From Rhodobacter sp. (lineage in GTDB: Bacteria; Pseudomonadota; Alphaproteobacteria; Rhodobacterales; Rhodobacteraceae), in NCBI GenBank assembly GCA_030065095.1, contig JASJDP010000018.1, positions 1 to 64,000 on the forward strand: DNA of 64,000 bases, given 5' to 3'. Below are positions 1-64,000 of this stretch, one piece after another (the first letter of the stretch is position 1; each line of letters begins with the position of its first letter). The position numbers and the translations under genes are program-made. The notes under the pieces are model-generated. The model was not told where the DNA came from. It did no database searches and saw only the letters and a list, made by a program, of their open reading frames with translations.

Positions 1-150
1 CACTTCGAAACCGCCGCCGCCGTGGCAGGCGCCATAACCCCCGTCCCAGGCGGCGTCGGACCCATGACAATCGCATGCCTGCTCAAAAATACCCTCACCG
101 CCGCAAAAAAAGCCAACACACCGCCCGAAACCGAAAACCCGAAACACTGA
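1..150 (+). CDS. folD: FolD C-terminus (methylenetetrahydrofolate dehydrogenase/cyclohydrolase), partial
   Basis: The open frame enters from the left edge and ends in TGA at 148-150. The 49 residues read contain the family signature [16 protein letters not shown], which is the conserved C-terminal motif of bifunctional FolD. FolD is a cytosolic enzyme that interconverts methylene-, methenyl- and formyl-tetrahydrofolate using NADP. The Ala/Lys/Pro-rich tail after the motif is ordinary. The 5' part lies outside the window, so start and length cannot be given. Confidence 0.93.
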
Positions 151-261
151 AAAAACCGGGCCTCTCCCGCCGTACCGTCGGCATCCGGTCGCTCAATCCG
201 AAATGCGGCTTCTGGCGCGAACGCTTGACAGACACCTGCATCAGGCAAATTGTGCATGTAC

Positions 262-278
262 CCGTTTAGGTTAAACGG
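262..278. promoter_or_regulatory. Candidate operator upstream of the CUT1 sugar operon
   Basis: A perfect inverted repeat, CCGTTTA-ggt-TAAACGG, lies 110 bases before the binding-protein gene. A TTGACA hexamer sits just upstream at 225-230, although no good -10 follows at the usual distance. The 7-base arms and the position suggest a binding site for a repressor of the sugar operon, for example of the LacI or GntR type. No such regulator gene is next to it, so the partner is unknown. Confidence 0.5.
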
Positions 279-388
279 AAGGCGCCACCGCTCTCCGCTG
301 ACTTGAGCGATCTCCGTCCCGGACACGGGACCACCAAAAAAGCCAATGCCCGTCACAAAGAGGCGGGCGAACCGGGAGGAAACCAGAC

Positions 389-1621
389 ATGATAGCGTTC
401 AGAACCATTCTGACGTCCACCACGGCGCTGTTGGCGGCAGGGTCGGCACATGCGACCGATCTGGAGGTCATGCACTGGTGGACCTCGGGCGGCGAGGCCG
501 CCGCGGTCGCCGAATTCGCAAACGCCTTCGACGCCACGGGCCACAAATGGATCGACGGGGCCATCGCGGGGTCGGGCGGCACGGCCCGGCCGATCATCGT
601 CAGCCGGATCATCGGCGGCGACCCGATGGGGGCGTTCCAGTTCAACCACGGACGCCAGGCCGAAGAGCTGATCGACGCCGGACTGCTGCGCGATCTGACC
701 GGCGTCGCCGAGGCCGAGGGCTGGAAAGACATCGTCAACCCGCCGTCTTTGCTCGACGCCTGCACGGTCGACGGCAAGATCTATTGCGCCCCGGTGAATA
801 TCCATTCCTGGCAATGGCTGTGGCTGAGCCATCATGCCTTTGCCGATGCCGGCGTCGATGTGCCCACGAACTGGGACGAATTCGTCGCCGCCGCCCCTGC
901 CCTGCGCGACGCCGGCAAGATCCCGCTGGCCGTCGGCGGCCAGCCCTGGCAATCGGCCGGCGCCTTCAACGTTCTGATGGTCGGCATCGCGGGGCCGGAC
1001 GTTCTGGTGCGGATCTACGGCGACAAAGACGCCGATCTGGCCGCGGGGCCCGAAATGGCCCGCGTGTTCGCGGCCGCCGGGGATGCGCGCGAGATGTCGC
1101 AGGGCACGAATGTGCAGGATTGGAATCAGGCCACCAATCTGGTCATCACCGGCCAGGCCGGCGGACAGATCATGGGCGACTGGGCTCAGGGCGAATTCCA
1201 GGTGGCCGGGCAGACCGCGGGCGAGGATTATTCCTGCCTGCCGGGCCTGGGCATCAACGAGCTGATCGACACCGCCGGCGATGCCTTTTACTTCCCGGTC
1301 GTCAATGATCCCGACATCGCCGCGGCGCAGGACGTGCTGGCCGCGACCCTGCTGGCGCCGGAGACCCAGGTTGCGTTCAACCTCAAGAAGGGCTCGCTTC
1401 CGATCCGCGGCGATATCGACCTGACGGCGGCCAACGACTGCATGAAGAAGGGGCTGGAGATCCTTGCGGCGGGCAACACGCTGCCGGCGACGACCATCCT
1501 GAACACCGAGGACACCAACAACCAGCTCAACGATCTTTTCGTCGAGTTCTTCAACGACACCTCGATCACCCCCGAGGCGGCGCAGGAGCGCTTTGTCGAC
1601 ATCATCGCGAACGCGGACTGA
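389..1621 (+). CDS. Carbohydrate ABC transporter substrate-binding protein (CUT1 family)
   Basis: 410 residues with a Sec signal peptide (MIAFRTILTSTTALLAAGSAHA) and a mature start at about residue 23. The sequence LEVMHWWTSGGEAAAV matches the start of the glucose/mannose-type binding proteins of COG1653. It should bind a sugar in the periplasm and deliver it to the two permeases encoded downstream. A strong GGAGG ribosome site precedes the ATG. It is the first gene of a six-gene operon (binding protein, two permeases, ATPase, isomerase, oxidoreductase). The exact sugar cannot be read from sequence. Confidence 0.9.
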   Translation: MIAFRTILTSTTALLAAGSAHATDLEVMHWWTSGGEAAAVAEFANAFDATGHKWIDGAIAGSGGTARPIIVSRIIGGDPMGAFQFNHGRQAEELIDAGLLRDLTGVAEAEGWKDIVNPPSLLDACTVDGKIYCAPVNIHSWQWLWLSHHAFADAGVDVPTNWDEFVAAAPALRDAGKIPLAVGGQPWQSAGAFNVLMVGIAGPDVLVRIYGDKDADLAAGPEMARVFAAAGDAREMSQGTNVQDWNQATNLVITGQAGGQIMGDWAQGEFQVAGQTAGEDYSCLPGLGINELIDTAGDAFYFPVVNDPDIAAAQDVLAATLLAPETQVAFNLKKGSLPIRGDIDLTAANDCMKKGLEILAAGNTLPATTILNTEDTNNQLNDLFVEFFNDTSITPEAAQERFVDIIANAD

Positions 1622-1713
1622 TCCGCGGGCGGAGGCCAGAGCCACAACCGGCCCGTGGCGCGCCAAGGGCCGGTTGACGGTTTCGGCGACGGATGACTTT
1701 GGAGGGGGATGGC

Positions 1714-2604
1714 GTGTCCGACAGGCGTCCGAACCGGTTCTTCCGGAACATGACCGCAAAGATCGCGGCGGTCCCGATGATCCTGACGGCGCTGTGCGTC
1801 TTCGTCGGCGGGACCGTCTGGACCATCGTCCACTCGTTCACCGACTCCAAACTGCTGCCGCGCCTCAGGTGGGACGGGCTGGACCAGTACGAGCGGCTCT
1901 GGAACACCAACCGCTGGATCGTCTCGATCGAGAACCTGCTGATTTACGGCCTTTGCTCGCTGATCCTCAGCCTGATCATCGGCTTCGTTCTCGCAGCCCT
2001 TCTGGACCAGAAAATCCGCTTTGAGAACACGTTCCGCACGATCCTGCTTTATCCCTTCGCGCTCAGTTTCATCGTGACCGGGCTGGTCTGGCAGTGGCTC
2101 TTGAATCCCGATCTGGGCATCCAGTCGGTGATCCGGGGCGCAGGCTGGATCGGGTTCACCTTCGATCCGCTGAACAACAGCAAGATCGTGATCTTCGGGG
2201 TGCTGATCGCGGGGCTCTGGCAGGGCACCGGGCTGATCATGGTGCTGATGCTGGCGGGCCTGCGCGGCATCGACCAGGAGATCTGGAAGGCATCGCGCGT
2301 CGACGGCATCCCGATGTGGAAGACCTACCTCTTCATCGTCATCCCGATGATGCGGCCGGTGTTCATCACCACGCTGGTGATCATCGCCAGCGGCATCGTC
2401 AAGCTGTATGATCTGATCGTCGCACAAACCAGCGGCGGGCCGGGCATCTCGTCCGAGGTGCCGGCGAAATACGTCTACGACTACATGTTCCAGGGCCAGA
2501 ACCTGGGCCAGGGCTTTGCCGCCTCGACGATGATGCTGTTGGCCGTCTTGGTGGTGGTGATCCCCTGGGCCTATCTCGAGTTTGGAGGCAAGGCCCGTGG
2601 CTGA
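1714..2604 (+). CDS. Sugar ABC transporter permease, MalF/UgpA type
   Basis: Inner-membrane permease of the CUT1 class with about six hydrophobic segments. The EAA loop region near WKASRVDGIPMWKTYLFIVIP contacts the ATPase. I prefer the GTG at 1714 because a GGAGGGGG ribosome site ends 5 bases before it; an in-frame ATG lies at 1693 but has no such site. The 3' end overlaps the next permease by 8 bases, which suggests translational coupling. Confidence 0.88.
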   Translation: MSDRRPNRFFRNMTAKIAAVPMILTALCVFVGGTVWTIVHSFTDSKLLPRLRWDGLDQYERLWNTNRWIVSIENLLIYGLCSLILSLIIGFVLAALLDQKIRFENTFRTILLYPFALSFIVTGLVWQWLLNPDLGIQSVIRGAGWIGFTFDPLNNSKIVIFGVLIAGLWQGTGLIMVLMLAGLRGIDQEIWKASRVDGIPMWKTYLFIVIPMMRPVFITTLVIIASGIVKLYDLIVAQTSGGPGISSEVPAKYVYDYMFQGQNLGQGFAASTMMLLAVLVVVIPWAYLEFGGKARG

Positions 2605-3499
2605 TCGGGTCGCGGCCCTGTCCGGCCCCCAGGGCCCCAGGCCGCGCCGCAGGTTTTCGCGGCGCAACATCATCATCTACGGCACGCTGGCCGTCGTGGC
2701 ATTCTACTACCTGCTGCCGCTTTACGTGATGATCGTGACCTCGCTGAAGGGCATGCCCGAAATCCGGCTGGGCAACATCTTCGCCCCGCCGGTCGAGATC
2801 ACCTTCGAGCCCTGGGTCAAGGCCTGGGCGCAGGCCTGCACCGGGCTCAATTGCGACGGGCTGAGCCGTGGTTTCTGGAATTCGGTCCAGATCACCGTGC
2901 CCTCTGTCATCGTGTCGATCCTGATCGCCAGCGTGAACGGTTACGCGCTTGCGAACTGGCGGTTCAGGGGCGCCGACGTGTTCTTTACCATCCTGATCTT
3001 CGGAGCCTTCATCCCCTATCAGGTGATGCTTTACCCGATCGTCATCATGCTGCGCGAGATCGGGCTTTACGGGTCGCTCTGGGGGCTGGTGATCGTGCAC
3101 ACGATCTTCGGCATGCCGATCCTGACGCTGCTTTTCCGCAACTACTTCACCTCGCTGCCGGAAGAGCTGTTCAAGGCCGCGCGCATCGACGGCGCCCGGT
3201 TCTGGGGCATCTATTTCCGGATCATGCTGCCGATGTCGCTGCCGATCTTCGTGGTGGCGATGATCCTGCAGGTGACCGGGATCTGGAACGATTTCCTGTT
3301 CGGGGTCGTCTATACCAAGCCCGACACCTACCCGATGACCGTGCAGCTGAACAACATCGTCAACACGGTGCAGGGGGTCAGGGAATACAACGTCAACATG
3401 GCCGCGACGCTGTTGACCGGGCTGGTGCCCCTGGTCATCTACTTCGTGTCCGGCAAGCTCTTCGTGCGCGGAATCGCCGCCGGAGCGGTAAAGGGGTGA
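2597..3499 (+). CDS. Sugar ABC transporter permease, MalG type
   Basis: Second CUT1 permease, about 300 residues, with a basic N-terminal stretch and six likely membrane segments. The EAA motif reads ELFKAARIDGARFWGIYFRI, which matches MalG-family proteins. The GTG at 2597 is favoured because GGAGG lies 7 bases upstream; a TTG at 2582 is also open. It partners the preceding permease to form the transmembrane channel. Confidence 0.88.
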   Translation: MADRVAALSGPQGPRPRRRFSRRNIIIYGTLAVVAFYYLLPLYVMIVTSLKGMPEIRLGNIFAPPVEITFEPWVKAWAQACTGLNCDGLSRGFWNSVQITVPSVIVSILIASVNGYALANWRFRGADVFFTILIFGAFIPYQVMLYPIVIMLREIGLYGSLWGLVIVHTIFGMPILTLLFRNYFTSLPEELFKAARIDGARFWGIYFRIMLPMSLPIFVVAMILQVTGIWNDFLFGVVYTKPDTYPMTVQLNNIVNTVQGVREYNVNMAATLLTGLVPLVIYFVSGKLFVRGIAAGAVKG

Positions 3500-3592
3500 G
3501 GCGCGGTTTTGCACAGCAAAATGAACGGCGCCGGTGGCACGTTTCAAGCAACGAACGCGGCGGGCAATCGCGCGCCGCCGGGAGATAGGCCC

Positions 3593-4669
3593 ATGCATTC
3601 CGTGGAAATCAAGAACCTCGATCTGCATTTCGGCGCGGTCAAGGTGCTTCAGGACCTGAACCTGACCATCGCCCGGGGCGAGTTTCTGGTGCTGCTCGGT
3701 TCGTCGGGATGCGGCAAGTCCACCCTGCTGAACTGTATCGCGGGGCTTCTTGACGTCACCGCCGGGCAGATCTTCATCAACGGCGCAAACGTCACCTGGG
3801 CCGAGCCGTCGGACCGCGGCATCGGCATGGTGTTCCAATCCTACGCGCTCTATCCGCAGATGACCGTCGAGGGGAACCTGTCCTTCGGGCTGAAGAACGC
3901 CCGCCTGCCCCGGGACGAGATAGCCAGGCGCGTGGCCCGCGCCGCCGAAATCCTGCAGATCGAACCGCTTCTGAAACGCAAACCCGCCGCACTGTCGGGC
4001 GGCCAGCGCCAGCGGGTCGCCATCGGCCGGGCGCTGGTGCGCGATGTCGACGTGTTCCTGTTCGACGAGCCGCTGTCGAATCTCGACGCCAAGCTGCGCG
4101 CAGACCTGCGGGTCGAGATCAAGCACCTGCACCAGCAGCTGAAGAACACGATGATCTACGTCACCCACGACCAGGTCGAGGCGATGACGCTGGCCGACCG
4201 GATTGCGATCATGAAGGACGGCAAGATCATGCAGCTTGGATCGCCGCATGAGATCTACAACCTTCCGCAAAATCGCTATGTGGCGGATTTCATCGGCTCT
4301 CCGTCGATGAACTTCATCGACGGGCGGCTCGAAAGCGGTGTCTTCCGGGCCGCGGGCATCGATATCCCGATGACCGGGTACGATTTCCGCGCCGGCGCGG
4401 CGAGCGACGGCAAGGTGGTGATCGGGCTTCGGCCGGAACATATCGCCACCGGCGACGCCCTTGCCTCGGCGGCGATCCGCACGCGTGTCAAGGTCGACAT
4501 CGTCGAGCCCACGGGATCCGACACGCTGATCTTCGCACCGCTCGGCGGCACCTCGGTCCATGTCCGCATGGACGGCCAGACCCGGGTGAATCCCGGCGAC
4601 GAGATCGAGATCGGGATCCTGCCCGGTCGCGCCTCGCTGTTCGACCGGGACACGGAACTGCGCCTCTGA
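3593..4669 (+). CDS. Sugar ABC transporter ATP-binding protein (MsmK/UgpC type)
   Basis: 358 residues. Walker A is GSSGCGKST, the signature is LSGGQRQRVAIGRAL, Walker B is VFLFDEPLSNLDA, and a switch histidine follows in THDQ. The C-terminal third is the TOBE/OB regulatory domain found in MalK-like ATPases. The ATG at 3593 has a GGAGA site; an upstream in-frame start at 3509 would add a low-complexity leader with no match to the family. It energises the transporter formed with the binding protein and two permeases. Confidence 0.92.
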   Translation: MHSVEIKNLDLHFGAVKVLQDLNLTIARGEFLVLLGSSGCGKSTLLNCIAGLLDVTAGQIFINGANVTWAEPSDRGIGMVFQSYALYPQMTVEGNLSFGLKNARLPRDEIARRVARAAEILQIEPLLKRKPAALSGGQRQRVAIGRALVRDVDVFLFDEPLSNLDAKLRADLRVEIKHLHQQLKNTMIYVTHDQVEAMTLADRIAIMKDGKIMQLGSPHEIYNLPQNRYVADFIGSPSMNFIDGRLESGVFRAAGIDIPMTGYDFRAGAASDGKVVIGLRPEHIATGDALASAAIRTRVKVDIVEPTGSDTLIFAPLGGTSVHVRMDGQTRVNPGDEIEIGILPGRASLFDRDTELRL

Positions 4670-4700
4670 TCCCCCAACTTCAAGCCCCAAGGACAAAGAC

Positions 4701-5450
4701 ATGGACGTTTCCTTTCAGCTCTACTCGGCCCGCGAACACACCCCATGGGATGGCGTGATCAAGGACCTCGCGGCGCTCGGTTACACCCAGGTCGAGGGGT
4801 TCGGCGGCGTCTATGACGACCCCGCGGCGTTCCGGGCGCTGCTGGACGAACACAACCTGACGATGCCATCGGGCCATTTCTTTCCGATCGCCAGTTTCGA
4901 AGACGGCTTCGACGAGACCATCGCGACCGCGACCGCCCTTGGCATGGAGCATCTTTACTGCCCGGCCCCCGAGGATGACCTGCGCGCCGGGGGCGACGCG
5001 GCGGCCTGGATCGCATTGGCCGAGCGGATGGAGATGGCGGCTAAGCGGGTGACGGACGCCGGGTTCAATTTCGGCTGGCACAACCATCATTGGGAATTCC
5101 TGCCCCTGCCCGGCGGCGAGATCGCAATGGAGCTGATCCTGAACCATGCGCCCTCGATCGCGTGGGAGGCCGACATCGCCTGGATCGTGCGCGGCGGCGC
5201 CGACCCGCTCGACTGGATCGCCCGTCACGGGCACCGGATCACCGCCGCGCATGTCAAGGACATCGCGCCGGACGGCGACTGCGAAGACGAAGACGGCTGG
5301 GCCGATGTCGGTCACGGCACGCTGGACTGGCCGGGGATCACCGCGGCCCTGCGCGCCGCCGGCGTGACGCTGTTCGTGATGGAGCACGACAAGCCCAGCG
5401 ACGCGCACCGGTTCGCCGCGCGGTCGATCGCCAGTTTCAAGTCGTACTGA
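4701..5450 (+). CDS. Sugar phosphate isomerase/epimerase (xylose isomerase-like TIM barrel)
   Basis: 249 residues of the AP-endonuclease family 2 fold. Metal-binding residues are visible in the segments FNFGWHNHHWEF, WEADIAWIVRGG and AAHVKDIAP, and in a late Glu (FVMEHD). Such enzymes isomerise or epimerise sugars or keto-sugars in the cytosol. Placement directly after a sugar importer and before a Gfo/Idh/MocA oxidoreductase is typical of keto-glycoside or polyol catabolism. The substrate is not known. Confidence 0.85.
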   Translation: MDVSFQLYSAREHTPWDGVIKDLAALGYTQVEGFGGVYDDPAAFRALLDEHNLTMPSGHFFPIASFEDGFDETIATATALGMEHLYCPAPEDDLRAGGDAAAWIALAERMEMAAKRVTDAGFNFGWHNHHWEFLPLPGGEIAMELILNHAPSIAWEADIAWIVRGGADPLDWIARHGHRITAAHVKDIAPDGDCEDEDGWADVGHGTLDWPGITAALRAAGVTLFVMEHDKPSDAHRFAARSIASFKSY

Positions 5451-5462
5451 GAGGGTACAGAG

Positions 5463-6584
5463 ATGAGCGACACCCTGGGCATCGGCGTCATCGGCTGCGG
5501 CAACATCTCGGCGGCCTACCTGCGGCTGGCGCCGCTCTTTCGCGGCATCGAGATGCGCGCCTGCGCCGACATCGACCCCGCCGCCGCCCAGGCCCGCGCC
5601 GACGCATTCGGCCTGCGGGCCGAAACGGTCGGCGGCCTTCTGGCTGCAAGCGACATCGACGTGGTGGTGAACCTCACCGTCCCGAACGCGCATTTCGACG
5701 TCTCGAAACAAGTGCTGCAGGCCGGCAAGCACGTCTATTCGGAAAAGCCCTTCGTGCTGTCCGTCGCCGAGGGCCGCGACCTGGCCGAACTGGCACAGGC
5801 AGGGGAATTGCGTATCGGCTCTGCCCCCGACACCTTTCTCGGCGGCGCGCATCAATTGGCCCGACACCTCGTGGACACCGGAGCCGTCGGCCGCATCACC
5901 TCCGGCATATGTGCCGTGCAAAGCCCGGGGATGGAGATGTGGCACCCGAACCCGGACTTCTTCTTCAAGCCCGGCGGCGGACCGATCCTCGATCTTGGCC
6001 CCTACTACGTGTCGAACCTTGTGCAACTCCTCGGCCCGGTGAGACGCGTCATCGCGATGTCGTCGATGGCGTCCGAAGAGCGCGTCATAACCTCGGCACC
6101 CCGCCGTGGCGACAAGATCAGGGTGGAGACCCCCACCACGATCCACGCAGTGCTGCTGTTCCACTCCGGCGCCCAGATCACCTTTTGCGCCAGCTGGGAC
6201 GTCTGGCAGCACGGCCATGCCAACATGGAGCTTTACGGCCGGACCGGAACCCTGCACGTGCCGGACCCGAATTTCTTTGGCGGCGAGGTGCGGATGACCG
6301 AGCGGGCCACTTTCGTCAATGCCGCGCAGGATTGGGAGCATCCGTTCAGCCGCCTCAACGACGGGGACCGCGCGAATTACCGCGCGATCGGACTGGCCGA
6401 GATGTGCGATGCGATCCTGTCGCGGCGCCCGCACCGCTGCTCGCTCGAATTCGCGCTTCACGTGGTCGATGTCATGACGGCAATCCTGGCCTCGGGTGAA
6501 AAGGGCCGGGCCATCGACATCGCCACGACCTGCGAACGGCCAGCCCCCCTGCCGCCGCAGGCTGCCGCCGCGCTATTGGCCTGA
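5463..6584 (+). CDS. Gfo/Idh/MocA family NAD(P)-dependent oxidoreductase
   Basis: 373 residues. The N-terminal Rossmann fold carries IGVIGCGNIS, and the catalytic EKP motif (YSEKPFVLS) is present. The C-terminal alpha/beta domain contains GGGPILDLGPYYVSNL, usual for the family. It oxidises or reduces a sugar or cyclitol hydroxyl. It lies 12 bases after the isomerase gene and is the last gene of the sugar operon, so both enzymes probably process the imported compound. Confidence 0.9.
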   Translation: MSDTLGIGVIGCGNISAAYLRLAPLFRGIEMRACADIDPAAAQARADAFGLRAETVGGLLAASDIDVVVNLTVPNAHFDVSKQVLQAGKHVYSEKPFVLSVAEGRDLAELAQAGELRIGSAPDTFLGGAHQLARHLVDTGAVGRITSGICAVQSPGMEMWHPNPDFFFKPGGGPILDLGPYYVSNLVQLLGPVRRVIAMSSMASEERVITSAPRRGDKIRVETPTTIHAVLLFHSGAQITFCASWDVWQHGHANMELYGRTGTLHVPDPNFFGGEVRMTERATFVNAAQDWEHPFSRLNDGDRANYRAIGLAEMCDAILSRRPHRCSLEFALHVVDVMTAILASGEKGRAIDIATTCERPAPLPPQAAAALLA

Positions 6585-7188
6585 CACGGCACGGAACGGG
6601 ATCGGCTGTCCGATTCCGGCCGCATTCAACCCCGACCCGTCAATCCGCCAGGTCGGCGAGGATCGTTTCATCGCCATGCCCACCGTTGAATGCTTCCCGG
6701 CATCCAATTCCACTGCCTGCGCGATCCGGCGAACGCGGACCTTGCCTGTCGCCCGCTGTCGCAGACGTTATCTCTGGCATGGGCGGACGGGACCAGCACG
6801 CCTCGTTCCCCGGGCACTTCCGCGCGCATGGCGGCGTTCTACCTTGACGGGCGGGCGCACCCGGCCGATTTCACCACTTTCCGATGCGCGCCAAAAGACA
6901 GCCGGATCCTGCGCCGACAGCACCGGATCTTTCCGAAATCGCGAAAGAAACTTTCGACAAATCCACATGTGCGGGCCCCGAAGCTCTATCGATCGTCGGG
7001 CCGGCGACCGGAACCCGGCTGCAGGGCATGATTGGCCGGGAAAGATACGGTGAAAGCGTTTACACTGTTGAATTTATCCGCCAATGTTCGGCGACGCCGG
7101 ATCTGCCTTGGGCCGGCTGACCTGCCGGGCAACGCCCCGTGCGAAAGACCGAAAAATATCGGCTGGATGAACCAAGAGGGAGACCACT
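6585..7188. other. Intergenic region between the sugar and taurine operons
   Basis: About 600 bases without a convincing gene. A weak imperfect hairpin (GGATCGG/CCGATTCC, 6599-6617) follows the sugar operon and lacks a T run. Short open frames here have no recognisable motif and no ribosome site. A palindrome at 6942-6956 is listed separately. The last 150 bases should hold the promoter of the taurine-type operon. Confidence 0.6.
6942..6956. promoter_or_regulatory. Palindrome CGAAAG-aaa-CTTTCG, candidate operator
   Basis: A perfect 6-base inverted repeat with a 3-base centre lies about 230 bases before the taurine-type binding-protein gene, in a locally AT-rich patch. Its form fits a dimeric regulator site. 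A TauR-like MocR regulator often controls tau genes in this group, but none is encoded nearby and I cannot match this site to TauR. Confidence 0.35.
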
Positions 7189-8193
7189 ATGAACCTGAAA
7201 TCCAAATATCTGGGGGCCGCGTGCCTGGCCGCCACGATGGGCTTTGCCCAATCGGCCTTTGCCGCGGACGAAATCACCGTCGCCTATTTCCTCGAATGGC
7301 CGATGCCGTTCCAGTACGCCAAGGTGAACGGCACCTACGAAGAAGAGATGGGCGTGGCGATCAACTGGGTCAGCTTTGACACCGGCACCGCGATGTCGGC
7401 CGCGATGGCCTCGGGCGACGTGCAGATCAGCGTCAGCCAGGGCGTGCCGCCCTTCGTGGTCGCGGCCTCGGCCGGGCAGGACATCCAGATCGTCGACGTG
7501 GCCGTCAGCTATTCCGACAACGACAACTGCGTGGTGCATGCCGATCATGAGATCGACAAGGACAGCGCAGGCGAGCTTGCCGGCAAGAAGGTCGCCGTGC
7601 CGCTCGGCACCGCCGCGCATTACGGCTTTCTCAGCCAGATGAACCACTTCGGCGTCGATATCGGCTCGATGGAAATCGTCGACATGGCGCCCGCCGAAGG
7701 CGCAGCCGCGCTGGCCCAGGGTTCGATCGACATGGCCTGCGGCTGGGGCGGCGCCCTGCGCCGGATGAAGGAAAGCGGTAACATCCTGCTGACCGGCGCC
7801 GAGAAGGAAGAGCTGGGCATCCTGGTCTTCGACGTCACCTCGGCCCCGGCCGACTTCGTGGCCGAGGAAAGCGAGTTGCTGGCCAAATTCCTGAAGGTCA
7901 CGGCGGATGCCAACGCGGCCTGGAACGCGGGCGGCATGGAGGCCGACAAGATGATCCCGGTGATCGCCAAGGATGCCGGTATGGACGAGGCGGCGACCGC
8001 GGAAACCATGGCCACCTTTGCGTTCCCGGGCGTGGACGAACAGCTGGGCGACAAATGGCTCGGCGGCGGCGCGCAGTCCTTCATGAAGGGCGTGGCCGAC
8101 ATCTTCGTCGGCGCAGGCTCGATCGACGCGGCGCTTGACAGCTACGAAGCAGCGGTCAACACCGGCCCGCTCCAAGCTGCCAGCGGCATGTAA
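7189..8193 (+). CDS. tauA: Taurine-type ABC transporter substrate-binding protein
   Basis: 334 residues with a Sec signal peptide ending in QSAFA near residue 25. The mature protein begins DEITVAYFLEWPMPFQYA, typical of TauA-like proteins. AGKKVAVPLGTAAHYGFL is the ligand-binding lobe motif of the SsuA/TauA family. It should bind taurine or a related sulfonate in the periplasm. A GAGGGAGA ribosome site precedes it. It is separated from the ATPase gene by a strong hairpin. Confidence 0.87.
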   Translation: MNLKSKYLGAACLAATMGFAQSAFAADEITVAYFLEWPMPFQYAKVNGTYEEEMGVAINWVSFDTGTAMSAAMASGDVQISVSQGVPPFVVAASAGQDIQIVDVAVSYSDNDNCVVHADHEIDKDSAGELAGKKVAVPLGTAAHYGFLSQMNHFGVDIGSMEIVDMAPAEGAAALAQGSIDMACGWGGALRRMKESGNILLTGAEKEELGILVFDVTSAPADFVAEESELLAKFLKVTADANAAWNAGGMEADKMIPVIAKDAGMDEAATAETMATFAFPGVDEQLGDKWLGGGAQSFMKGVADIFVGAGSIDAALDSYEAAVNTGPLQAASGM

Positions 8194-8204
8194 CCCAAGC
8201 ACTC

Positions 8205-8235
8205 CGGGCCCCGCAGGATCACCTCGCGGGGCCCG
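8205..8235 (+). terminator. Hairpin between tauA and tauB (terminator or attenuator)
   Basis: A perfect 10-base stem, CGGGCCCCGC / GCGGGGCCCG, with an 11-base loop is followed by GTATCTTTTTC. This has the form of a rho-independent terminator. As it sits inside the operon, it most likely lowers expression of the ATPase and permease relative to the binding protein. Confidence 0.8.
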
Positions 8236-8268
8236 GTATCTTTTTCAGACATCTACGGGGGCGCGCGC

Positions 8269-9075
8269 ATGTCCGGTCTCAAACTCGACAGCATTTCGAT
8301 GCGCTTCGACCTGCCGAACGGCGATCACGTGCAGGCCTTGAAGAACGTCTCGCTCGACATCAAGACCGGCGAGTTGATGAGCGTTCTGGGCCCGTCCGGC
8401 TGCGGCAAGACCACGCTTTTGAACATCATCGCGGGCTTTCTGGCGCCGACCGAGGGCGCGGTTCTGCTGAACGATCACCGGGTCACCGGCCCGGCGCAGG
8501 AACGCGGCATGGTGTTTCAGAAGGGCGCGTTGTTCGAATGGATGAACGTGCGCGAAAATGTCGCCTTCGGCCCCCGGATGAACGGCGTGCCGAAATCCGA
8601 AAGCGCCGGCAAGGTGGACCATCTGCTCGAGGTCGTCGGCCTGCACGACTTCAAGGAGAAGGCGATCTACGAACTGTCGGGCGGCATGCAGCAGCGCGTG
8701 GCGCTGGCGCGCTGCCTGGCCAATGACCCCGACGTGATCCTGATGGACGAGCCCCTGGGCGCGCTCGACGCGCTGACGCGGGAAAAGATGCAAGGTTTGG
8801 TCCTGAAACTCTGGAAAGAGACCGGCAAGACGATCATCCTGATCACCCATTCGGTGGAAGAGGCGCTGCTTTTGGGTGAACGGCTGCTGGTCATGGCCCC
8901 GCGGCCGGGGCGCATCCACAAGGAATACCGCCTGCCCTTTGCCGAGATGGGCGTCGGTGCGGACCTGCGCGAGGTCAAGCACCACGCCGAATACGCGATC
9001 ACCCGCGAAGAGATCCTGAACATGATCTGGGACATGGAAGAGGAAATCATGGGCCGGACGGAGGGCGCGGCATGA
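8269..9075 (+). CDS. tauB: Taurine-type ABC transporter ATP-binding protein
   Basis: 268 residues. Walker A is GPSGCGKTT, the signature is LSGGMQQRVALARCL, and Walker B is VILMDEPLGALDALT, followed by ITHSVEEALLLGERLLVM. This set is characteristic of the nitrate/sulfonate/taurine ATPases. It powers import with the downstream permease, whose start overlaps its stop by 4 bases (ATGA). Confidence 0.88.
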   Translation: MSGLKLDSISMRFDLPNGDHVQALKNVSLDIKTGELMSVLGPSGCGKTTLLNIIAGFLAPTEGAVLLNDHRVTGPAQERGMVFQKGALFEWMNVRENVAFGPRMNGVPKSESAGKVDHLLEVVGLHDFKEKAIYELSGGMQQRVALARCLANDPDVILMDEPLGALDALTREKMQGLVLKLWKETGKTIILITHSVEEALLLGERLLVMAPRPGRIHKEYRLPFAEMGVGADLREVKHHAEYAITREEILNMIWDMEEEIMGRTEGAA

Positions 9076-10379
9076 CCATCCTGCTGATCTATATCGCGAT
9101 CTTCGTGATTGCGTTCCTCGCCGTGAAATTCGTCAATTCGCGGCTGGAACAACGCCACGACTTCACCTCGCTCAAGACCGTGACCTTCGGCGACGAAAGC
9201 GCCGTGACCGCCAACCGCACCGCCAGCGTCATCTCGGTCATCGCCATCTTTCTGATCTGGGGTGCCTTCACCGGCTCGAAACTGACACCGCTCCACGCGC
9301 CGGGACCGTATCAGGGCAAGGGCCAGTTCGACTATGTGGTCGAAGGCCCGGACGGTCAGCGCGACGGCGCCACCGCCTTCTGGCAGGTCGAAGAGAAAAA
9401 GGGCGCTGCCGAGGACCTCGAGATCACCGGCGGCGATGGTTTCGCGCAGAACGATGCGCTCAACATCATCAAATACCGCTCGGGCCAGTTGCGCTGGGAC
9501 GGCAACGACGAGGTCCGCCGCAGGGACGGCGCACGGATCGTCGAGGTCAACGGCCAGCCCACCGATTTCGATCCCAACCGGCGCGACGAAAACGGCAACC
9601 TTCTGCAGGACCGCCCGACCTTCAGGATTGACAATGGTACCGCCACGCTGACCGACAAGGGCGCCCTGCTGATCACCCCCTACCAGGGCTGGCAGATGGA
9701 GCCGATCTGGCTGCCCGCGCCCGAAGCCGTCTGGGGCCGGATCGTCGAAATCGCCAAGGAGGGCTACCAGAACTCCACGTTGCTGGAACATCTGGGCTGG
9801 TCGCTGTTCCGCGTCATCGTCGGCTTTGCGTTCGGCGCGCTCGTGGGCATCCCGCTCGGCTATGCCATGGGGCTATCGGACTGGTTTCGCGGCTGGTTCG
9901 ATCCGATCGTCGAATTCATGCGGCCGGTGCCGCCGCTGGCGCTGATTCCGCTGGTGATTATCTGGGCCGGGATCGGAGAGACCGGCAAGATCATCCTTTT
10001 GTTCCTGGCCGCCCTCTGGATCATGACCATCGCCGCACGCGCCGGCGTGTCCGGCGTCAACATCACCAAGGTTCATGCCGCCTATTCGCTCGGCGCGTCG
10101 AAATGGCAGATCATGCGGCATGTCATCATGCCGAACAGCCTGCCCGAGATCTTTACCGGTGCGCGGGTCGCCATGGGCGTCTGCTGGGGCACGGTGGTCG
10201 CCGCCGAACTGGTCGCGGCCGAAAAGGGCGCGGGCATGATGATCATGGTGGCCTCGAAGTTTCAGCTGACCGACATCGTCCTGATGGGCATCATCCTGAT
10301 CGGCATCATCGGCTACGGCATCGATATCCTGATGCGCCGGATCGAGCGGTGGCTGGTGCCGTGGAAGGGGCGGGCGTGA
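9072..10379 (+). CDS. tauC: Taurine-type ABC transporter permease with a large periplasmic insertion
   Basis: 435 residues, against roughly 250-280 for an ordinary TauC/SsuC. The C-terminal half is a normal permease, with the coupling motif KVHAAYSLGASKWQIMRHVIMP. The N-terminus has one membrane helix at about 1-20 and a second at about 55-70. A hydrophilic stretch of about 140 residues follows (about 75-215), rich in Asp, Gly and Gln and with no cysteine, before the next helices. The insertion is probably periplasmic and could dock the binding protein. The ATGA overlap with tauB supports coupling. Confidence 0.85.
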   Translation: MTILLIYIAIFVIAFLAVKFVNSRLEQRHDFTSLKTVTFGDESAVTANRTASVISVIAIFLIWGAFTGSKLTPLHAPGPYQGKGQFDYVVEGPDGQRDGATAFWQVEEKKGAAEDLEITGGDGFAQNDALNIIKYRSGQLRWDGNDEVRRRDGARIVEVNGQPTDFDPNRRDENGNLLQDRPTFRIDNGTATLTDKGALLITPYQGWQMEPIWLPAPEAVWGRIVEIAKEGYQNSTLLEHLGWSLFRVIVGFAFGALVGIPLGYAMGLSDWFRGWFDPIVEFMRPVPPLALIPLVIIWAGIGETGKIILLFLAALWIMTIAARAGVSGVNITKVHAAYSLGASKWQIMRHVIMPNSLPEIFTGARVAMGVCWGTVVAAELVAAEKGAGMMIMVASKFQLTDIVLMGIILIGIIGYGIDILMRRIERWLVPWKGRA

Positions 10380-10472
10380 TCCGGCGCCGCGGCGTCGCAG
10401 CGACCTGCACCTCGATGTGAGGCGCATCGTCGGTGGAGAGGTTTTTCACCTTTCTGAACAAATTCTTAAGAC

Positions 10473-10488
10473 GTTTCGCGCGCGAAAC
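10473..10488. promoter_or_regulatory. 16-base perfect palindrome GTTTCGCGCGCGAAAC
   Basis: A perfect self-complementary 16-mer lies between the convergent taurine operon and sulfotransferase gene, in an otherwise unremarkable 270-base spacer. It has no T run, so it does not look like a normal terminator. It could be a protein-binding site. Confidence 0.35.
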
Positions 10489-10653
10489 ATTCCGCGCCGC
10501 GGCACGGTTCGACGCTGCAGCCGCCGACGTGAGCGGATGTTGGAAGCAGGATGGCGTCGGAAGGAATCGCAACGTCTGGTCTGGCCAGTTGGCGGACGGT
10601 CAACTCTTGCACGTGGCGCGGAATCAAGGCCGCAGGCCGCCGCGCCATCGCCG

Positions 10654-11532
10654 TCAAGGATCACTCTGCCCAAGGTAATGGTAGTCCACTGAAAACGAAC
10701 GCCGCACCCGCGCGCGCAATTCGGCCGACTCATAGCTTGCCTTGTTCACGGACATCGGATCTTCGGCATAGCTCAGCGGGTTCTCCCGGACCAGGTCGCG
10801 CACCGGTTCGGCCTCTGCCGGCCGGGCATATCGCGACGCGTTCAGCCGTTTCGCCGAAATCTCACACCCTGTGAGGTCGGACAGCCTCCGAAAGAACGCA
10901 TCGGATCGGTCCGTCGTGTAAAGCAGGTCATAGCGAAACCCGCCGTCCCTGAACCGGGCCGGTATCTGCGTGTTCCAGTGCGGATTCAGCCACGGCTCCG
11001 GCGGCCAGGGCGGCAGCATCGCCATGCGGCGGCCGCATGTTCTGGCAACGACAACCCTTTCGCGGAGATCGTGGCTCCAATGCCGGTCGAGCCGGTCGCA
11101 CACCGCCGTGACGAACTCAAAAAAGCTCAATCCACGGTAGGCAAAGCGCCGTCGATGGGGGTTTTCCCCGGTGATCTGGCAATAGAAATTCTGCGCAAAC
11201 CACGCCACGTCGGCGAACTGCCGCACCGGCCTGCCCCCGTGCAGGACATAGGCGTTGAGAAAGATACTGATCAGCCGTTCATAAGGCTCGCGGATCATGG
11301 CAATCGAGCGATACCCCTTGGACTTCGCGATACGCGCCGCTTTCTTGCCGCTGTAATGAAACCCGTGCTCGTTCAGCCAGGGCCGCTTGCGCAGGCCGCC
11401 TGCCCCGAAAGCGTCTTTGTCCTGACCCAGGATGTCGAACAGAATTGCCTCGACGATCGATGTACAGGCGGCCTTTCGGGCCCAAAAGACGACAAGGCCG
11501 TGTTCGTCAAGGACATATGCGTCCCGTGTCAT
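10654..11532 (-). CDS. Sulfotransferase family 2 protein
   Basis: 292 residues without a signal peptide. Residues about 15-30 (VVFWARKAACTSIVEAIL) match the 5'-phosphosulfate-binding loop, and the REPYERLISIFLNAY segment matches the 3'-phosphate-binding motif. These two motifs define PAPS-dependent sulfotransferases of the carbohydrate/HNK-1 type. The enzyme should move sulfate from PAPS to a hydroxyl on a glycan or lipid. The gene stands alone, convergent with the taurine operon, and its acceptor is unknown. Confidence 0.8.
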   Translation of the reverse strand: MTRDAYVLDEHGLVVFWARKAACTSIVEAILFDILGQDKDAFGAGGLRKRPWLNEHGFHYSGKKAARIAKSKGYRSIAMIREPYERLISIFLNAYVLHGGRPVRQFADVAWFAQNFYCQITGENPHRRRFAYRGLSFFEFVTAVCDRLDRHWSHDLRERVVVARTCGRRMAMLPPWPPEPWLNPHWNTQIPARFRDGGFRYDLLYTTDRSDAFFRRLSDLTGCEISAKRLNASRYARPAEAEPVRDLVRENPLSYAEDPMSVNKASYESAELRARVRRSFSVDYHYLGQSDP

Positions 11533-11667
11533 CGCTCAATCGCCCCCGGTTCCGCCTTCCACCGCAACCGGGTCAGTAAATCAGCCGCATGTCCGGTTCA
11601 AACGAATTTCGTGCCTGTCATCGTCATTGCGGGCCGGACGTCCCGGTCGGGCAACCCGGCTCCGGCC

Positions 11668-13224
11668 TCAGAAATCCGTCGGCGCCCCGCCCTCGGCCTT
11701 GCGGCGGGCGACAAAGTCGGCCAGTTCGTCGCGGACCGCGATGTCCAGCGGCGGCGGCTCGAAACTCGCGATGATTTCCTTGGCGATCCGGTGCGCGCGT
11801 TCGGCCGTCCAGACCGCGCCGTCGAGGTTCCAGGCCTCGAAATTGCGCCAGTCCGACGCGATCGGCTGGTAAAACGCGGTCTCGTAGCGGTCCTGAGTGT
11901 GCTGGACACCGAAGAAATGCCCCGACGATCCCACTTCGCGAATCGCCTCCAGCGCGATGTCGTCATCGCCGGTGGCCCAGATCTGCGGCTCGAAGTACCG
12001 CTGGATCATCTGCAGAACTTCGCAGTCCATCACGAATTTCTCGGGGCTCGCGATCAGCCCGCCCTCCAGCCAGCCCGCCGCGTGGTACACCATGTTTGTG
12101 CCCGACTGCACCGCCGACCACAGCGAGTTCGACGTCTCCCACATCGCCTGCCCGTCGGGCACGTTCGCCGCGCAGACGCCGCTGGCGCGCATCGGCAGGC
12201 CGTAGAACCGCGCAAGCTGTCCGGTCATCTGGGTGGCGCGCATGTATTCCGGGGTGCCGAAGGCCGGCGCGCCGGATTTCATGTCGACATTCGAGGTGAA
12301 GGTGCCGATCACGCAGGCGCAACTCGGGGCCACGTACTGGAACAGCGCGATCGCAGCCAGCGCCTCGGCGATGGACTGCATCACCGCGCCCGCCATCGTC
12401 ACCGGCGCCATGGCGCCCGCCAGCGTAAAGGGCGACACCACCACCGCCTGCCCCTTGCGGATCATCCGCAGGCAGCCGTCGATCATCGGATGGTCGTGTT
12501 TGAGGGGCGAGGTCGAGTTGATGTTGGTGTACATATGCGGTTTTGCCGCGAACGCCTCGTCCGTCAGCCCGCCCGCGATGCGCACCATCTCCATCACGTC
12601 CTCGACCCGCTCCTTGCCCAGCGAATAGGCGTGCATCACCTTGTCGGTCAGCGTCAGCTTGTCATAGAGCACGTCGAGATGGCGGACCGAGGCATGGATA
12701 TCGACCGGTTCCACGGGGTAGCCGCCGGCAAAGTGGATGCAGTTGAAATATTGGGTCAGCTTCAACAGGTCGGCGCACTGCGCGCGGGTTCCCGGGGTCT
12801 TGCCGGTTTCCAGCGACCAGAAATTCGGCGGCGAGGAGACGTTGCCGAACGTGATATGGTTTTCGCCGATGGTGAGCGTCCGGCCGGCATTGCGCGGCGT
12901 GATCGTGAACGAGGCGGGCGCGCGGCCGACCATCTCTTTCACCCAGTCGCGGCCCATGCGCACGTTGGTGCCGTCGACCTTGCAGCCGGCTTCCTTGAAA
13001 ATCCCGAGGCTTTCGTCGTTGAGGAATTCAATGCCGATCTCTTCGAGGATGCGCATGGCGCCCAGGTCGATGGCCTGAATTCCCTCGTCGCTCAGCGGCT
13101 CGGTCGGCCGGTCGGGATTGACCGGTACCCGCCAGGGCATCTGTTGGATCACCTGCGGGTCGGAACGCCGGGTATTGCCCGCGCGTCCCCCGGATCGCCG
13201 CCTGCGTACTGCCACCTCTGCCAT
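11668..13224 (-). CDS. MttB-family (trimethylamine/betaine) corrinoid methyltransferase homologue
   Basis: 518 residues. The segments MRILEEIGIEFLND, GNVSSPPNFWSLETG, SPFTLAGAMAPVT and FEPQIW are typical of the trimethylamine-methyltransferase-like family. There is no in-frame UAG, so it belongs to the non-pyrrolysine branch, which acts on betaine-type substrates where characterised. The ATG at 13224 has an AGGGAGA site; the longer open frame upstream is not supported. No corrinoid protein gene is adjacent, so the methyl acceptor must be encoded elsewhere. Confidence 0.87.
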   Translation of the reverse strand: MAEVAVRRRRSGGRAGNTRRSDPQVIQQMPWRVPVNPDRPTEPLSDEGIQAIDLGAMRILEEIGIEFLNDESLGIFKEAGCKVDGTNVRMGRDWVKEMVGRAPASFTITPRNAGRTLTIGENHITFGNVSSPPNFWSLETGKTPGTRAQCADLLKLTQYFNCIHFAGGYPVEPVDIHASVRHLDVLYDKLTLTDKVMHAYSLGKERVEDVMEMVRIAGGLTDEAFAAKPHMYTNINSTSPLKHDHPMIDGCLRMIRKGQAVVVSPFTLAGAMAPVTMAGAVMQSIAEALAAIALFQYVAPSCACVIGTFTSNVDMKSGAPAFGTPEYMRATQMTGQLARFYGLPMRASGVCAANVPDGQAMWETSNSLWSAVQSGTNMVYHAAGWLEGGLIASPEKFVMDCEVLQMIQRYFEPQIWATGDDDIALEAIREVGSSGHFFGVQHTQDRYETAFYQPIASDWRNFEAWNLDGAVWTAERAHRIAKEIIASFEPPPLDIAVRDELADFVARRKAEGGAPTDF

Positions 13225-13394
13225 CGCGCGTCTCCCTGCTCTCTTCAAAAGACCGCAGTGCGCCGTGCGGCGATGCCCGGAATGCGACGGATTCGGTCGT
13301 TTTTCGGGACCCGGCCACAGGAAGAGTTCTTCGACGCTCCTCGGGCGAACCTCTCGACGTAGGGCGTGTCGAACCGCCTTGATGCCGGAGTCCG

Positions 13395-14096
13395 TCAGCG
13401 CTGCGCGGCAATCCAATCGGGGAGATACCCGATATCCGGCAGCACCACCGTCGCCAGCGGCGCAAGCACGGCCTCCGCCGCCATCCCCGTCAACACCGCC
13501 ACGGTCCGCATCCCCGCGGCGCGCCCGGCCTCCAGGTCATGCGTGGAATCGCCCACCATCACCACCGTCTCGGCCCGCAACCCGACCGCCGCTGCAAAGG
13601 CCAGGCACATGCCGGGCTCCGGTTTGCCGCCGTACCCCGAATCGTAGCCGGCGATGAAATCGAAGGCCTCCGCGTGGCCCACGCCGGCCAGATGCGCCCG
13701 CGCCGGGGCTTCGGCATCGTTGGTGGCCACGCCGAGCTTCAGCCCCATGGCCCGAAGCGATCCCAGCAGCGGGCCGAGCGGCGCCGCCTCGGCCTGCGGC
13801 GCACGGGCGGCGGCAGCGTTCAGGCGGGCGATCAGCGCGTCCGGTGTCAGTTCCGGCACGCCGGGGCTCAAACACTCCACGATGTCACCGGGCGTGCCCG
13901 CGATCACCACGCTATCGGCGTCGAAGCGTCGCGCGGCGAAATCATAGCCCAGTCGCGCACCAAGCGCCGCGGCGCGCGCGGGGTCGCCGCCGGCCAGGTC
14001 GTCCAGCATCAGTGCGGCCCAGCCGTTCCACGTCGCTTCGAAATCGAAAAGCGTGCCGTCCTTGTCGAATAGGACGCCTTCTATCGGATCTGCCAT
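13395..14096 (-). CDS. HAD-superfamily hydrolase (phosphoglycolate phosphatase-like)
   Basis: 233 residues. Motif I is FDKDGTLFDF, motif II is in GVATND, the Lys motif is near GYGGKPEPG, and motif IV is MVGDSTHDLEAG. These are the full catalytic motifs of a HAD phosphatase with a helical cap. The ATG at 14096 has a GGGAGGA site. It is divergent from a MarR regulator with a spacer under 80 bases, so the regulator may control it. The physiological phosphate ester is not known. Confidence 0.87.
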   Translation of the reverse strand: MADPIEGVLFDKDGTLFDFEATWNGWAALMLDDLAGGDPARAAALGARLGYDFAARRFDADSVVIAGTPGDIVECLSPGVPELTPDALIARLNAAAARAPQAEAAPLGPLLGSLRAMGLKLGVATNDAEAPARAHLAGVGHAEAFDFIAGYDSGYGGKPEPGMCLAFAAAVGLRAETVVMVGDSTHDLEAGRAAGMRTVAVLTGMAAEAVLAPLATVVLPDIGYLPDWIAAQR

Positions 14097-14139
14097 GCCG
14101 GTCCTCCCGGCCCCATCCCCTGCCACATCCCGGCCGCCG

Positions 14140-14167
14140 TTGACAGGGGCAATGGGGTCATTGACAG
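14140..14167. promoter_or_regulatory. Direct repeats TTGACAG in the HAD/MarR divergent promoter
   Basis: TTGACAG occurs at 14140-14146 and again at 14161-14167, exactly 21 bases apart, or two helical turns. One copy could act as a -35 hexamer. Both lie in the 79-base spacer between the divergent HAD and MarR genes. The spacing is compatible with a regulator site. Confidence 0.35.
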
Positions 14168-14175
14168 TGACAACC

Positions 14176-14628
14176 ATGACAGCCACGCCCTACCGCCTGC
14201 ACCAGTCACTGGGCTATCAGTTGTCCTTGGCTGCGCGGCTGCAGGAACGGCGTCTCGAAGACGGGCTGCGCCGCCTGGGCCTGACGCGGATCACATGGTG
14301 CGTCTTGCTGGCCGTTGGAAATGAGGGGCTGAGCCAGCCGTCGGAGATCGCCGGCTTTGTCGGCATCGACCGCACCGCGGCCAGCCGGGCTCTGCGGCAG
14401 ATGGAGGCCGCGGGATTGATTGCGCGCCGGGCCGGCACCGGGGACCGGCGGACGCGGTCCGTGGTGATGACCCCGCTGGGGCGCGACCTGCTTGGACGGG
14501 GGACGCCCCTTGCCGAGAACAACAATTCGGTCATGGAAGAGCGGTTGACCGACCGGGAATCGGACGAACTGCGCAGGCTTCTGACCAAGCTGCGTGCAGG
14601 CGAGGACATGGATCTGCCGCGGCTTTAG
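14176..14628 (+). CDS. MarR-family transcriptional regulator
   Basis: 150 residues. The winged helix-turn-helix lies at about residues 45-95, with LSQPSEIAGFVGIDRTAASRALRQMEAAGLI as helix and recognition region, followed by the wing GDRRTRSVVMTPLG. These are the standard MarR features. The ATG at 14176 gives the normal family length; the frame is also open further upstream. It probably regulates itself and the divergent HAD gene. Confidence 0.88.
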   Translation: MTATPYRLHQSLGYQLSLAARLQERRLEDGLRRLGLTRITWCVLLAVGNEGLSQPSEIAGFVGIDRTAASRALRQMEAAGLIARRAGTGDRRTRSVVMTPLGRDLLGRGTPLAENNNSVMEERLTDRESDELRRLLTKLRAGEDMDLPRL

Positions 14629-14665
14629 GCACGATGTCCGCCGATCCGTGCCGCACATCCGCCGG

Positions 14666-14944
14666 TCAGGTCCAATGCACCTGCTGACCGCCGGGCAGGG
14701 CCTGGCGGGCCTGCATCGGCACCTCATAGGCCAATCCGGCCGCGTCGCAGAATTCGACGATCCAGGCATCGTCCATCGCCAGGAAATCCAGAACCGAGCC
14801 CAGAAAGGCCGGGTCTCCAGCCAGTTCGCGAATATCGCCTGCGGATGCGCCGGTGGACCCCAGAAAGACCGGCAGCAGATCGTCGTTGCCTGCCAGCCAG
14901 GCCAGGGCCTGCGCCGCGACGGTCTCGGCCCTGTCACGCTGCAT
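14666..14944 (-). CDS. DUF3572 family protein
   Basis: 92 residues, acidic and helical, with LAWLAGNDDLLPVFLGSTGAS and LGSVLDFLAMDDAWIVEFCD, which match my recollection of the DUF3572 family of Rhodobacteraceae. The ATG at 14944 has GGAGG nine bases upstream; the ATG at 14953 directly abuts that site and is unlikely. It is divergent from the PleD-like gene, an arrangement I recall for this family. Function unknown. Confidence 0.78.
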   Translation of the reverse strand: MQRDRAETVAAQALAWLAGNDDLLPVFLGSTGASAGDIRELAGDPAFLGSVLDFLAMDDAWIVEFCDAAGLAYEVPMQARQALPGGQQVHWT

Positions 14945-15039
14945 CTGTGTCATCCTCCGGCACTGCGAAACCAATTCTTAACCTATCTGGGCCAAAGATG
15001 AACCCAGAGCACAAGATTTGCCTAAAATCGTGAGGATCC

Positions 15040-16392
15040 ATGCCGGGCCGCATTCTCATTGTCGACGATTTGGCCACGAACCGGATCTTCCTGCAGGCAC
15101 GGCTTTCGGCGGCGGCCTACGACATCGCTCAAGCCACGAACGGCGCCGAGGCGCTGCAGGCGGCGGCGCAAAGACCGCCCGATCTGGTGATCCTTTCCAG
15201 CACCCTGCCCGATTTCGGCGCCGCAGAGCTTTGCGATCGCCTTCGCTCCGCGCCCGGCACCGGAACGGTTCCGATCGTCGTGGCCGGCAGCGGTCAGGAC
15301 CCCCGGATACGGATGTCCATGCTGAAGGCCGGGGCCGATGCCGTCCTGGGCCCGCGGCCCGGTATCGACTTGTTCAAGGCGCGCATCCGCAACCTCCTGC
15401 ACCGACAGGCCGCCGAGCGGGAGCTTGTTCGCGACGATGCGCCGGCCTTCGGATTTGCCGAGGCACCGGCCCCGGCGCTGGCGCCGCCGGGACAGGTGGC
15501 GCTGATCGCTCCGGATGCGGCGCAGGGGGTCCTGTGGAAGCAATCGCTCGCCCCGCTGATCCGGGACCGGATCACGCTGATGGGACCCGGGTCGGCCCTG
15601 GCCGAGGTGAACCCGTCCGCGCCGCCGGACGCCTTCGTGATCGCCGGAGGGTCCGACGCCGGGCTGCAGTTGATCACGGATCTGCGCAGCCGCAGCGAAA
15701 CCCTGCGTTCCGCCATCCTGCTTGTCGCGGACGGCGCGGACGCAGACCGGGCGGTGATGGCGCTGGACCTCGGCATCAGCGATCTGGTCGACACCGGGTT
15801 CGAGGCGGCCGAGATGGCGCTGCGGCTGCGCCGCGAGATGGCGCGAAAGACCCGAAACGACCGCACGCGCGCGGCGCTGAAGGATGGGTTGCGACTGGCC
15901 GCGATAGACCCGCTGACCGGGCTTTACAACCGCCGCTATGCAGTTCGGGCGATGGATCTCATCATCGATGGTCCGGACGAGCCGTTCGCGGTGATGGTGC
16001 TGGACCTCGACCGGTTCAAACAGGTGAATGACCGCTATGGCCATGCGGCGGGCGATGCGGTTCTGACCGCGGTGGCGCAGCGGATGCAGACCTGCCTGCG
16101 CCGCGAGGACGTGCTGGCGCGGATCGGCGGCGAGGAATTCCTCGCCGTGATACGAAACTGCGACGTGGCTCAGGCGAAACGTGCCGCCGAGCGGTTGCGG
16201 CGCGTCGTCTGCGACCGACAGGTGGTCTTGCCGGGCGATGCGGGCAACGTGACCGTGACGCTGAGCGTGGGGCTGGTCATGGGAGGACGAGCGGACCCGG
16301 CGGCGACGCTGATCAGCCGGGCTGACCGGGCGCTTTATGCCGCGAAGGCCGACGGGCGGAACCAGGTAGCGATGGCACGCCATGCCGCGTGA
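15040..16392 (+). CDS. pleD: PleD-like diguanylate cyclase (degenerate receiver, GGDEF output)
   Basis: 450 residues: receiver-like domain 1 at about 4-120, a second degenerate receiver at about 150-270, GGDEF domain at 285-450. The active-site motif is GGEEF (363-367), and an RxxD inhibitory site is present at 354-357, so cyclic-di-GMP synthesis with product inhibition is expected. In receiver 1 the acidic pair D9-D10 is kept, but the phospho-acceptor position is Ser53 (ILSSTLPD) instead of Asp, and the conserved Thr and Lys are also lost. Control by ordinary phosphorylation is therefore doubtful. Confidence 0.87.
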   Translation: MPGRILIVDDLATNRIFLQARLSAAAYDIAQATNGAEALQAAAQRPPDLVILSSTLPDFGAAELCDRLRSAPGTGTVPIVVAGSGQDPRIRMSMLKAGADAVLGPRPGIDLFKARIRNLLHRQAAERELVRDDAPAFGFAEAPAPALAPPGQVALIAPDAAQGVLWKQSLAPLIRDRITLMGPGSALAEVNPSAPPDAFVIAGGSDAGLQLITDLRSRSETLRSAILLVADGADADRAVMALDLGISDLVDTGFEAAEMALRLRREMARKTRNDRTRAALKDGLRLAAIDPLTGLYNRRYAVRAMDLIIDGPDEPFAVMVLDLDRFKQVNDRYGHAAGDAVLTAVAQRMQTCLRREDVLARIGGEEFLAVIRNCDVAQAKRAAERLRRVVCDRQVVLPGDAGNVTVTLSVGLVMGGRADPAATLISRADRALYAAKADGRNQVAMARHAA

Positions 16393-16510
16393 GGCACGGC
16401 GCGGCCTGCGTAACCAGCAGGAACGCCCTTTGGCTGTCTCGCGAGACGCGCTTGAAGACAGGTTGCCGACGTCCGCTCCAAGGCCAGAACGGCCACATAG
16501 GGACTGGGTC

Positions 16511-17011
16511 TCAATCCCTGCGATGCGGACCGTCTGCGCGTCGGCGCAAGGATTTGTCGAGCGCCTCGGCATAGGCTTTGCGCTGGGATGCGTCCATCCC
16601 GGCGATGCGTTCGAGCAGCAACTCCCGGCCCAGACGCTGGCGTTCGAAAATGCGGTCCTGTCCCGTCGTGACCAACCGCGCGACCTCGTCGTGGTCGTAG
16701 GGATCGGCCCGCAGCGCCGCAACGAAGGACTCGAACTGACGCCGCAGGGCGGCGCGGTTTTCGCGGAAGGCCCCTGCCTCGCGGCGAAGCGCCCGCGTCA
16801 TTGCGATCTTGTCCGACCTGGGCAGCGCCTGCACGAAGGGGCCGAACCCGATGTCCCGCAAGGCCGGGTTTCGGTCGCGGTCCCGTGGCCCGCCGAGCAA
16901 TGCGCCCGCGACAAGACCCACGATCAGAAGGTTGAAGGCCAGCGAGGCGAACAGCACGATCTTGACCCATCTGCGGTTCGCGGACGGCTGGGGCGGGTTG
17001 GTGTCGGCCAT
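16511..17011 (-). CDS. Periplasmic heavy-metal-sensor-like protein (Spy/CnrX type)
   Basis: 166 residues with one N-terminal membrane anchor (WVKIVLFASLAFNLLIVGLVAGALL) and a periplasmic helical region rich in Arg and Glu (TRALRREAGAFRENRAALRRQF). The pattern matches the periplasmic heavy-metal sensor family related to Spy and CnrX. It follows an ECF sigma gene and a small membrane protein gene on the same strand, the layout of sigma-factor signalling units with a periplasmic sensor. Metal binding has not been shown. Confidence 0.75.
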   Translation of the reverse strand: MADTNPPQPSANRRWVKIVLFASLAFNLLIVGLVAGALLGGPRDRDRNPALRDIGFGPFVQALPRSDKIAMTRALRREAGAFRENRAALRRQFESFVAALRADPYDHDEVARLVTTGQDRIFERQRLGRELLLERIAGMDASQRKAYAEALDKSLRRRADGPHRRD

Positions 17012-17014
17012 GGC

Positions 17015-17377
17015 CTAGCCCTCGCCCAACAGATCGCCGTAGGACGGCAGCAGGTCTTCGAGCTGATAGCCCGACGCGGTGAAGTAGGCGCCCGAGAGAT
17101 CCTCGAGTGCATCGGGGGTCACGAAGCCGATCATCAGCCCGGTGACGGCGGCAGTCGCCAGCCCGGCCGCGGCGGGCCAGCCGCCGATCGCTGCAAGCGC
17201 CGACGCGACACGGCCGCGGCGCCGCGGCGGCACCGCCGATGCGATGGCTGCGCGTTCGGCCTCGGCATCAGCCAAAACCCGCGCCACCAACTCGGCCGAC
17301 GGCTGCGGTGCGGTGCCGCGCGCTGCCGCGAACAGCCCGTCGAGTTCGGCATCGTCCAGTGGTTTTTTCTCAGCCAT
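17015..17377 (-). CDS. Small membrane protein, probable anti-sigma-like partner of the ECF sigma factor
   Basis: 120 residues. An acidic N-terminus (DDAELDGLFAAARG) precedes one transmembrane segment at about 65-88 (AAGLATAAVTGLMIGFV) and a short periplasmic tail. Its start overlaps the sigma gene by 8 bases and its stop is 3 bases before the sensor-like gene, so all three are coupled. By position and topology it is a candidate anti-sigma factor, though no zinc-binding anti-sigma motif is visible. Confidence 0.7.
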   Translation of the reverse strand: MAEKKPLDDAELDGLFAAARGTAPQPSAELVARVLADAEAERAAIASAVPPRRRGRVASALAAIGGWPAAAGLATAAVTGLMIGFVTPDALEDLSGAYFTASGYQLEDLLPSYGDLLGEG

Positions 17378-17957
17378 CTTCGTACCCCAGTTCTTCGCGC
17401 TTCGGGCCCAGCTTCGCCGCCAGCGCCCGTTTGCCCCGGGCGGTCAGACTTTCGACCGCCTCGACGCCAATGTCCATGATCTGTGCGATATCGGGATTCG
17501 AAAGCCCCTCGATATGGCGCAGGATCACCGCCTGCCGCTGCCGGTCCGGCAATTCCGCCAGGGCATGTTCCAATGCGGCGGCCCGGGCCGCCTGCTGCAG
17601 GCCTTCGGCGGCGCCCGGGCTGCCGTCTTCGGGTTCCGGCACCGTATCGATGCCGACGCCCCGGGCCTTGCGCAACCGGTCGGTGCAGAGGTTCGACACC
17701 ACGCGGTAAAGCCAGGTGGTGATCCTGGCCTCGCCCTGGCGCCAATCCTTCGCCTGCCGCCAAAGCCGGAGCATCGCCTCCTGGGCGACATCCTCGGCCT
17801 CGGCCCGGTCGCCACCGAGCATGCGCGCGGCGAAGCCCAGAACCTTTGGCGTCAACCGCAGCGTCAGCGCGCGCGCGGCCTCGGCATCGCCATTTCCGTA
17901 GGCGATCAGCAACGCCTCGTCCGAGACATCGTTCAGGGCGTCAAACGGCATCTGCAT
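17370..17957 (-). CDS. ECF-type RNA polymerase sigma factor
   Basis: 195 residues. Region 2 contains AEDVAQEAMLRLWRQAKDWR and WLYRVVSNLCTDRLRK; region 4 contains ALAELPDRQRQAVILRHIEGLSNPDIAQIM. Both are standard for ECF sigma factors. It heads a three-gene unit with a membrane protein and a periplasmic sensor-like protein, suggesting control by an envelope or metal signal. The EF-hand gene directly upstream on the same strand may belong to its regulon. Confidence 0.9.
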   Translation of the reverse strand: MQMPFDALNDVSDEALLIAYGNGDAEAARALTLRLTPKVLGFAARMLGGDRAEAEDVAQEAMLRLWRQAKDWRQGEARITTWLYRVVSNLCTDRLRKARGVGIDTVPEPEDGSPGAAEGLQQAARAAALEHALAELPDRQRQAVILRHIEGLSNPDIAQIMDIGVEAVESLTARGKRALAAKLGPKREELGYEDG

Positions 17958-18057
17958 CGTCCCGCCGGCGTATCCCGAAACCTCGAAGGCGGCAATCGGC
18001 GGCGCCCGGGGACTTTGGGGAAGGGGTGCGCCGCCGATGCCTGGCCCTGTCGGGCCC

Positions 18058-18549
18058 TTAGTTCTTGCCGTGACCGCGGCCCCAGCGGCCGTGTCCGCGT
18101 CCGCCGCGGGCCTCTTCGGCTTCGGCCTGGGTGATGGTGCCGTCACCATCCGCATCGAGCCGGTCGAACAACCGGTCAAGGCGGTCCGCCGGACCTTCTG
18201 CCGTCATTTCCTCGAGGCTGATCAACCCGTCGCCATCGGCATCCAGACGCTCGATCATCCGCTCGACGCCGCGGGCGACACGGCCCGCGCGACGCTCCTC
18301 GGCGGCCGCCGCCATCTCTTCGGCGCTCAGCATGCCGTCGCCGTTCGTGTCGGCCTCGGCGAAGCGGGCGGCCGCGGCGGCCTCTGCCTCGGCGCGGGTG
18401 ATTTCGCCGTTGCCGTCGGTGTCGAGCCGTTCGAACAGCCTCTCGCCGCCGGCGCCGCGCGGGCCGCCCCGGTCATGCGCGGTGGCGATGACGGCGCTGG
18501 AGGCCACGGCGAGAATAGCGGCGGCGGCGATCAGGGAAGTGCGTTTCAT
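18058..18549 (-). CDS. Secreted EF-hand calcium-binding protein
   Basis: 163 residues with a Sec signal peptide (MKRTSLIAAAAILAVASSAVIATA). Four EF-hand loops are visible: DTDGNGEI, DTNGDGML, DADGDGLI and DADGDGTI, each followed by the expected Glu-containing helix. The tail is Gly/His/Arg-rich. Periplasmic calcium binding is the likely role. It lies 100 bases upstream of the ECF sigma gene on the same strand, so the two may share expression or control. Confidence 0.88.
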   Translation of the reverse strand: MKRTSLIAAAAILAVASSAVIATAHDRGGPRGAGGERLFERLDTDGNGEITRAEAEAAAAARFAEADTNGDGMLSAEEMAAAAEERRAGRVARGVERMIERLDADGDGLISLEEMTAEGPADRLDRLFDRLDADGDGTITQAEAEEARGGRGHGRWGRGHGKN

Positions 18550-18747
18550 GTCTTGTCTCCTTTAACGGACGCGCCGCTCATCTGCGCCGCGTTCTGAGCT
18601 TCAAACGGACACGGCCCGGATTTCCGTCGCACAGCGGCAAAGTTTTTTTTGCGGGCTTTGCGACAGACCGCCGCAAGGACAATGCGCGGTCTGGAGCGGT
18701 AAGCCGCTTGGTCTAAGTTGCGGACATTCCCGGCAGGAATGGCTTCG

Positions 18748-19137
18748 ATGCACGAAACCTTGGAAAGCAAAGCGGATCGCGCGTTGGGTTCGGCAATCCG
18801 GCGCGGCTGGCGGCGGCGCTGCCCGAATTGCGGGTCGGGGCCGATGCTGCGCGGATATCTGAAGGTGCGCGACGAATGCCCGGTCTGCGGCGAGGCGCTG
18901 CACCATCACCGGGCGGATGACGGCCCGGCCTATCTGACGATCCTGATCGTCGGCCATCTGGTGGCGCCGCTGATGCTGTATGCCTTCGTGCGGTACCGGC
19001 CGGACCCGCTGATCCTGGCGGCGGTGTTCTCGGTTGGCGCGGTTGCGCTTTCGCTCTACCTTTTGCCGCGACTGAAGGGGCTATTGGTTGCGTTCCAATG
19101 GGCCAAGCGGATGCATGGCTTCGGTGGGGTCGGCTGA
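18748..19137 (+). CDS. DUF983 membrane protein
   Basis: About 129 residues. A zinc-ribbon-like pair CPNCG ... CPVCG lies near the N-terminus (RRCPNCGSGPMLRGYLKVRDECPVCGE), followed by two membrane helices, as in the DUF983 family. The ATG at 18748 has an AGGA site; an alternative ATG at 18739 adds three residues. Function unknown, although the family is often found near cytochrome oxidase genes in alphaproteobacteria. The NUDIX gene follows at once. Confidence 0.82.
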   Translation: MHETLESKADRALGSAIRRGWRRRCPNCGSGPMLRGYLKVRDECPVCGEALHHHRADDGPAYLTILIVGHLVAPLMLYAFVRYRPDPLILAAVFSVGAVALSLYLLPRLKGLLVAFQWAKRMHGFGGVG

Positions 19138-19154
19138 CGGGCGCGGGGGACATT

Positions 19155-19853
19155 TTGGACAAGACGGCGGTCCGCGATGCGGCGACGGTGATCGTGGTGC
19201 GCGATGCTGGCACCGCGCCGCGCGTGCTGATGGGGCAGCGGGGCGCCCGCGCGGCGTTCATGCCGAACCGGTTCGTGTTTCCCGGCGGGGCGCTCGACCC
19301 CGGTGACCATGCGGCGCCACTGGCGGGTGATTTGCCGGAGCCCTGCGCCAGCCGGCTGGAGGAGCGCAGCGCACCGGGGCTGGCCCGCGGTCTGGCGGCG
19401 GCTGCCGTGCGCGAGTTGTGGGAGGAGACCGGGCTGATGCTGGGCCGCGCCGGGGATTGGCCGGGGGCGGCGCCGGAGGATTGGCGCGGGTTCGCCGCGG
19501 CCGGGGTGCTGCCGTCGGCCGATGCGTTGCATTTCGTGTTCCGGGCGGTCACCCCGCCGGGGCGGCCGCGGCGGTTCGATGCGCGGTTTTTCCTGGCCGA
19601 TGCCGGGGCGCTGCTGGGGGACCCGGACGATTTCGGCCGGGCCTCGGACGAGTTGAGCCATCTTCAATGGATCGAGCTGGACCGTGTGCGGGAGTTTCAC
19701 CTGCCCTTCATCACCGAGGTGGTGCTGGCCGAGGTGGCCGCGGCGCTGCCGGATCTGGGCCCCCCGGCGACGGTGCCGTTCTTCGACAACGGCGCCGAGG
19801 AAAGCCTGTTTCGGCGGCTGGGCGGGATCGGACCGATGTCGGCGCAGAGGTGA
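19155..19853 (+). CDS. NUDIX hydrolase
   Basis: About 232 residues. FVFPGGALDPGD and AAVRELWEETGLML form the NUDIX region, keeping the REXXEE core that binds metal. The enzyme should cleave a nucleoside diphosphate linked to another group, perhaps a CoA derivative. I prefer TTG at 19155 because it follows a GGGGGA site and gives an N-terminus (DKTAVRDAATVIVVRD) like relatives; an ATG at 19098 is open but overlaps DUF983 and has no ribosome site. Confidence 0.83.
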   Translation: MDKTAVRDAATVIVVRDAGTAPRVLMGQRGARAAFMPNRFVFPGGALDPGDHAAPLAGDLPEPCASRLEERSAPGLARGLAAAAVRELWEETGLMLGRAGDWPGAAPEDWRGFAAAGVLPSADALHFVFRAVTPPGRPRRFDARFFLADAGALLGDPDDFGRASDELSHLQWIELDRVREFHLPFITEVVLAEVAAALPDLGPPATVPFFDNGAEESLFRRLGGIGPMSAQR

Positions 19854-19934
19854 AGGTCCCAGCACTCCGGGAAAACCACCTGATTGGGCCCAGCCGGAGT
19901 TTCGGCGATATCGGAGCGCCCTTTCCGGTCGCCG

Positions 19935-20831
19935 TCAAATCAACAGCACGATCAACACGATGCTGATCCCCAAAAGCGCGATGCCGCCAAGCTCGCGCCA
20001 GCTGACCCGCTCGCGGAAGACCAGCGCGGTGACCAGGAAGCCGAAGATCAGCTCGACCTGGCCAAGGGCACGGACATAGGCGGCGTTCTGCAGGGTGAAG
20101 GCGGTGAACCAGCCCAGACTGCCGAGCATGCCCGTCAGTCCAACGAGCGCGGTGATGCGCCAGCTGGCGAGGACCTGGGTGATCTGGCCGGGCTCGCGCA
20201 TACGGAGCCAGACAGCCATGATGACGGTCTGCAGCGTGGTGACGGCGGCGAGCGTGAAGGCGGCGCGGAAAAAGAAATGCGCCTCGCCCAGCGTCAGGGC
20301 GGCGCCGCGATAGCCGATGGCGGCGATGCCGAAGGCGGCGCCGCCGAAGAGGCCAAGGGCAGTGGCGCGGTTGAGGACGGTACCGCCCTTCAGCCCGGTT
20401 GCGGGCACCGACAGAAGGATGACGCCGGCCGCACCGATCAGGATCGCCAGCAGGCCGGTGCCGGTGACGGCCTCGCCCAGAACGATGGCGGAAAAGATCG
20501 CGACCTGGATCGTCTCGGTCTTGGTGAACGCGATGCCGACGGCGAAATTCCTGAGCGAAAACAGCGCAACGGTGCAGAAGGTGCCGACGATCTGGCCGAG
20601 GCCGCCGCCCAGGGCATAGGCCCAGAACGCGGGCGTCAGCGGCGGCCAGTCCTGGGCCATCGCCGGCATCAGCGCGGCGGAGGTCAGGATGGCCAGCGGC
20701 GCGGCGAAGACAAAGCGCGAGAATGTGGCGCCGCCGGTCGACAGCCCGGCCGCCTTGATCTGCTTTTGCAGCATGAAGCGCAGGGTTTGCACCGCGGCGG
20801 CGGCGAGGGTGACGGCGATCCAAAGCTCCAT
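19935..20831 (-). CDS. EamA/DMT-family transporter
   Basis: 298 residues with about ten hydrophobic segments in two repeats of five, as in drug/metabolite transporters. TKTETIQVAIFSAIVLGEAV and GQVELIFGFLVTALVFRE are the paired EamA signature regions. It sits in the inner membrane and probably exports or imports a small metabolite. It is followed on the minus-strand side by no close partner. Substrate not readable. Confidence 0.85.
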   Translation of the reverse strand: MELWIAVTLAAAAVQTLRFMLQKQIKAAGLSTGGATFSRFVFAAPLAILTSAALMPAMAQDWPPLTPAFWAYALGGGLGQIVGTFCTVALFSLRNFAVGIAFTKTETIQVAIFSAIVLGEAVTGTGLLAILIGAAGVILLSVPATGLKGGTVLNRATALGLFGGAAFGIAAIGYRGAALTLGEAHFFFRAAFTLAAVTTLQTVIMAVWLRMREPGQITQVLASWRITALVGLTGMLGSLGWFTAFTLQNAAYVRALGQVELIFGFLVTALVFRERVSWRELGGIALLGISIVLIVLLI

Positions 20832-20857
20832 GCCGCCGGTATGGCACGGGGGTCAGG

Positions 20858-21745
20858 CTACTGCCAGAAAGGATGCGGCACAGGGTCCTTGCGGCGTAGG
20901 AAGTAGCGGCGGAAGATCTCGGCGTAGGACCGGTAGCGGTAGCCGCCGTTCCGGTCGAGATAGCGCTGGCGGTTCGACGCGTAGAGCGCGGGCAGGTCGT
21001 ACCATGCAACGCGCGGGTGCATGTGGTGCACGACGTGCAGGTTGTTGTTGAGAAAGAGCCAGGCCAGCGGGCCGCGATCCTCGATGATGACGGTGCGGCC
21101 CGAGGCGCAGCGGTCGGCCTGGTGTTCCAGGAACGTGCGGATCTTGATCAGCGAGAGGCCGGCATAGGCGGCAAGGATATAGGCCCAGACGGGCATCTGC
21201 GCGATGGCCGCGAGCCACCAGGCCACCGGGAGCAGCGCCGGGATATGCCACAGCCAGCCGCTGATGACGCGCCGGTCGCCCTGCCGCGCATAGCGGATGT
21301 CGGCGCAGGCCACCGCGGCCAGTGACACGGCGGTGCCGACGGTCACGCGGCCGAACAGCGTGTTGTTGAAACTCAGGACCGTGCGGACGGGCCGCGGCAG
21401 GCGCTGCCAGACGGCGGGGTCGAGATAGTTCGTCTCGGGGTCGTCGTAGGGATCGGTGAGGCGGGCGTCGCGGTGATGGTCGAGATGGGTGTCGCGGAAC
21501 CGCAGGTAGGGGATGAAGAGCGTCAGGCCGGGGAACACCAGCGCAGCGTTGAGCGTGGCGTTTTCGAACGGGTGGCCGTGGATCATCTCGTGCTGCAGCG
21601 AGGCAAAGAGCGCGATGGCCAGCGCGGTGACCGCGATGCCCAGCGGCAGCCACAGCCCTGCGGCCCAGGTGGTTCCAAGCGCCCAGACCGCATAGCAAAG
21701 GATCAGAAGCGCAAATGTCGGCCATTCGGAGACAAGCCGCGCCAT
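20858..21745 (-). CDS. Membrane fatty acid desaturase family protein
   Basis: 295 residues with several membrane helices and the three histidine boxes HEMIHG, HLDHH and HVVHHMH that bind the di-iron centre. Such enzymes insert a double bond into, or hydroxylate, acyl chains or carotenoids in the inner membrane. It lies 3 bases after a DUF2061 gene on the same strand, so both are probably cotranscribed. Confidence 0.88.
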   Translation of the reverse strand: MARLVSEWPTFALLILCYAVWALGTTWAAGLWLPLGIAVTALAIALFASLQHEMIHGHPFENATLNAALVFPGLTLFIPYLRFRDTHLDHHRDARLTDPYDDPETNYLDPAVWQRLPRPVRTVLSFNNTLFGRVTVGTAVSLAAVACADIRYARQGDRRVISGWLWHIPALLPVAWWLAAIAQMPVWAYILAAYAGLSLIKIRTFLEHQADRCASGRTVIIEDRGPLAWLFLNNNLHVVHHMHPRVAWYDLPALYASNRQRYLDRNGGYRYRSYAEIFRRYFLRRKDPVPHPFWQ

Positions 21746-21748
21746 GGG

Positions 21749-21949
21749 TCAGACCCGTCCCCAGGCGATGCGGGTCCAGATACGCTCGTAGATCAGGTAG
21801 GTCAGGAACCCGAGCGCCGCGTTGACCACGGCCATCGACCCGCCCAGTGCCAGCGATCCGGTGGCCGCAAACCCGACGCCCGCCATCACCGACAGGCCCA
21901 GAAGGTTCCACAGAAGCGCTTTGACAAGGGTGCGGCGGGCTGTTTCCAT
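21749..21949 (-). CDS. DUF2061 membrane protein
   Basis: 66 residues with two hydrophobic segments and the motif VVNAALGFLTYLIYERIWTRI, typical of DUF2061. It is the promoter-proximal gene of the desaturase pair, divergent from an XRE regulator. The role is unknown. Its small size and tight linkage suggest an accessory role for the desaturase, which is inference. Confidence 0.8.
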   Translation of the reverse strand: METARRTLVKALLWNLLGLSVMAGVGFAATGSLALGGSMAVVNAALGFLTYLIYERIWTRIAWGRV

Positions 21950-21981
21950 GCGGTCTCCGAATAACGGGAATGTGACCGTGG

Positions 21982-22000
21982 TATCCCGGAAAACCGGGTA
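21982..22000. promoter_or_regulatory. Near-perfect palindrome in the DUF2061/XRE divergent spacer
   Basis: TATCCCGG-aaaa-CCGGGTA lies between the divergent DUF2061/desaturase genes and the XRE regulator. The arms match apart from one extra T. Position and form suggest an operator for the XRE regulator that could control both directions. Confidence 0.4.
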
Positions 22001-22057
22001 TGGGAATTCTGGATATGATTAACTAAACCTTGCAAGGTGTGATTTTCAAAAGCGACC

Positions 22058-22915
22058 ATGACAAAACAGGACAAACGTGACCGGGCAGAGTTGTTCCGCA
22101 CGCGCCTGGCACAGGCCATGGGCGAAGCCGGGACCAACCAAAGTGCGCTGGCGAGGTCGATCGGGGTGGACCGGTCGACGATTTCGCAGCTTCTGACCGG
22201 CGACGGGGCGCGGCTGCCGAATGCCCAGGTGGTCGGCGAATGCGCGATGGAACTGGGGGTGTCGTCGGATTGGCTGCTGGGTCTCAGCGAGCGGCCCGAG
22301 AACGCCGCCGATCTGATGGCGATCAACCTGACGATGACCGAGGCGCCTCGAGCCCTGGTCGATCAGCAGATCTTCGACTGGCACAAGGAGGCGATCGGCT
22401 ACAAGATCCGTCACGTTCCCGCCGCGCTGCCCGACATGCTGAAGACCCGCGAGATGCTGGAATGGGAATACCGGCCGCATCTGGGGCGAACGACCGATCA
22501 GGCGATCGGGGCATCGGAGGACAAGCTGGAGTTCATGCGCCAGTCGCGGTCGGATTTCGAGATCGCGGTCCCGCGGCACGAGGTCGAGTGTCTGGCGCGG
22601 GGCGAGGGGTACTATGCAGGCTTGTCGACCTTGCTGCGGCGGGCGCAGTTGCGGCAGATGCTGGAGCTTTACCGACAGCTCTATCCGACCTTGCGGGTGT
22701 ACCTGTTCGACGCCCGGCGGGTGTTCTCGGCGCCGGTGACCGTGTTCGGGCCCTTGCTGGCAGTGCTCTACGTGGGTCGGAACTACATCGCGTTCCGCGA
22801 CAGCGAGCGGGTGCAAACCTTCAGCCGGCATTTCGACGGGCTGGTGAAGGAAGCGGAAGTGTCGGATCGCGAGATCGAGGGGTATCTGGAGGGGTTGTTG
22901 GGGGATGTTGGTTAG
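22058..22915 (+). CDS. XRE-family helix-turn-helix transcriptional regulator
   Basis: 285 residues. A helix-turn-helix at about 22-75 (NQSALARSIGVDRSTISQLLTGDG, then SSDWLLGLSERP) is followed by a 200-residue C-terminal domain of unknown type. That domain is rich in aromatic and charged residues (EGYYAGLSTLLRRAQL) and may bind a ligand. It is divergent from the desaturase pair and could regulate membrane-lipid genes. Confidence 0.85.
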   Translation: MTKQDKRDRAELFRTRLAQAMGEAGTNQSALARSIGVDRSTISQLLTGDGARLPNAQVVGECAMELGVSSDWLLGLSERPENAADLMAINLTMTEAPRALVDQQIFDWHKEAIGYKIRHVPAALPDMLKTREMLEWEYRPHLGRTTDQAIGASEDKLEFMRQSRSDFEIAVPRHEVECLARGEGYYAGLSTLLRRAQLRQMLELYRQLYPTLRVYLFDARRVFSAPVTVFGPLLAVLYVGRNYIAFRDSERVQTFSRHFDGLVKEAEVSDREIEGYLEGLLGDVG

Positions 22916-23167
22916 ACAGAGGTAGTGCCGAAGGGGTGGATTTGGCCTGGAGCGGCCATTGCTCATTCAGAGATAAGCCGCGCCAGAAGACTGGGTGCGA
23001 ATGGCAGCTCCAGACCGGGTGTACTCCGCAGCGTTTCAAGGCGGAACCCACGCGCCAAGGCATCTGACATTCCCATGGACCTGCGCGGCACCGCTCCTCA
23101 TTCGGCAATATGCTGTTCTCGACCGCAATTGCGATGCGTTGCCGGACCGGCACAGACCCGACGCATG

Positions 23168-24046
23168 TCAGCCCTCGGCCAGCGCCTCGGCCAGGGCGTC
23201 GAACACCACCCGGATGCGCCGGCTGGAGCGAAGTTCGCGGTGCACGGTCAGCCACACGGGCACCTCGACCGGCGGCAGGTCGGGCAGCACCATCTCGATG
23301 CCCGGGGTGATCTGGGCGAGGTCCTTCATCATCACGGTGATCCCGAGGCCCAGTTTGACCATTTCCCAGCCGGCCACGCCGCTGTCCGAAGTCAGCCTGA
23401 GTTGCTCCGGGGTTACGGCAAGCCCCATGCGTCGGTTGATTTCGGCCGTGAAACGCTCGGGATTCTGCAGGCCGATGAAGTCGTGGTCCGCCAGATCGTC
23501 CGGGGTCTCCGGGCGGCCGCGCGCATCAAGATAGGCGGTCGCGGCATAGAGATGGCCGGTCGAGTCGCGCACGCGCCGGGCGATCAGGTCGGGCTGGTCG
23601 GGGCGAATGTGGCGGATGGCGATGTCGGCCTCGCGCCGCTGCAAGTCCTGGATGGCGTTCGACGAGATCACGTCGATGGTGATGCCGGGCGCCGAGGCGC
23701 GCAGGGTTTTGAGGACCTTGGGCAGGAAATAGGCGGACATGCCGTCGCTGGCGGTGACGCTGACGCGGCCCTCGATGGCCTGGCTGCGGCCGGACGCGGC
23801 GAGCGAGATGCGGCTGGCGGCCTCGCCCATGGCGCGGACATGCTCCAACAGATCCTCGCCGGACTGTGTCAGGACCAGACTGCGCCCGACGCGTTCGAAG
23901 AGCGGGACGCCAAGGGCGTCTTCGAGCGCGGCCACCTGGCGCCCCAGCGTCGGTTGGGTGTGGCCCAAAGCGCGGGCCGCGGCCGACAGCGAGCCCTCTT
24001 CCACGGTGACGAGGAAGGCGCGCACCTGGTTCCAGTCGAAATTCAT
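23168..24046 (-). CDS. LysR-family transcriptional regulator
   Basis: 292 residues. The N-terminal helix-turn-helix reads GSLSAAARALGHTQPTLGRQVAALE, and the rest is a periplasmic-binding-type effector domain. The start at 24046 (MNFDWNQVRAF) is the usual one for this subgroup; an ATG five codons upstream is possible. It is divergent from a methyltransferase gene, which is its most likely target. Confidence 0.9.
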   Translation of the reverse strand: MNFDWNQVRAFLVTVEEGSLSAAARALGHTQPTLGRQVAALEDALGVPLFERVGRSLVLTQSGEDLLEHVRAMGEAASRISLAASGRSQAIEGRVSVTASDGMSAYFLPKVLKTLRASAPGITIDVISSNAIQDLQRREADIAIRHIRPDQPDLIARRVRDSTGHLYAATAYLDARGRPETPDDLADHDFIGLQNPERFTAEINRRMGLAVTPEQLRLTSDSGVAGWEMVKLGLGITVMMKDLAQITPGIEMVLPDLPPVEVPVWLTVHRELRSSRRIRVVFDALAEALAEG

Positions 24047-24181
24047 GGAAGACCAGTTCATGCATCTGCGTATATCAACCCTGCAGGTTTCGGCAATTTC
24101 TTTTCGATCCGCGCATGGGTATCTCGGCGTGACAGGAACATCGGGCCCCGGATCGGGGTTTGGATTTGAAAGGAGAAAGAG

Positions 24182-24862
24182 ATGAGTGTGAGTGTGGAAA
24201 TCGACCCGAGACGGCAGGTGAAAGGGACCAGCGGTTTGGTGAGCGGCACAAAATTCTGGGACCGGATCGCGCGGAAATACGCCGCGCAGCCGGTCAAGAA
24301 CGTGGCGGCCTACAGGGCGACGCTGGACCGTGTGCGGTCCTACCTGCGCCCCGGGGACCGGATGCTGGAGGTGGGATGCGGAACCGGCTCGACGGCGCTG
24401 ACCCTGGCTGGCGAGGTCGAGTCCTACGTCGCCAGCGACGTGTCGCCGGGTATGATCGGGATCGCGCGCGAAAAACTGGCCGCGGACGGCGCGCCGAACC
24501 TGGAGTTCACGGTTGCGCCCGTCGTCGAGACGCGGTTCGATGCGGGGTCGTTCGACGTGGTCTTCGGCTCGAGTATCTACCATCTGGTCGACGACCTCGG
24601 CGCCTCGCTGCGGCGCGCGCACGAGCTGCTGAAACCCGGCGGGCTCTTTATCAGCAAGACGCCCTGTCTGGGAGAGATGAGCCGGCTGATACGCCTGGCG
24701 ATCCCGGTGATGCGGTTCTTTGGCAAGGCGCCCGACACCGTGCTGAACTTCACCAAGGCGGAGTTGGAGGCGTCGATCCGGAAGGCCGGTTTCGAGATCG
24801 TCGAGGCGCGCGCCTTCGAGGGCGCGCCGAACAGCTGGTTCGTGGTCGCGCGGAAGATCTGA
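24182..24862 (+). CDS. Class I SAM-dependent methyltransferase
   Basis: 226 residues. Motif I is MLEVGCGTGSTAL, the acidic residue after beta-2 lies in YVASDVSPGM, and the region FDVVFGSSIYHLVDD is motif IV. These define a class I methyltransferase of the UbiE/methyltransferase-11 type. The ATG has an AAAGGAGAAAG site. The substrate is unknown. It is divergent from the LysR gene across a 135-base spacer. Confidence 0.86.
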   Translation: MSVSVEIDPRRQVKGTSGLVSGTKFWDRIARKYAAQPVKNVAAYRATLDRVRSYLRPGDRMLEVGCGTGSTALTLAGEVESYVASDVSPGMIGIAREKLAADGAPNLEFTVAPVVETRFDAGSFDVVFGSSIYHLVDDLGASLRRAHELLKPGGLFISKTPCLGEMSRLIRLAIPVMRFFGKAPDTVLNFTKAELEASIRKAGFEIVEARAFEGAPNSWFVVARKI

Positions 24863-24925
24863 GGGCCTGTGACGCAGGACAGGACCGAATTTTCGCCGAA
24901 AATTCGTCGGCGCCGGTGCGGCGGG

Positions 24926-25684
24926 TTACACCGTCACATGCGGGTTGAACGTGTGTCCGTCGACCGAGATCACCTGGCCCGAGACCAGCCGTGCCGCGTC
25001 GCTCGACAGGAACAGGGCCATCTGAGCGATGTCCTCGGGCGTGATCCAGCGGCCCATCGCGGTGCCCGCCGCATAACCGGTGTAAACCTGATCGCGCGTA
25101 AGCCCCTTCAGCGCGGCTTCGCGGGCCAGCACGCCCTCCATCCGGTCGCCCTCGACCGAACCGGGACAGATCGCGTTGGCGCGGATACCGAAGGGGCCAA
25201 GCTCCATCGCCAGCGTCTTCATCAGCCCGATGACGCCCCATTTGGCGGCTGCATAGGGCGCGCGGTTGGGATAGCCGTGCAGGCCCGCGGTCGACGAGGT
25301 GATCAGGATCGCCCCCTGCCCGGCCGGTTTCATCAGCCGCGCGGCGTGTTTAGACGCCAGAAACGCCCCGTCGAGATTGACGGCGGTGCAGGCGCGCCAG
25401 TCGTCGAGCGTGACGTCCTCGACCAGTGCCGTCGGCCCGGCGATGCCGGCATTGGCGCAAAGCACGTCAAGGCCGCCCCAGGTCTTTGCGACATCGTCAA
25501 ACAGCGCCGCCATGGCCGGTTCGTCGGCGGCGTCGGCGGCGGTGCCGCGCCAGCCCTCGGGCAGCGTGCCGAGATGGCCGGCGTCGATATCGGTGACCCA
25601 GACGCGGGCGCCGTCGCCGGCAAAGGCCTTGGCCATGGCGCGGCCGATGCCGGACCCGGCGCCGGTGATCAGAACGCGCGTCAC
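24926..25684 (-). CDS. Short-chain dehydrogenase/reductase (SDR)
   Basis: 252 residues. The cofactor motif is TGAGSGIGRAMA, NAG is conserved in CANAGIAG, the catalytic Ser lies in ITSSTAGL, and YxxxK is YAAAKWG. Asp in VTDIDAGH favours NAD. The start is a GTG that overlaps the preceding gene's stop by 4 bases (GTGA). It is the last gene of the catabolic cluster and probably oxidises a hydroxyl of the pathway substrate. Confidence 0.9.
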   Translation of the reverse strand: MTRVLITGAGSGIGRAMAKAFAGDGARVWVTDIDAGHLGTLPEGWRGTAADAADEPAMAALFDDVAKTWGGLDVLCANAGIAGPTALVEDVTLDDWRACTAVNLDGAFLASKHAARLMKPAGQGAILITSSTAGLHGYPNRAPYAAAKWGVIGLMKTLAMELGPFGIRANAICPGSVEGDRMEGVLAREAALKGLTRDQVYTGYAAGTAMGRWITPEDIAQMALFLSSDAARLVSGQVISVDGHTFNPHVTV

Positions 25685-27156
25685 CGCGGCTGGCCGACAT
25701 AGCGGCCGAGGCCCTCGGGGCGCGGCAGGTTCCTGTGGCCTTCTTCGATCGCAGCGATCTGCCGGGCGATTGTCGCGGACGGGTCGGAGGGGCGGCGCGT
25801 GTCGAGCGAGACGTGAACCAGAAAATGCTCACCGGTGGCGCACAGCCGGTCGCCCTCCCAAAGCTGGTGAACGAGGTGCATCTTCCTGCCCTGACCGTTC
25901 ATACAGATGGTTTCGACCCGCACCCGGTGGCCTGCGTGGATTTCGTCGAGATGCCGGATATGGGTTTCGGCGGTGAAATAGCTGCCGCCGGTGGCGATGT
26001 AGTCCGCGTCGCAGCCGACGATTTCCATGAACCGGTCGGTGGCGTCGCAAAACGCCTGCAGGTATTTCGCCTCGTTCATGTGCCCGTTGTAGTCGGTCCA
26101 GTCCAAGGGGACCGTGCGGTCGAGGGTCAGGATCGGCCGCGTGAGGTCGGTGATCTGATCGAAGCGCTGGACCATGCCGTTGCGCTTTCGCAGGACGGCG
26201 TCGGTGGTGTTCAGCACCGCGCCCGCGCCCCAGTCCTGGCTTTTGAGCGCGCGCATCAGCGCGACGAGGTTGGTGTCGCGGTGGCGTTCGAGATCGCGGA
26301 TCGCATGCATGCCGGACTGTGCGTCCGATTGCCCGGCGATGGTTTCAATCAGGTCCTCGGTCAGGTCGGGGACATCCATCAGCTTGGTCCAGGGCCATTT
26401 CAGCGCCGGCCCGAACTGATGCAGAAAGTGGCGCATGCCCTGTTCGCCGCCGGCGATGCGGAAGGTCTCGAACAGCCCCATCTGCGCCCAGCGCAGGCCG
26501 AAGCCGAGGCGCATGACGTCGTCGATTTCCTCCGTGGTGGCGACGCCGTCGTTGACCAGCCACAGCGCCTCGCGCCAGACGGCCTCCATCAGGCGGTCGG
26601 CGATATGGGCGTCGATCTCGTGTTCGAGATGCAGGGGGTGCATGCCGATGTCCTTCAGGATCGCATCGGCGCGGGCCAGCGTCTCTGGCGGGTTGGCAGA
26701 CGTGCCGACCAGTTCGACGACGGGCAGCAGATAGACCGGGTTGAACGGATGCGCCACCAGGATCTGGCCCGGGCGCACGGCACCTTCCTGCAGTTCCGAG
26801 GGTTTGAAGCCCGAGGTGGACGAGGCGATGATCGCGTCGCCGGAGTGTTCCTGCAGGGTGCGGTAGACGTCGCGTTTCAACCCCAGTCGTTCCGGCACGC
26901 TTTCCTGGATCCAGTCTGCGCCCGAGACGGCGACCGCCGCATCGGTGGAATAGTGGATCCCCCCTTCGGGCGGGAGCGCGGCATCCGCAAGCCCCGGAAG
27001 CGACCGGCGTGCATTCGCAAGCACCTCGGCGATCTTGCGCTCGGCCTCGGGATCGGGGTCGAGCACGCGCACGTCCCAGCCCATCAGCGCGAACCGCGCC
27101 GCCCAGCCGCCGCCGATGACCCCGCCGCCGATGATCGCCGCAATGCCTGTTCTCAT
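25681..27156 (-). CDS. lcdH: Carnitine 3-dehydrogenase-like protein fused to a hot-dog thioesterase
   Basis: 491 residues in two parts. Residues 1-320 are a 3-hydroxyacyl dehydrogenase: NAD site IIGGGVIGGGWAARF, SSTSGFKPSEL, and HPFNPVYLLPVVELVG. Residues about 345-491 form a hot-dog thioesterase with DWTDYNGHMNEAKYL. This arrangement occurs in L-carnitine dehydrogenases fused to betainyl-CoA thioesterase. No BKACE (cdhC) gene is present, so carnitine use is not assured and another beta-hydroxy acid is possible. The start at 27156 has an AGAGGGG site. The fused domain order is intact and has no frameshift. Confidence 0.83.
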   Translation of the reverse strand: MRTGIAAIIGGGVIGGGWAARFALMGWDVRVLDPDPEAERKIAEVLANARRSLPGLADAALPPEGGIHYSTDAAVAVSGADWIQESVPERLGLKRDVYRTLQEHSGDAIIASSTSGFKPSELQEGAVRPGQILVAHPFNPVYLLPVVELVGTSANPPETLARADAILKDIGMHPLHLEHEIDAHIADRLMEAVWREALWLVNDGVATTEEIDDVMRLGFGLRWAQMGLFETFRIAGGEQGMRHFLHQFGPALKWPWTKLMDVPDLTEDLIETIAGQSDAQSGMHAIRDLERHRDTNLVALMRALKSQDWGAGAVLNTTDAVLRKRNGMVQRFDQITDLTRPILTLDRTVPLDWTDYNGHMNEAKYLQAFCDATDRFMEIVGCDADYIATGGSYFTAETHIRHLDEIHAGHRVRVETICMNGQGRKMHLVHQLWEGDRLCATGEHFLVHVSLDTRRPSDPSATIARQIAAIEEGHRNLPRPEGLGRYVGQPR

Positions 27157-27477
27157 GTCGCGCCCCTCTTGCCGGAGTTGATCCAATCGGGTCGGACGAT
27201 TGGGATTACCGGCCAAAATGACGCGGTCGGCACGCCCGTCATTGTCAAATGCGCCATCATGAGTGGCGCGACCGTCACGAACGGGCATGCGCACCGCCTC
27301 CCGGGCGTCAGGAAATGCGCGGCCGGGGCGAGATGGAGAGGCGCCATTCAACCGCCGCTCCGACAGGAGGCAGCCACTGCATTTCGACACGCATGCCCGC
27401 CCGGGATGCGCCATCCAAGACACGAAGACCGCAACCGCGGGCTGCCGTTCCGGTTTGGGAGGAAGAGGTCTTTCCAG
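27157..27477. other. Spacer between the GMC oxidoreductase and LcdH-like genes
   Basis: About 320 bases with no supported gene, although both flanking genes run leftward. It contains the inverted repeat CCAATC-N9-GATTGG at 27183-27203, 27 bases before the lcdH-like start. A TTGACA reads on the minus strand at 27248-27243, with no convincing -10. It may hold a second promoter for the last two genes. Confidence 0.45.
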
Positions 27478-29079
27478 TTATTGATTGCCGCGGATGAGAT
27501 CGCTGGCCTTTTCGGCGATCATGATCGTCGGGGCGTTGGTATTGGACCCGATGAGACTTGGCATCACCGAACTGTCGCAGATCCGGATGCCATCGAGCCC
27601 GCGCACGCGCAGCTGCGGATCGACCACCGCCATCTCGTCCACGCCCATCTTGCAGGTGCAGGTCGGGTGATAGGAGGTGCGGCCATAGGCCCTGGCGTAG
27701 GCCTCGAACTCGGCCTGGGTCTTCACGCTGTCATCCGGGAACCGGATCGACTTGATGTACTTTTGCAGACTTGCCTGTTCGAAGATCTCCCGGCTGATCT
27801 TCACGCCCTCGACGCTGGTTTTCAGATCGTCCGGCTCGGCAAGGAAATTCGGATCGACAACGGGCAGCGCCGCCGGATCGGAGGACCGCAGCCGCACCGT
27901 GCCGCGGCTCTTTGGCCGGACGGTGTAGCTGTTCAGCGTGATGCCCGACGAGCCCTTGGGCACACTCGGCACCCCGGCCTCGGCCCCAGCCCCGGCAAGG
28001 AAATGGAACTGCAGATCCGGCACGCCGCCGGCCCCGGCCGAGTGCCAGAACGCACCGCCTTCGACCACGTTCGAGGTAATCGGCCCGCTGCGGAAAAGGA
28101 CATACTCGATTCCGGCCCAGAGCGCCCAGTGCGGCTTGTTGTACTTGTCCAGACTGGTGTGGCCCTTGAGCTGGGCCACGATGTCGATGCCGAAATGGTC
28201 GTTGAGGTTCTCGCCGACGCCGGGCAGGTCATGGACCACATCGATCCCGTGGTCGTTCAAATGCGCGGCGGGACCGACGCCCGAGAGCATCATGATCTTG
28301 GGGCTGCCGATGGCGCCCGAGGTCACGATGACCTCGCTGTCGGCGCGGGCGGTCTTGCGCAGCTTGCCGTCGAAATACTCCACCCCCGTGGCGCGCGTGC
28401 CATCGAAGGTGATGCGTTTGACCAGGCACCCGGTTTCCACGGTCAGGTTCGCGCGCTTCAGTGCGGGTTTGAGATACCCCACCGCGGCCGAGCAGCGGCG
28501 GTAGTGTCTGGTCGTGGTCTGGTAGACGCCGCAGCCGGGCTGGGTTTCGCCGTTGAAATCCGGGTTAAAGGGGATCCCGCGTTCCTGGCAGGACTGCACG
28601 AAGGCGCGGGTCATCGGCTGCGGGTCGGGGATGTCCGACACGCCCAGCGGTCCGTCGGTGCCGTGCCAGTCGCCGCTGAGGATGGTGTTGCCCTCGGACC
28701 GGAGGAAATAGGGCTGGACATCCTTGAAGGCCCAGCCGCCGCATCCCTCTTCCTCGGCCCAGCGGTCGTAGTCGCTGGGATGGCCGCGGGTGAAGACCTC
28801 GGCATTGATCGAACTGCCGCCGCCGATCACGCGCGCCTGGGCATAGGGGATCTCGCGGTCGTTGGCGTGTTTCTGCGGCGCGGTCACGAGGCCCCAGGTA
28901 TGCGGCCCCGTGGTCATCTTGGCGAACCCCACGGGCATATGGATCAGCGGATGCCAGTCCCTGCCGCCGGCTTCGAGAAGCAGGACGCGCGCGTCCGGGT
29001 TCTCGCTCAGCCGGTTGGCCAGCACGCAGCCGGCCGATCCGCCGCCCACGATCACATAGTCAAAACCCGTTTCCGCCAT
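27478..29079 (-). CDS. GMC-family FAD oxidoreductase (choline dehydrogenase-like)
   Basis: 533 residues. The FAD motif is VIVGGGSAGCVLANRL, GMC signature 1 is near ARVIGGGSSINAEVFTRG, and signature 2 is TSGAIGSPKIMMLSGVGP. The catalytic region is YHPTCTCKMG with a late Asn in SNTNAPT. It oxidises an alcohol to an aldehyde and passes electrons to the respiratory chain. The ATGA overlap with the aldehyde dehydrogenase gene implies that its product aldehyde is used by that enzyme. The substrate is not necessarily choline. Confidence 0.9.
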   Translation of the reverse strand: MAETGFDYVIVGGGSAGCVLANRLSENPDARVLLLEAGGRDWHPLIHMPVGFAKMTTGPHTWGLVTAPQKHANDREIPYAQARVIGGGSSINAEVFTRGHPSDYDRWAEEEGCGGWAFKDVQPYFLRSEGNTILSGDWHGTDGPLGVSDIPDPQPMTRAFVQSCQERGIPFNPDFNGETQPGCGVYQTTTRHYRRCSAAVGYLKPALKRANLTVETGCLVKRITFDGTRATGVEYFDGKLRKTARADSEVIVTSGAIGSPKIMMLSGVGPAAHLNDHGIDVVHDLPGVGENLNDHFGIDIVAQLKGHTSLDKYNKPHWALWAGIEYVLFRSGPITSNVVEGGAFWHSAGAGGVPDLQFHFLAGAGAEAGVPSVPKGSSGITLNSYTVRPKSRGTVRLRSSDPAALPVVDPNFLAEPDDLKTSVEGVKISREIFEQASLQKYIKSIRFPDDSVKTQAEFEAYARAYGRTSYHPTCTCKMGVDEMAVVDPQLRVRGLDGIRICDSSVMPSLIGSNTNAPTIMIAEKASDLIRGNQ

Positions 29080-30578
29080 CACTCCACCCAAGGGGTCCGT
29101 TTTCCGATCTCGATATGAACCGACTTCACTTGCGTGTATTCTTCAACCCCGTAAATTCCGGCCTCGCGCCCCCAGCCGGATTGCTTGAAGCCGCCGATGG
29201 GCAGTTCCGGCCCGCCCGAGAGCGTGGTGTTCACCCAGAACCGGCCCGCCTGCACCCGGCGGGTGACCGTCAGCGCCTTGTCGATGTTCTTGGTCCAGAC
29301 GCTGGCGGCGAGGCCGTAATCGGTGTCGTTGGCGATCCCGATGGCTTCGTCGACGGTGTCGAAGGGCATGACCGTCAGGACGGGGCCGAAGATTTCCTCG
29401 CGCGCGATGGACATGTCGCCGGTCACATCGCCGAAGAGCGTGGGCGCGATGTACTGGCCGCGCCCGAAATCGAGCTGCTCGCCGCCGTGGATGAGCCTGG
29501 CGCCCTCCGCCTTGCCTTGGCGGATGTAGCCCATGATGGCGGCGTTCTGGGCATCGGTGGTGATCGCGCCGACCTGGGTGGTTTCGTCCAGCGGGTCGCC
29601 GACCCGGACCTTCTTGAACTTCTCCGCCACCATCGCGGCGAATTCATCGGCGACCGCGCGTTCCACGATCAGCCGCGAACCGGACACACAGCACTGCCCG
29701 GTGTTGAAACCGATGCCGAAGGCGACGCCGTCGGCGGCGTCCTCGAGGTCGGCATCGGCAAAGACGATCTGGGGGTTCTTGCCGCCCAGTTCCAGCCCCA
29801 GCTTCTTGAAGTTCGACCCCGCGGCGGTCAGCAGTCCCCGCCCCGTGCGGGTCGAGCCGGTGAAGGACAGCATGTCGATGCCGGTGTGCTCGGCCATGGC
29901 TTGCCCGACGACCGGCCCGGTGCCGGGGATCACGTTCATCACACCGGCCGGCAAGCCGGCATCGTGCAGGATTTCGGCCAGGATCAACGAGGTCGCCGAA
30001 GTGAACTCGGACGGTTTGGCGACGATGGTGCAGCCGGCGGCAAGGATGTAGGGCACCCGCTCGCACAGGATCAGGAACGGGAAGTTCCAGGGCGTGATGA
30101 TGCCGACGACACCAATCGGTTCGCGGGTGACGACACCGAACATACCGTCACCGAGATTGTTGAAGCTGTCGCCGTGCAGGCTGCGGGCGAGGCCGCTGGC
30201 ATATTCGAACATGCCGACGCACCCGCCCACCTCGGCCCGGGCCTGGGCAATCGGCTTGCCGTTCTCCAGCGTCTCCCAATAGGCGATTTCGTCGGCCCGC
30301 GCACGGATGCCTTCGGCGGCTTTCAACAGCACCGCCGCCCGGTCGGCGCCGGACAGCCCCGACCAGCGCCGGTCGTCGAATGCCCGGCGGGCGGCGGCGA
30401 CCGCGGCGTCGAGGTCTTCCTTGGTGCATGTCGGAATGCGGGTGACCGGCACGCCGTGGCCGGGTGAGGCCCGTTCGAATACGTCGCGGTCGCCGGCGGG
30501 CACCCATTCCCCGTTCATGAAGAAGCCGAATTCGCGTGGGGCGTCAGGCAGGGAAAGACGGGTCGCAGCTTGGTCCAT
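29079..30578 (-). CDS. NAD(P)-dependent aldehyde dehydrogenase
   Basis: 499 residues. The segments TPWNFPFLI, FTGSTRTGRG, LELGGKNP (general base Glu) and FNTGQCCVSGSR (nucleophile Cys) are all present, so the enzyme should be active. The C-terminus ends in the dimerisation strand VKSVHIEIGKRTPW. It resembles betaine-aldehyde-type enzymes and pairs with the overlapping GMC gene for two-step oxidation of an alcohol to an acid. Confidence 0.92.
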   Translation of the reverse strand: MDQAATRLSLPDAPREFGFFMNGEWVPAGDRDVFERASPGHGVPVTRIPTCTKEDLDAAVAAARRAFDDRRWSGLSGADRAAVLLKAAEGIRARADEIAYWETLENGKPIAQARAEVGGCVGMFEYASGLARSLHGDSFNNLGDGMFGVVTREPIGVVGIITPWNFPFLILCERVPYILAAGCTIVAKPSEFTSATSLILAEILHDAGLPAGVMNVIPGTGPVVGQAMAEHTGIDMLSFTGSTRTGRGLLTAAGSNFKKLGLELGGKNPQIVFADADLEDAADGVAFGIGFNTGQCCVSGSRLIVERAVADEFAAMVAEKFKKVRVGDPLDETTQVGAITTDAQNAAIMGYIRQGKAEGARLIHGGEQLDFGRGQYIAPTLFGDVTGDMSIAREEIFGPVLTVMPFDTVDEAIGIANDTDYGLAASVWTKNIDKALTVTRRVQAGRFWVNTTLSGGPELPIGGFKQSGWGREAGIYGVEEYTQVKSVHIEIGKRTPWVE

Positions 30579-30597
30579 CCGGGGTATTCCTTATCGT

Positions 30598-31161
30598 TCA
30601 GCCACTGGCGTCGAGACCGTCGCGCCAGTCGTTCCAGCCGCCATCGACCGAGGACGGCGCGTCGTGCCACATGTGCATCACCTCTCCGGTGGCCGGGTCG
30701 CGGTCGGGGATCGGCAGCGACATGATGTTCTTGCAGGCCTGATAATACAGGTTCGGCGTCAGGAACGCCTCCTGGATGTTGTCCCAGTCGCGGCCTCCGG
30801 CATAGCCGCCGCACATCATGATGTCGTCGGATGCGTCGATATGTTCATGGCTCACCCCGGCGGGCATGACGATGACGTCGCCCGCCTCGATGCGCAGCTT
30901 GGTCCAGCCGCCCTCGCCCACGGACAGGTTGAACTGCATACAACCGGCGGCGCAGCCAAGGCATTCGTGCGTGGTCGAATGGAAGTGGGCGTAGTGATAG
31001 ACCCCCGGGTACTGCCAGTTGTTGCCCCAGCCGTGCCGGCGGAACCGGCCCTTGACCGCGTCGATCCCGCCGCCGGGTATGGCATTGCGATGCACCAGCA
31101 GCGGAAACCGGCTGTTGGGGATCATGCCTTGCGGCTTCGAGGTGTAGGCTTCGGTCTTCAT
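30598..31161 (-). CDS. Cupin-fold protein
   Basis: 187 residues with cupin motif 1 features (YHYAHFHSTTHECLGC, including the metal-binding His and Glu) and motif 2 (IEAGDVIVMPAGVSHEHI). The layout is of the YjlB-like cupins. A GGGAGGA site precedes the ATG. It may be an isomerase, oxygenase or metabolite-binding protein of the pathway. The enzymatic reaction cannot be read. Confidence 0.8.
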   Translation of the reverse strand: MKTEAYTSKPQGMIPNSRFPLLVHRNAIPGGGIDAVKGRFRRHGWGNNWQYPGVYHYAHFHSTTHECLGCAAGCMQFNLSVGEGGWTKLRIEAGDVIVMPAGVSHEHIDASDDIMMCGGYAGGRDWDNIQEAFLTPNLYYQACKNIMSLPIPDRDPATGEVMHMWHDAPSSVDGGWNDWRDGLDASG

Positions 31162-31179
31162 CGCATCCTCCCTGGTGGG

Positions 31180-32205
31180 TCACATCACGATCTGGGTCTT
31201 GAGGTCCTGCGGCCGGTCGGCGAAGCTGTCGAACGCGGCCTGGATATCGGTCAGGGCATATTCCGCGCCGGTAAAGGCGTCGGTCTTGATCCGTCCGTGA
31301 CTGAGCAGCGTCAGGCTGTCATGCATGTCCTGGCCCATGCCCGCGACGGACCCCTTGATCGAGGTCTCCTGCAGGATCGTCTGCAGGATATCGAGCGGCA
31401 ACGTCTCGCCCGCCCCGGTCAGCCCGAACGCCGCGATGTGGCCGCCCTTGCGGATCAGGCGCTGTGCCTCTTGATAAAGCGCCGGGTGTCCGACGCTTTC
31501 AATTGCGATATCAACGCCCCGGCCGTCGGTGGCCCGCATCACCGTTTCCCGCAATTCGGCCGGATCGCTGACACCGTAATCGGCGCCTGCATCAACCGCC
31601 ATTCGGACGCGCTCTGCCGAGATGTCCGACACGACGATCGGCGCGGCGCCGATGGTGCGCAGAAGCTGGACGTGCAGGTTGCCGATCGGACCGGCCCCGA
31701 TGACGGCGACCGACTGGCCGAAGGTGACCTGCGCCTTCCGCGCCGCGCGCACCACGCAGGCCAGCGGCTCGGTCAGGGCCAAAACGGCCGGGGGAACCTG
31801 CGAGGGCGCGGGGATCACCAGCCGGGCGGGCACCGAGATGTAATCCGCAAAGGCGCCATCGATGGTGATGCCCATCTGCTGCATCTCGGGGCAGTTCAGA
31901 ATCTCGTTGCGGCGGCACCAATAGCAGCGTCCGCAGCCGATGTTCATGTCAACGACGACGGGCCGACCCTCTTCCAGTCCGGTGACGCCGTCACCGAGCG
32001 CCGCCACCGTACCGGTGAACTCGTGCCCGGGGATCAGCGGCAGCTTGTCGGCGGCGTAGTTGCCGTGGAAGATATGCATATCCGTGCCGCAGATACCCGT
32101 CCGTGCGATCCGGATCAGCGCCTCGCCGGGACCGGGCACCGGCACGGGGACCTCGCGCAATTCGAACCGGCCGGGCTCGACCAGATAGGCGGCCTGCATG
32201 GTCAT
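31180..32205 (-). CDS. Zinc-dependent alcohol dehydrogenase (sorbitol/idonate dehydrogenase type)
   Basis: 341 residues. The catalytic zinc site is GICGTDMHIFHG with PGHEFTG, the structural zinc cysteines are in CGRCYWCRRNEILNCPE, and the NAD site is VAVIGAGPIGNLHVQLL. It should oxidise a secondary alcohol, often of a polyol. Its start overlaps the permease stop by 4 bases (ATGA). It probably acts on the compound imported by the ABC transporter. Confidence 0.9.
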   Translation of the reverse strand: MTMQAAYLVEPGRFELREVPVPVPGPGEALIRIARTGICGTDMHIFHGNYAADKLPLIPGHEFTGTVAALGDGVTGLEEGRPVVVDMNIGCGRCYWCRRNEILNCPEMQQMGITIDGAFADYISVPARLVIPAPSQVPPAVLALTEPLACVVRAARKAQVTFGQSVAVIGAGPIGNLHVQLLRTIGAAPIVVSDISAERVRMAVDAGADYGVSDPAELRETVMRATDGRGVDIAIESVGHPALYQEAQRLIRKGGHIAAFGLTGAGETLPLDILQTILQETSIKGSVAGMGQDMHDSLTLLSHGRIKTDAFTGAEYALTDIQAAFDSFADRPQDLKTQIVM

Positions 32206-33146
32206 TTGACCACGCCCCGCAGTTTCGAGCGGTCGATGGTCAGCGCGATGGCGGCGATCAGGACGATGCCGAAGACCATCTGCTGCTGGGTCGCGTCGAT
32301 TTCGAGATAGACCATGGCCGCGCGGATCACCATCACGATCAGCGTGCCGATGGCGGTGTTGACGACACCGCCCACCCCGCCGGTCAGGGGCGTGCCGCCC
32401 ACCAGCACGGCGACGATGGCGAGCAGGAGGAAGCCATTGGCGAGGTTCGCGTCGCCGCCCGACAGCTTGACCGAAAAGATCAGCCCGGCAATGGCGGCGA
32501 AGACACCCGAGATGGCGAAGGCCAGGATCTTCACGCGGTCGACATTGAGCCCCGAGGCGACGGCGGCCAATTCGCCCGATCCGACAGCTTTCAGGGCACG
32601 GCCAAAGGTCGTGCGGGTCTGCAGGAACCAGGCGATGGCCAGAAGCACCAGGGCGATCACCAGCTCATGCGGGACGCCCGCCGTGCGGCCGAACATCCAG
32701 CCAAAGCTCGCGTCCCGAAGCTCGGCATCCATGTAGAGCGCGCGCTGGCCCGAAAGGTATTTCGCCGCCGAAAGCGCCACGAAGCCCATGGCGAGCGTCG
32801 AGACGAAGCTGGGCACATAGAGCCGCGTCGTCACAAAGCCGGAGAACGCCCCGATGATGAACCCTGCGGCAACGGCGATCAGCGCGACGCCGATGCCGAA
32901 ATTGGCCAGATAGACCGTGGCGATCACCGTCACCAGGTTGGCCATCTGCTGAACGCTGAGGTCGATCCCGCCGATATAGATTGCAAAGGTCATCCCCAGC
33001 GCCATGATGAAGAGAGGCACCACGTCGCTGACCAGCGACAACAAGCCCGCCGGGTCGAAAAAGCTGGGATTGGCGATGCCGACAAGCAGGACCAGCACCA
33101 GAAGCGTGATCCAGGGGAAATGCGGTTTGATGCGTTCGAACGACAT
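32202..33146 (-). CDS. CUT2 ABC transporter permease (RbsC type), second
   Basis: 314 residues with eight or more hydrophobic segments and the RbsC-family segments IGGIDLSVQQMANLV and ATGSG-like VGSGELAAVASGLNVDRVKI. It is the shorter of two permeases on either side of the ATPase gene, so the channel is probably a heterodimer. It lies 9 bases after the ATPase gene. Confidence 0.88.
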   Translation of the reverse strand: MSFERIKPHFPWITLLVLVLLVGIANPSFFDPAGLLSLVSDVVPLFIMALGMTFAIYIGGIDLSVQQMANLVTVIATVYLANFGIGVALIAVAAGFIIGAFSGFVTTRLYVPSFVSTLAMGFVALSAAKYLSGQRALYMDAELRDASFGWMFGRTAGVPHELVIALVLLAIAWFLQTRTTFGRALKAVGSGELAAVASGLNVDRVKILAFAISGVFAAIAGLIFSVKLSGGDANLANGFLLLAIVAVLVGGTPLTGGVGGVVNTAIGTLIVMVIRAAMVYLEIDATQQQMVFGIVLIAAIALTIDRSKLRGVVK

Positions 33147-33155
33147 ATCGCGGCC

Positions 33156-34661
<1,506 letters not shown>

Positions 34662-34673
34662 CGCACCCGGCCC

Positions 34674-35717
34674 CTATTTCACGAAGCTCACGGTCTTGCG
34701 GTCGGTGGACAGCACCACCGCGGCGATCACCAAGAGGCCGAGAACCCCGTCCTGCACGTAACTGGGCAGCCCGATCACCACCATGCCGTTATTGATGACG
34801 TTGACGATCAGCACCCCCACAAGCGTGTTCCAGACCCCGCCGATGCCGCCCCAGAGCGCGGTGCCGCCGACGACCACGGCAGTGATCGAGATGAACATGA
34901 AGTTGTTGCCGGTAGCGGTTTCGGCGATGCCGATGCGGCCCACGGCCAAAAGCGCGCCCATGGCAAAGAAGATACCGGCCAGCGTGAAACCCATGATCCG
35001 CACGCGGCTGACGTTCAGGCCGCTGGCATGGGCCAGCTCCTCGCCCCCGCCGACGGCATAGAAGTTCCTGCCAAGCGTGGTGCGCGACTGGATGAACCAG
35101 GCGATCAGCAGCATCGCCAGCGCCACGTAGCACATGATCGGGAAATTGAACCAGCGCACGGTCAGGAGCGAGCGAAACAGGTCGTCCTCGACCCGGATGC
35201 GGTCGCCTCCGGTCAGCAGCAGGGCAAAGCCGGTGCCGACAAAGCCCATCGCCAGCGACGCCATGAAGCTGGGGATCTTCAGCCGGACATGTACGAGCCC
35301 GTTGATGAAGCCCAGCACCGCCCCGACAAGCAGCGCCAGCGGAATGGCGAGCCAGGCCCAGCTGGTCAGCGTTCCGCCCCAGCCGATGAAGGCGAAGGCG
35401 AAGATCACCGCGCAGACAGACACCGTTCCTTCCATCGACAGGTCGATCGAGCCCATGATGATGATGAAGGTCACCCCGATCGCCACCATCAGCGCCGGGG
35501 TCGAGGCGATGGCGATACGGGCGGCGTTGCGGATTGAGAAGAAGCGCGAGTCGGCGAGGTAAAGATGCTCTTTGCTCTCGCGGAAGTCCTCGAGCCATTC
35601 GAAGAACGGAAACAGCAGGACGAGGACGATCAGCACCAGGAGCGGCGCCCATTTGATGATACGCTCCCGGGTGAGCCACCGAGCACGGGGCGCTGTCTGG
35701 GCGGTGATGTCCGTCAT
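34674..35717 (-). CDS. CUT2 ABC transporter permease (RbsC type), first
   Basis: 347 residues with about nine hydrophobic segments, the IIMGSIDLSMEGTVS motif of RbsC-like permeases, and YAVGGGEELAHASGLNVSRVRIMGF in the coupling loop. The ATG at 35717 has GGAGG twelve bases upstream; an earlier frame start at 35732 is weaker. It follows the binding-protein gene across a spacer with a hairpin. Confidence 0.88.
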   Translation of the reverse strand: MTDITAQTAPRARWLTRERIIKWAPLLVLIVLVLLFPFFEWLEDFRESKEHLYLADSRFFSIRNAARIAIASTPALMVAIGVTFIIIMGSIDLSMEGTVSVCAVIFAFAFIGWGGTLTSWAWLAIPLALLVGAVLGFINGLVHVRLKIPSFMASLAMGFVGTGFALLLTGGDRIRVEDDLFRSLLTVRWFNFPIMCYVALAMLLIAWFIQSRTTLGRNFYAVGGGEELAHASGLNVSRVRIMGFTLAGIFFAMGALLAVGRIGIAETATGNNFMFISITAVVVGGTALWGGIGGVWNTLVGVLIVNVINNGMVVIGLPSYVQDGVLGLLVIAAVVLSTDRKTVSFVK

Positions 35718-35802
35718 TCTCGGGGCCTCCATAGCCTCGACAAGCAGCGCAACGGCCGCGGAGCGCTCTTCGGGTCGGTGGAATTGCTACGACAACGGAA
35801 CC

Positions 35803-35827
35803 GCGCGGCCGGGCGAACCGGCCGCGC
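35803..35827 (-). terminator. GC-rich hairpin after the CUT2 binding-protein gene
   Basis: A perfect 9-base stem, GCGCGGCCG / CGGCCGCGC, with a 7-base loop lies 11 bases past the binding-protein stop. No T run follows on the minus strand. Such hairpins stabilise the upstream message or reduce read-through, so the binding protein would be made in excess over the permeases. Confidence 0.65.
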
Positions 35828-35837
35828 AGCATGTCAC

Positions 35838-36947
35838 TTACTTGTACATGATCGGACCGTTCGACGGGCCCCAGAAGTCTTTCCAATCGTACGTCGGCAC
35901 GTTGTCGAGGTAGTTGGCCCTGAACTCCAGCGCGTCCTCGGGCGTGACCATGATCGTCGGCCCGTAGAACTCGCGGTGCTCGTTCGGCTCTTCCGACGGT
36001 TTGAAGGCACCGGTCGCGGCGTGATAGGCCAGCGACGCGGTGATGCCGCCACCCCAATGCGGGTTGGTGAAGACGGTCGCGAGGATCTTGCCCTCGGCCA
36101 CCAGTTCTACCGCCTGCGGGTTGCCGTCATAGGTGACGATCGGAATGTCCATGCCCTCGGCCCGCAAGGCTTCCAGCACGCCGTAACCGATGGTGTCGTT
36201 GGCGCAGTGCACCCCGGTGATCTCGTCGCCGTAACGGGTGATGAAGGACGACATGATCTGGTTGGCCTTCTGGGTATCCCAGTCGGCAGGCTGTGCGTCG
36301 AGCAGCTCGACATCCGGGTAGTCGGCCAGCGCGTTTTTGAGGCCCTGCAGACGCTCGATCGCCGGGTTGTTCGAGGCGATACCACCCAGATGCACGACGC
36401 CGCCCTTGCCGCCCATGGCTTCCAGAAGGATGCGCGCGGTCTGTTCGGCGGGCTTTTCGTCGGACCAGGACATGTGGCTGACGTAGTTGTCGCCGAAATC
36501 CCAAGGATGCAGATCGTCGGTCTTGTTCCAGAGCGTCGAGACATAGGCCCCGGCGGCGGCACAGGCCTCGACCACCGGCCGGGCGTTCGGCGCGTCATTG
36601 GTGTCGATGGCCAGAGCAAGCTCGCCGTTGGTCTTGGCCAGCAACGCCTTCACGTCGGCGAGCGATTTCTCGGACGAACCCTCGTTGATGAGGTGGGTCA
36701 GGAAATCCTTGGACTTGCCGAGACTTTCCACGAATGCCTCGCCGCCCGAGACGATTTCGTTCCAATAGGGATTGGTGCGGTTGCGGTAGGACCAGGCGAC
36801 GGTCGGGTCGGCATAGGTCGCGGCCTGGACCGGCGACGGGCCGAACATGCGCATCGCCGCCGCCCCGGATACGCCGTAGGCCGACGCCAGCAGGAAGTTT
36901 CGGCGCGACACCGTTTCCTGCTGGATGAACTTCTTGATGAACGACAT
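35838..36947 (-). CDS. CUT2 ABC transporter substrate-binding protein, Tat-exported
   Basis: 369 residues. The N-terminus carries a twin-arginine motif (SRRNFLLAS) and a hydrophobic stretch ending near VQAA, so it is exported folded by Tat. The rest matches RbsB-like periplasmic binding proteins (GVHCANDTIGYGVLEALRAEGMDIPIVTYDG). It is the first gene of the catabolic operon and its likely inducer-dependent promoter holds a TetR-type operator. The ligand is unknown. Confidence 0.88.
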   Translation of the reverse strand: MSFIKKFIQQETVSRRNFLLASAYGVSGAAAMRMFGPSPVQAATYADPTVAWSYRNRTNPYWNEIVSGGEAFVESLGKSKDFLTHLINEGSSEKSLADVKALLAKTNGELALAIDTNDAPNARPVVEACAAAGAYVSTLWNKTDDLHPWDFGDNYVSHMSWSDEKPAEQTARILLEAMGGKGGVVHLGGIASNNPAIERLQGLKNALADYPDVELLDAQPADWDTQKANQIMSSFITRYGDEITGVHCANDTIGYGVLEALRAEGMDIPIVTYDGNPQAVELVAEGKILATVFTNPHWGGGITASLAYHAATGAFKPSEEPNEHREFYGPTIMVTPEDALEFRANYLDNVPTYDWKDFWGPSNGPIMYK

Positions 36948-37056
36948 TGGGTTCCTCCCTTTTTCAGTCGGCCCTGCATCGAGGCCTTGATCGATCTTGC
37001 CGCCAGCCGGTCGCCGCCGACTGTCCGGACTGCGGGTCTGTATCGGCGACTCGACT

Positions 37057-37078
37057 AGTAACGCACCGTTTAGTTACT
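37057..37078. promoter_or_regulatory. TetR-type operator between the CUT2 operon and its regulator
   Basis: The inverted repeat AGTAAC-N10-GTTACT lies in the 197-base divergent spacer between the binding-protein gene and the TetR gene. Perfect 6-base arms separated by 10 bases are a usual shape for TetR-family sites. It could repress both directions and be relieved by the pathway substrate. Confidence 0.7.
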
Positions 37079-37144
37079 TTTAAGTTCCCTTTCCTGTCAA
37101 GTGGGCTATAAGGGGCGGGTGCGTAGGAATGACGGGGCGTGCAC

Positions 37145-37825
37145 ATGGCCGACGCAACTGCCAAGCAAAGCACCGAAAGAGACGGTCACAGGATGGCAAA
37201 ACCAAAGCCCAGGACCCGGGACGCGGATGCAACGAAGTCCCGGATCCTCGCTGCGGCGAAGTCGGAATTCGCCCGGTTGGGCCTGGGCGGCGCCAGGGTC
37301 GACGAGATCGCCGAGAAGGCGCGCGCCAACAAGCGCATGATCTACCACTATTTCGGCAGCAAGGAGGACCTGTTCCGGGTCGTGCTGGAAGAGGCCTATC
37401 TGGATATCCGGAATGCCGAGCAGGGTCTGGAACTGGATCACCTGCCACCGGTCGAAGCCTTGGAAACGCTGCTGCGCTTCACCTGGCAGTATTACCTCGA
37501 CAATCCGGAATTCATAACGCTGGTGAACAGCGCCAACCTGCACCGCGGACGCCATCTGGAAGGGTCGGAGCGGTTACAGATGGCCAGCCGCCGTCTTGTC
37601 AGAATGGTTCAGGACATCCTCGACCGCGGCGTGGAAAGCGGCGTATTTCGCGCGGGCATCGACGCCGTGCAACTCAACATCACGATCGCCGCAATCGGCT
37701 ATTACTATCTGACGAACCGGTTTACGGGTGCGATCCTCTTTGAGCGGGACTTCATGGAAGACGCGGCCTTGCAGCAGCGCCTTGCCTTCAACATCGACAC
37801 GATCATGCGGCTGGTCACGGTCTGA
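37145..37825 (+). CDS. TetR-family transcriptional regulator
   Basis: 226 residues. The helix-turn-helix is LGLGGARVDEIAEKARANKRMIYHYFGSKEDLFR, typical of TetR proteins. The C-terminal helical ligand domain contains a Tyr-rich segment (AAIGYYYLTNRF). I chose the ATG at 37145; a GTG at 37139 and an ATG at 37193 are also in frame. It is divergent from the CUT2 catabolic operon and is its probable repressor. Confidence 0.88.
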   Translation: MADATAKQSTERDGHRMAKPKPRTRDADATKSRILAAAKSEFARLGLGGARVDEIAEKARANKRMIYHYFGSKEDLFRVVLEEAYLDIRNAEQGLELDHLPPVEALETLLRFTWQYYLDNPEFITLVNSANLHRGRHLEGSERLQMASRRLVRMVQDILDRGVESGVFRAGIDAVQLNITIAAIGYYYLTNRFTGAILFERDFMEDAALQQRLAFNIDTIMRLVTV

Positions 37826-38048
37826 TATCTGCCCTCGTCGTCCGGACGGCAACGAGACGACCCGCCGGTCGGGTTTCCGGCGAGCCAATGCAAGACGCGC
37901 CTTGTGCGCGAAGACGGTTCACCGGGCGCATCGCCGTCACGCGCGCGAAGCTTTTGAACCAGGGTATGCCCATGCGCCTGGCCACCCGGCGCGAACGGAG
38001 CCCCCTGCCCGTCCCTTTCCCAAAAGAACCCGGATACCGAGAAATCCG

Positions 38049-38207
38049 AGGAAGTTTGAAATAGCCTCTCATGCCTGCCGCACGATTGCGGCATGGCGCG
38101 CCGACTATAACCTCCACCGGCCTCACTCCAGCCTCGCTGGCCTGACGCCATATGAATATGCTAACCGGTCAAATGCAGACCAAAACCTGAACAGAGCTAA
38201 CCTATGA
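38049..38207 (+). pseudogene. IS3-family transposase (OrfB) C-terminal remnant
   Basis: The open frame ends with AWRADYNLHRPHSSLAGLTPYEYA, trimmed here to its key parts: W-R-DYN, RPHSSL and GLTP-E. These are the C-terminal signature of IS3-family integrase-type transposases. Only the last 50 or so codons are recognisable, and the DDE catalytic region is missing, so this is a decayed copy. An IS3-type end follows at 38219. Confidence 0.82.
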
Positions 38208-38218
38208 ACGCGGACTCC

Positions 38219-38233
38219 GAGGGGAGCAGGTCA
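38219..38233. mobile_element. Right terminal inverted repeat of the decayed IS3 element
   Basis: GAGGGGAGCAGGTCA lies 12 bases past the transposase stop and reads in reverse as TGACCTGCTCCCCTC, an end sequence usual for IS3-family elements. Together with the transposase remnant it marks the right end of a former insertion. The matching left end was not found at a proper distance. Confidence 0.65.
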
Positions 38234-38764
38234 AGGGTCACCAACATGGTAGCGTACCAGGGAAAACAAGCACTGTCCTATCTCCCTTTGGAGGATCTTG
38301 AGGAGCTTAGTGCGAGAGTGACGGCAACAACAGAGAAGTAAGCTTTGTGCGTTGGGTGCTGTTGACCTGACCCCTTTGAACGCCACCTGCTGGATCTGGA
38401 GACCGGGGCCGCAGGCTGCTCTACGATTGCAAGGCCGCATCCTCCGCACCGTAGACCTTCGCCACTACGGTCATCCGGGAACTGCCTTTTCGTCAGAATC
38501 CAATCCGGGCATTCGCTGCGCGCCGCTGGAACCGAAAAGATGCGGACAATGCGGCCGCCGGTCGTGCCAATCCTAATGACGCTGCATTTTGAGCGTGGCT
38601 GCATCGGTTGAGATCGCGGACAGAATCTCAAACGGTTTATTCATATCAGATGTCCGGCGCGTGTGAGCGAAGGCAGGCGGGCTGGCGAGTGGCCCGCCAT
38701 CTAAGTTCATTGACGAATCTACGTCTTGCGTCAGACAATTCCGGCGATCAAAAGGGAGGAGATC

Positions 38765-39823
38765 ATGAAACCAATTCTTGCCGCCTGTGGCTTGGTGCTC
38801 GCCTTCTGTATTCCCACAAAGAGTTTCTCTGACAGCTACACAGCCACCGTTGCCGCCGGCCACCCGCCGGTCTTCCGCTGGGTGCGGATGATCTCCGAGG
38901 CGTTCATTCCGACCGTTCAGGCCGAGCTCGCCGGCTCCGGGCACGACATCACCTTCTCGGAACAATACGGCGGCGCCATTGCCGGGGTGGGCGAGGAATT
39001 GGAGGCGATCGAGAGCGGCCTTGCCGAGATAGGCACCTGCTCGGCGCTCTTCGACCCCGCCAAGCTCGCCGTCCAGAACGTCACCTACTACACGCCCTTC
39101 GTGAGCGACGACGTGCGCGGTGTGAACGCGCTGATGCATGCATTGCACCGCGACGACCCGCGCCTGACGGCCGCCTACACAGAGAACAACAACGTATATC
39201 TCGGCGCGCCAATCGGCATAGACGACTACCTTTTGATGACGAACTTCCCGGTCACCGGCCTCGCCGACCTGAACGGCCGCAAGATCGCTGCGCCCGGGCC
39301 CGCGATCAACTGGCTCTCGGGCACCGGCGCGGTGGGCGTCTCAGGCAACCTCACGACCTATTACAACGAGCTCAAGACCGGTGTTTATGACGGCGTTATC
39401 GTATTCGCATCGGCCGCATTGCCCGGCAAGCTCTACGAGGTCGCGCCCTATGTCACCCGCGCGGGCCTCGGCGCGCAGTTCTCGGGCGCACTCTGCGCCA
39501 ACAAGGACTGGTATGACGGGTTGCCGGCCGACGTGCAGGCGGCGCTGATTGCCGGCGCCGACGCGGCAGAGGCCTGGTACATGGACGCTTTGGAGGCCGC
39601 CGTCGCCGCCTCTTTCGCCAAGATGGCGGAGCTTGGCGCCACCATCACCGACGCACCGGACGAGATGCGCGCGGACTGGGCCGCGGGTATGGACAACGCG
39701 GCCAAGGAATGGGCGCAATCGCTGGATGCCCGAGGCGTGCCGGGAACCGAGATCCTGAGCCTCTACATGGAGGCCATGCGCGAGTCCGGTGCGACGCCGT
39801 TGCGCGATTGGGACAAAGAGTGA
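38765..39823 (+). CDS. TRAP transporter solute-binding protein (DctP type)
   Basis: 352 residues with a Sec signal peptide ending near TKSFS (about residue 20). FSEQYGGAIAGVGEELEAIESG and the segment NGRKIAAPGPAINWLSGTGA fit DctP-family proteins, in which a conserved Arg usually binds a carboxylate. The ATG at 38765 has a GGGAGGAG site. It is the first gene of an operon with both membrane subunits, a cyclase-family hydrolase and an OsmC protein. Its ligand is probably an organic acid. Confidence 0.88.
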   Translation: MKPILAACGLVLAFCIPTKSFSDSYTATVAAGHPPVFRWVRMISEAFIPTVQAELAGSGHDITFSEQYGGAIAGVGEELEAIESGLAEIGTCSALFDPAKLAVQNVTYYTPFVSDDVRGVNALMHALHRDDPRLTAAYTENNNVYLGAPIGIDDYLLMTNFPVTGLADLNGRKIAAPGPAINWLSGTGAVGVSGNLTTYYNELKTGVYDGVIVFASAALPGKLYEVAPYVTRAGLGAQFSGALCANKDWYDGLPADVQAALIAGADAAEAWYMDALEAAVAASFAKMAELGATITDAPDEMRADWAAGMDNAAKEWAQSLDARGVPGTEILSLYMEAMRESGATPLRDWDKE

Positions 39824-39826
39824 CGC

Positions 39827-40345
39827 ATGGCCGATGACGCACGGTCCGAACCTGCACCCTTGCGCTGGCTCGACGCCGCCACGCAAGCGCTGAACGTTGC
39901 CGGTTCGCTGTTGATCCTAGCGCTGATGATGCTGGTGGGCGCCGATGTGGCGGGGCGAAACCTGGCCGGTGCGCCGATCTCTGGCGTGCCGGAACTCGTG
40001 ACGCTCTCAATCGTCGCCATTGTCTTTCTGCAGGCGCCGCAGGCCCTGCGCTCGGGCCGTTTCACCCAGACCGAGGCCATCCTGTCGCGCCTGCGCCGCG
40101 CCACCCCACGCATGGCCCGCGCGGTCGAGACCGGTTTCGACGTAATCGCGATCGGAGTGATCGGCGTCATCGTCTACGCCACCTGGCCGCTCTTCATGCG
40201 CGCCTGGATCCGCAAAGATTTCATCGGTGCGGTGGGTGATTTCACCGCGCCCACATGGCCCGTGAAGGCCACGATCCTGATCGGCGGCACGATGCTGGTT
40301 CTGCAATTTGCCGCCCGCATCCTGCGCCGGTACCGCGCCTCTTGA
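39827..40345 (+). CDS. TRAP transporter small membrane subunit (DctQ type)
   Basis: 172 residues with four hydrophobic segments (for example AGSLLILALMMLVGADVAGR and ATILIGGTMLVLQFAAR), the usual size and topology of DctQ. It begins 3 bases after the binding-protein stop. Its stop overlaps the start of the large subunit (TTGA). Confidence 0.86.
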   Translation: MADDARSEPAPLRWLDAATQALNVAGSLLILALMMLVGADVAGRNLAGAPISGVPELVTLSIVAIVFLQAPQALRSGRFTQTEAILSRLRRATPRMARAVETGFDVIAIGVIGVIVYATWPLFMRAWIRKDFIGAVGDFTAPTWPVKATILIGGTMLVLQFAARILRRYRAS

Positions 40346-41655
40346 CCCCGTTTGAGGTCGGCCTTCTGGCGCTCGCCGCGATGGGCGTTCTGGTGCTCGT
40401 CGGTCTTTTCGTCCCGATCGCGCTGATGTTGTGTTCCTTCGTCGGCGTCTGGGCGATTAAGGGCTCGCCAGTGCTGGCCTCGAAGCTCTTGGCGCTCGCC
40501 GCAAACGACGCGATTTCGAACTATTTCTTCGGCGTCGTGCCGCTCTTCGTGCTGATGGGTTTCATCGTCTCGGAGGCCGGGTTGGGCCGCGACGCCTATG
40601 ACGTGGCCAACGCAGCCTTCCGCCGGCTCAAAGGCGGCTTGGGCGTCGGCACCGTGGGCGCCAATGCGATCTTCGCGGCGATCACCGGCATCTCTATCGC
40701 TTCGGCCGCCGTCTTCACCAAGATCGCCGTGCCGCAGATGATTCGACACGGATATGCGCCGCGCTTTGCCGTTGGCGTGGTGGCGGGCAGTTCGGTCCTT
40801 GGCATGCTGATCCCGCCCTCGCTCCTCTTGATCCTCTACGGCATCCTCACCGAGCAATCGATCGGCGATCTCTTCATCGCCGGCGTTGGGCCGGGGCTGT
40901 TGCTGTCGCTGTTCTTTGGGCTCGGCATTGTGGCGATGGCGGTCCTAACCCCGGGCTTCGTCGGCCGGCCCAGCGACACGCCTGCGCCGCCGCTGTCCCC
41001 GGGCGAGGTCGCCAGCAAGGGAGGCCCGATCGCCACGCTGATCCTGCTGGTCCTGGGCGGCATCTACACCGGTATCTTCACCCCCGTCGAGGCCGGGGCC
41101 ATGGGTGCGATCGGCGCGCTCGTCATTGGTTTCGCCCGCCGCACGCTCACGTTACGCAAACTCTGGACCGTACTGGTGGAAACCGGCCTTGTCACCGCCT
41201 CGGTTTGCTTCCTGATCATCGCCGCGCAGATGTATTCGCGGATGCTCGCCTTCTCGGGCGTGCCGACGGGGCTTGGCAGTTTCGCGGCGACGGCGGATTT
41301 GGGTTATTGGGGGCTGATGCTGCTTTACGTAGCAGTGCTTGTCGGCCTGGGCATGATTCTCGATTCCTCATCGATCATGCTGATCCTGGTGCCGCTGATG
41401 CTGCCCGTCGTCACCCCGATGGGCATCGATCTGATCTGGTTCGGCATCGTCACCGTTCTGGCCGTCGAGATCGGCCTTCTGACGCCGCCTTTCGGCATCT
41501 CGGTCTACGTGATAAAATCGACGCTCGATGACGCCTCGATCACGCTCGGCGACATCTTCCGCGGCGCGGCGCCTTTCGCGTTCCTGATGGCCGTGGTGCT
41601 CGCCCTCACCCTGATCTTCCCTGCAATCGCCACCGGCCTCTTACCCGGCCGCTGA
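40342..41655 (+). CDS. TRAP transporter large membrane subunit (DctM type)
   Basis: 437 residues with about 12 hydrophobic segments. The motifs GVWAIKGSPVLASK, FAAITGISIASAAVFTKIAVPQM and LIPPSLLLILYG are typical of DctM channels. The start is most likely TTG at 40342, which overlaps the DctQ stop and yields an N-terminus TPFEVGLLALAAMG like relatives; upstream in-frame codons lie inside dctQ. It forms the sodium-coupled permease with DctQ. Confidence 0.88.
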   Translation: MTPFEVGLLALAAMGVLVLVGLFVPIALMLCSFVGVWAIKGSPVLASKLLALAANDAISNYFFGVVPLFVLMGFIVSEAGLGRDAYDVANAAFRRLKGGLGVGTVGANAIFAAITGISIASAAVFTKIAVPQMIRHGYAPRFAVGVVAGSSVLGMLIPPSLLLILYGILTEQSIGDLFIAGVGPGLLLSLFFGLGIVAMAVLTPGFVGRPSDTPAPPLSPGEVASKGGPIATLILLVLGGIYTGIFTPVEAGAMGAIGALVIGFARRTLTLRKLWTVLVETGLVTASVCFLIIAAQMYSRMLAFSGVPTGLGSFAATADLGYWGLMLLYVAVLVGLGMILDSSSIMLILVPLMLPVVTPMGIDLIWFGIVTVLAVEIGLLTPPFGISVYVIKSTLDDASITLGDIFRGAAPFAFLMAVVLALTLIFPAIATGLLPGR

Positions 41656-41670
41656 GGAAAGGAGGCGCCA

Positions 41671-42453
41671 ATGGCCCGCCGTTTCGTCGACATCTCCGTA
41701 GCTTTAGAGGCCGACATCGCCTCGGACCCGCCGATCATGCTGCCCAAGATCAATTATCTCGCCCATGCAGACACCGCGGACCAGGTGGCAGGCTTTTTCC
41801 CGGGGCTGTCGAAAGACGACCTGCCCGGCGGCGAGGGCTGGGCGGTAGAGTTTCTCAACGTTGCCACCCATAACGGCACGCATCTGGATGCGCCCTACCA
41901 CCACCACTCGACCATGGACGGCGGTAAACGCGCGGTCACAATCGACGAGGTGCCGCTGGAGTGGTGCATGAATCCCGGGGTGAAGCTCGATTTCCGAGAC
42001 AAGCCAGACGGTTACGTGGTCAACGCCGATGAGGTGGAAGCCGAATTGAGCCGCATCGGACACGACTTGCAACCCCTCGATATCGTCGTCGTCAACACCG
42101 CCGCGGGCGCGCGCTACGGCCAGCCCGACTATGTCGACACCGGCTGCGGCATGGGCCGCGAGGCGACGCTGTATCTGCTCGAGAAAGGCGTGCGCGTCAC
42201 CGGCACCGACGCCTGGTCCTGGGACGCGCCGTTCTCGCACACCGCCAAGCGTTGGATGGAAACCCACGACCCGTCGATCATCTGGGAGGGCCACCGGGCG
42301 TCCATGAAAATCGGCTATTGCCATATGGAGAAGCTTTCGAACCTCGAAAGCCTGCCCGCCACGGGTTTCACCATCTGCTGCTTCCCGGTGAAGATCAAGG
42401 CCGCCTCGGCTGGCTTCACCCGTGCCGTTGCCATTTTTGAGGGCCAGCCATGA
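41671..42453 (+). CDS. Cyclase-family metal-dependent hydrolase (kynurenine formamidase-like)
   Basis: 260 residues. The motif NGTHLDAPYHHHSTMDGG carries the metal-binding HxGTHxDxPxH pattern of the cyclase/formamidase family (Pfam cyclase), and VVVNTAAGARYG and ITGTDAWSWD-like strands support it. It would hydrolyse an amide, lactone or cyclic ester in the cytosol. It follows the TRAP genes with a strong AGGAGG site, so it probably opens the imported compound. Confidence 0.86.
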   Translation: MARRFVDISVALEADIASDPPIMLPKINYLAHADTADQVAGFFPGLSKDDLPGGEGWAVEFLNVATHNGTHLDAPYHHHSTMDGGKRAVTIDEVPLEWCMNPGVKLDFRDKPDGYVVNADEVEAELSRIGHDLQPLDIVVVNTAAGARYGQPDYVDTGCGMGREATLYLLEKGVRVTGTDAWSWDAPFSHTAKRWMETHDPSIIWEGHRASMKIGYCHMEKLSNLESLPATGFTICCFPVKIKAASAGFTRAVAIFEGQP

Positions 42454-42950
42454 GCCAGATCACCCCCGACACGATCACCGAAGCCATCGTCCAGTTCAAT
42501 TGTACCGGCCACGCCGTCGGCAAGATGCGCAACGAGCTTGACGTGCGTATGGTCCTGCCGATGGAGGAGCGGTTCGAGCTTGCGACCGACGAGGGCCCGT
42601 TCCATGGCGGAGACGCCACCGCGCCCCCGCCGCTTGCGCTGTTCGTCGGCAGCCTGACCGGTTGCATCATGACCCAGATCCGGGCGTTCGCGAAACGCAT
42701 GGGCGTGACGCTGAACGACCTTACTGTCGAAGCGCGGGTGCAGTGGGATTGGCAGGCCAAGGGCCGCGTCTACGAGACCGCTCCTAAGTCTTTCGAAATC
42801 GATGTCATGATCGACAGCGAGGACCCGATCGAGGCTCTCAAAGACCTCGTTGCTGCGGCCAAGAAGGGCTGTTTCATCGAGCAGACCCTGGGCCAGCCAA
42901 ACGTGATCTCACACCGCATCAAACGCGGGGATTTGTGGGAATTTGTTTGA
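42450..42950 (+). CDS. OsmC/Ohr-family protein
   Basis: 166 residues. The two conserved cysteines are in GSLTGCIMTQIRAFAKRMG and AKKGCFIEQTLG, as in the OsmC peroxidase family. A Glu and an Arg typical of the active site are in the surrounding helices. It could reduce organic hydroperoxides. Its start overlaps the cyclase-family stop (ATGA), so it belongs to the TRAP operon and may protect against a reactive intermediate. Confidence 0.86.
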   Translation: MSQITPDTITEAIVQFNCTGHAVGKMRNELDVRMVLPMEERFELATDEGPFHGGDATAPPPLALFVGSLTGCIMTQIRAFAKRMGVTLNDLTVEARVQWDWQAKGRVYETAPKSFEIDVMIDSEDPIEALKDLVAAAKKGCFIEQTLGQPNVISHRIKRGDLWEFV

Positions 42951-43741
42951 GGTTAGCTGCCGAAGTTCGATTGGACCAACTTGGTCGGGCTTCCCGTTAT
43001 CCGGTAGTGTTCAGTTGGACGAGTCGAAGCCTGCCTTGCAGCCCGCTGCTTCCGCCATGAGGTCTTACCGGTCATTCGACTCCTCCCGCCCCACATTCGG
43101 CTCCGCGGGACGAAGTGTGAATTCGCTGCGGCTGCACCAATGGCCGGTCTGTCGCGTGGTCTTATTTTGGACGTCAGGCTAACCGGCAAAAAACCAGGGC
43201 GTCCAGAATGGCCTGACCGAAGGCTTCGTCGGAAACACTCTCCGGCAAAATAGTATCCTCCCGTTCGCGAACGCCCTCCCAATGACCGCGCCCACGATAG
43301 TGTAGCGGTTTGATTTCGACCTGTCCGTCTTGCAGTCGCAACGAAACATTACCAGCACTGTTGAACAGATGGCAGACGGTGGGCGTTTTCGGCTTCCTCC
43401 AAAAGCTCGTCGGCAAACGCACTTGATTATTGGTATCGCCATGGAAGGCCCAGATGGTTTCCAGCCGCTCTGCCCATGTCTCCAATGCAGCGATCTCGTC
43501 GACGGAAACATCGGCCTAATCTGCGGCAATGAGTGGGAAGTCAAACCCGTCTCGAGTGAAGCGTAAGAGCAGGTCGCCGAGAGGATCTCTCAGCGAATTC
43601 TATCAGCCTAGACACAACCTTTTGAAAACAGGCGCGCCGCCTCCCTCGCTCTGGAAATAGGCTTCGAGGCATATAGAATACATGGTGTTTTGGTCATTTG
43701 TGACCTCTTACGGTGAAGGTATCAATATTGGAGAATTGGGT
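42951..43741. other. Gene-poor spacer before the protease island
   Basis: About 790 bases without an intact gene. A GACCAA-c-TTGGTC palindrome lies just after the OsmC gene at 42974-42986. The stretch 43174-43599 holds an open frame broken by one stop codon, listed separately. The last 140 bases lie at the end of the leftward protease gene and contain no hairpin that I would trust as a terminator. Confidence 0.55.
43174..43599 (-). pseudogene. Broken gene with an in-frame amber codon; possibly an immunity-like protein
   Basis: Reading leftward, 27 sense codons (including DLLLRFTRDGFDFPLIAAD) are followed by TAG at 43518-43516. Then 113 codons continue to a TGA, including VSVDEIAALETWAERLETIW and a C-terminal ESVSDEAFGQAILDAL. 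Both parts read like protein with natural hydrophobic patterns. No ATG start is present in the first part, and TTG at 43485 is the first plausible restart. The C-terminal SDE-x-G-x-A-xx-DAL pattern recalls contact-dependent-inhibition immunity proteins, but this is weak. It may be a decayed gene or one with a sequencing error. Confidence 0.5.
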
Positions 43742-45472
43742 TCACTCTGGACACTCGATGACGCCAGTGGCCGCCCCGTCAAGTCCGACGCTCTCGTCTT
43801 TCAGCGTGCAGCCCTCCTCGTCATCCAGGATCTCTTTGAGCCATCTGAGCACAGTTGGTGCGCCGAGTTGCACATAGATGCCACCTGCGACTTCGCCCAA
43901 ATTAGTGCATGTGCCGTCTCCGGTCCCTTTATGGAGCGGCCGCGACGTGATGGCCGCAATATGCCACTCGTTCTCGCCGACTTTAACGTGGACCGGGCCA
44001 CCGCTATCGCCGATACACGTGTCCTCGGGCAGCACTTGTTCGTAGTATTCGCCATCAAGGCCCCAGACATTCCCCAAGCTCGCCAGTTGAAACGTCGGGA
44101 TCACTTGCCGCGCTTCAACCAATCGAAAGTCCTCAAACGGCGACGACAGCACAATCTCGAATTCCGAATGGCAGACCCGCTGTTCGTCGGGCCGGTCATC
44201 CTTACAGGCGGTGGTGTAGAGCCCCAAATTCACGAACTGCTTTGTGCCGGAAAGCACGTCCAGACCGGTGGACGTACGGTAGGGGTTCGCGCCGTAGCCG
44301 GACGCCCGGTAGTGCATCATTTTCGTCAAATCGCCAACGTGAATCTTGCTTATCCGCTTTTCGTCGAAGCGGCCGCTGCTCAATTCGAAAAGGGCCAGGT
44401 CCGGTGTTTCGAAGAAGGTGTCACCGGAATCGTTCGGGCCACAGTGTCCCACTTGTCCTTGCTCATTCGGCTTGGTGTGAAGCGTTTTGATAAGGTTTAT
44501 GATGCCCAGGTTTCGGACGGTTACCTCTGTGTTTTTGTTGTTGCCGAGGATCTCGTAGGTATCGAAACTTTTCCAGGTGTTGGCTTCCCGGCAAACGCAG
44601 TGCGCGGCCGTTAGGACATGTTTGGGTGACACGATCACGCCGGTACAGTCCGTCCAGCCGGGGCTTTTGGGATAAATGTCCGCACCAGTCGCGTCCACGT
44701 CGATCCGCTTACCGAGGTCCGGAAGTCCATCAAAAAACAAAGACACCGTGCCCCAGCCCGTGAACCCCTCCAACTCCTCTGGACCGGCAAAAATTGTCTG
44801 CCCCGTTGACGTCGTGCCCGAACCCGTCGAAAGCAGGCTGCCGATCCCGACACCGACACCGCGACCGGTCAATTCCAATGACGGGTCGGTCCGGCGGACC
44901 GGGACGGCCATTCCCTCACTATCGCCAGACGTAAACCAAGGGGAATCCAGGCCGCGACCAGTGCTCTGGATACACACCGCACCCGGTTCGACTTCCGCCT
45001 GGATCGCGGCGGAGTTGGCATAGAGGAAGTTGGCCATGAACTCTCGATCCGTCATCTGAATCTCACGGGGCCACGCGCCGGACGCCTCAAACAAACGATC
45101 CATACAGTAGCCGGCGGGGTTCCGGCGGTTGATCACGGGCGCATAGGCCAGGGGACGCCCCTCCATGAACATCATGACGGTCTTGCTGGTGTTGTCCTCG
45201 AAGGCCAAGAGATCGCCCGCCCGGTTTGGGTCCAACCCGTTGTCAGTCACGGCACCTAGGAACTTGATTTCCCCGTCCGTGGCCTGTGCCCAGGCGCGCG
45301 GATCCTCGATGAGCTCTGCGATAGGACTTGTGGTGATGGTTACATTCTCGGCGTAGAACTTAAACGACTTAAGGCTGGCCTCGAAAGGGTCGCTCGTGTC
45401 TTGGGCCTGTGCGATCGTCGAAAGCGTTGCAAAAGCACCCGCGCCGATCATTGTTTTGAATGTCTTCATCAT
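43742..45472 (-). CDS. Secreted S1-family (trypsin-like) serine protease with a long N-terminal region
   Basis: 576 residues with a Sec signal peptide (cleavage near AQAQ at about 23). A roughly 250-residue N-terminal region of unknown fold precedes the protease. The triad is complete: His291 (LTAAHCVC), Asp358 (PDLALFEL) and Ser490 (CIGDSGGP). Several Cys pairs suggest disulfides in the envelope. The C-terminal part (ITSRPLHKG, GGIYVQLGAP) resembles the protease encoded at 54473, so the two are paralogues. It is third in the leftward operon, 11 bases after the PAP2-subtilase gene. Confidence 0.87.
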   Translation of the reverse strand: MMKTFKTMIGAGAFATLSTIAQAQDTSDPFEASLKSFKFYAENVTITTSPIAELIEDPRAWAQATDGEIKFLGAVTDNGLDPNRAGDLLAFEDNTSKTVMMFMEGRPLAYAPVINRRNPAGYCMDRLFEASGAWPREIQMTDREFMANFLYANSAAIQAEVEPGAVCIQSTGRGLDSPWFTSGDSEGMAVPVRRTDPSLELTGRGVGVGIGSLLSTGSGTTSTGQTIFAGPEELEGFTGWGTVSLFFDGLPDLGKRIDVDATGADIYPKSPGWTDCTGVIVSPKHVLTAAHCVCREANTWKSFDTYEILGNNKNTEVTVRNLGIINLIKTLHTKPNEQGQVGHCGPNDSGDTFFETPDLALFELSSGRFDEKRISKIHVGDLTKMMHYRASGYGANPYRTSTGLDVLSGTKQFVNLGLYTTACKDDRPDEQRVCHSEFEIVLSSPFEDFRLVEARQVIPTFQLASLGNVWGLDGEYYEQVLPEDTCIGDSGGPVHVKVGENEWHIAAITSRPLHKGTGDGTCTNLGEVAGGIYVQLGAPTVLRWLKEILDDEEGCTLKDESVGLDGAATGVIECPE

Positions 45473-45483
45473 ATCATACCTCC

Positions 45484-48258
45484 CTAGCTCTGCAGCTTTG
45501 CAATGCCATGGCCCGACACTTGTGCGTTGTAGCCGTCGCGCGCGCCCGGTGTGTAACGCGCCAAAAGTTCGTCACGGATCCTGGGGCCGTCGCTCCCGCC
45601 AGCGAATTCGGCGGCGATTCGCGCGGCCAGCCCGGCCACGATTGCCGATGCGGCGGAGGTGCCTCCGAAACCATGGCGCTGCTTGTCATGCGTCCAGCGC
45701 GCATCGGGGTCGTCGGCGTAACCGCCGTGGCCAGCAATATCGGCCGTGGGCACAGAGGTGTGCCAAACCGACCGGTCTTTAGAGCACCTTTCGAACGGTG
45801 AAAACTCAGCCGCGCTCGGGGCCAGCAAAGTGACGCCCCAGCCGCTTTGCGAATAGGCGGCCTTCTCTGTCTTGGCCGTTTTGCGATGGACCTTCGCCGC
45901 GCCGACGTTGATTATTCCCGTACCTTCGAACGGATCCGATGCGCCCGCCACTATGTTTCTTCTGTCCAACGCATAAGCGGCAAGCCCAAGCCCTTTGAAT
46001 GCTTCGTCAGTCGTGTCGAACGACTCGTCCCCGTTCGAGGCACTGGAACGGACAGAGACCAGAGCATTCAGAAGAACCGCCTGGTCGCATTGCTCGCGCA
46101 CCCAAGCGTTTGCTCCAAAGAAGTCGGCCAAGCCTTTTTTGAGCTCCTTGACCGCTTCCGGATCTGCGTCGTCCGATAGCCCCCCAAGAAGCATGTCGAT
46201 CGCCGGGATGGGGTCGTCTGCAATTGCGCGAAAGACGCGCCCGTAGTCCGCAGGATCGCTTGGATAGCTCAACTCCGTGTCGGAGCCGTTGTTGCCCGCT
46301 GGAAGAACGATCGCTGCCTTGTGTTGGGCAATGATGATGGCAAGGATCAACGGATCGACCAAACCCGCACCATAGGTGTCCTCGTAGTCTTTGGCGGGAG
46401 GCTCGAACACCGGACCGAGCAGAACCACATCCACAGGCTTCGGCAGGGTGAACACCGCCTCCAAGAGAGCTGTTGCCACCGCTATCCGGTTTGCATGGCT
46501 ATCGCTGACATACGTACCAAGCCGCACCGGGAACAAGGTCGCCTCCGGCGCGACCCCATGCAGCGGATAAATGACCTCCGTTTTTTTGTTGTCTTCCGAT
46601 TCCGTCGTTTTCTCGGCGTATCGACCAACCATGATGCCCGCCATCGCGGTTCCGTGGCCGTCACCGCGCGACTGAAATGCCGAGGTGTCGAATCGCGGCG
46701 CCGGATAGTCCAGATTGAACCAAGTCGTAGAGGCGGGCTCTGCGTACTGAAAAGCGGGCTTTGGGGAATTCCGACCGAAGCACGGATGTGTCAGATCGAC
46801 GGCCGTATCAAAAAGAGCAATCGATGCATTTCGCCCTCCACTTGTCCGATCGGTGCCGGTTAGCCCAATGGCTTGCAGGTGCCATTGGTCAATAGGTTCG
46901 CTGGCGGCCTTTAGGCCCGGCTTTTCTGCGTTCTCGAACGCGCAAAGCTCTTCCCGCGGGACGTTCATGTCTCGCACGGTTTCCGCGATCAGCGGATCGA
47001 TCAGAACCTTTAGAAGCGGCCAGCAGGTCTGCGCTATGATCTTGCCTGCGGTGCTGTCGCTTTCGTAGTGCACGCCGGCCCACTCTCGGTTGACGCTGAT
47101 CCTCTGGGCGATGTCGAAGAACTCGGCGACATGTCCGCTGCGGTCGCCCATAACTTCGGTCATTGCATGGGCCAGCAGATAGGCCTGGGTCGCGTGCCCC
47201 GACGGATAAGCCGCGTGATTTGGCGCCGTGACCACCGGAGTGAGCAGGGGCTCGGCCACATGTGGACGAACCCGCTGATAATGGCGTTTGAAATGTGCTG
47301 CGATGATCAGGCCGGACTGCTCGACAATTGCCAGCATGCGCAGCAAGCTGGTGGGGACACCCGCCTCGTTCATGAAGCTTGCCAGAAACGGCGAGGTGAT
47401 ATCGGTCACCTGCTGTCGAATCTCGTTTGCCAGAGCGCCGTCGAGGCCGCCAAGCCGTGCGTGCAGGATCTCTTGCTTCTCAAGCAAATCGTCGAGCTCT
47501 TGCCGGCGTTTCGGGCCAGCGTGGTCAGGGTCGGGTAGAAGCCGCAAACGCTTGTGCGAGCCATCGTCGTGCCGGTCTTCGTTCCAGCCCCCCCACAAGA
47601 GGTCCTGAAAGTGCCGCATACTTCTGTGCACGGCCCCCCTGTAGTGGTCATCCTCAAGCGCATAGGTGAAGCCCAAGCTCGCCGTGCTTAAAAGCTGACG
47701 CTGCGCACTCGTATGAGTTTGCCCGTGCGTGTGCGTTTGAGCGTGGGTGTGCGTGTGCGTGTGCGTGTGGGTGTGGGTCTGGCCCTGTGCGTGGGTTTGC
47801 CCATGCGTATGGGTGTGCGTGTGGGTATGCGTTCGGCCATTTGGCAGGGGCTCGGAGTCTTCGACAACGCTACGCACGAATAAGCTGCGCGGAAACTCTT
47901 CCGGTTCGGATGGACAAATCGCATTGTGGTGCGGGTGCGGGTTCTCATCGATTTTGTGACCATGCTCTTCTTTGCCATGGCTATGTTCGACCTCGCGGCC
48001 CTGCCCCTTGTACAATTCGAGGAGGCTCCGAAAAGGCATGCCGCGCTCTTCTCCCCGACGGCATTCCGCCATTGTGACGGGAACGCGGATATTCTTTGCC
48101 TCGATCTCGAAAGCCTTCTTAAAGAGGTCCGAGAGATCGTCGGTACCGGCGCGTTCTTGCGCGCTGACGTGTTGCGCCATCAGCGACAAGGTCGACGTAC
48201 TTGCGGCAAGCGCGCCCCAGGCCGCCGTTGTAAGAAGATGCCTACGTGAAACGTTCAT
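45484..48258 (-). CDS. Tat-exported PAP2/vanadium-haloperoxidase-like domain fused to an S8 subtilisin-like protease
   Basis: 924 residues, an unusual fusion. A twin-arginine signal (SRRHLLTTAAWG) ends near residue 33. A His/Thr-repeat tract fills about 143-184. A PAP2 or haloperoxidase domain at about 190-430 has the full anion-binding set: K324, R331 and P332 (KRHYQRVRP), PSGH at 352-355, and R391, H397 and D401. An S8 protease at about 470-924 has Asp484 (LFDTAVDLTHP), His535 (GDGHGTAMAG), oxyanion Asn656 (PAGNNG) and Ser868 (GGTSAASAIVAG). An ATG at 48258 with GGAGGGG is favoured over TTG at 48264. The first domain could be a phosphatase or haloperoxidase; the sequence does not decide. 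It is second in the SARP-headed operon. Confidence 0.86.
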   Translation of the reverse strand: MNVSRRHLLTTAAWGALAASTSTLSLMAQHVSAQERAGTDDLSDLFKKAFEIEAKNIRVPVTMAECRRGEERGMPFRSLLELYKGQGREVEHSHGKEEHGHKIDENPHPHHNAICPSEPEEFPRSLFVRSVVEDSEPLPNGRTHTHTHTHTHGQTHAQGQTHTHTHTHTHTHAQTHTHGQTHTSAQRQLLSTASLGFTYALEDDHYRGAVHRSMRHFQDLLWGGWNEDRHDDGSHKRLRLLPDPDHAGPKRRQELDDLLEKQEILHARLGGLDGALANEIRQQVTDITSPFLASFMNEAGVPTSLLRMLAIVEQSGLIIAAHFKRHYQRVRPHVAEPLLTPVVTAPNHAAYPSGHATQAYLLAHAMTEVMGDRSGHVAEFFDIAQRISVNREWAGVHYESDSTAGKIIAQTCWPLLKVLIDPLIAETVRDMNVPREELCAFENAEKPGLKAASEPIDQWHLQAIGLTGTDRTSGGRNASIALFDTAVDLTHPCFGRNSPKPAFQYAEPASTTWFNLDYPAPRFDTSAFQSRGDGHGTAMAGIMVGRYAEKTTESEDNKKTEVIYPLHGVAPEATLFPVRLGTYVSDSHANRIAVATALLEAVFTLPKPVDVVLLGPVFEPPAKDYEDTYGAGLVDPLILAIIIAQHKAAIVLPAGNNGSDTELSYPSDPADYGRVFRAIADDPIPAIDMLLGGLSDDADPEAVKELKKGLADFFGANAWVREQCDQAVLLNALVSVRSSASNGDESFDTTDEAFKGLGLAAYALDRRNIVAGASDPFEGTGIINVGAAKVHRKTAKTEKAAYSQSGWGVTLLAPSAAEFSPFERCSKDRSVWHTSVPTADIAGHGGYADDPDARWTHDKQRHGFGGTSAASAIVAGLAARIAAEFAGGSDGPRIRDELLARYTPGARDGYNAQVSGHGIAKLQS
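47707..47832 (-). repeat. In-frame GTGTGC-type tandem repeat encoding a His/Thr tract
   Basis: On the plus strand the segment is built from repeated gtgtgc, gtgggt and gtttgc-like hexamers, which on the minus strand encode alternating Thr and His (HTHTHTHT, broken by GQ and AQ). Tandem repeats of this type can gain or lose units by slippage. Six-base units would keep frame, so length should vary without frameshift. The tract could bind metal ions such as zinc, copper or nickel. Confidence 0.85.
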
Positions 48259-48278
48259 CCCCAATCCCCTCCCATGGT

Positions 48279-50006
48279 TTAGATATTGCCAAGCTTCTCC
48301 AGAGCATCGTGAATCGCATGACGGCTACGCTCTTGAGGAAGCGGGTAACCCGGATCGAGGACGCTCTTTGCCGTGAAATCACGGTCGAATTTTCTGATCT
48401 CGGACAGTGTGTCCAGTGCGTCATCGTATCTTCCCTCGGCCACGAGACTGATTAAGACGTGGCGTTGACTGGTCAGAAATCTGGGTCGACGAAGCCTTAC
48501 CAAATGTGCATTGTGGATCGCCCGTTTGTGATCACCATGGAGTGCCGAGACATTTCCAACGACCGAGTCGTACCAGAAGGCAACCGGGTTGAAGCGCGCC
48601 ATACGTTGGGCCGCCAGCGACAGGTTGTAGGCGTCCTGGATCTGCCCCGAGTAGAACAGATTGAGCGCCAGAAGGTTCTTGGGAAAGGGCAAATGCTCAC
48701 TGACGGATTGGCTGGCCACGAGCAGGTGTCGCCCAATCTCGAAATTGCGCAAAGCAAATCCGTGTACATGGCCCACCAGCGCAAGAACGATGGGGTTGGA
48801 AGAGCCGCCCTCAAGCGCCTTTGAGCACAGCATCTCGGCTTCTTCGCGCAATGCAGCATCGTTCGGCAGCATCCTCTCTGCAACTCGAACAACCAGCGAA
48901 AACGCCTGCCACGCATAGGTGAGGCTAGTCGGCTCGGTGCAGTTCAAAACACTCAGATGACGGCAGCTTTCTTCGACGCCATCCGTTGACATGGAAAACA
49001 GCTGGTGCACCAACGCGTATAGCGGGAGCTCACTCATGATTTTTTGGTTTTTGAATAGGCCGGCATGCGTTGAGTCGATCGCTTGGTGGACGAAGGCAAT
49101 GATCTGCTCATCCGAAAGCTCCGAGGCCCCGCCATTTACGGCAATGGAAGACGACCAGATGACTTCGCCGGATCCAAATCGGTTCGCCGAGAAGTTCAGG
49201 GAAAGATCATGATTGCTAATCCGAGCGTGGACCTGGACGACGGCATCAATTTGCCTGTCCAGTGACTGCAGCCCGGAAAGCTGGTTGGAAAGCACGTCCC
49301 GCGCATCATAAACAGTGACAAAGCCCTGCTCCCGCGCGAACTGGCCGAACATATCCGTGATCCGTTCAGCGACCGCGAGTTCCTCCACTCGTTCGGGAAG
49401 GCAAGTCGGTGGCAGCAAGAGCACCCAAGGCAGATAGCTACTTTGGTCCGCCTTCTCGGCAACTGCGACCCTGGTGTGGCCCTTTTTTGAGTATAGCCTG
49501 TCCTCCATAGTCGCGGTTGCCGAGTGCAACCAGTCAGACGCCTCCCCTTCCAGGATCGGAGCATCCTCAAAGAAACGGCTGTCTTGGTCGGCGGGCTCAC
49601 ATATTTCTACGTCTTCAAGCCAAACGTAGTATCGGTCCGTCTTCAGGTGTTTCTCATTGTCGCCCAGGTCTTTGCGTATACCCGCCAACAATGTTCGAAG
49701 TCGTTGTGACGCGGTTTCTTCGTCACTCGCATCTGGCCAGAGTGCCGTGCGCAACCAACTGCGCGCCCGGCGCATGTCCCGGGCTGTGGCAAGCATCATC
49801 AGAAGAGTCCGAGCGTTACGGCTCCTGATTCGAAGGTCAAAACCTTCGCTGGATTGCAACGTAAAATTCCCAAAAACATGCAATTTCATGAGTTTAGCCT
49901 CAAATGCGTCTTCCAGTTGTTCTGAAAGTACGACTAACCCATGTTTTGAAGAAGTGGGTTTTTGAATCACTTGCATTTCGTGATTGGGTTTCTCTTCATC
50001 ATTCAC
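48279..50006 (-). CDS. SARP-like regulator: winged-helix, TolB/FlgO-like and TPR regions
   Basis: 575 residues with no signal peptide or membrane segment. Residues about 38-135 are an OmpR-type winged helix in the style of SARP proteins (LHVFGNFTLQSSEGFDLRIRSRNARTLL, then SQRLRTLLAGIRKDLGD). About 185-320 resembles the TolB/FlgO-like domain of cyclase-linked regulators (DAVVQVHARIS, GEVIWSSSIAVNG). The rest is TPR-like helical repeats. An internal ATG at 49889 (MKLHVFGN) with a GAGG site is an alternative start. It heads the leftward operon and likely controls both directions. Confidence 0.83.
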   Translation of the reverse strand: MNDEEKPNHEMQVIQKPTSSKHGLVVLSEQLEDAFEAKLMKLHVFGNFTLQSSEGFDLRIRSRNARTLLMMLATARDMRRARSWLRTALWPDASDEETASQRLRTLLAGIRKDLGDNEKHLKTDRYYVWLEDVEICEPADQDSRFFEDAPILEGEASDWLHSATATMEDRLYSKKGHTRVAVAEKADQSSYLPWVLLLPPTCLPERVEELAVAERITDMFGQFAREQGFVTVYDARDVLSNQLSGLQSLDRQIDAVVQVHARISNHDLSLNFSANRFGSGEVIWSSSIAVNGGASELSDEQIIAFVHQAIDSTHAGLFKNQKIMSELPLYALVHQLFSMSTDGVEESCRHLSVLNCTEPTSLTYAWQAFSLVVRVAERMLPNDAALREEAEMLCSKALEGGSSNPIVLALVGHVHGFALRNFEIGRHLLVASQSVSEHLPFPKNLLALNLFYSGQIQDAYNLSLAAQRMARFNPVAFWYDSVVGNVSALHGDHKRAIHNAHLVRLRRPRFLTSQRHVLISLVAEGRYDDALDTLSEIRKFDRDFTAKSVLDPGYPLPQERSRHAIHDALEKLGNI

Positions 50007-50561
50007 CAGGTGTGGCCCTAACTAGCTGCCTCAATACATCTCGACTTCCTCCGCGCCCCCGAGATTAGAGAAATTTCGGTATCACAATCCGGACAGCACG
50101 ATTCATCGAGCACACCCCGAGTCGCAGATCCCCGTTAATCTACCGTTGGTGTTTCGTGAGCCTTGGGTGCAAATCTACGCAGAAAAGCACTGGGTGTGGC
50201 TGACACTGAGACGGTGATCGGGCAAAATCCACATTGATTGGGCCGAACTCGATCTACGCGGGCGCCTTCCATCACAGCGTGGAAATTTCCAATTAAAATC
50301 ATTGGCTTATTTCGCGAACGTGTTTCGAAAAATCATGTACGCGCTGCGAGTCTGCACGTCTTTTTCTTGGGGTGGCCGGTTAGAATCCTTCAAGATTAAC
50401 CGAAATTTAACGTTTCGAACCCGCTGAAATTACGGCCTCCCAGTACTTCGTGTCCCAGCCGGCCCTTTGCCGATCAACCGAGCGATTCCACTCGGGATGA
50501 TTTGCCTAGGGCATCGAAATGGCGCGGCCACATAGCTGTGCAAGATGACCGGAGCAGACTG
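50007..50561. promoter_or_regulatory. Divergent regulatory spacer of the protease/haloperoxidase island
   Basis: 555 bases, visibly AT-richer than the flanks, with no gene. It contains several symmetric sequences: GGAAATTTCC (50281-50290), two GTTTCGAA copies (50322-50329 and 50412-50419), CGAAA-N7-TTTCG (50401-50417), and an imperfect hairpin CGGTTAgAATC/GATTAACCG (50377-50402). It should hold both divergent promoters and binding sites for the SARP-like regulator. No confident -35/-10 pair was identified. Confidence 0.6.
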
Positions 50562-52505
50562 ATGACGAGATCAAAACTGGAAGCCGGCGCTGATCGCCGC
50601 AACGCCGCTAAACTGCGCCGTCGGAATGCCGCGGATGGATCGGGGCACTTGCCGGTCCTCACATCGATCGGAAACGGGGACGAGACCAAGTATGCCCAGA
50701 CGCAACCCGCAAGTTTCACCAAGGGCCTTCACCATGACGAATACGGCTTGGCCCCGAGCGCGGACTACGCCGCCTTTTGCCACGCCGTCGCAAAGGGCGA
50801 TCCGGAAATGGGCGGTCTGCAGATCGCTGCGGGACCAGACCAACGCAAGTGGGAGAGCCCGATTGCCGGGAACTACTTCAACGATATGGGAGCAGATCCA
50901 GACGCCGTCGCCATGCCACCTGCCCCGAAGCTTGGCCGCAGCGAGCTTTGCGCCGAGCTGGCAGCCGTCTACGCAATGGCGCTGACGCGGGATTTGCCAT
51001 TCGAGGCCCTGCAGAAGGCAAACACGCCCATCCCCCACATTACCACTGGTGGCAGTCCGGTCACGGTTGGTGACCTTGTGAATGAGCTGCGCAAGCTCAG
51101 CTGGTTCGACACAAACGGCACTCCGGTGGGCTTTAAGGGTATGGCCCTTACAGATCACGAGAGACGGCGCCGCGAGGCCAATTGGGAGACCAAATCCAAG
51201 GGATTGACAGTCGACGTCCTGTTCCGCGGCTCGACGCCGGGTGCCAAGAAGGGCCCCTACATCTCGCAATTCATGCTGATTGGGACCGACGACCTTTCGG
51301 GCACCGCACCAGCCAAGGGGCAAATCGCCTACGGCCTTCAGACGATCACTCAAGCACAATTGGTACCGGAAGCCGAAAAGGACTACATGACGACCTGGGC
51401 CGACTGGCTTGAAGTGCAGCAGGGCCAAGGCTTTGACCAACCGCCGCACAAGACGCGCCGCCGCATCCATACACCGCGTGACTTGGCCGGATACGTCCAT
51501 TTCGACGCGCTCTATCAGGCCTACCTGAACGCCTGTTTGATCCTATTGGGCAATGGGCTTGAGGTCGACGGCGGCAATCCAATCGCGCAAGAGCGGCCCG
51601 ACAACAGCATAGGCTTTGCCACCTGGGGTGGGCCGCACATACTGAGCCTGGTGACCGAGGTCGCCACCCGCGGCCTGCGCGCGGCACGGCGAACCAAGTT
51701 CCAGGTGCATAGGCGGGCCCGACCCGAGGTCCTCGCAGCGCGACTGACCCAGGTTGCCAACGCACATGTCGGCCATATGGATCCGGGCGCGGTCATCCAG
51801 ATCGGGAACATGCTTAGTGAACTGGGCTTCAATCCGGAAAATCAGGTGGTCCGGCCCGGGTCGATCCTCGACTGGATCACCCAACATAACAAGAAGGCCA
51901 ACAACGGTTCGGCAGCGACCCCAATCCACGACGACAAGAACTTCCTTCTACCGATGGCCTTTGTCGAGGGGTCACCGATGCATCCAGCCTTCGGCGCAGG
52001 GCATGCCACGGTCGCCGGGGCCTGCGTAACGATCCTGAAGGCATTCTTCGAGGGCAACGCCAAATACAGTGACGTGATCAAGGGCGGTGGCACACACTAT
52101 GCGGCCGACAAAGCCGACAACCTTGTCGCCTCACATCGCAAGGATGGCAATGATGCGACGGTCTCGGAGGAGCTCGACAAGCTCGCCGCGAATATCTCGA
52201 TCGGGCGCAATATCGCCGGCGTGCACTACTACTCGGACTACTACGACAGCCTGAGGATGGGTGAGCGGATCGCCGTCAGCATCCTAGAGGAGCAGATGCA
52301 CACCTACCATGAGCCCGTGTCGCTGAGCCTTACGAGTTTTGACGGCGACGCCATCAAGCTCGGCACGACCGGAGGCACTGGCCCCGCAGCTGTCAAGGTG
52401 AAGATCACCAACGCAAGCGGCCTGCCGGAGCTTCGCGATACGTGGTGGACCCGAGACCTGGAAGACTACGGCATCGTCGAAGACGGTTCTGGCGCGGGGG
52501 TCTAG
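50562..52505 (+). CDS. Algal-type vanadium-dependent haloperoxidase (bromoperoxidase) homologue
   Basis: 647 residues, no signal peptide. The vanadate site of the algal bromoperoxidase class is nearly complete: Lys379 and Arg387 (KFQVHRRARPE, spacing 8 as in algal enzymes), His474 (PMHPAF), His481 (FGAGHAT), Arg549 and axial-ligand His555 with Asp559 (GRNIAGVHYYSD). The usual PSGH reads GAGH, so the Ser that hydrogen-bonds vanadate is Ala. The enzyme may oxidise halides or act as a phosphatase. ATG at 50562 has a GGAG site; TTG at 50502 is open upstream. First gene of the rightward operon. Confidence 0.84.
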   Translation: MTRSKLEAGADRRNAAKLRRRNAADGSGHLPVLTSIGNGDETKYAQTQPASFTKGLHHDEYGLAPSADYAAFCHAVAKGDPEMGGLQIAAGPDQRKWESPIAGNYFNDMGADPDAVAMPPAPKLGRSELCAELAAVYAMALTRDLPFEALQKANTPIPHITTGGSPVTVGDLVNELRKLSWFDTNGTPVGFKGMALTDHERRRREANWETKSKGLTVDVLFRGSTPGAKKGPYISQFMLIGTDDLSGTAPAKGQIAYGLQTITQAQLVPEAEKDYMTTWADWLEVQQGQGFDQPPHKTRRRIHTPRDLAGYVHFDALYQAYLNACLILLGNGLEVDGGNPIAQERPDNSIGFATWGGPHILSLVTEVATRGLRAARRTKFQVHRRARPEVLAARLTQVANAHVGHMDPGAVIQIGNMLSELGFNPENQVVRPGSILDWITQHNKKANNGSAATPIHDDKNFLLPMAFVEGSPMHPAFGAGHATVAGACVTILKAFFEGNAKYSDVIKGGGTHYAADKADNLVASHRKDGNDATVSEELDKLAANISIGRNIAGVHYYSDYYDSLRMGERIAVSILEEQMHTYHEPVSLSLTSFDGDAIKLGTTGGTGPAAVKVKITNASGLPELRDTWWTRDLEDYGIVEDGSGAGV

Positions 52506-52508
52506 GCG

Positions 52509-52739
52509 ATGGCAGAGTTAAAGGGTGCAAAAAGCTTGGGCACGCCCGTTTCTAGCTTCGACAGCAATCAGGCACTCGCGACGATGCTCAAAGCAAAGTC
52601 CACGGATGTCTCTCGAGCCGCAGATCTTGAAATCCGCGATAACGCCGATGTGCCAAACACCCCTGTAGAAAAGGTGGCCGTGACCTTCGGTGGTCTGGCA
52701 CTGCCGATCACGAATGTAACTGAGGATGCAGTTAGCTAA
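52509..52739 (+). CDS. 76-residue protein of unknown function
   Basis: Begins 3 bases after the haloperoxidase-like stop and ends just before the lipoprotein gene. It has no signal peptide, membrane segment or Cys. Acidic and Val/Ala-rich, with a C-terminal VEKVAVTFGGLALPITNV that is predicted to form strands. No family recognised. Tight spacing on both sides supports it as a real operon member, perhaps an inhibitor or partner of a neighbour. Confidence 0.65.
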   Translation: MAELKGAKSLGTPVSSFDSNQALATMLKAKSTDVSRAADLEIRDNADVPNTPVEKVAVTFGGLALPITNVTEDAVS

Positions 52740-52749
52740 GGGGAAAGAC

Positions 52750-53415
52750 ATGCGAAGTGTAATCTTGGCGGCGTGCTCTGCAATGCTTTTGGGCGCTTGC
52801 GCAGATCAGTATCTGCTGAAGGAAGAAAAGAAAGTTATCTCGGCAGAGAACGTCGGACCAAGTTCCAACTTGGACACGTTGGCTGCTTTCAGCCGAAGCA
52901 TGTCCGTCGCCTATAGAAGTGCCGCACGAAAGACTACGACCACGCAGGACGTGCAGTCGTTCCTGATCATTCTTTCTGCGGCCTCTTTCGTGCACGGTGC
53001 GGTCGGAAACGTGTCCGATGTCGCCTTGGCAAATCGAGCGATTGTCGGCGCGACGACTCAGCAAGTGGGCCTGCGCACAGCTCCCAAATCGGCGATCATC
53101 GGCATGTATACAGGCGCCAAGCGCTTGAATTGCATCGCGTCGGTAGCGTCCGTGGGCACAGTCACGCTACCGACGGGTTTGACGCGCGTTGCCGCAAGCG
53201 CATTGGTCTTCGCCGCGATCGAGGAGGTGCGGATCACAACCCGCGAAAGCCTCGTCCGAGAGGTCGCGAATTACGACGCGTTGGTCACGGCAATCGATCC
53301 GCGCCCAGACCTTCGCGCGATCGAATCAGAGCGTAGTGCGGACATGAACGCGATTCAGGACTTTTCGAAGAAGCTGGCGCAATGCCTGCAAAAACAACCC
53401 GAGGAGACGTCCTGA
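52750..53415 (+). CDS. Predicted lipoprotein of unknown function
   Basis: 221 residues. The signal peptide ends in a lipobox (MLLGAC, Cys at residue 16), so it is anchored to a membrane on the periplasmic side. The rest is mainly helical (SRSMSVAYRSAARKTTTTQDVQSFL), with two hydrophobic stretches at about 70-95 and 130-160. The ATG at 52750 has a GGGGAAAG site. It lies in the operon between the small protein and the amidase. Function unknown. Confidence 0.78.
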   Translation: MRSVILAACSAMLLGACADQYLLKEEKKVISAENVGPSSNLDTLAAFSRSMSVAYRSAARKTTTTQDVQSFLIILSAASFVHGAVGNVSDVALANRAIVGATTQQVGLRTAPKSAIIGMYTGAKRLNCIASVASVGTVTLPTGLTRVAASALVFAAIEEVRITTRESLVREVANYDALVTAIDPRPDLRAIESERSADMNAIQDFSKKLAQCLQKQPEETS

Positions 53416-53562
53416 GCAAGGACTGAAGGCATGCGTCAATCGCAGGCCCAAGCCGAAGCCCTGAGGCAAGCCCTGAAGGCGAAGCGCGGACGCGACCTGA
53501 CGACGATGGGCAGGTCATCCGACGCTTACCTCGTCAGAACAGCGTGTAGAGGAGATCACATC

Positions 53563-54273
53563 ATGCTCGAGAAAATTGAAGAAAAGATCCGCGACGGTGG
53601 GACACTGTCGGAAGAGGAGTTCGACGCACTTCGTGCATTGCGGGAGAGGATTGCGGACATCCAAGACATCGCCTCAGGCCGTCTCCTTGAACTCAGCGAT
53701 GTCGAGCTTGAGCGCTCCGCCGGCAGTAACGGCTTTGCCATTGTGGTGGGACATACAAACTTGAGCAAGGGCGCCACGGCCACGTCACCCATCAGCGCGC
53801 GCGAGTATCCCTGGAACAGGGATTTGGCTGAGAAGGTTCATGCGATTTGTCGTGCAAGGAACATCACGTCCCGGATCTTTTATCGTGACGGTATCGGGAT
53901 TCGGGGTGCCTATCGGCAGGTCGCGGCGTGGGGCGCTGCCTTCGTTGTCGAACTGCACTTCAACGCCTTCAATGGGCGGGCGCATGGCACGGAGACGCTC
54001 TTTGATGCCGATCGAAACGCCGGGTCGAAGGCCTGGGCGCAGCGGCTGCAAGACGCGATGCTGTCCGGTCTCCAGTTGCGGGACCGCGGGTTGAAAGAGC
54101 GCGATCCCGGTGACAGGGGTTATGCAAGCGTGTCCGCGTTGAACATCCCATCGGCCTTGATTGAGCCGTTCTTCGGCGACAATCCGTCCGACGCCTATAT
54201 CGGCCACACCGGGAAGGATGACCTTGCCGAGGCCGTTGCGGATGCCGCGGCTGCGCAGATCTCCGGCAGTTGA
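53563..54273 (+). CDS. N-acetylmuramoyl-L-alanine amidase (Amidase_3-like)
   Basis: 236 residues. The zinc-amidase set is present: His in IVVGHTN, Glu in AREYPWNRD, His in ELHFNAFNG and catalytic Glu in SALIEPFFG. It should cleave the amide bond between MurNAc and the stem peptide of murein. The ATG at 53563 has GAGGAG upstream; the frame is open back to 53431. The helical N-terminal 60 residues carry no signal peptide, so export would need another route, as in phage-type endolysins. It lies between the lipoprotein and protease genes. Confidence 0.84.
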   Translation: MLEKIEEKIRDGGTLSEEEFDALRALRERIADIQDIASGRLLELSDVELERSAGSNGFAIVVGHTNLSKGATATSPISAREYPWNRDLAEKVHAICRARNITSRIFYRDGIGIRGAYRQVAAWGAAFVVELHFNAFNGRAHGTETLFDADRNAGSKAWAQRLQDAMLSGLQLRDRGLKERDPGDRGYASVSALNIPSALIEPFFGDNPSDAYIGHTGKDDLAEAVADAAAAQISGS

Positions 54274-54472
54274 TCGCGATTACACAGCAACGAAAGGCCA
54301 GCGGCAGAGGTCTCTCTGGCACCTGACAGGCGCATACCAAACTGTGGTCCGCGTCGATTTCGGGACCGCGATAAATCAACGAAACACGCAGCTGAAAACC
54401 AAGCCTCTCAATCACAGACCGCAGGCATAAATAGTCAAGTTTTCCAACACGATAGAAAAAGGAAGTGTCCCA

Positions 54473-55888
54473 ATGACACAGCCCTCAGCGACACTTAACT
54501 CTGTCTCTCTTAGTCTTGTTCTGTCAACTACGCTCGCTTTGCCGCCCGCTGCGGTGGCGTTCGATTTGCAGGACAGCCCGGTCGTGCTGATCCAGTTCGG
54601 CGGAGGGAGCGGCCTGGGCGGCGGCGGTAGCCTCGGCAACAGCGGCAGCATCGGCACCGGAAGCATCGGCACCGGCAACCTCGGATCTACAGGGGCAGCC
54701 ACAACGCCTTCCATTGGGACTTTGGATGGCCCTGGCACCTCTCTTGTTACGGACGGCAACGCGACAATAACGGTGCCCCCGCTGACGGGCGGCACCGTCC
54801 CAACGCAGCCATTTAGCTTTGACAATTCTGTCAACATACCCGGTTTCACAGACACCGGGCCCGGTGACACGGTCTTCCCAGATTTAGGTGGTTTCCCGGA
54901 TGTCCCGTTGACGTCCGGGGGGCCTCTTCCGCCGATCGAGATGCCCACCATACCGCCGCGCGATCCTGGCGATTTTGCCGCGCATTGCGGCGTGACGATG
55001 GTTTGTGGGGGCGATCCGGCGGGACCTGTTACAGGCCCAACGGTGGCGCCTACAAGCGGGACGCGCGTTGCAGGCGTTGACGCCCTACCGGGAGAAAGCG
55101 CCAAGACCGAGGCCGGATTGAATGAGAAGGGCTCATTTGCCTCTCGCGTCAACCGCCTGTCCTTCCCGACGACGGTCGCGCTGCAGTACTCGGACCGCGT
55201 CCCAAAATGCAGCGGCGTGCTCGTCTCCGAAGAGCACGTGCTAACCGCTGCTCATTGCACTTGTGGGGAACGAGCGCTTTACGCCTACTTTGGCGAAACG
55301 CTTGTGCCCGCCCGGGTCCGTGGGCGTGGATTGCGCACGTCTGTCCCCCTTACCAGCCGAGCCACCTATTTCGACGACGGGTTTTGTGCCGCGTTCGACA
55401 AGGGCACGGCCTATGCCGAAGGCCATATCGACTTGGCACTTCTCACGCTGGATAGCTCACTGCCGGGAACGCTCGCCGCGGCGATCCTGCCGGTCGACCC
55501 GCTCTCGGATCTCGAGACCGAATACCCAACCTCCTACATCGTTGGCTTCGGTGAGAGCGACAATCGGTTCCGTCCGGGCGACAAAAACTTCGCCAGCATC
55601 GATCTGACGGCGCGACTTTGCAAGGACGGGCACGAGACCTGCATCCCCGGCAAGGAGATCGTGGCCGCCGACCCGCCGGTCGACACCTGCTTCGGCGACA
55701 GTGGCGGGCCGATGTTCTTGCAGGAGACCACTGGCGACGAGATGGAGCTCGCAGGGATCACCTCCCGCTCGTTCAAGCCGCGCGACGACGGCGATCCGCT
55801 GAGCTGTGGCGAAGGCGGCATCTACGTCTCGCTCGAGGCGCCAGAAATCCGGGCCTGGCTGCGCGCCCAGATCGATTCCAACAACTGA
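54473..55888 (+). CDS. Secreted S1-family (trypsin-like) serine protease with a Gly-rich linker region
   Basis: 471 residues. A signal peptide (about 1-29, cleavage near AVAF) is followed by a low-complexity Gly/Ser/Thr/Pro region at about 40-200 (GSIGTGSIGTGNLGS). The protease domain has His261 (LTAAHCTC), Asp320 (HIDLALLTL) and Ser410 (CFGDSGGP). Its C-terminus (ITSRSF, GGIYVSLEAPE) resembles that of the protease encoded at 43742. An AAGGAAG site precedes the ATG. Gene four of the rightward operon, 200 bases after the amidase gene. Confidence 0.86.
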   Translation: MTQPSATLNSVSLSLVLSTTLALPPAAVAFDLQDSPVVLIQFGGGSGLGGGGSLGNSGSIGTGSIGTGNLGSTGAATTPSIGTLDGPGTSLVTDGNATITVPPLTGGTVPTQPFSFDNSVNIPGFTDTGPGDTVFPDLGGFPDVPLTSGGPLPPIEMPTIPPRDPGDFAAHCGVTMVCGGDPAGPVTGPTVAPTSGTRVAGVDALPGESAKTEAGLNEKGSFASRVNRLSFPTTVALQYSDRVPKCSGVLVSEEHVLTAAHCTCGERALYAYFGETLVPARVRGRGLRTSVPLTSRATYFDDGFCAAFDKGTAYAEGHIDLALLTLDSSLPGTLAAAILPVDPLSDLETEYPTSYIVGFGESDNRFRPGDKNFASIDLTARLCKDGHETCIPGKEIVAADPPVDTCFGDSGGPMFLQETTGDEMELAGITSRSFKPRDDGDPLSCGEGGIYVSLEAPEIRAWLRAQIDSNN

Positions 55889-55909
55889 TCACCCAAGGAG
55901 GAGAAAGCC

Positions 55910-56899
55910 ATGGGACATATTTTCGCCAACCCTGCACGCGTCGGCTGTATCGCGGCGACGATGGCCGCGACGACTTTGACGGTGGCACCCTCGGGCAGCT
56001 TGGCCCAGTCCCGGATCGATGATGCCCGCTCCGAGCCGCGGATCATCAACGGGCAGGAGGTGCTCGCCGGCCAGGGCCCGTGGGCAGCCTCATTGCGCTT
56101 CCAAGTGGCGCCTACGGATGCGAGCTCGACACGCCACATCTGTGGAGGATCTTTCGTGTCGCCGCTGCTGTCGGACGACAAGGAACGTGTTGAGGACTGG
56201 ATCAGCGATGACCCCAACCCGGAATGGATTGTCACCGCGGCTCATTGCGTGGTCGATCGTAGCGGCAATCTGGAGGACAAAGATCGCCTCACCGTTTTCG
56301 GCGGCGCCCGGAATCGCACCAATCCCGATGGGAGAGGCCAGGTACAGCAGGTTGTAGAGATCATTCCGCATCCGCAGTTCGACGTTGAGACGCTTGAGAA
56401 CGACATCGCGCTCTTGCGCCTGTCCCCGCCAGTGGCCAACAGCCTGCCCGCGACCCGGCGCGCGAGCATCCGCTTCCCTGCACCGCGAGACACCAATTGG
56501 ATCAACGAACCCTATATGTCGGTTTACGCACAAGGGTGGGGTACAACTGAGACAGGAAGTGACTCACTTCTCCTTAAAGAAGTGCAATTGCCTGTCGTCG
56601 ACCGTACTCTTTGCCAGCGGAAGTTCTCAATTCACGGCGAGATAATCGGCATTGGCATGCTGTGTGCGGGCTTCGTTGACGGCAATTTCGACAGCTGCCA
56701 GGGCGACAGCGGTGGCCCGCTGGTCTATCGGGCGGAGGGCAATATTGCCATTCCGCGCAGCCCCGAGCCCGTTTTGGTCGGTGTCGTGAGCTGGGGCATC
56801 GGCTGCGGTCGCGCGGATCTTTTCGGCGTCTACACCACTGCGTCCGTGTATCGGAAATGGGCGGAGGAGGCCGTTGTCGCTGAGATCGGAGTCGAATAG
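55910..56899 (+). CDS. Secreted trypsin (S1A) with zymogen activation site
   Basis: 329 residues with a signal peptide ending near LAQS. The zymogen cleavage site R44-IINGQEV precedes the protease domain. The triad is His112 (VTAAHCVV), Asp165 (ENDIALLRL) and Ser267 (SCQGDSGGP). Asp261, six residues before the Ser, fits Arg/Lys specificity. The remaining cysteines match trypsin disulfides. A strong AAGGAGGAG site precedes it. Last gene of the rightward operon. It could activate its neighbours, which is inference. Confidence 0.9.
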   Translation: MGHIFANPARVGCIAATMAATTLTVAPSGSLAQSRIDDARSEPRIINGQEVLAGQGPWAASLRFQVAPTDASSTRHICGGSFVSPLLSDDKERVEDWISDDPNPEWIVTAAHCVVDRSGNLEDKDRLTVFGGARNRTNPDGRGQVQQVVEIIPHPQFDVETLENDIALLRLSPPVANSLPATRRASIRFPAPRDTNWINEPYMSVYAQGWGTTETGSDSLLLKEVQLPVVDRTLCQRKFSIHGEIIGIGMLCAGFVDGNFDSCQGDSGGPLVYRAEGNIAIPRSPEPVLVGVVSWGIGCGRADLFGVYTTASVYRKWAEEAVVAEIGVE

Positions 56900-57418
56900 C
56901 ATGATTTCCAAAAGAGACCTAAAAGAGATCAAAAAGTGGTAGTTGGCCGCAGAACCGCTCCGCTTTACTGAAAGCTTTCAAACTGTTTGCGCGGCTATTT
57001 CATTGGCCGCGCGATTTGTAGTATCCGAGCCAGAAAGATGCGAGCGGAGCAACCTTTTCCACTTGAACCCACTGCCGCTAACCTTTGCTTCCCGCACACA
57101 CCCTAAGAGCCACAACGGATGCAGCTCAAGCACGTCCATATGAGTATCCCAAGAGGTCAAAGGCACAATTACGTTAGCCGTAGCGGCGGTTCCCCTATGT
57201 CGCTGGCGCTGCGAAGCCTCGTGCCCAACCCCTGCAACGGTCAGGGCCCGGGAAAGTCCAGTGGGGTCCAGCAATCCGAACTCCCGACATTGGTGCGAGT
57301 TGCGGCGAAACATGAAGAACTTTGACCGGGGAGCGGGACCACGCGGACTCATCCGCCGATAGATCGAACGACTGGTCTTCGTGATGACAGGGTGTGCAAC
57401 GCCCGGCCGCCAGTCGCG
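56900..57418. other. Spacer between the protease island and the aminotransferase gene
   Basis: About 520 bases with the two genes facing each other. I see no ORF with a ribosome site or known motif and no hairpin with a T run after 56899. The short open frames on both strands look like chance. Composition is intermediate between the AT-richer island and the GC-rich flank. Confidence 0.5.
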
Positions 57419-58597
57419 TTACGGAAGCCGGCTAAGGTGCTCAATGGCACGCTCGATCTCCGCCTCGGTGTTGTAGTAGTGCGGCGCAATACGAAGCATG
57501 GTTGGAAGGTTGCGGCGCTCGGAATCAATGCGCGTGGTTGATGGGTACGATACACCGATTGCGAAGCCGGAGTCGGCCATATGTTGAACGATCAAGTGTG
57601 GATCCTTGCCGCCAATCGAAAAGCTGACAATTCCGCATTTGGTTGAGCCAAGATCACGGAGCGTGATTTGCGGGTACTCTGCCAAATGCGACCTTGTTTT
57701 ATCGGCAAGCAGACCGACCCGCTCTGCAATCAGGTCTATTCCGATCTGGTCCGCATAGTCGACCGCAGCTCCGAGCCCGGCGCGGAGAGCATAGGAATTT
57801 TCCCAGGTTTCGAACCGTCTGGCGTCATCGCGCAGCGCGTAGCGGTCCTGTGCCACCCAAGGCGCTCCGAAAAAGTCAATCATCGCGGGCTCTAACGACG
57901 ATAACCACTTTTCTTTCACGTAGAGAAAGCCGGTTCCGCGCGGTCCGCGCAGGAATTTTCGCCCCGTGGCCGACAGGAAATCACATCCCAAAGCGGCTAC
58001 GTCGATGCGCAATTGCCCAGCCGCCTGACAGGCGTCCAGCAAATAGGGCACATCGAAAGCCTGCGCGATCTTGCCGACCTCGGCTGCGGGATTGACCAGC
58101 CCGCCATTGGTCGGAACCCAGGTGATGGCGATGAGGCCGACATCCTCGTCCATTGCGTCTTTCAGGGCAGCTACGTTCAATGCGCCGGTTTCGTCCGACG
58201 GAACAACTTCGATCTTCAGGTCGTCGCGCTTTGCGCGCTGAAGGAATGCAACGTAATTCGCCGCGTACTCGGCTTCGCAAGTGAGAATGCGCGCGCCGGG
58301 TTTAAGAGGCAGGGCATAGAATGCATGACACCAGGCTACCGTTGCATTCTCCATAAGGGCAATTTCACGGGCGCTTGCACCGATGTGATTGGCGACCAGC
58401 CTATAAACGCGATCGAGGGCGTCTGCCTGCCGTGCCTGGGCTTCATAGCCCCCAATCTGCGCCTCAAGCAGTGTATGCCCAACAACAGCATCAACGACAC
58501 TTTGCGGCATAAGTGCGGAGCCTGAGGCCAGCAAATGGGTTGAAACCACAATCCCCGGAGTCTCTCCCCGGATCCGTTCAATATCCAATGCACACAT
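57419..58597 (-). CDS. Class V aminotransferase-fold PLP enzyme (cysteine desulfurase/isopenicillin epimerase-like)
   Basis: 392 residues. PLP-binding features are visible: YLLDACQAAGQLRIDV (Asp and Gln), and DFLSATGRKFLRGPRGTGFLYV with the Schiff-base Lys. It resembles the class V-fold enzymes related to isopenicillin N epimerase and EgtE-type lyases. The ATG at 58597 is the only start that gives the usual family length. It could be a desulfurase, racemase or lyase; the substrate is not known. A LysR gene lies 490 bases upstream on the same strand. Confidence 0.82.
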   Translation of the reverse strand: MCALDIERIRGETPGIVVSTHLLASGSALMPQSVVDAVVGHTLLEAQIGGYEAQARQADALDRVYRLVANHIGASAREIALMENATVAWCHAFYALPLKPGARILTCEAEYAANYVAFLQRAKRDDLKIEVVPSDETGALNVAALKDAMDEDVGLIAITWVPTNGGLVNPAAEVGKIAQAFDVPYLLDACQAAGQLRIDVAALGCDFLSATGRKFLRGPRGTGFLYVKEKWLSSLEPAMIDFFGAPWVAQDRYALRDDARRFETWENSYALRAGLGAAVDYADQIGIDLIAERVGLLADKTRSHLAEYPQITLRDLGSTKCGIVSFSIGGKDPHLIVQHMADSGFAIGVSYPSTTRIDSERRNLPTMLRIAPHYYNTEAEIERAIEHLSRLP

Positions 58598-59089
58598 GCC
58601 CCGACCGCCCCGTGTTCCCCATTTCCGGACATTGGCTGTACGACGCGACAACTGCAAGGTGGGCTCAAACCGGCTCCTGCAAGACTGAGCACCATGGGGC
58701 AGCTCCCGATCACCGAATGGCGCGGCCCTGATACTAGGCGGTTGATTCGCTGGTGACTTCGGAAAAACATGGATGTCCGGTCTAGGATCGCCATGAGATT
58801 TGGAAGATGCCGCGGTGCGTCGGTCCGCCCCGAGCCCAACCTGTGAATTCGATTTTCTCGCTGCATGCGCTCGCAGCACAGGAAATTCCGCAAGAGCGTG
58901 AATTCCCGCGCCGCAGCGCAAAGTGAAAACCGGCCATTGACGCAGCCTGTAGCGAAATTGGGTTAGTCAATTCACAGGTTGCGGACCGAGCTGACAATGC
59001 AATCGCGAATGCCAAAGTGCAGTCTTTCTCCAAAGCCGACAGTAGTGGCGCAGTTGGGCAGGAACGAATCCGGCGGCTGCCGGAGAAGG
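58598..59089. other. Spacer upstream of the class V aminotransferase gene
   Basis: About 490 bases between two leftward genes, with no supported gene. The short open frames here lack starts with ribosome sites and look like chance reading of the high-GC segment. The aminotransferase promoter should lie in its first half. No palindrome of note was found. Confidence 0.45.
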
Positions 59090-60010
59090 CTACTTGATGC
59101 TGTTGAGCGCCTGGGCAGCGCCGGCAACATGCGCGTGGAACCAACGGATTTCTGGTTCATCACCGTTGGATGCACTTCGAAAGAGCGTCAGTTCCAGCGG
59201 CGGCACATCAAATGGCAAGTCGCGCTGCGCAAGCCGGTAGACCTGCGCAGCGTCTCGCAGCGCGACAGACGGGATGGAGAGCAACATGTCTGTCTGGGCG
59301 AGGACTGGCGGCGCCATCGAAAAATGGGTGAGCACTGCGCCGATCCGTCGTGTTACGCCAAGCGGTGCGACTTTCCGGTCTATAGGGCTACCTCGGGGTG
59401 CAACACCGCTACCGATCTGCAGATGTGGGAAACGCGCCCATGCCTCCAAAGACCAATCTGCAAAGGCTGGATGGTCCTCGCGACCAAAGACAACCCAAGG
59501 CCAGGCCCCAAGCGCTGACCCGCGCAATTCATCTGACCGTTTAAAGCTTGGCGCGATAAGGGCGTCGTAACGTCCCTGTCTCAAATCGGACATCCCGTTC
59601 ACAGGCAGCGCCGACACCTCCAATTGAACGGCTGGGGCCTCCTGTCCGATGCGCTTCAGCAGCTTCGGGATCAAGGGCGAGAAGAAGTCGGGCGTGGCCA
59701 AGCGAAAAACCCGCGTGGATGTGGCCGGGTTAAAGGCCTCGGGCTCTGCCAGGGTTCGCTCGATGCTGCTCAGCACTGCGGGCAGCGTTTCGGCGAGCAC
59801 CTCGGCCCGTGCTGTGGGCACCATGCGCCGCCCGTCACGCACCAGCAATTCGTTGTCAAAGAGCAGGCGCAGACGTTTCAGGGCATGGCTCACCGCAGAG
59901 GAGGTCAGGTTCAGCCGCGCGGCCGCCCGCGCGACGCTCTTTTCGCGCAGCAGGACGTCGAGCACCACGAGCAGGTTCAGGTCGATCTTGGACAGGGCGC
60001 GCGCAGTCAT
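59090..60010 (-). CDS. LysR-family transcriptional regulator
   Basis: 306 residues. The helix-turn-helix is KSVARAAARLNLTSSAVSHALKRLRLLF, followed by RDGRRMVPTARA, as in the NodD/LinR-like subgroup. The C-terminal domain is a periplasmic-binding-type effector fold. It is divergent from a two-gene secreted-protein operon across a 95-base spacer with tandem palindromes, and thus is the likely regulator of that operon and of itself. Confidence 0.9.
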   Translation of the reverse strand: MTARALSKIDLNLLVVLDVLLREKSVARAAARLNLTSSAVSHALKRLRLLFDNELLVRDGRRMVPTARAEVLAETLPAVLSSIERTLAEPEAFNPATSTRVFRLATPDFFSPLIPKLLKRIGQEAPAVQLEVSALPVNGMSDLRQGRYDALIAPSFKRSDELRGSALGAWPWVVFGREDHPAFADWSLEAWARFPHLQIGSGVAPRGSPIDRKVAPLGVTRRIGAVLTHFSMAPPVLAQTDMLLSIPSVALRDAAQVYRLAQRDLPFDVPPLELTLFRSASNGDEPEIRWFHAHVAGAAQALNSIK

Positions 60011-60012
60011 AG

Positions 60013-60056
60013 TGAATCATATTCATCTATACTGAAAACGTTTCATTTGAATCATC
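60013..60056. promoter_or_regulatory. Two tandem 13-base palindromes in the LysR divergent promoter
   Basis: TGAAT-cat-ATTCA (60013-60025) and TGAAA-acg-TTTCA (60033-60045) start exactly 20 bases apart and are followed by a half site TGAATCAT (60048-60055). Similar arms, equal size and two-turn spacing fit cooperative binding by a LysR dimer pair at a divergent promoter. Confidence 0.75.
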
Positions 60057-60105
60057 TTATCGGCCGCGCGACAAAGATGCAAATCAGATCAGGGAGACCG
60101 ACCCA

Positions 60106-61365
60106 ATGCCAAAACAAACCAGTTTCGCCATCTCGCTCGCCGCCACGTTGTCCATCGGAACCGCCGCGGTTGCCGAGACAGACCTCGACATCAATTTCGC
60201 CGGGGCGCTTGAATTTGCCGAGGATGGCACGCTTTTTGTGGGCGACAATCACAATGGCGCGATTTACGCGTTTGAAATTCCGGCCGATGCGCCAGAAGGT
60301 CAAGTCGTCCCCAGCACGATTGCCAATATTGACGCAAAGATCGCAGAGTTGCTCGGCGTTGGCGCCGGGGCAATCCAGATCAATGATATCGCCGCACACC
60401 CGGTTTCAAACGACGTCTACATCTCAGTAACCCGGATCGGCAATCTCGTCTCTCAGCCTGCGATTGTGGTAGTCTCACAAGATCAGAGACTTAGCCTCCT
60501 GGACCTCTCTGCGCTTGAGTTTCAGAAACAAGAGCTCAACGAATTCCCGGATGGTGAGATTACTTTCAATGGGCGTCCCGGCGGTCCCATGGGGCCAGCG
60601 ATGCCACGTGATCTCGCCAAGACCGCAGTGCCGTTGAGCACACTGGCGATCATGGATATGGAGTTTTACCAAGGAGAACTCTTCGTAGCAGGCGTCGCCA
60701 CCGACAATTTCCTCTCGTCCCTGCGCCGCATTTCCTACCCGTTTGACGGCACGCAAAGCATTGCGAATGTTGAAATGTACCATATCGCCCACGACCAATA
60801 TGAGAGCCGCGCACCGATCCGGGCCATGTCGGTACAGGAGATTGATGGCGAGCCTCAACTGGTTGCCGCCTATACCTGCAGCCCGATTGTCCTGGTCCCG
60901 CTGGAAGAGATCACCGACGGCGCCAAAATCTCTGCCCGCACAATCATGGATTATGGCAACGGCCAGCCGCTCGACATGATCGCCTATAACCACCAGAGCC
61001 CATTTGGTGGCGAAGCCCAGCCTACGCTGTTTGTCACGAGCAACAGCCGTTCGCCGCAACTTATTCCCATCAGTGGACTGCAAGATGCGAAAGTTGTCAC
61101 TCATGAAGACTTTCAGCGTGGACCCAAGCTGGACGACAACCCGCTCATGCCGTTCGGACCTGTTGGCCAAACCGTCATGTTTGAAGGTGTGCCCCTGCAC
61201 ATGGACTTAGTTGGCGGCGGTTACTTCGTCTCTGTTAATCGCGATGCTTACACAGGCAGCCTGAACCTTGACACCAACCCTGCATGGTTCCCGAACCGTA
61301 TTCACAACCTGCTCGCGGAGTTCGATTTCCCGCAATACCAACCCGATCCGTCTCGGACGGAATAG
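60106..61365 (+). CDS. Secreted protein with beta-propeller-like repeats
   Basis: 419 residues with a Sec signal peptide ending near AAVAE. Segments such as GALEFAEDGTLFVGDNHNGAIYAFEI, PVSNDVYISVTR and GGGYFVSVNRDAY recur with the spacing of propeller blades. It has a single Cys. It probably binds or acts on a ligand in the envelope. A GGGAGA site precedes it, and the next gene begins 5 bases after its stop. Exact function unknown. Confidence 0.75.
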   Translation: MPKQTSFAISLAATLSIGTAAVAETDLDINFAGALEFAEDGTLFVGDNHNGAIYAFEIPADAPEGQVVPSTIANIDAKIAELLGVGAGAIQINDIAAHPVSNDVYISVTRIGNLVSQPAIVVVSQDQRLSLLDLSALEFQKQELNEFPDGEITFNGRPGGPMGPAMPRDLAKTAVPLSTLAIMDMEFYQGELFVAGVATDNFLSSLRRISYPFDGTQSIANVEMYHIAHDQYESRAPIRAMSVQEIDGEPQLVAAYTCSPIVLVPLEEITDGAKISARTIMDYGNGQPLDMIAYNHQSPFGGEAQPTLFVTSNSRSPQLIPISGLQDAKVVTHEDFQRGPKLDDNPLMPFGPVGQTVMFEGVPLHMDLVGGGYFVSVNRDAYTGSLNLDTNPAWFPNRIHNLLAEFDFPQYQPDPSRTE

Positions 61366-61370
61366 CGACG

Positions 61371-62486
61371 ATGAGCCAAGGTATTACCAACCGGGTCGCC
61401 AAGAGCTTGGCGACCCTCCTTTTGGCGGTGATGATGAATGCTCCTGTGCAGGCAGAGGTCTTAACGCTCCCGCAAGACGGGGCAGAGCCGGTCACTCTGT
61501 CTCTGTCCGACAGCATGTTGGCGACGGATCGTCCATCGGAGCTGCTCGAAATTTATGTAGACGCAGAAAAACCGTGCTGCGCGGGCCGCACACCGATTGC
61601 TGGGCGCTATACACAGACCGGTGATACGCTGACGTTTTCCCCGGCCTTCGGCTTCGAGCCGGACCAAGACTACGTCGCGCGCATTCGGACGGCACATGGC
61701 GAAGAGCTCATCCCGTTCAGCATTCGATCTGCGGTCGAAAAAGTTCCTGCCTCTGTTACAGATATCTACCCGAGCGGCGCTACGCTTCCGGAGAACACCC
61801 TACGCTTCTACATCCATTTCTCCGTGCCCATGACACCCCATGTGGCCTTTGACTACATCAATTTGCGCGACGCATCCGGCGCCGCCGACGAAGTCGCGTT
61901 CATGCGGTTCAAGCAGGAGCTTTGGAATAAAGACCGCACGCGGCTCACCGTTTTGGTAGATCCCGGTCGGATCAAACGAGAAGTCGCAACCAATGTGGAA
62001 CTCGGCCCCGCCTTGCTTGCCGGGCAAACTTACACACTCACGGTCGACGGTGGCTGGCCCGCCGCCGACGGCACATCGGTTCTGCCCGCGTTTACCAAGG
62101 TTTTCCGGGTGTCCGAAGCGCTACGAGAGCTTCCAGATACGCGCCTTTGGACCGCCAATGCGCCCTGCGCTGGCACACAAGAACCGCTGACGATCACCTT
62201 TGACCGCCCGTTTGACCGTCATCTTTTGACCCGCGCGCTACGCGTGGAGGACAAGAGCGCGCGCGATATTCGCGGTACGATCGAGGTCGGTGACGGTGAA
62301 CGCACGTGGAGTTTTACCCCGAGCCGGCGTTGGCCATCCGACGACTTGTTGCTCGTCGTAAATCCGGCGCTTGAAGATGTCGCCGGAAACAATTTCCACG
62401 ATCTGCTAGACCACGTTGCGGGCGCGCAAGAAGGCACTACCACCTCAACAGAAACTCCGATCAGCTTTGGAAATTGTGGCGGATGA
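61371..62486 (+). CDS. Secreted protein with bacterial Ig-like domains
   Basis: 371 residues with a signal peptide ending near APVQA. A Cys-Cys pair (EKPCCAGR) and SbsA/Ig-like segments (YPSGATLPENTLRFYIHFSVPM, LLVVNPALEDVAGNNFHD) are visible; the latter matches the Big_5/SbsA Ig-like pattern. It is coupled to the preceding propeller-like gene and both are under the LysR promoter. It may be a cell-surface or adhesion partner. Confidence 0.75.
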   Translation: MSQGITNRVAKSLATLLLAVMMNAPVQAEVLTLPQDGAEPVTLSLSDSMLATDRPSELLEIYVDAEKPCCAGRTPIAGRYTQTGDTLTFSPAFGFEPDQDYVARIRTAHGEELIPFSIRSAVEKVPASVTDIYPSGATLPENTLRFYIHFSVPMTPHVAFDYINLRDASGAADEVAFMRFKQELWNKDRTRLTVLVDPGRIKREVATNVELGPALLAGQTYTLTVDGGWPAADGTSVLPAFTKVFRVSEALRELPDTRLWTANAPCAGTQEPLTITFDRPFDRHLLTRALRVEDKSARDIRGTIEVGDGERTWSFTPSRRWPSDDLLLVVNPALEDVAGNNFHDLLDHVAGAQEGTTTSTETPISFGNCGG

Positions 62487-62947
62487 ACTTGTCCGAAGAC
62501 CGCGAAATGTCTACTGCGGCTTCAATTTGGCCTCGGCCCTTCGCGCACGCGACAGAAACAGTAGGTTTGGGCTTAGAGCCGCCCAATGCCACCGCAGCAC
62601 GCCTTTGGGATCGGGCTACATGAGACCAGTCGTTCGCCACAATCGCCAAACTCTTGATCTTTAGCCGTCCTGGTCGATCCCAAGACATTCGCGCTACGGC
62701 AGGCGACGTTCAAGTCGGACGCCGTGAATTCGGGCTCAGAGCCCGTAATCCCAGTTGAGGACAATGCCGCGAACGTCAGCTTCCCTCACCGACACGATCG
62801 AAAAAACTTGTAAGAAACTCTTCGGCTCTGCCCGGGGTTTCCGAACGTGCCAAGCCTCTAAGCATTCGCGGCGCCCTAGTCACACTGCCGTGAGAAGGCT
62901 AAGTCAGCGCAAGACTGTCCCTCATACCTTTGATGACAGCATTTAAA
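62487..62947. other. Spacer before the toxin-like gene
   Basis: About 460 bases with no supported gene on either strand. The stretch is at the change from GC-rich to AT-rich sequence near 62940. No terminal repeat, tRNA or hairpin with a T run was recognised, and no small immunity gene directly follows the toxin-like gene within it. Confidence 0.5.
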
Positions 62948-64000
62948 CTACGGTGGAAAGAATATAATCTCAATACCGTGCTTTTCTGCAAATTTAACAT
63001 AATCTTCTGTGTAATTATTGGGTAGTTTATCGTGTTTTGGAAACTGGAGCTTCATATCACCATCTAGTTCTCCTTTGAGCTTTTTGGATTTTATCACAGC
63101 ACCCGGCGGATACTTTTTCTTCAATTCATAGACATAGCTCTTGAAGGTTTCAAGCTTGATTTTTGTTAGATCTGAATTTTTGCTTGAGACGATCAACCCT
63201 CGATTGCCGCCCTTTGGTGGTGTGTAAGCGTCAAGAACGTATCGCACCGGCTTGCCCGCGGAGTTGTGCCCGGATGGGTATTCTGCTTTCTTGTCGAGAA
63301 CAACTATCTGATTGTAATCGAATAGTTCAGAGTCACGTACGCGCCTATCGAAATCCCGCCCACGTCTAATGAACTCTTCGATCTTTTTTGACGACACGCC
63401 GGGATTTTCGTCCAAGAATTGGTGAAATGCCTCACCAAGGGACTGCTCGACCATTTCCTCAATTTGATCGTCGGAAAACTCGCCGGTCTCGCGCAACAAA
63501 TCGTGCATCTCGACCCTAGAGGCCTGCATGGCTTTATCGACCTCGACATGCGGGTCAAGTTTGCGAAACTGCTCCATGTAGCGCGCGGTGCTCGGGTTCG
63601 GCAGTTTTCTGATGATGTTTTCGGCATCGTCGACGACCTCCAGCACATCATCCACAGCCGACATAGCTTTGCCGGCTTTGCCGATGAGCCCGATCCCGGT
63701 GAAAGACGACGCAATTGAAACCGTTGTCTTGGTTCCGGTATAAGATCGGTATTGTTCGTCCTTTTTTAGCTTTTCAAATTCAGCCCCGATTCCATCCAGC
63801 ATTGCATCCATGCCTTCCTTGGAAAACATGCCGAAGAATGCGTCTCGCTTTTCTGAATCCACGCAGATTTCATAGACGGATTTGCAAGCCATCGGCAGGC
63901 CGACAATTTCGTCGATGATGCCGTCGATCGCACCGCCGATGAATGGAGCGAACTGCAGGGCAGTTGGCCATTGAACATGCTCTTTCTTGAATTTCGGTAT
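62948..64000 (-). CDS. C-terminal part of a polymorphic-toxin-like protein (5' end outside the window)
   Basis: The frame is open from the right edge without a stop, so at least 350 residues are present and the start lies beyond 64000. A hydrophobic pretoxin-type stretch (PFIGGAIDGIIDEIVGLP) and a charged helical region (EEMVEQSLGEAFHQFLDENPG) precede a C-terminal domain. There YVLDAY and LIVSSKNSDL have the D...SxK spacing seen in some nuclease folds. Low GC and Lys-rich content differ from the rest of the window and suggest transfer. Toxin assignment is by style only. Confidence 0.6.
   Translation of the reverse strand: MPKFKKEHVQWPTALQFAPFIGGAIDGIIDEIVGLPMACKSVYEICVDSEKRDAFFGMFSKEGMDAMLDGIGAEFEKLKKDEQYRSYTGTKTTVSIASSFTGIGLIGKAGKAMSAVDDVLEVVDDAENIIRKLPNPSTARYMEQFRKLDPHVEVDKAMQASRVEMHDLLRETGEFSDDQIEEMVEQSLGEAFHQFLDENPGVSSKKIEEFIRRGRDFDRRVRDSELFDYNQIVVLDKKAEYPSGHNSAGKPVRYVLDAYTPPKGGNRGLIVSSKNSDLTKIKLETFKSYVYELKKKYPPGAVIKSKKLKGELDGDMKLQFPKHDKLPNNYTEDYVKFAEKHGIEIIFFPP

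What the first reader, a model, noticed from the sequence alone, without database searches (positions are those of the whole stretch)
43742..56899. Divergent island joining four proteases, two PAP2/haloperoxidase-family proteins and a murein amidase under one SARP-like regulator
Leftward genes are SARP-like regulator, PAP2-subtilase fusion and S1 protease. Rightward genes are a haloperoxidase homologue, a 76-residue protein, a lipoprotein, an amidase and two S1 proteases. Signal or Tat peptides on five proteins put most of the set in the envelope or outside. Tight spacing within each arm and paralogous proteases on both sides suggest one unit. I know of no described system with this composition. 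Possible roles are an exported killing or lysis module, a protease cascade, or a self-defence device. The biological role is inference.
Basis: partly seen in the sequence, partly recalled or inferred. Interest (0 to 1): 0.92.

Follow-up and report, generated by a model that had tools for sequence, protein, structure and literature searches.

The report
Repeat-tailed phosphatase-protease module with haloperoxidase
The island is an elaborate copy of a gene module, undescribed as far as we could find, in which a regulator, a phosphatase with a strictly repeated amino-acid tail and a protease travel together through many proteobacteria; the tail uses at least 64 different repeat units and its codons are kept scrambled.

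Summary
The genes are there as described, but the unit is different from the one proposed. The conserved core is a regulator, a soluble PAP2 phosphatase and a protease. I found 140 distinct regulator-linked PAP2 loci, mostly in Alphaproteobacteria. In 121 of them the PAP2 protein has a perfect short tandem amino-acid repeat in front of the enzyme domain (NK, NR, TK, DGAV, GGF, GWE and others; 64 units). None of 14 related PAP2 genes without the regulator has one. Codons within the arrays are scrambled, and neighbouring units share codons less often than random, so selection holds the amino-acid repeat. The partner protease varies, and repeat length follows protease type. A haloperoxidase or animal-type haem peroxidase lies beside 23 of the 140. 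In the window the PAP2 and the subtilase are fused, Tat-exported and carry a degraded Thr-His repeat. Five other genomes have the fusion, one with the same divergent haloperoxidase. The haloperoxidase, 76-residue and lipoprotein genes recur together beside the module in one other genome. The amidase and the rightward S1 proteases are not shown to belong. The mechanism is inferred: a regulated hydrolytic and oxidative effector set whose repeat tail is a recognition or assembly element.

The parts
48279..50006 (-). Regulator: SARP-type winged helix, TolB_N/FlgO-like middle, TPR C-terminus
   Evidence: Aligns full length with 20 regulators of the module (A5); 35% identical to regulators of L156 and L159
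45484..48264 (-). PAP2 phosphatase-subtilase fusion with Tat signal (ATG at 48258 probably the start)
   Evidence: Pfam PAP2 + Peptidase_S8; 31-34% identical over the whole length to fusions in L155, L156, L158, L159; L157 also aligns as a fusion
47695..47835 (-). Imperfect Thr-His repeat tail (local form of the family repeat)
   Evidence: Sequence; tandem repeat 47725-47832 period 6; aligned with TK and GR arrays of the other fusions; disordered in the model
46960..47532 (-). PAP2 catalytic domain with K-x6-RP, PSGH, NR-x5-H-x3-D
   Evidence: Motif residues invariant in 24, 47 and 48 sequences; model pLDDT about 85-97, closest folds class A acid phosphatases
45490..46836 (-). Subtilase domain with D486, H537 and S870 of the fusion
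   Evidence: Invariant in the alignment of six fusions
43742..45472 (-). Exported S1 protease behind the fusion
   Evidence: Pfam trypsin; L155 has an S1 protease at the same place
50502..52505 (+). Vanadium bromoperoxidase, likely start ATG 50562, no signal peptide
   Evidence: PDB 5lpc E 6e-102 with active-site motifs KFQVHRRARPE, GAGHA, GRNIAGVHYYSD; 68% identical protein beside the module in L242, 40% in L159
52509..52739 (+). 76-aa protein of the haloperoxidase cassette
   Evidence: 46% identical 105-aa homologue next to the haloperoxidase in L242
52726..53415 (+). Lipoprotein of the haloperoxidase cassette
   Evidence: 42% identical homologue in the same order in L242; lipobox LLGAC in the sequence
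53431..54273 (+). Amidase_3 murein amidase, membership not shown
   Evidence: Pfam, endolysin-like PHROG; no counterpart in other loci
54473..55888 (+). S1 protease, paralogue of 43742-45472, membership not shown
   Evidence: Pfam; similarity to the leftward protease
55910..56899 (+). S1 protease, membership not shown
   Evidence: Pfam trypsin E 8.5e-44

Best explanation
SHOWN: the island is a member of a recurrent module made of (i) a cytosolic regulator with a TolB_N/FlgO-like plus TPR body and either a SARP winged helix or a class III nucleotide cyclase in front, (ii) a soluble PAP2 phosphatase with a repeat tail under strong amino-acid-level selection, and (iii) a protease with conserved catalytic residues, often with (iv) a haloperoxidase or haem peroxidase as add-on. 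In the window (ii) and (iii) are one Tat-exported polypeptide and (iv) is a vanadium bromoperoxidase cassette. INFERRED: the regulator senses a stress or an intruder and switches the set on; the repeat tail is a multivalent recognition or assembly element that brings phosphatase and protease together (the protease docks on it, cuts it, or is held by it); released phosphatase, protease and hypohalite chemistry then damage a target, probably the cell's own contents or, in the exported version, the envelope or a neighbour. I put the docking/cleavage role of the repeat at about 0.3 and a damaging effector role at about 0.4; the stated confidence is for the module itself together with phosphatase and protease acting as one unit.
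For: Module: 140 distinct regulator-linked PAP2 loci, 108 with a protease class assigned, plus nine with an A4-type protease behind PAP2. Fusion of PAP2 and S8 in six genomes. Repeat: 121/140 linked versus 0/14 unlinked, p 3e-11; 5 of 1641 other genes in these loci, two of them artefacts. Codons: identity between adjacent units 0.363 against 0.425 expected, p 3e-6; differences between Phaeobacter strains are synonymous or whole units. Unit identical in 30/30 pairs above 80% PAP2 identity, 133/144 at 60-80%, 8/3820 below 40%. Repeat length follows protease class, chi2 p 7e-27. Catalytic residues kept in PAP2 and in the S8 and C1 proteases. Peroxidase linkage: 11 of 24 haloperoxidase-bearing and 8 of 37 haem-peroxidase-bearing family genomes have it within about 5 kb of the module.
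Against: No experiment. No core protein scores against PADLOC defence models. The window's own repeat is degraded. Most loci have no peroxidase.
Confidence: 0.6

Rival explanations
1. The repeat tail is a self-assembly tag. A perfectly periodic disordered chain makes a condensate or fibre that stores phosphatase, protease and peroxidase together in latent form, with distinct units keeping paralogous modules apart.
For: Disordered in the model; many units resemble known assembling sequences (poly-GR, SR, FG-like NSF/GGF, silk-like GAGS; general knowledge); genomes with two modules seen here use two different units
Against: Many units (DAR, NAE, EAV, GKE) are not typical condensate formers; paralogues differing is expected by chance given 64 units; repeat length follows protease class
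Confidence: 0.25
2. The tail is a multi-copy peptide precursor. The partner protease releases short identical peptides that are sensed by the TPR body of the regulator, as in peptide-TPR signalling.
For: Perfect identity of all units with scrambled codons is what a multi-copy signal precursor would show; TPR regulators, SARP or cyclase, are the constant partner; unit sharing tracks regulator similarity in a small sample
Against: Units of two to four residues are very short; most members have no export signal; the PAP2 active site is invariant, so the protein is not just a precursor
Confidence: 0.15
3. Biosynthetic or nutrient-scavenging island: haloperoxidase, phosphatase and proteases serve halogenated metabolite chemistry or digestion of outside polymers; linkage reflects shared regulation only.
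For: Acid phosphatase and proteases are common digestive enzymes (general knowledge); bacterial vanadium haloperoxidases have natural-product roles (PMC8407465)
Against: No biosynthetic genes seen as a constant part of the module; most proteins lack export signals; the repeat tail is unexplained
Confidence: 0.15
4. Chance cluster of unrelated envelope enzymes in one strain.
For: The amidase and rightward S1 proteases are not found elsewhere beside the module
Against: Core recurs in 140 distinct loci; haloperoxidase recurs beside it in 11 family genomes
Confidence: 0.03

Closest known systems
Class A non-specific acid phosphatases (PhoN, PhoC, PDB 7f17)
   Same: Fold and active-site motif of the PAP2 domain
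   Different: Module members carry a repeat tail, usually no signal peptide, and are tied to a regulator and a protease
Vanadium-dependent bromoperoxidases (Acaryochloris marina 5lpc, Corallina)
   Same: 50502-52505 is a full-length member with the active-site motifs
   Different: Linked to a regulator-PAP2-protease module instead of a biosynthetic cluster
SARP/AfsR-type and cyclase-TPR regulators
   Same: Winged helix or BTAD, or Guanylate_cyc, in front of TPR repeats
   Different: Here both kinds of front end sit on one TolB_N/FlgO-like plus TPR body next to the same PAP2
Subtilases of the S8 family (mycosin-like score)
   Same: Catalytic residues and domain
   Different: Mycosin score 43 against cut-off 279; fused to or encoded next to PAP2
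Kexin-processed repeat precursors and TPR-peptide signalling (from general knowledge)
   Same: Identical units, protease and TPR receptor in one set
   Different: Units of 2-4 residues without spacers, attached to an enzyme with an intact active site, mostly not exported

Membership tests
Regulator/repeat-PAP2/protease module (defined here) | TPR regulator beside PAP2 | tested here: met
   48279-50006 beside 45484-48264; aligned with module regulators
Regulator/repeat-PAP2/protease module (defined here) | PAP2 with intact catalytic motif | tested here: met
Regulator/repeat-PAP2/protease module (defined here) | Perfect tandem amino-acid repeat in front of PAP2 | tested here: inconclusive
   Window array is Thr-His but interrupted (GQ, AQ); longest perfect run 12 residues; close relatives have perfect TK or GR
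Regulator/repeat-PAP2/protease module (defined here) | Dedicated protease | tested here: met
   Fused subtilase with D, H, S
Vanadium-dependent bromoperoxidase | Full-length similarity and vanadate-site motifs | tested here: met
Vanadium-dependent bromoperoxidase | Vanadate-dependent halide oxidation | not testable with these tools
   Needs purified enzyme
T7SS mycosin | Curated score of TIGR03921 | tested here: not met
   43.2 bits against cut-off 278.75
Known anti-phage defence systems (PADLOC 2.0) | Core proteins match a PADLOC model | tested here: not met
   Window: only weak hits of two trypsins to LmuA/Avs1b; core proteins of other loci none
Antibiotic-pathway SARP regulator | Controls a neighbouring biosynthetic cluster | not tested
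   No biosynthetic genes within the island; regulation needs RNA-seq

The most novel reading that the evidence does not exclude
A categorically new bacterial effector or signalling system whose working part is an amino-acid-level tandem repeat of lineage-specific sequence, kept perfect by selection and protected from DNA slippage by codon scrambling, read by a partner protease or TPR regulator.
Probability: 0.5. Interest if true: 0.95.

Novelty: categorically new. Interest (0 to 1): 0.87.

Why it matters
Orthologous enzymes at the same place carry more than 60 different repeat units, each perfect in amino acids and scrambled in codons. That needs an explanation for how every copy of a unit is held identical, and changed together, without DNA homogenisation. 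The module is widespread, sits on plasmids of cultured bacteria (Phaeobacter, Rhizobium leguminosarum, Palleronia), and the repeat can be swapped, so the question is directly testable. It also gives a subset of bacterial haloperoxidases a genomic home outside natural-product clusters.

Tried and rejected
Single-protein pattern scan of genome contigs with the fusion found nothing, as did the too diverse alignment A2. Megablast of the island against plasmids: no match. PADLOC, NCBIfam and PHROGs: no system identified. Phage collection: no PAP2 relative. AlphaFold of the whole fusion with six sequences was poor (pLDDT 47) and was used only for the disorder of the first 200 residues. Direct-repeat search upstream of the regulator showed no convincing SARP site. 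A subtilase pocket residue before YP was tabulated to see whether basic repeats go with an acidic pocket; mostly Ile, no support. DNA microsatellite explanation rejected by codon scrambling. An identity-against-unit table was wrong (insert columns counted) and was redone. Eight paper searches found no description of the module; the library holds only open-licence papers.

Full report
What is in the window. The nine genes are real and arranged as stated. Leftward: regulator 48279-50006, PAP2-subtilase fusion 45484-48264, S1 protease 43742-45472. Rightward: vanadium bromoperoxidase 50502-52505, 76-aa protein, lipoprotein, Amidase_3 and two S1 proteases. GC is lower from about 42 kb on (0.53-0.62) than to the left of it (0.62-0.70). 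The genome is 5.34 Mb in 62 contigs; the window lies on a 100.7-kb contig. Its relatives in the family-level search include contigs with the same lengths as named Ruegeria, Phaeobacter and other Rhodobacterales records, so I take it as a roseobacter-type organism (inference).

The core recurs. tblastn with the fusion against plasmids led to three-gene sets annotated SARP (or winged-helix) regulator, PAP2 phosphatase and S8 peptidase in Sinorhizobium, Phyllobacterium, Aliiroseovarius and Phaeobacter, and to the same order with an unnamed first gene in Palleronia. Family-wide, class-wide and phylum-wide searches with PAP2, followed by reading the neighbourhoods, gave the same set again and again. 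A scan of named genomes extended it to Acetobacteraceae, Methylobacterium, Bosea, Reyranella, Mesorhizobium, Bradyrhizobium and Rhizobium, with Burkholderiales represented by a Caballeronia plasmid. No query contained the regulator, and none the protease except the fusion queries. After removing near-identical copies there are 162 PAP2 proteins, 140 with the regulator nearby.

The repeat tail. In 121 of the 140 the PAP2 protein has a perfect tandem repeat of 2 to 4 residues in front of the catalytic domain; the median array was 22 residues in the first 100. There are 64 units, for example NR, NK, TK, SR, GR, TGN, DAR, NSF, GGF, GWE, EAV, DGAV, GGLN, GAGS. Of 14 related PAP2 proteins without the regulator none has one (p 3e-11); several of these look like secreted proteins of another subfamily, so the repeat is a property of the module's PAP2 subfamily. 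Among 1641 other genes in the same loci five have such a run, two of them artefacts. The codons are scrambled: adjacent units share a codon in 36% of positions against 42% expected from local codon usage (p 3e-6, 72 of 100 arrays below expectation). Among Phaeobacter strains the array differs only by synonymous changes or by one whole unit. The unit is stable within lineages (30/30 pairs above 80% PAP2 identity) and turns over around 50-60% identity. Some related pairs differ at one position in every copy (AVN/GVN, KS/RS, NR/GR). How all copies change together while their DNA stays scrambled is unexplained.

The partners. The regulator has one body (TolB_N/FlgO-like plus TPR) and two alternative front ends, SARP winged helix or nucleotide cyclase. 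The protease is one of three subtilase types, a papain-like C1 enzyme or an A4-type enzyme; the catalytic residues of the subtilase and C1 classes are conserved. Repeat length follows protease class: subtilase type a and the fusions use 2-mers, mostly a small residue plus Lys or Arg; type c uses 3-mers; C1 uses 4-mers; type b mostly 3-mers (chi2 p 7e-27, not corrected for descent). PAP2 and subtilase are fused in the window and in five other genomes. These facts support a physical or functional tie between tail and protease but do not prove it; within type b the shared unit tracks the regulator more than the protease in a small sample.

Peroxidases. Eleven of the 24 family genomes with a haloperoxidase have it within about 5 kb of the module, and 8 of 37 with the haem peroxidase (all read directly). 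In L159 the haloperoxidase (40% identical to the window's) is divergent from the regulator exactly as in the window. In L242 (genome G171) the haloperoxidase (68%), the 76-aa homologue (46%) and the lipoprotein (42%) stand in the same order beside the module. So these three genes are best read as a cassette of the module. The window's genome has a second copy with a haem-peroxidase-like gene and a degenerate NTRSGx repeat (L092). For the amidase and the two rightward S1 proteases no counterpart was found in the loci read.

Mechanism. The PAP2 domain folds like class A acid phosphatases with an invariant active site; the tail is predicted disordered. Most PAP2 and protease partners show no signal peptide, so the usual site of action should be the cytosol; the window and Roseobacter cerasinus (L155) carry a Tat signal. 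My best reading is a regulated hydrolytic and oxidative effector set with the tail as recognition or assembly element. Steps shown: linkage, conserved active-site residues, selection on the tail, fusion. Steps inferred: what the regulator senses, what the tail binds, what is damaged.

Limits. Statistics are not corrected for phylogeny. Genome sampling is uneven. Gene boundaries are from mechanical ORFs. The literature search covered only an open-licence library (eight searches, no description found).

Noticed in passing
L092 (G000:C6:114714-121366): Second copy of the module in the window's own genome: divergent regulator, PAP2 with degenerate NTRSGx repeat, subtilase, haem-peroxidase-like protein, then an arginase-family gene.
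   Followed up: partly
L149 and L032, behind the S8 gene: In Rhizobium leguminosarum and Sinorhizobium plasmids the module is followed by an HEXXH putative peptide-modification protein and a ThiF-family adenylyltransferase.
   Followed up: no
L041:14508-18299: 1263-aa protein joining trypsin, non-specific endonuclease and subtilase domains beside the module's haem peroxidase.
   Followed up: partly
L242:12745-16107, L244:2-1819, L048:10627-13965: Possible conflict-type genes near modules: PNP_UDP-KAP-HD protein, caspase-like protein, SAM-cyclase-AAA-TPR protein.
   Followed up: partly
L258: Two complete modules in one 20-kb stretch, with different units (GS and SAY).
   Followed up: no
L156:4518-5051, L157:1391-1912, L159:4299-4904: A similar reading frame of about 170-200 aa abuts the regulator in three fusion loci; gene or conserved control region unknown.
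   Followed up: no
L034: Pseudanabaena plasmid haloperoxidase gene split by an IS630 element, next to multiubiquitin-domain, ThiF and DUF6527 genes.
   Followed up: no
L228:4221-7172 and L103:10441-13392: Homologous 983-aa proteins near cyclase-type modules without an assigned protease; the L228 protein has no Pfam match.
   Followed up: no
L244-L250: In five of the seven haloperoxidase modules (L245-L248 and L250) the unit letters are similar (GHE, GNQ, GWE); possible hint that accessory genes and repeat type go together.
   Followed up: no
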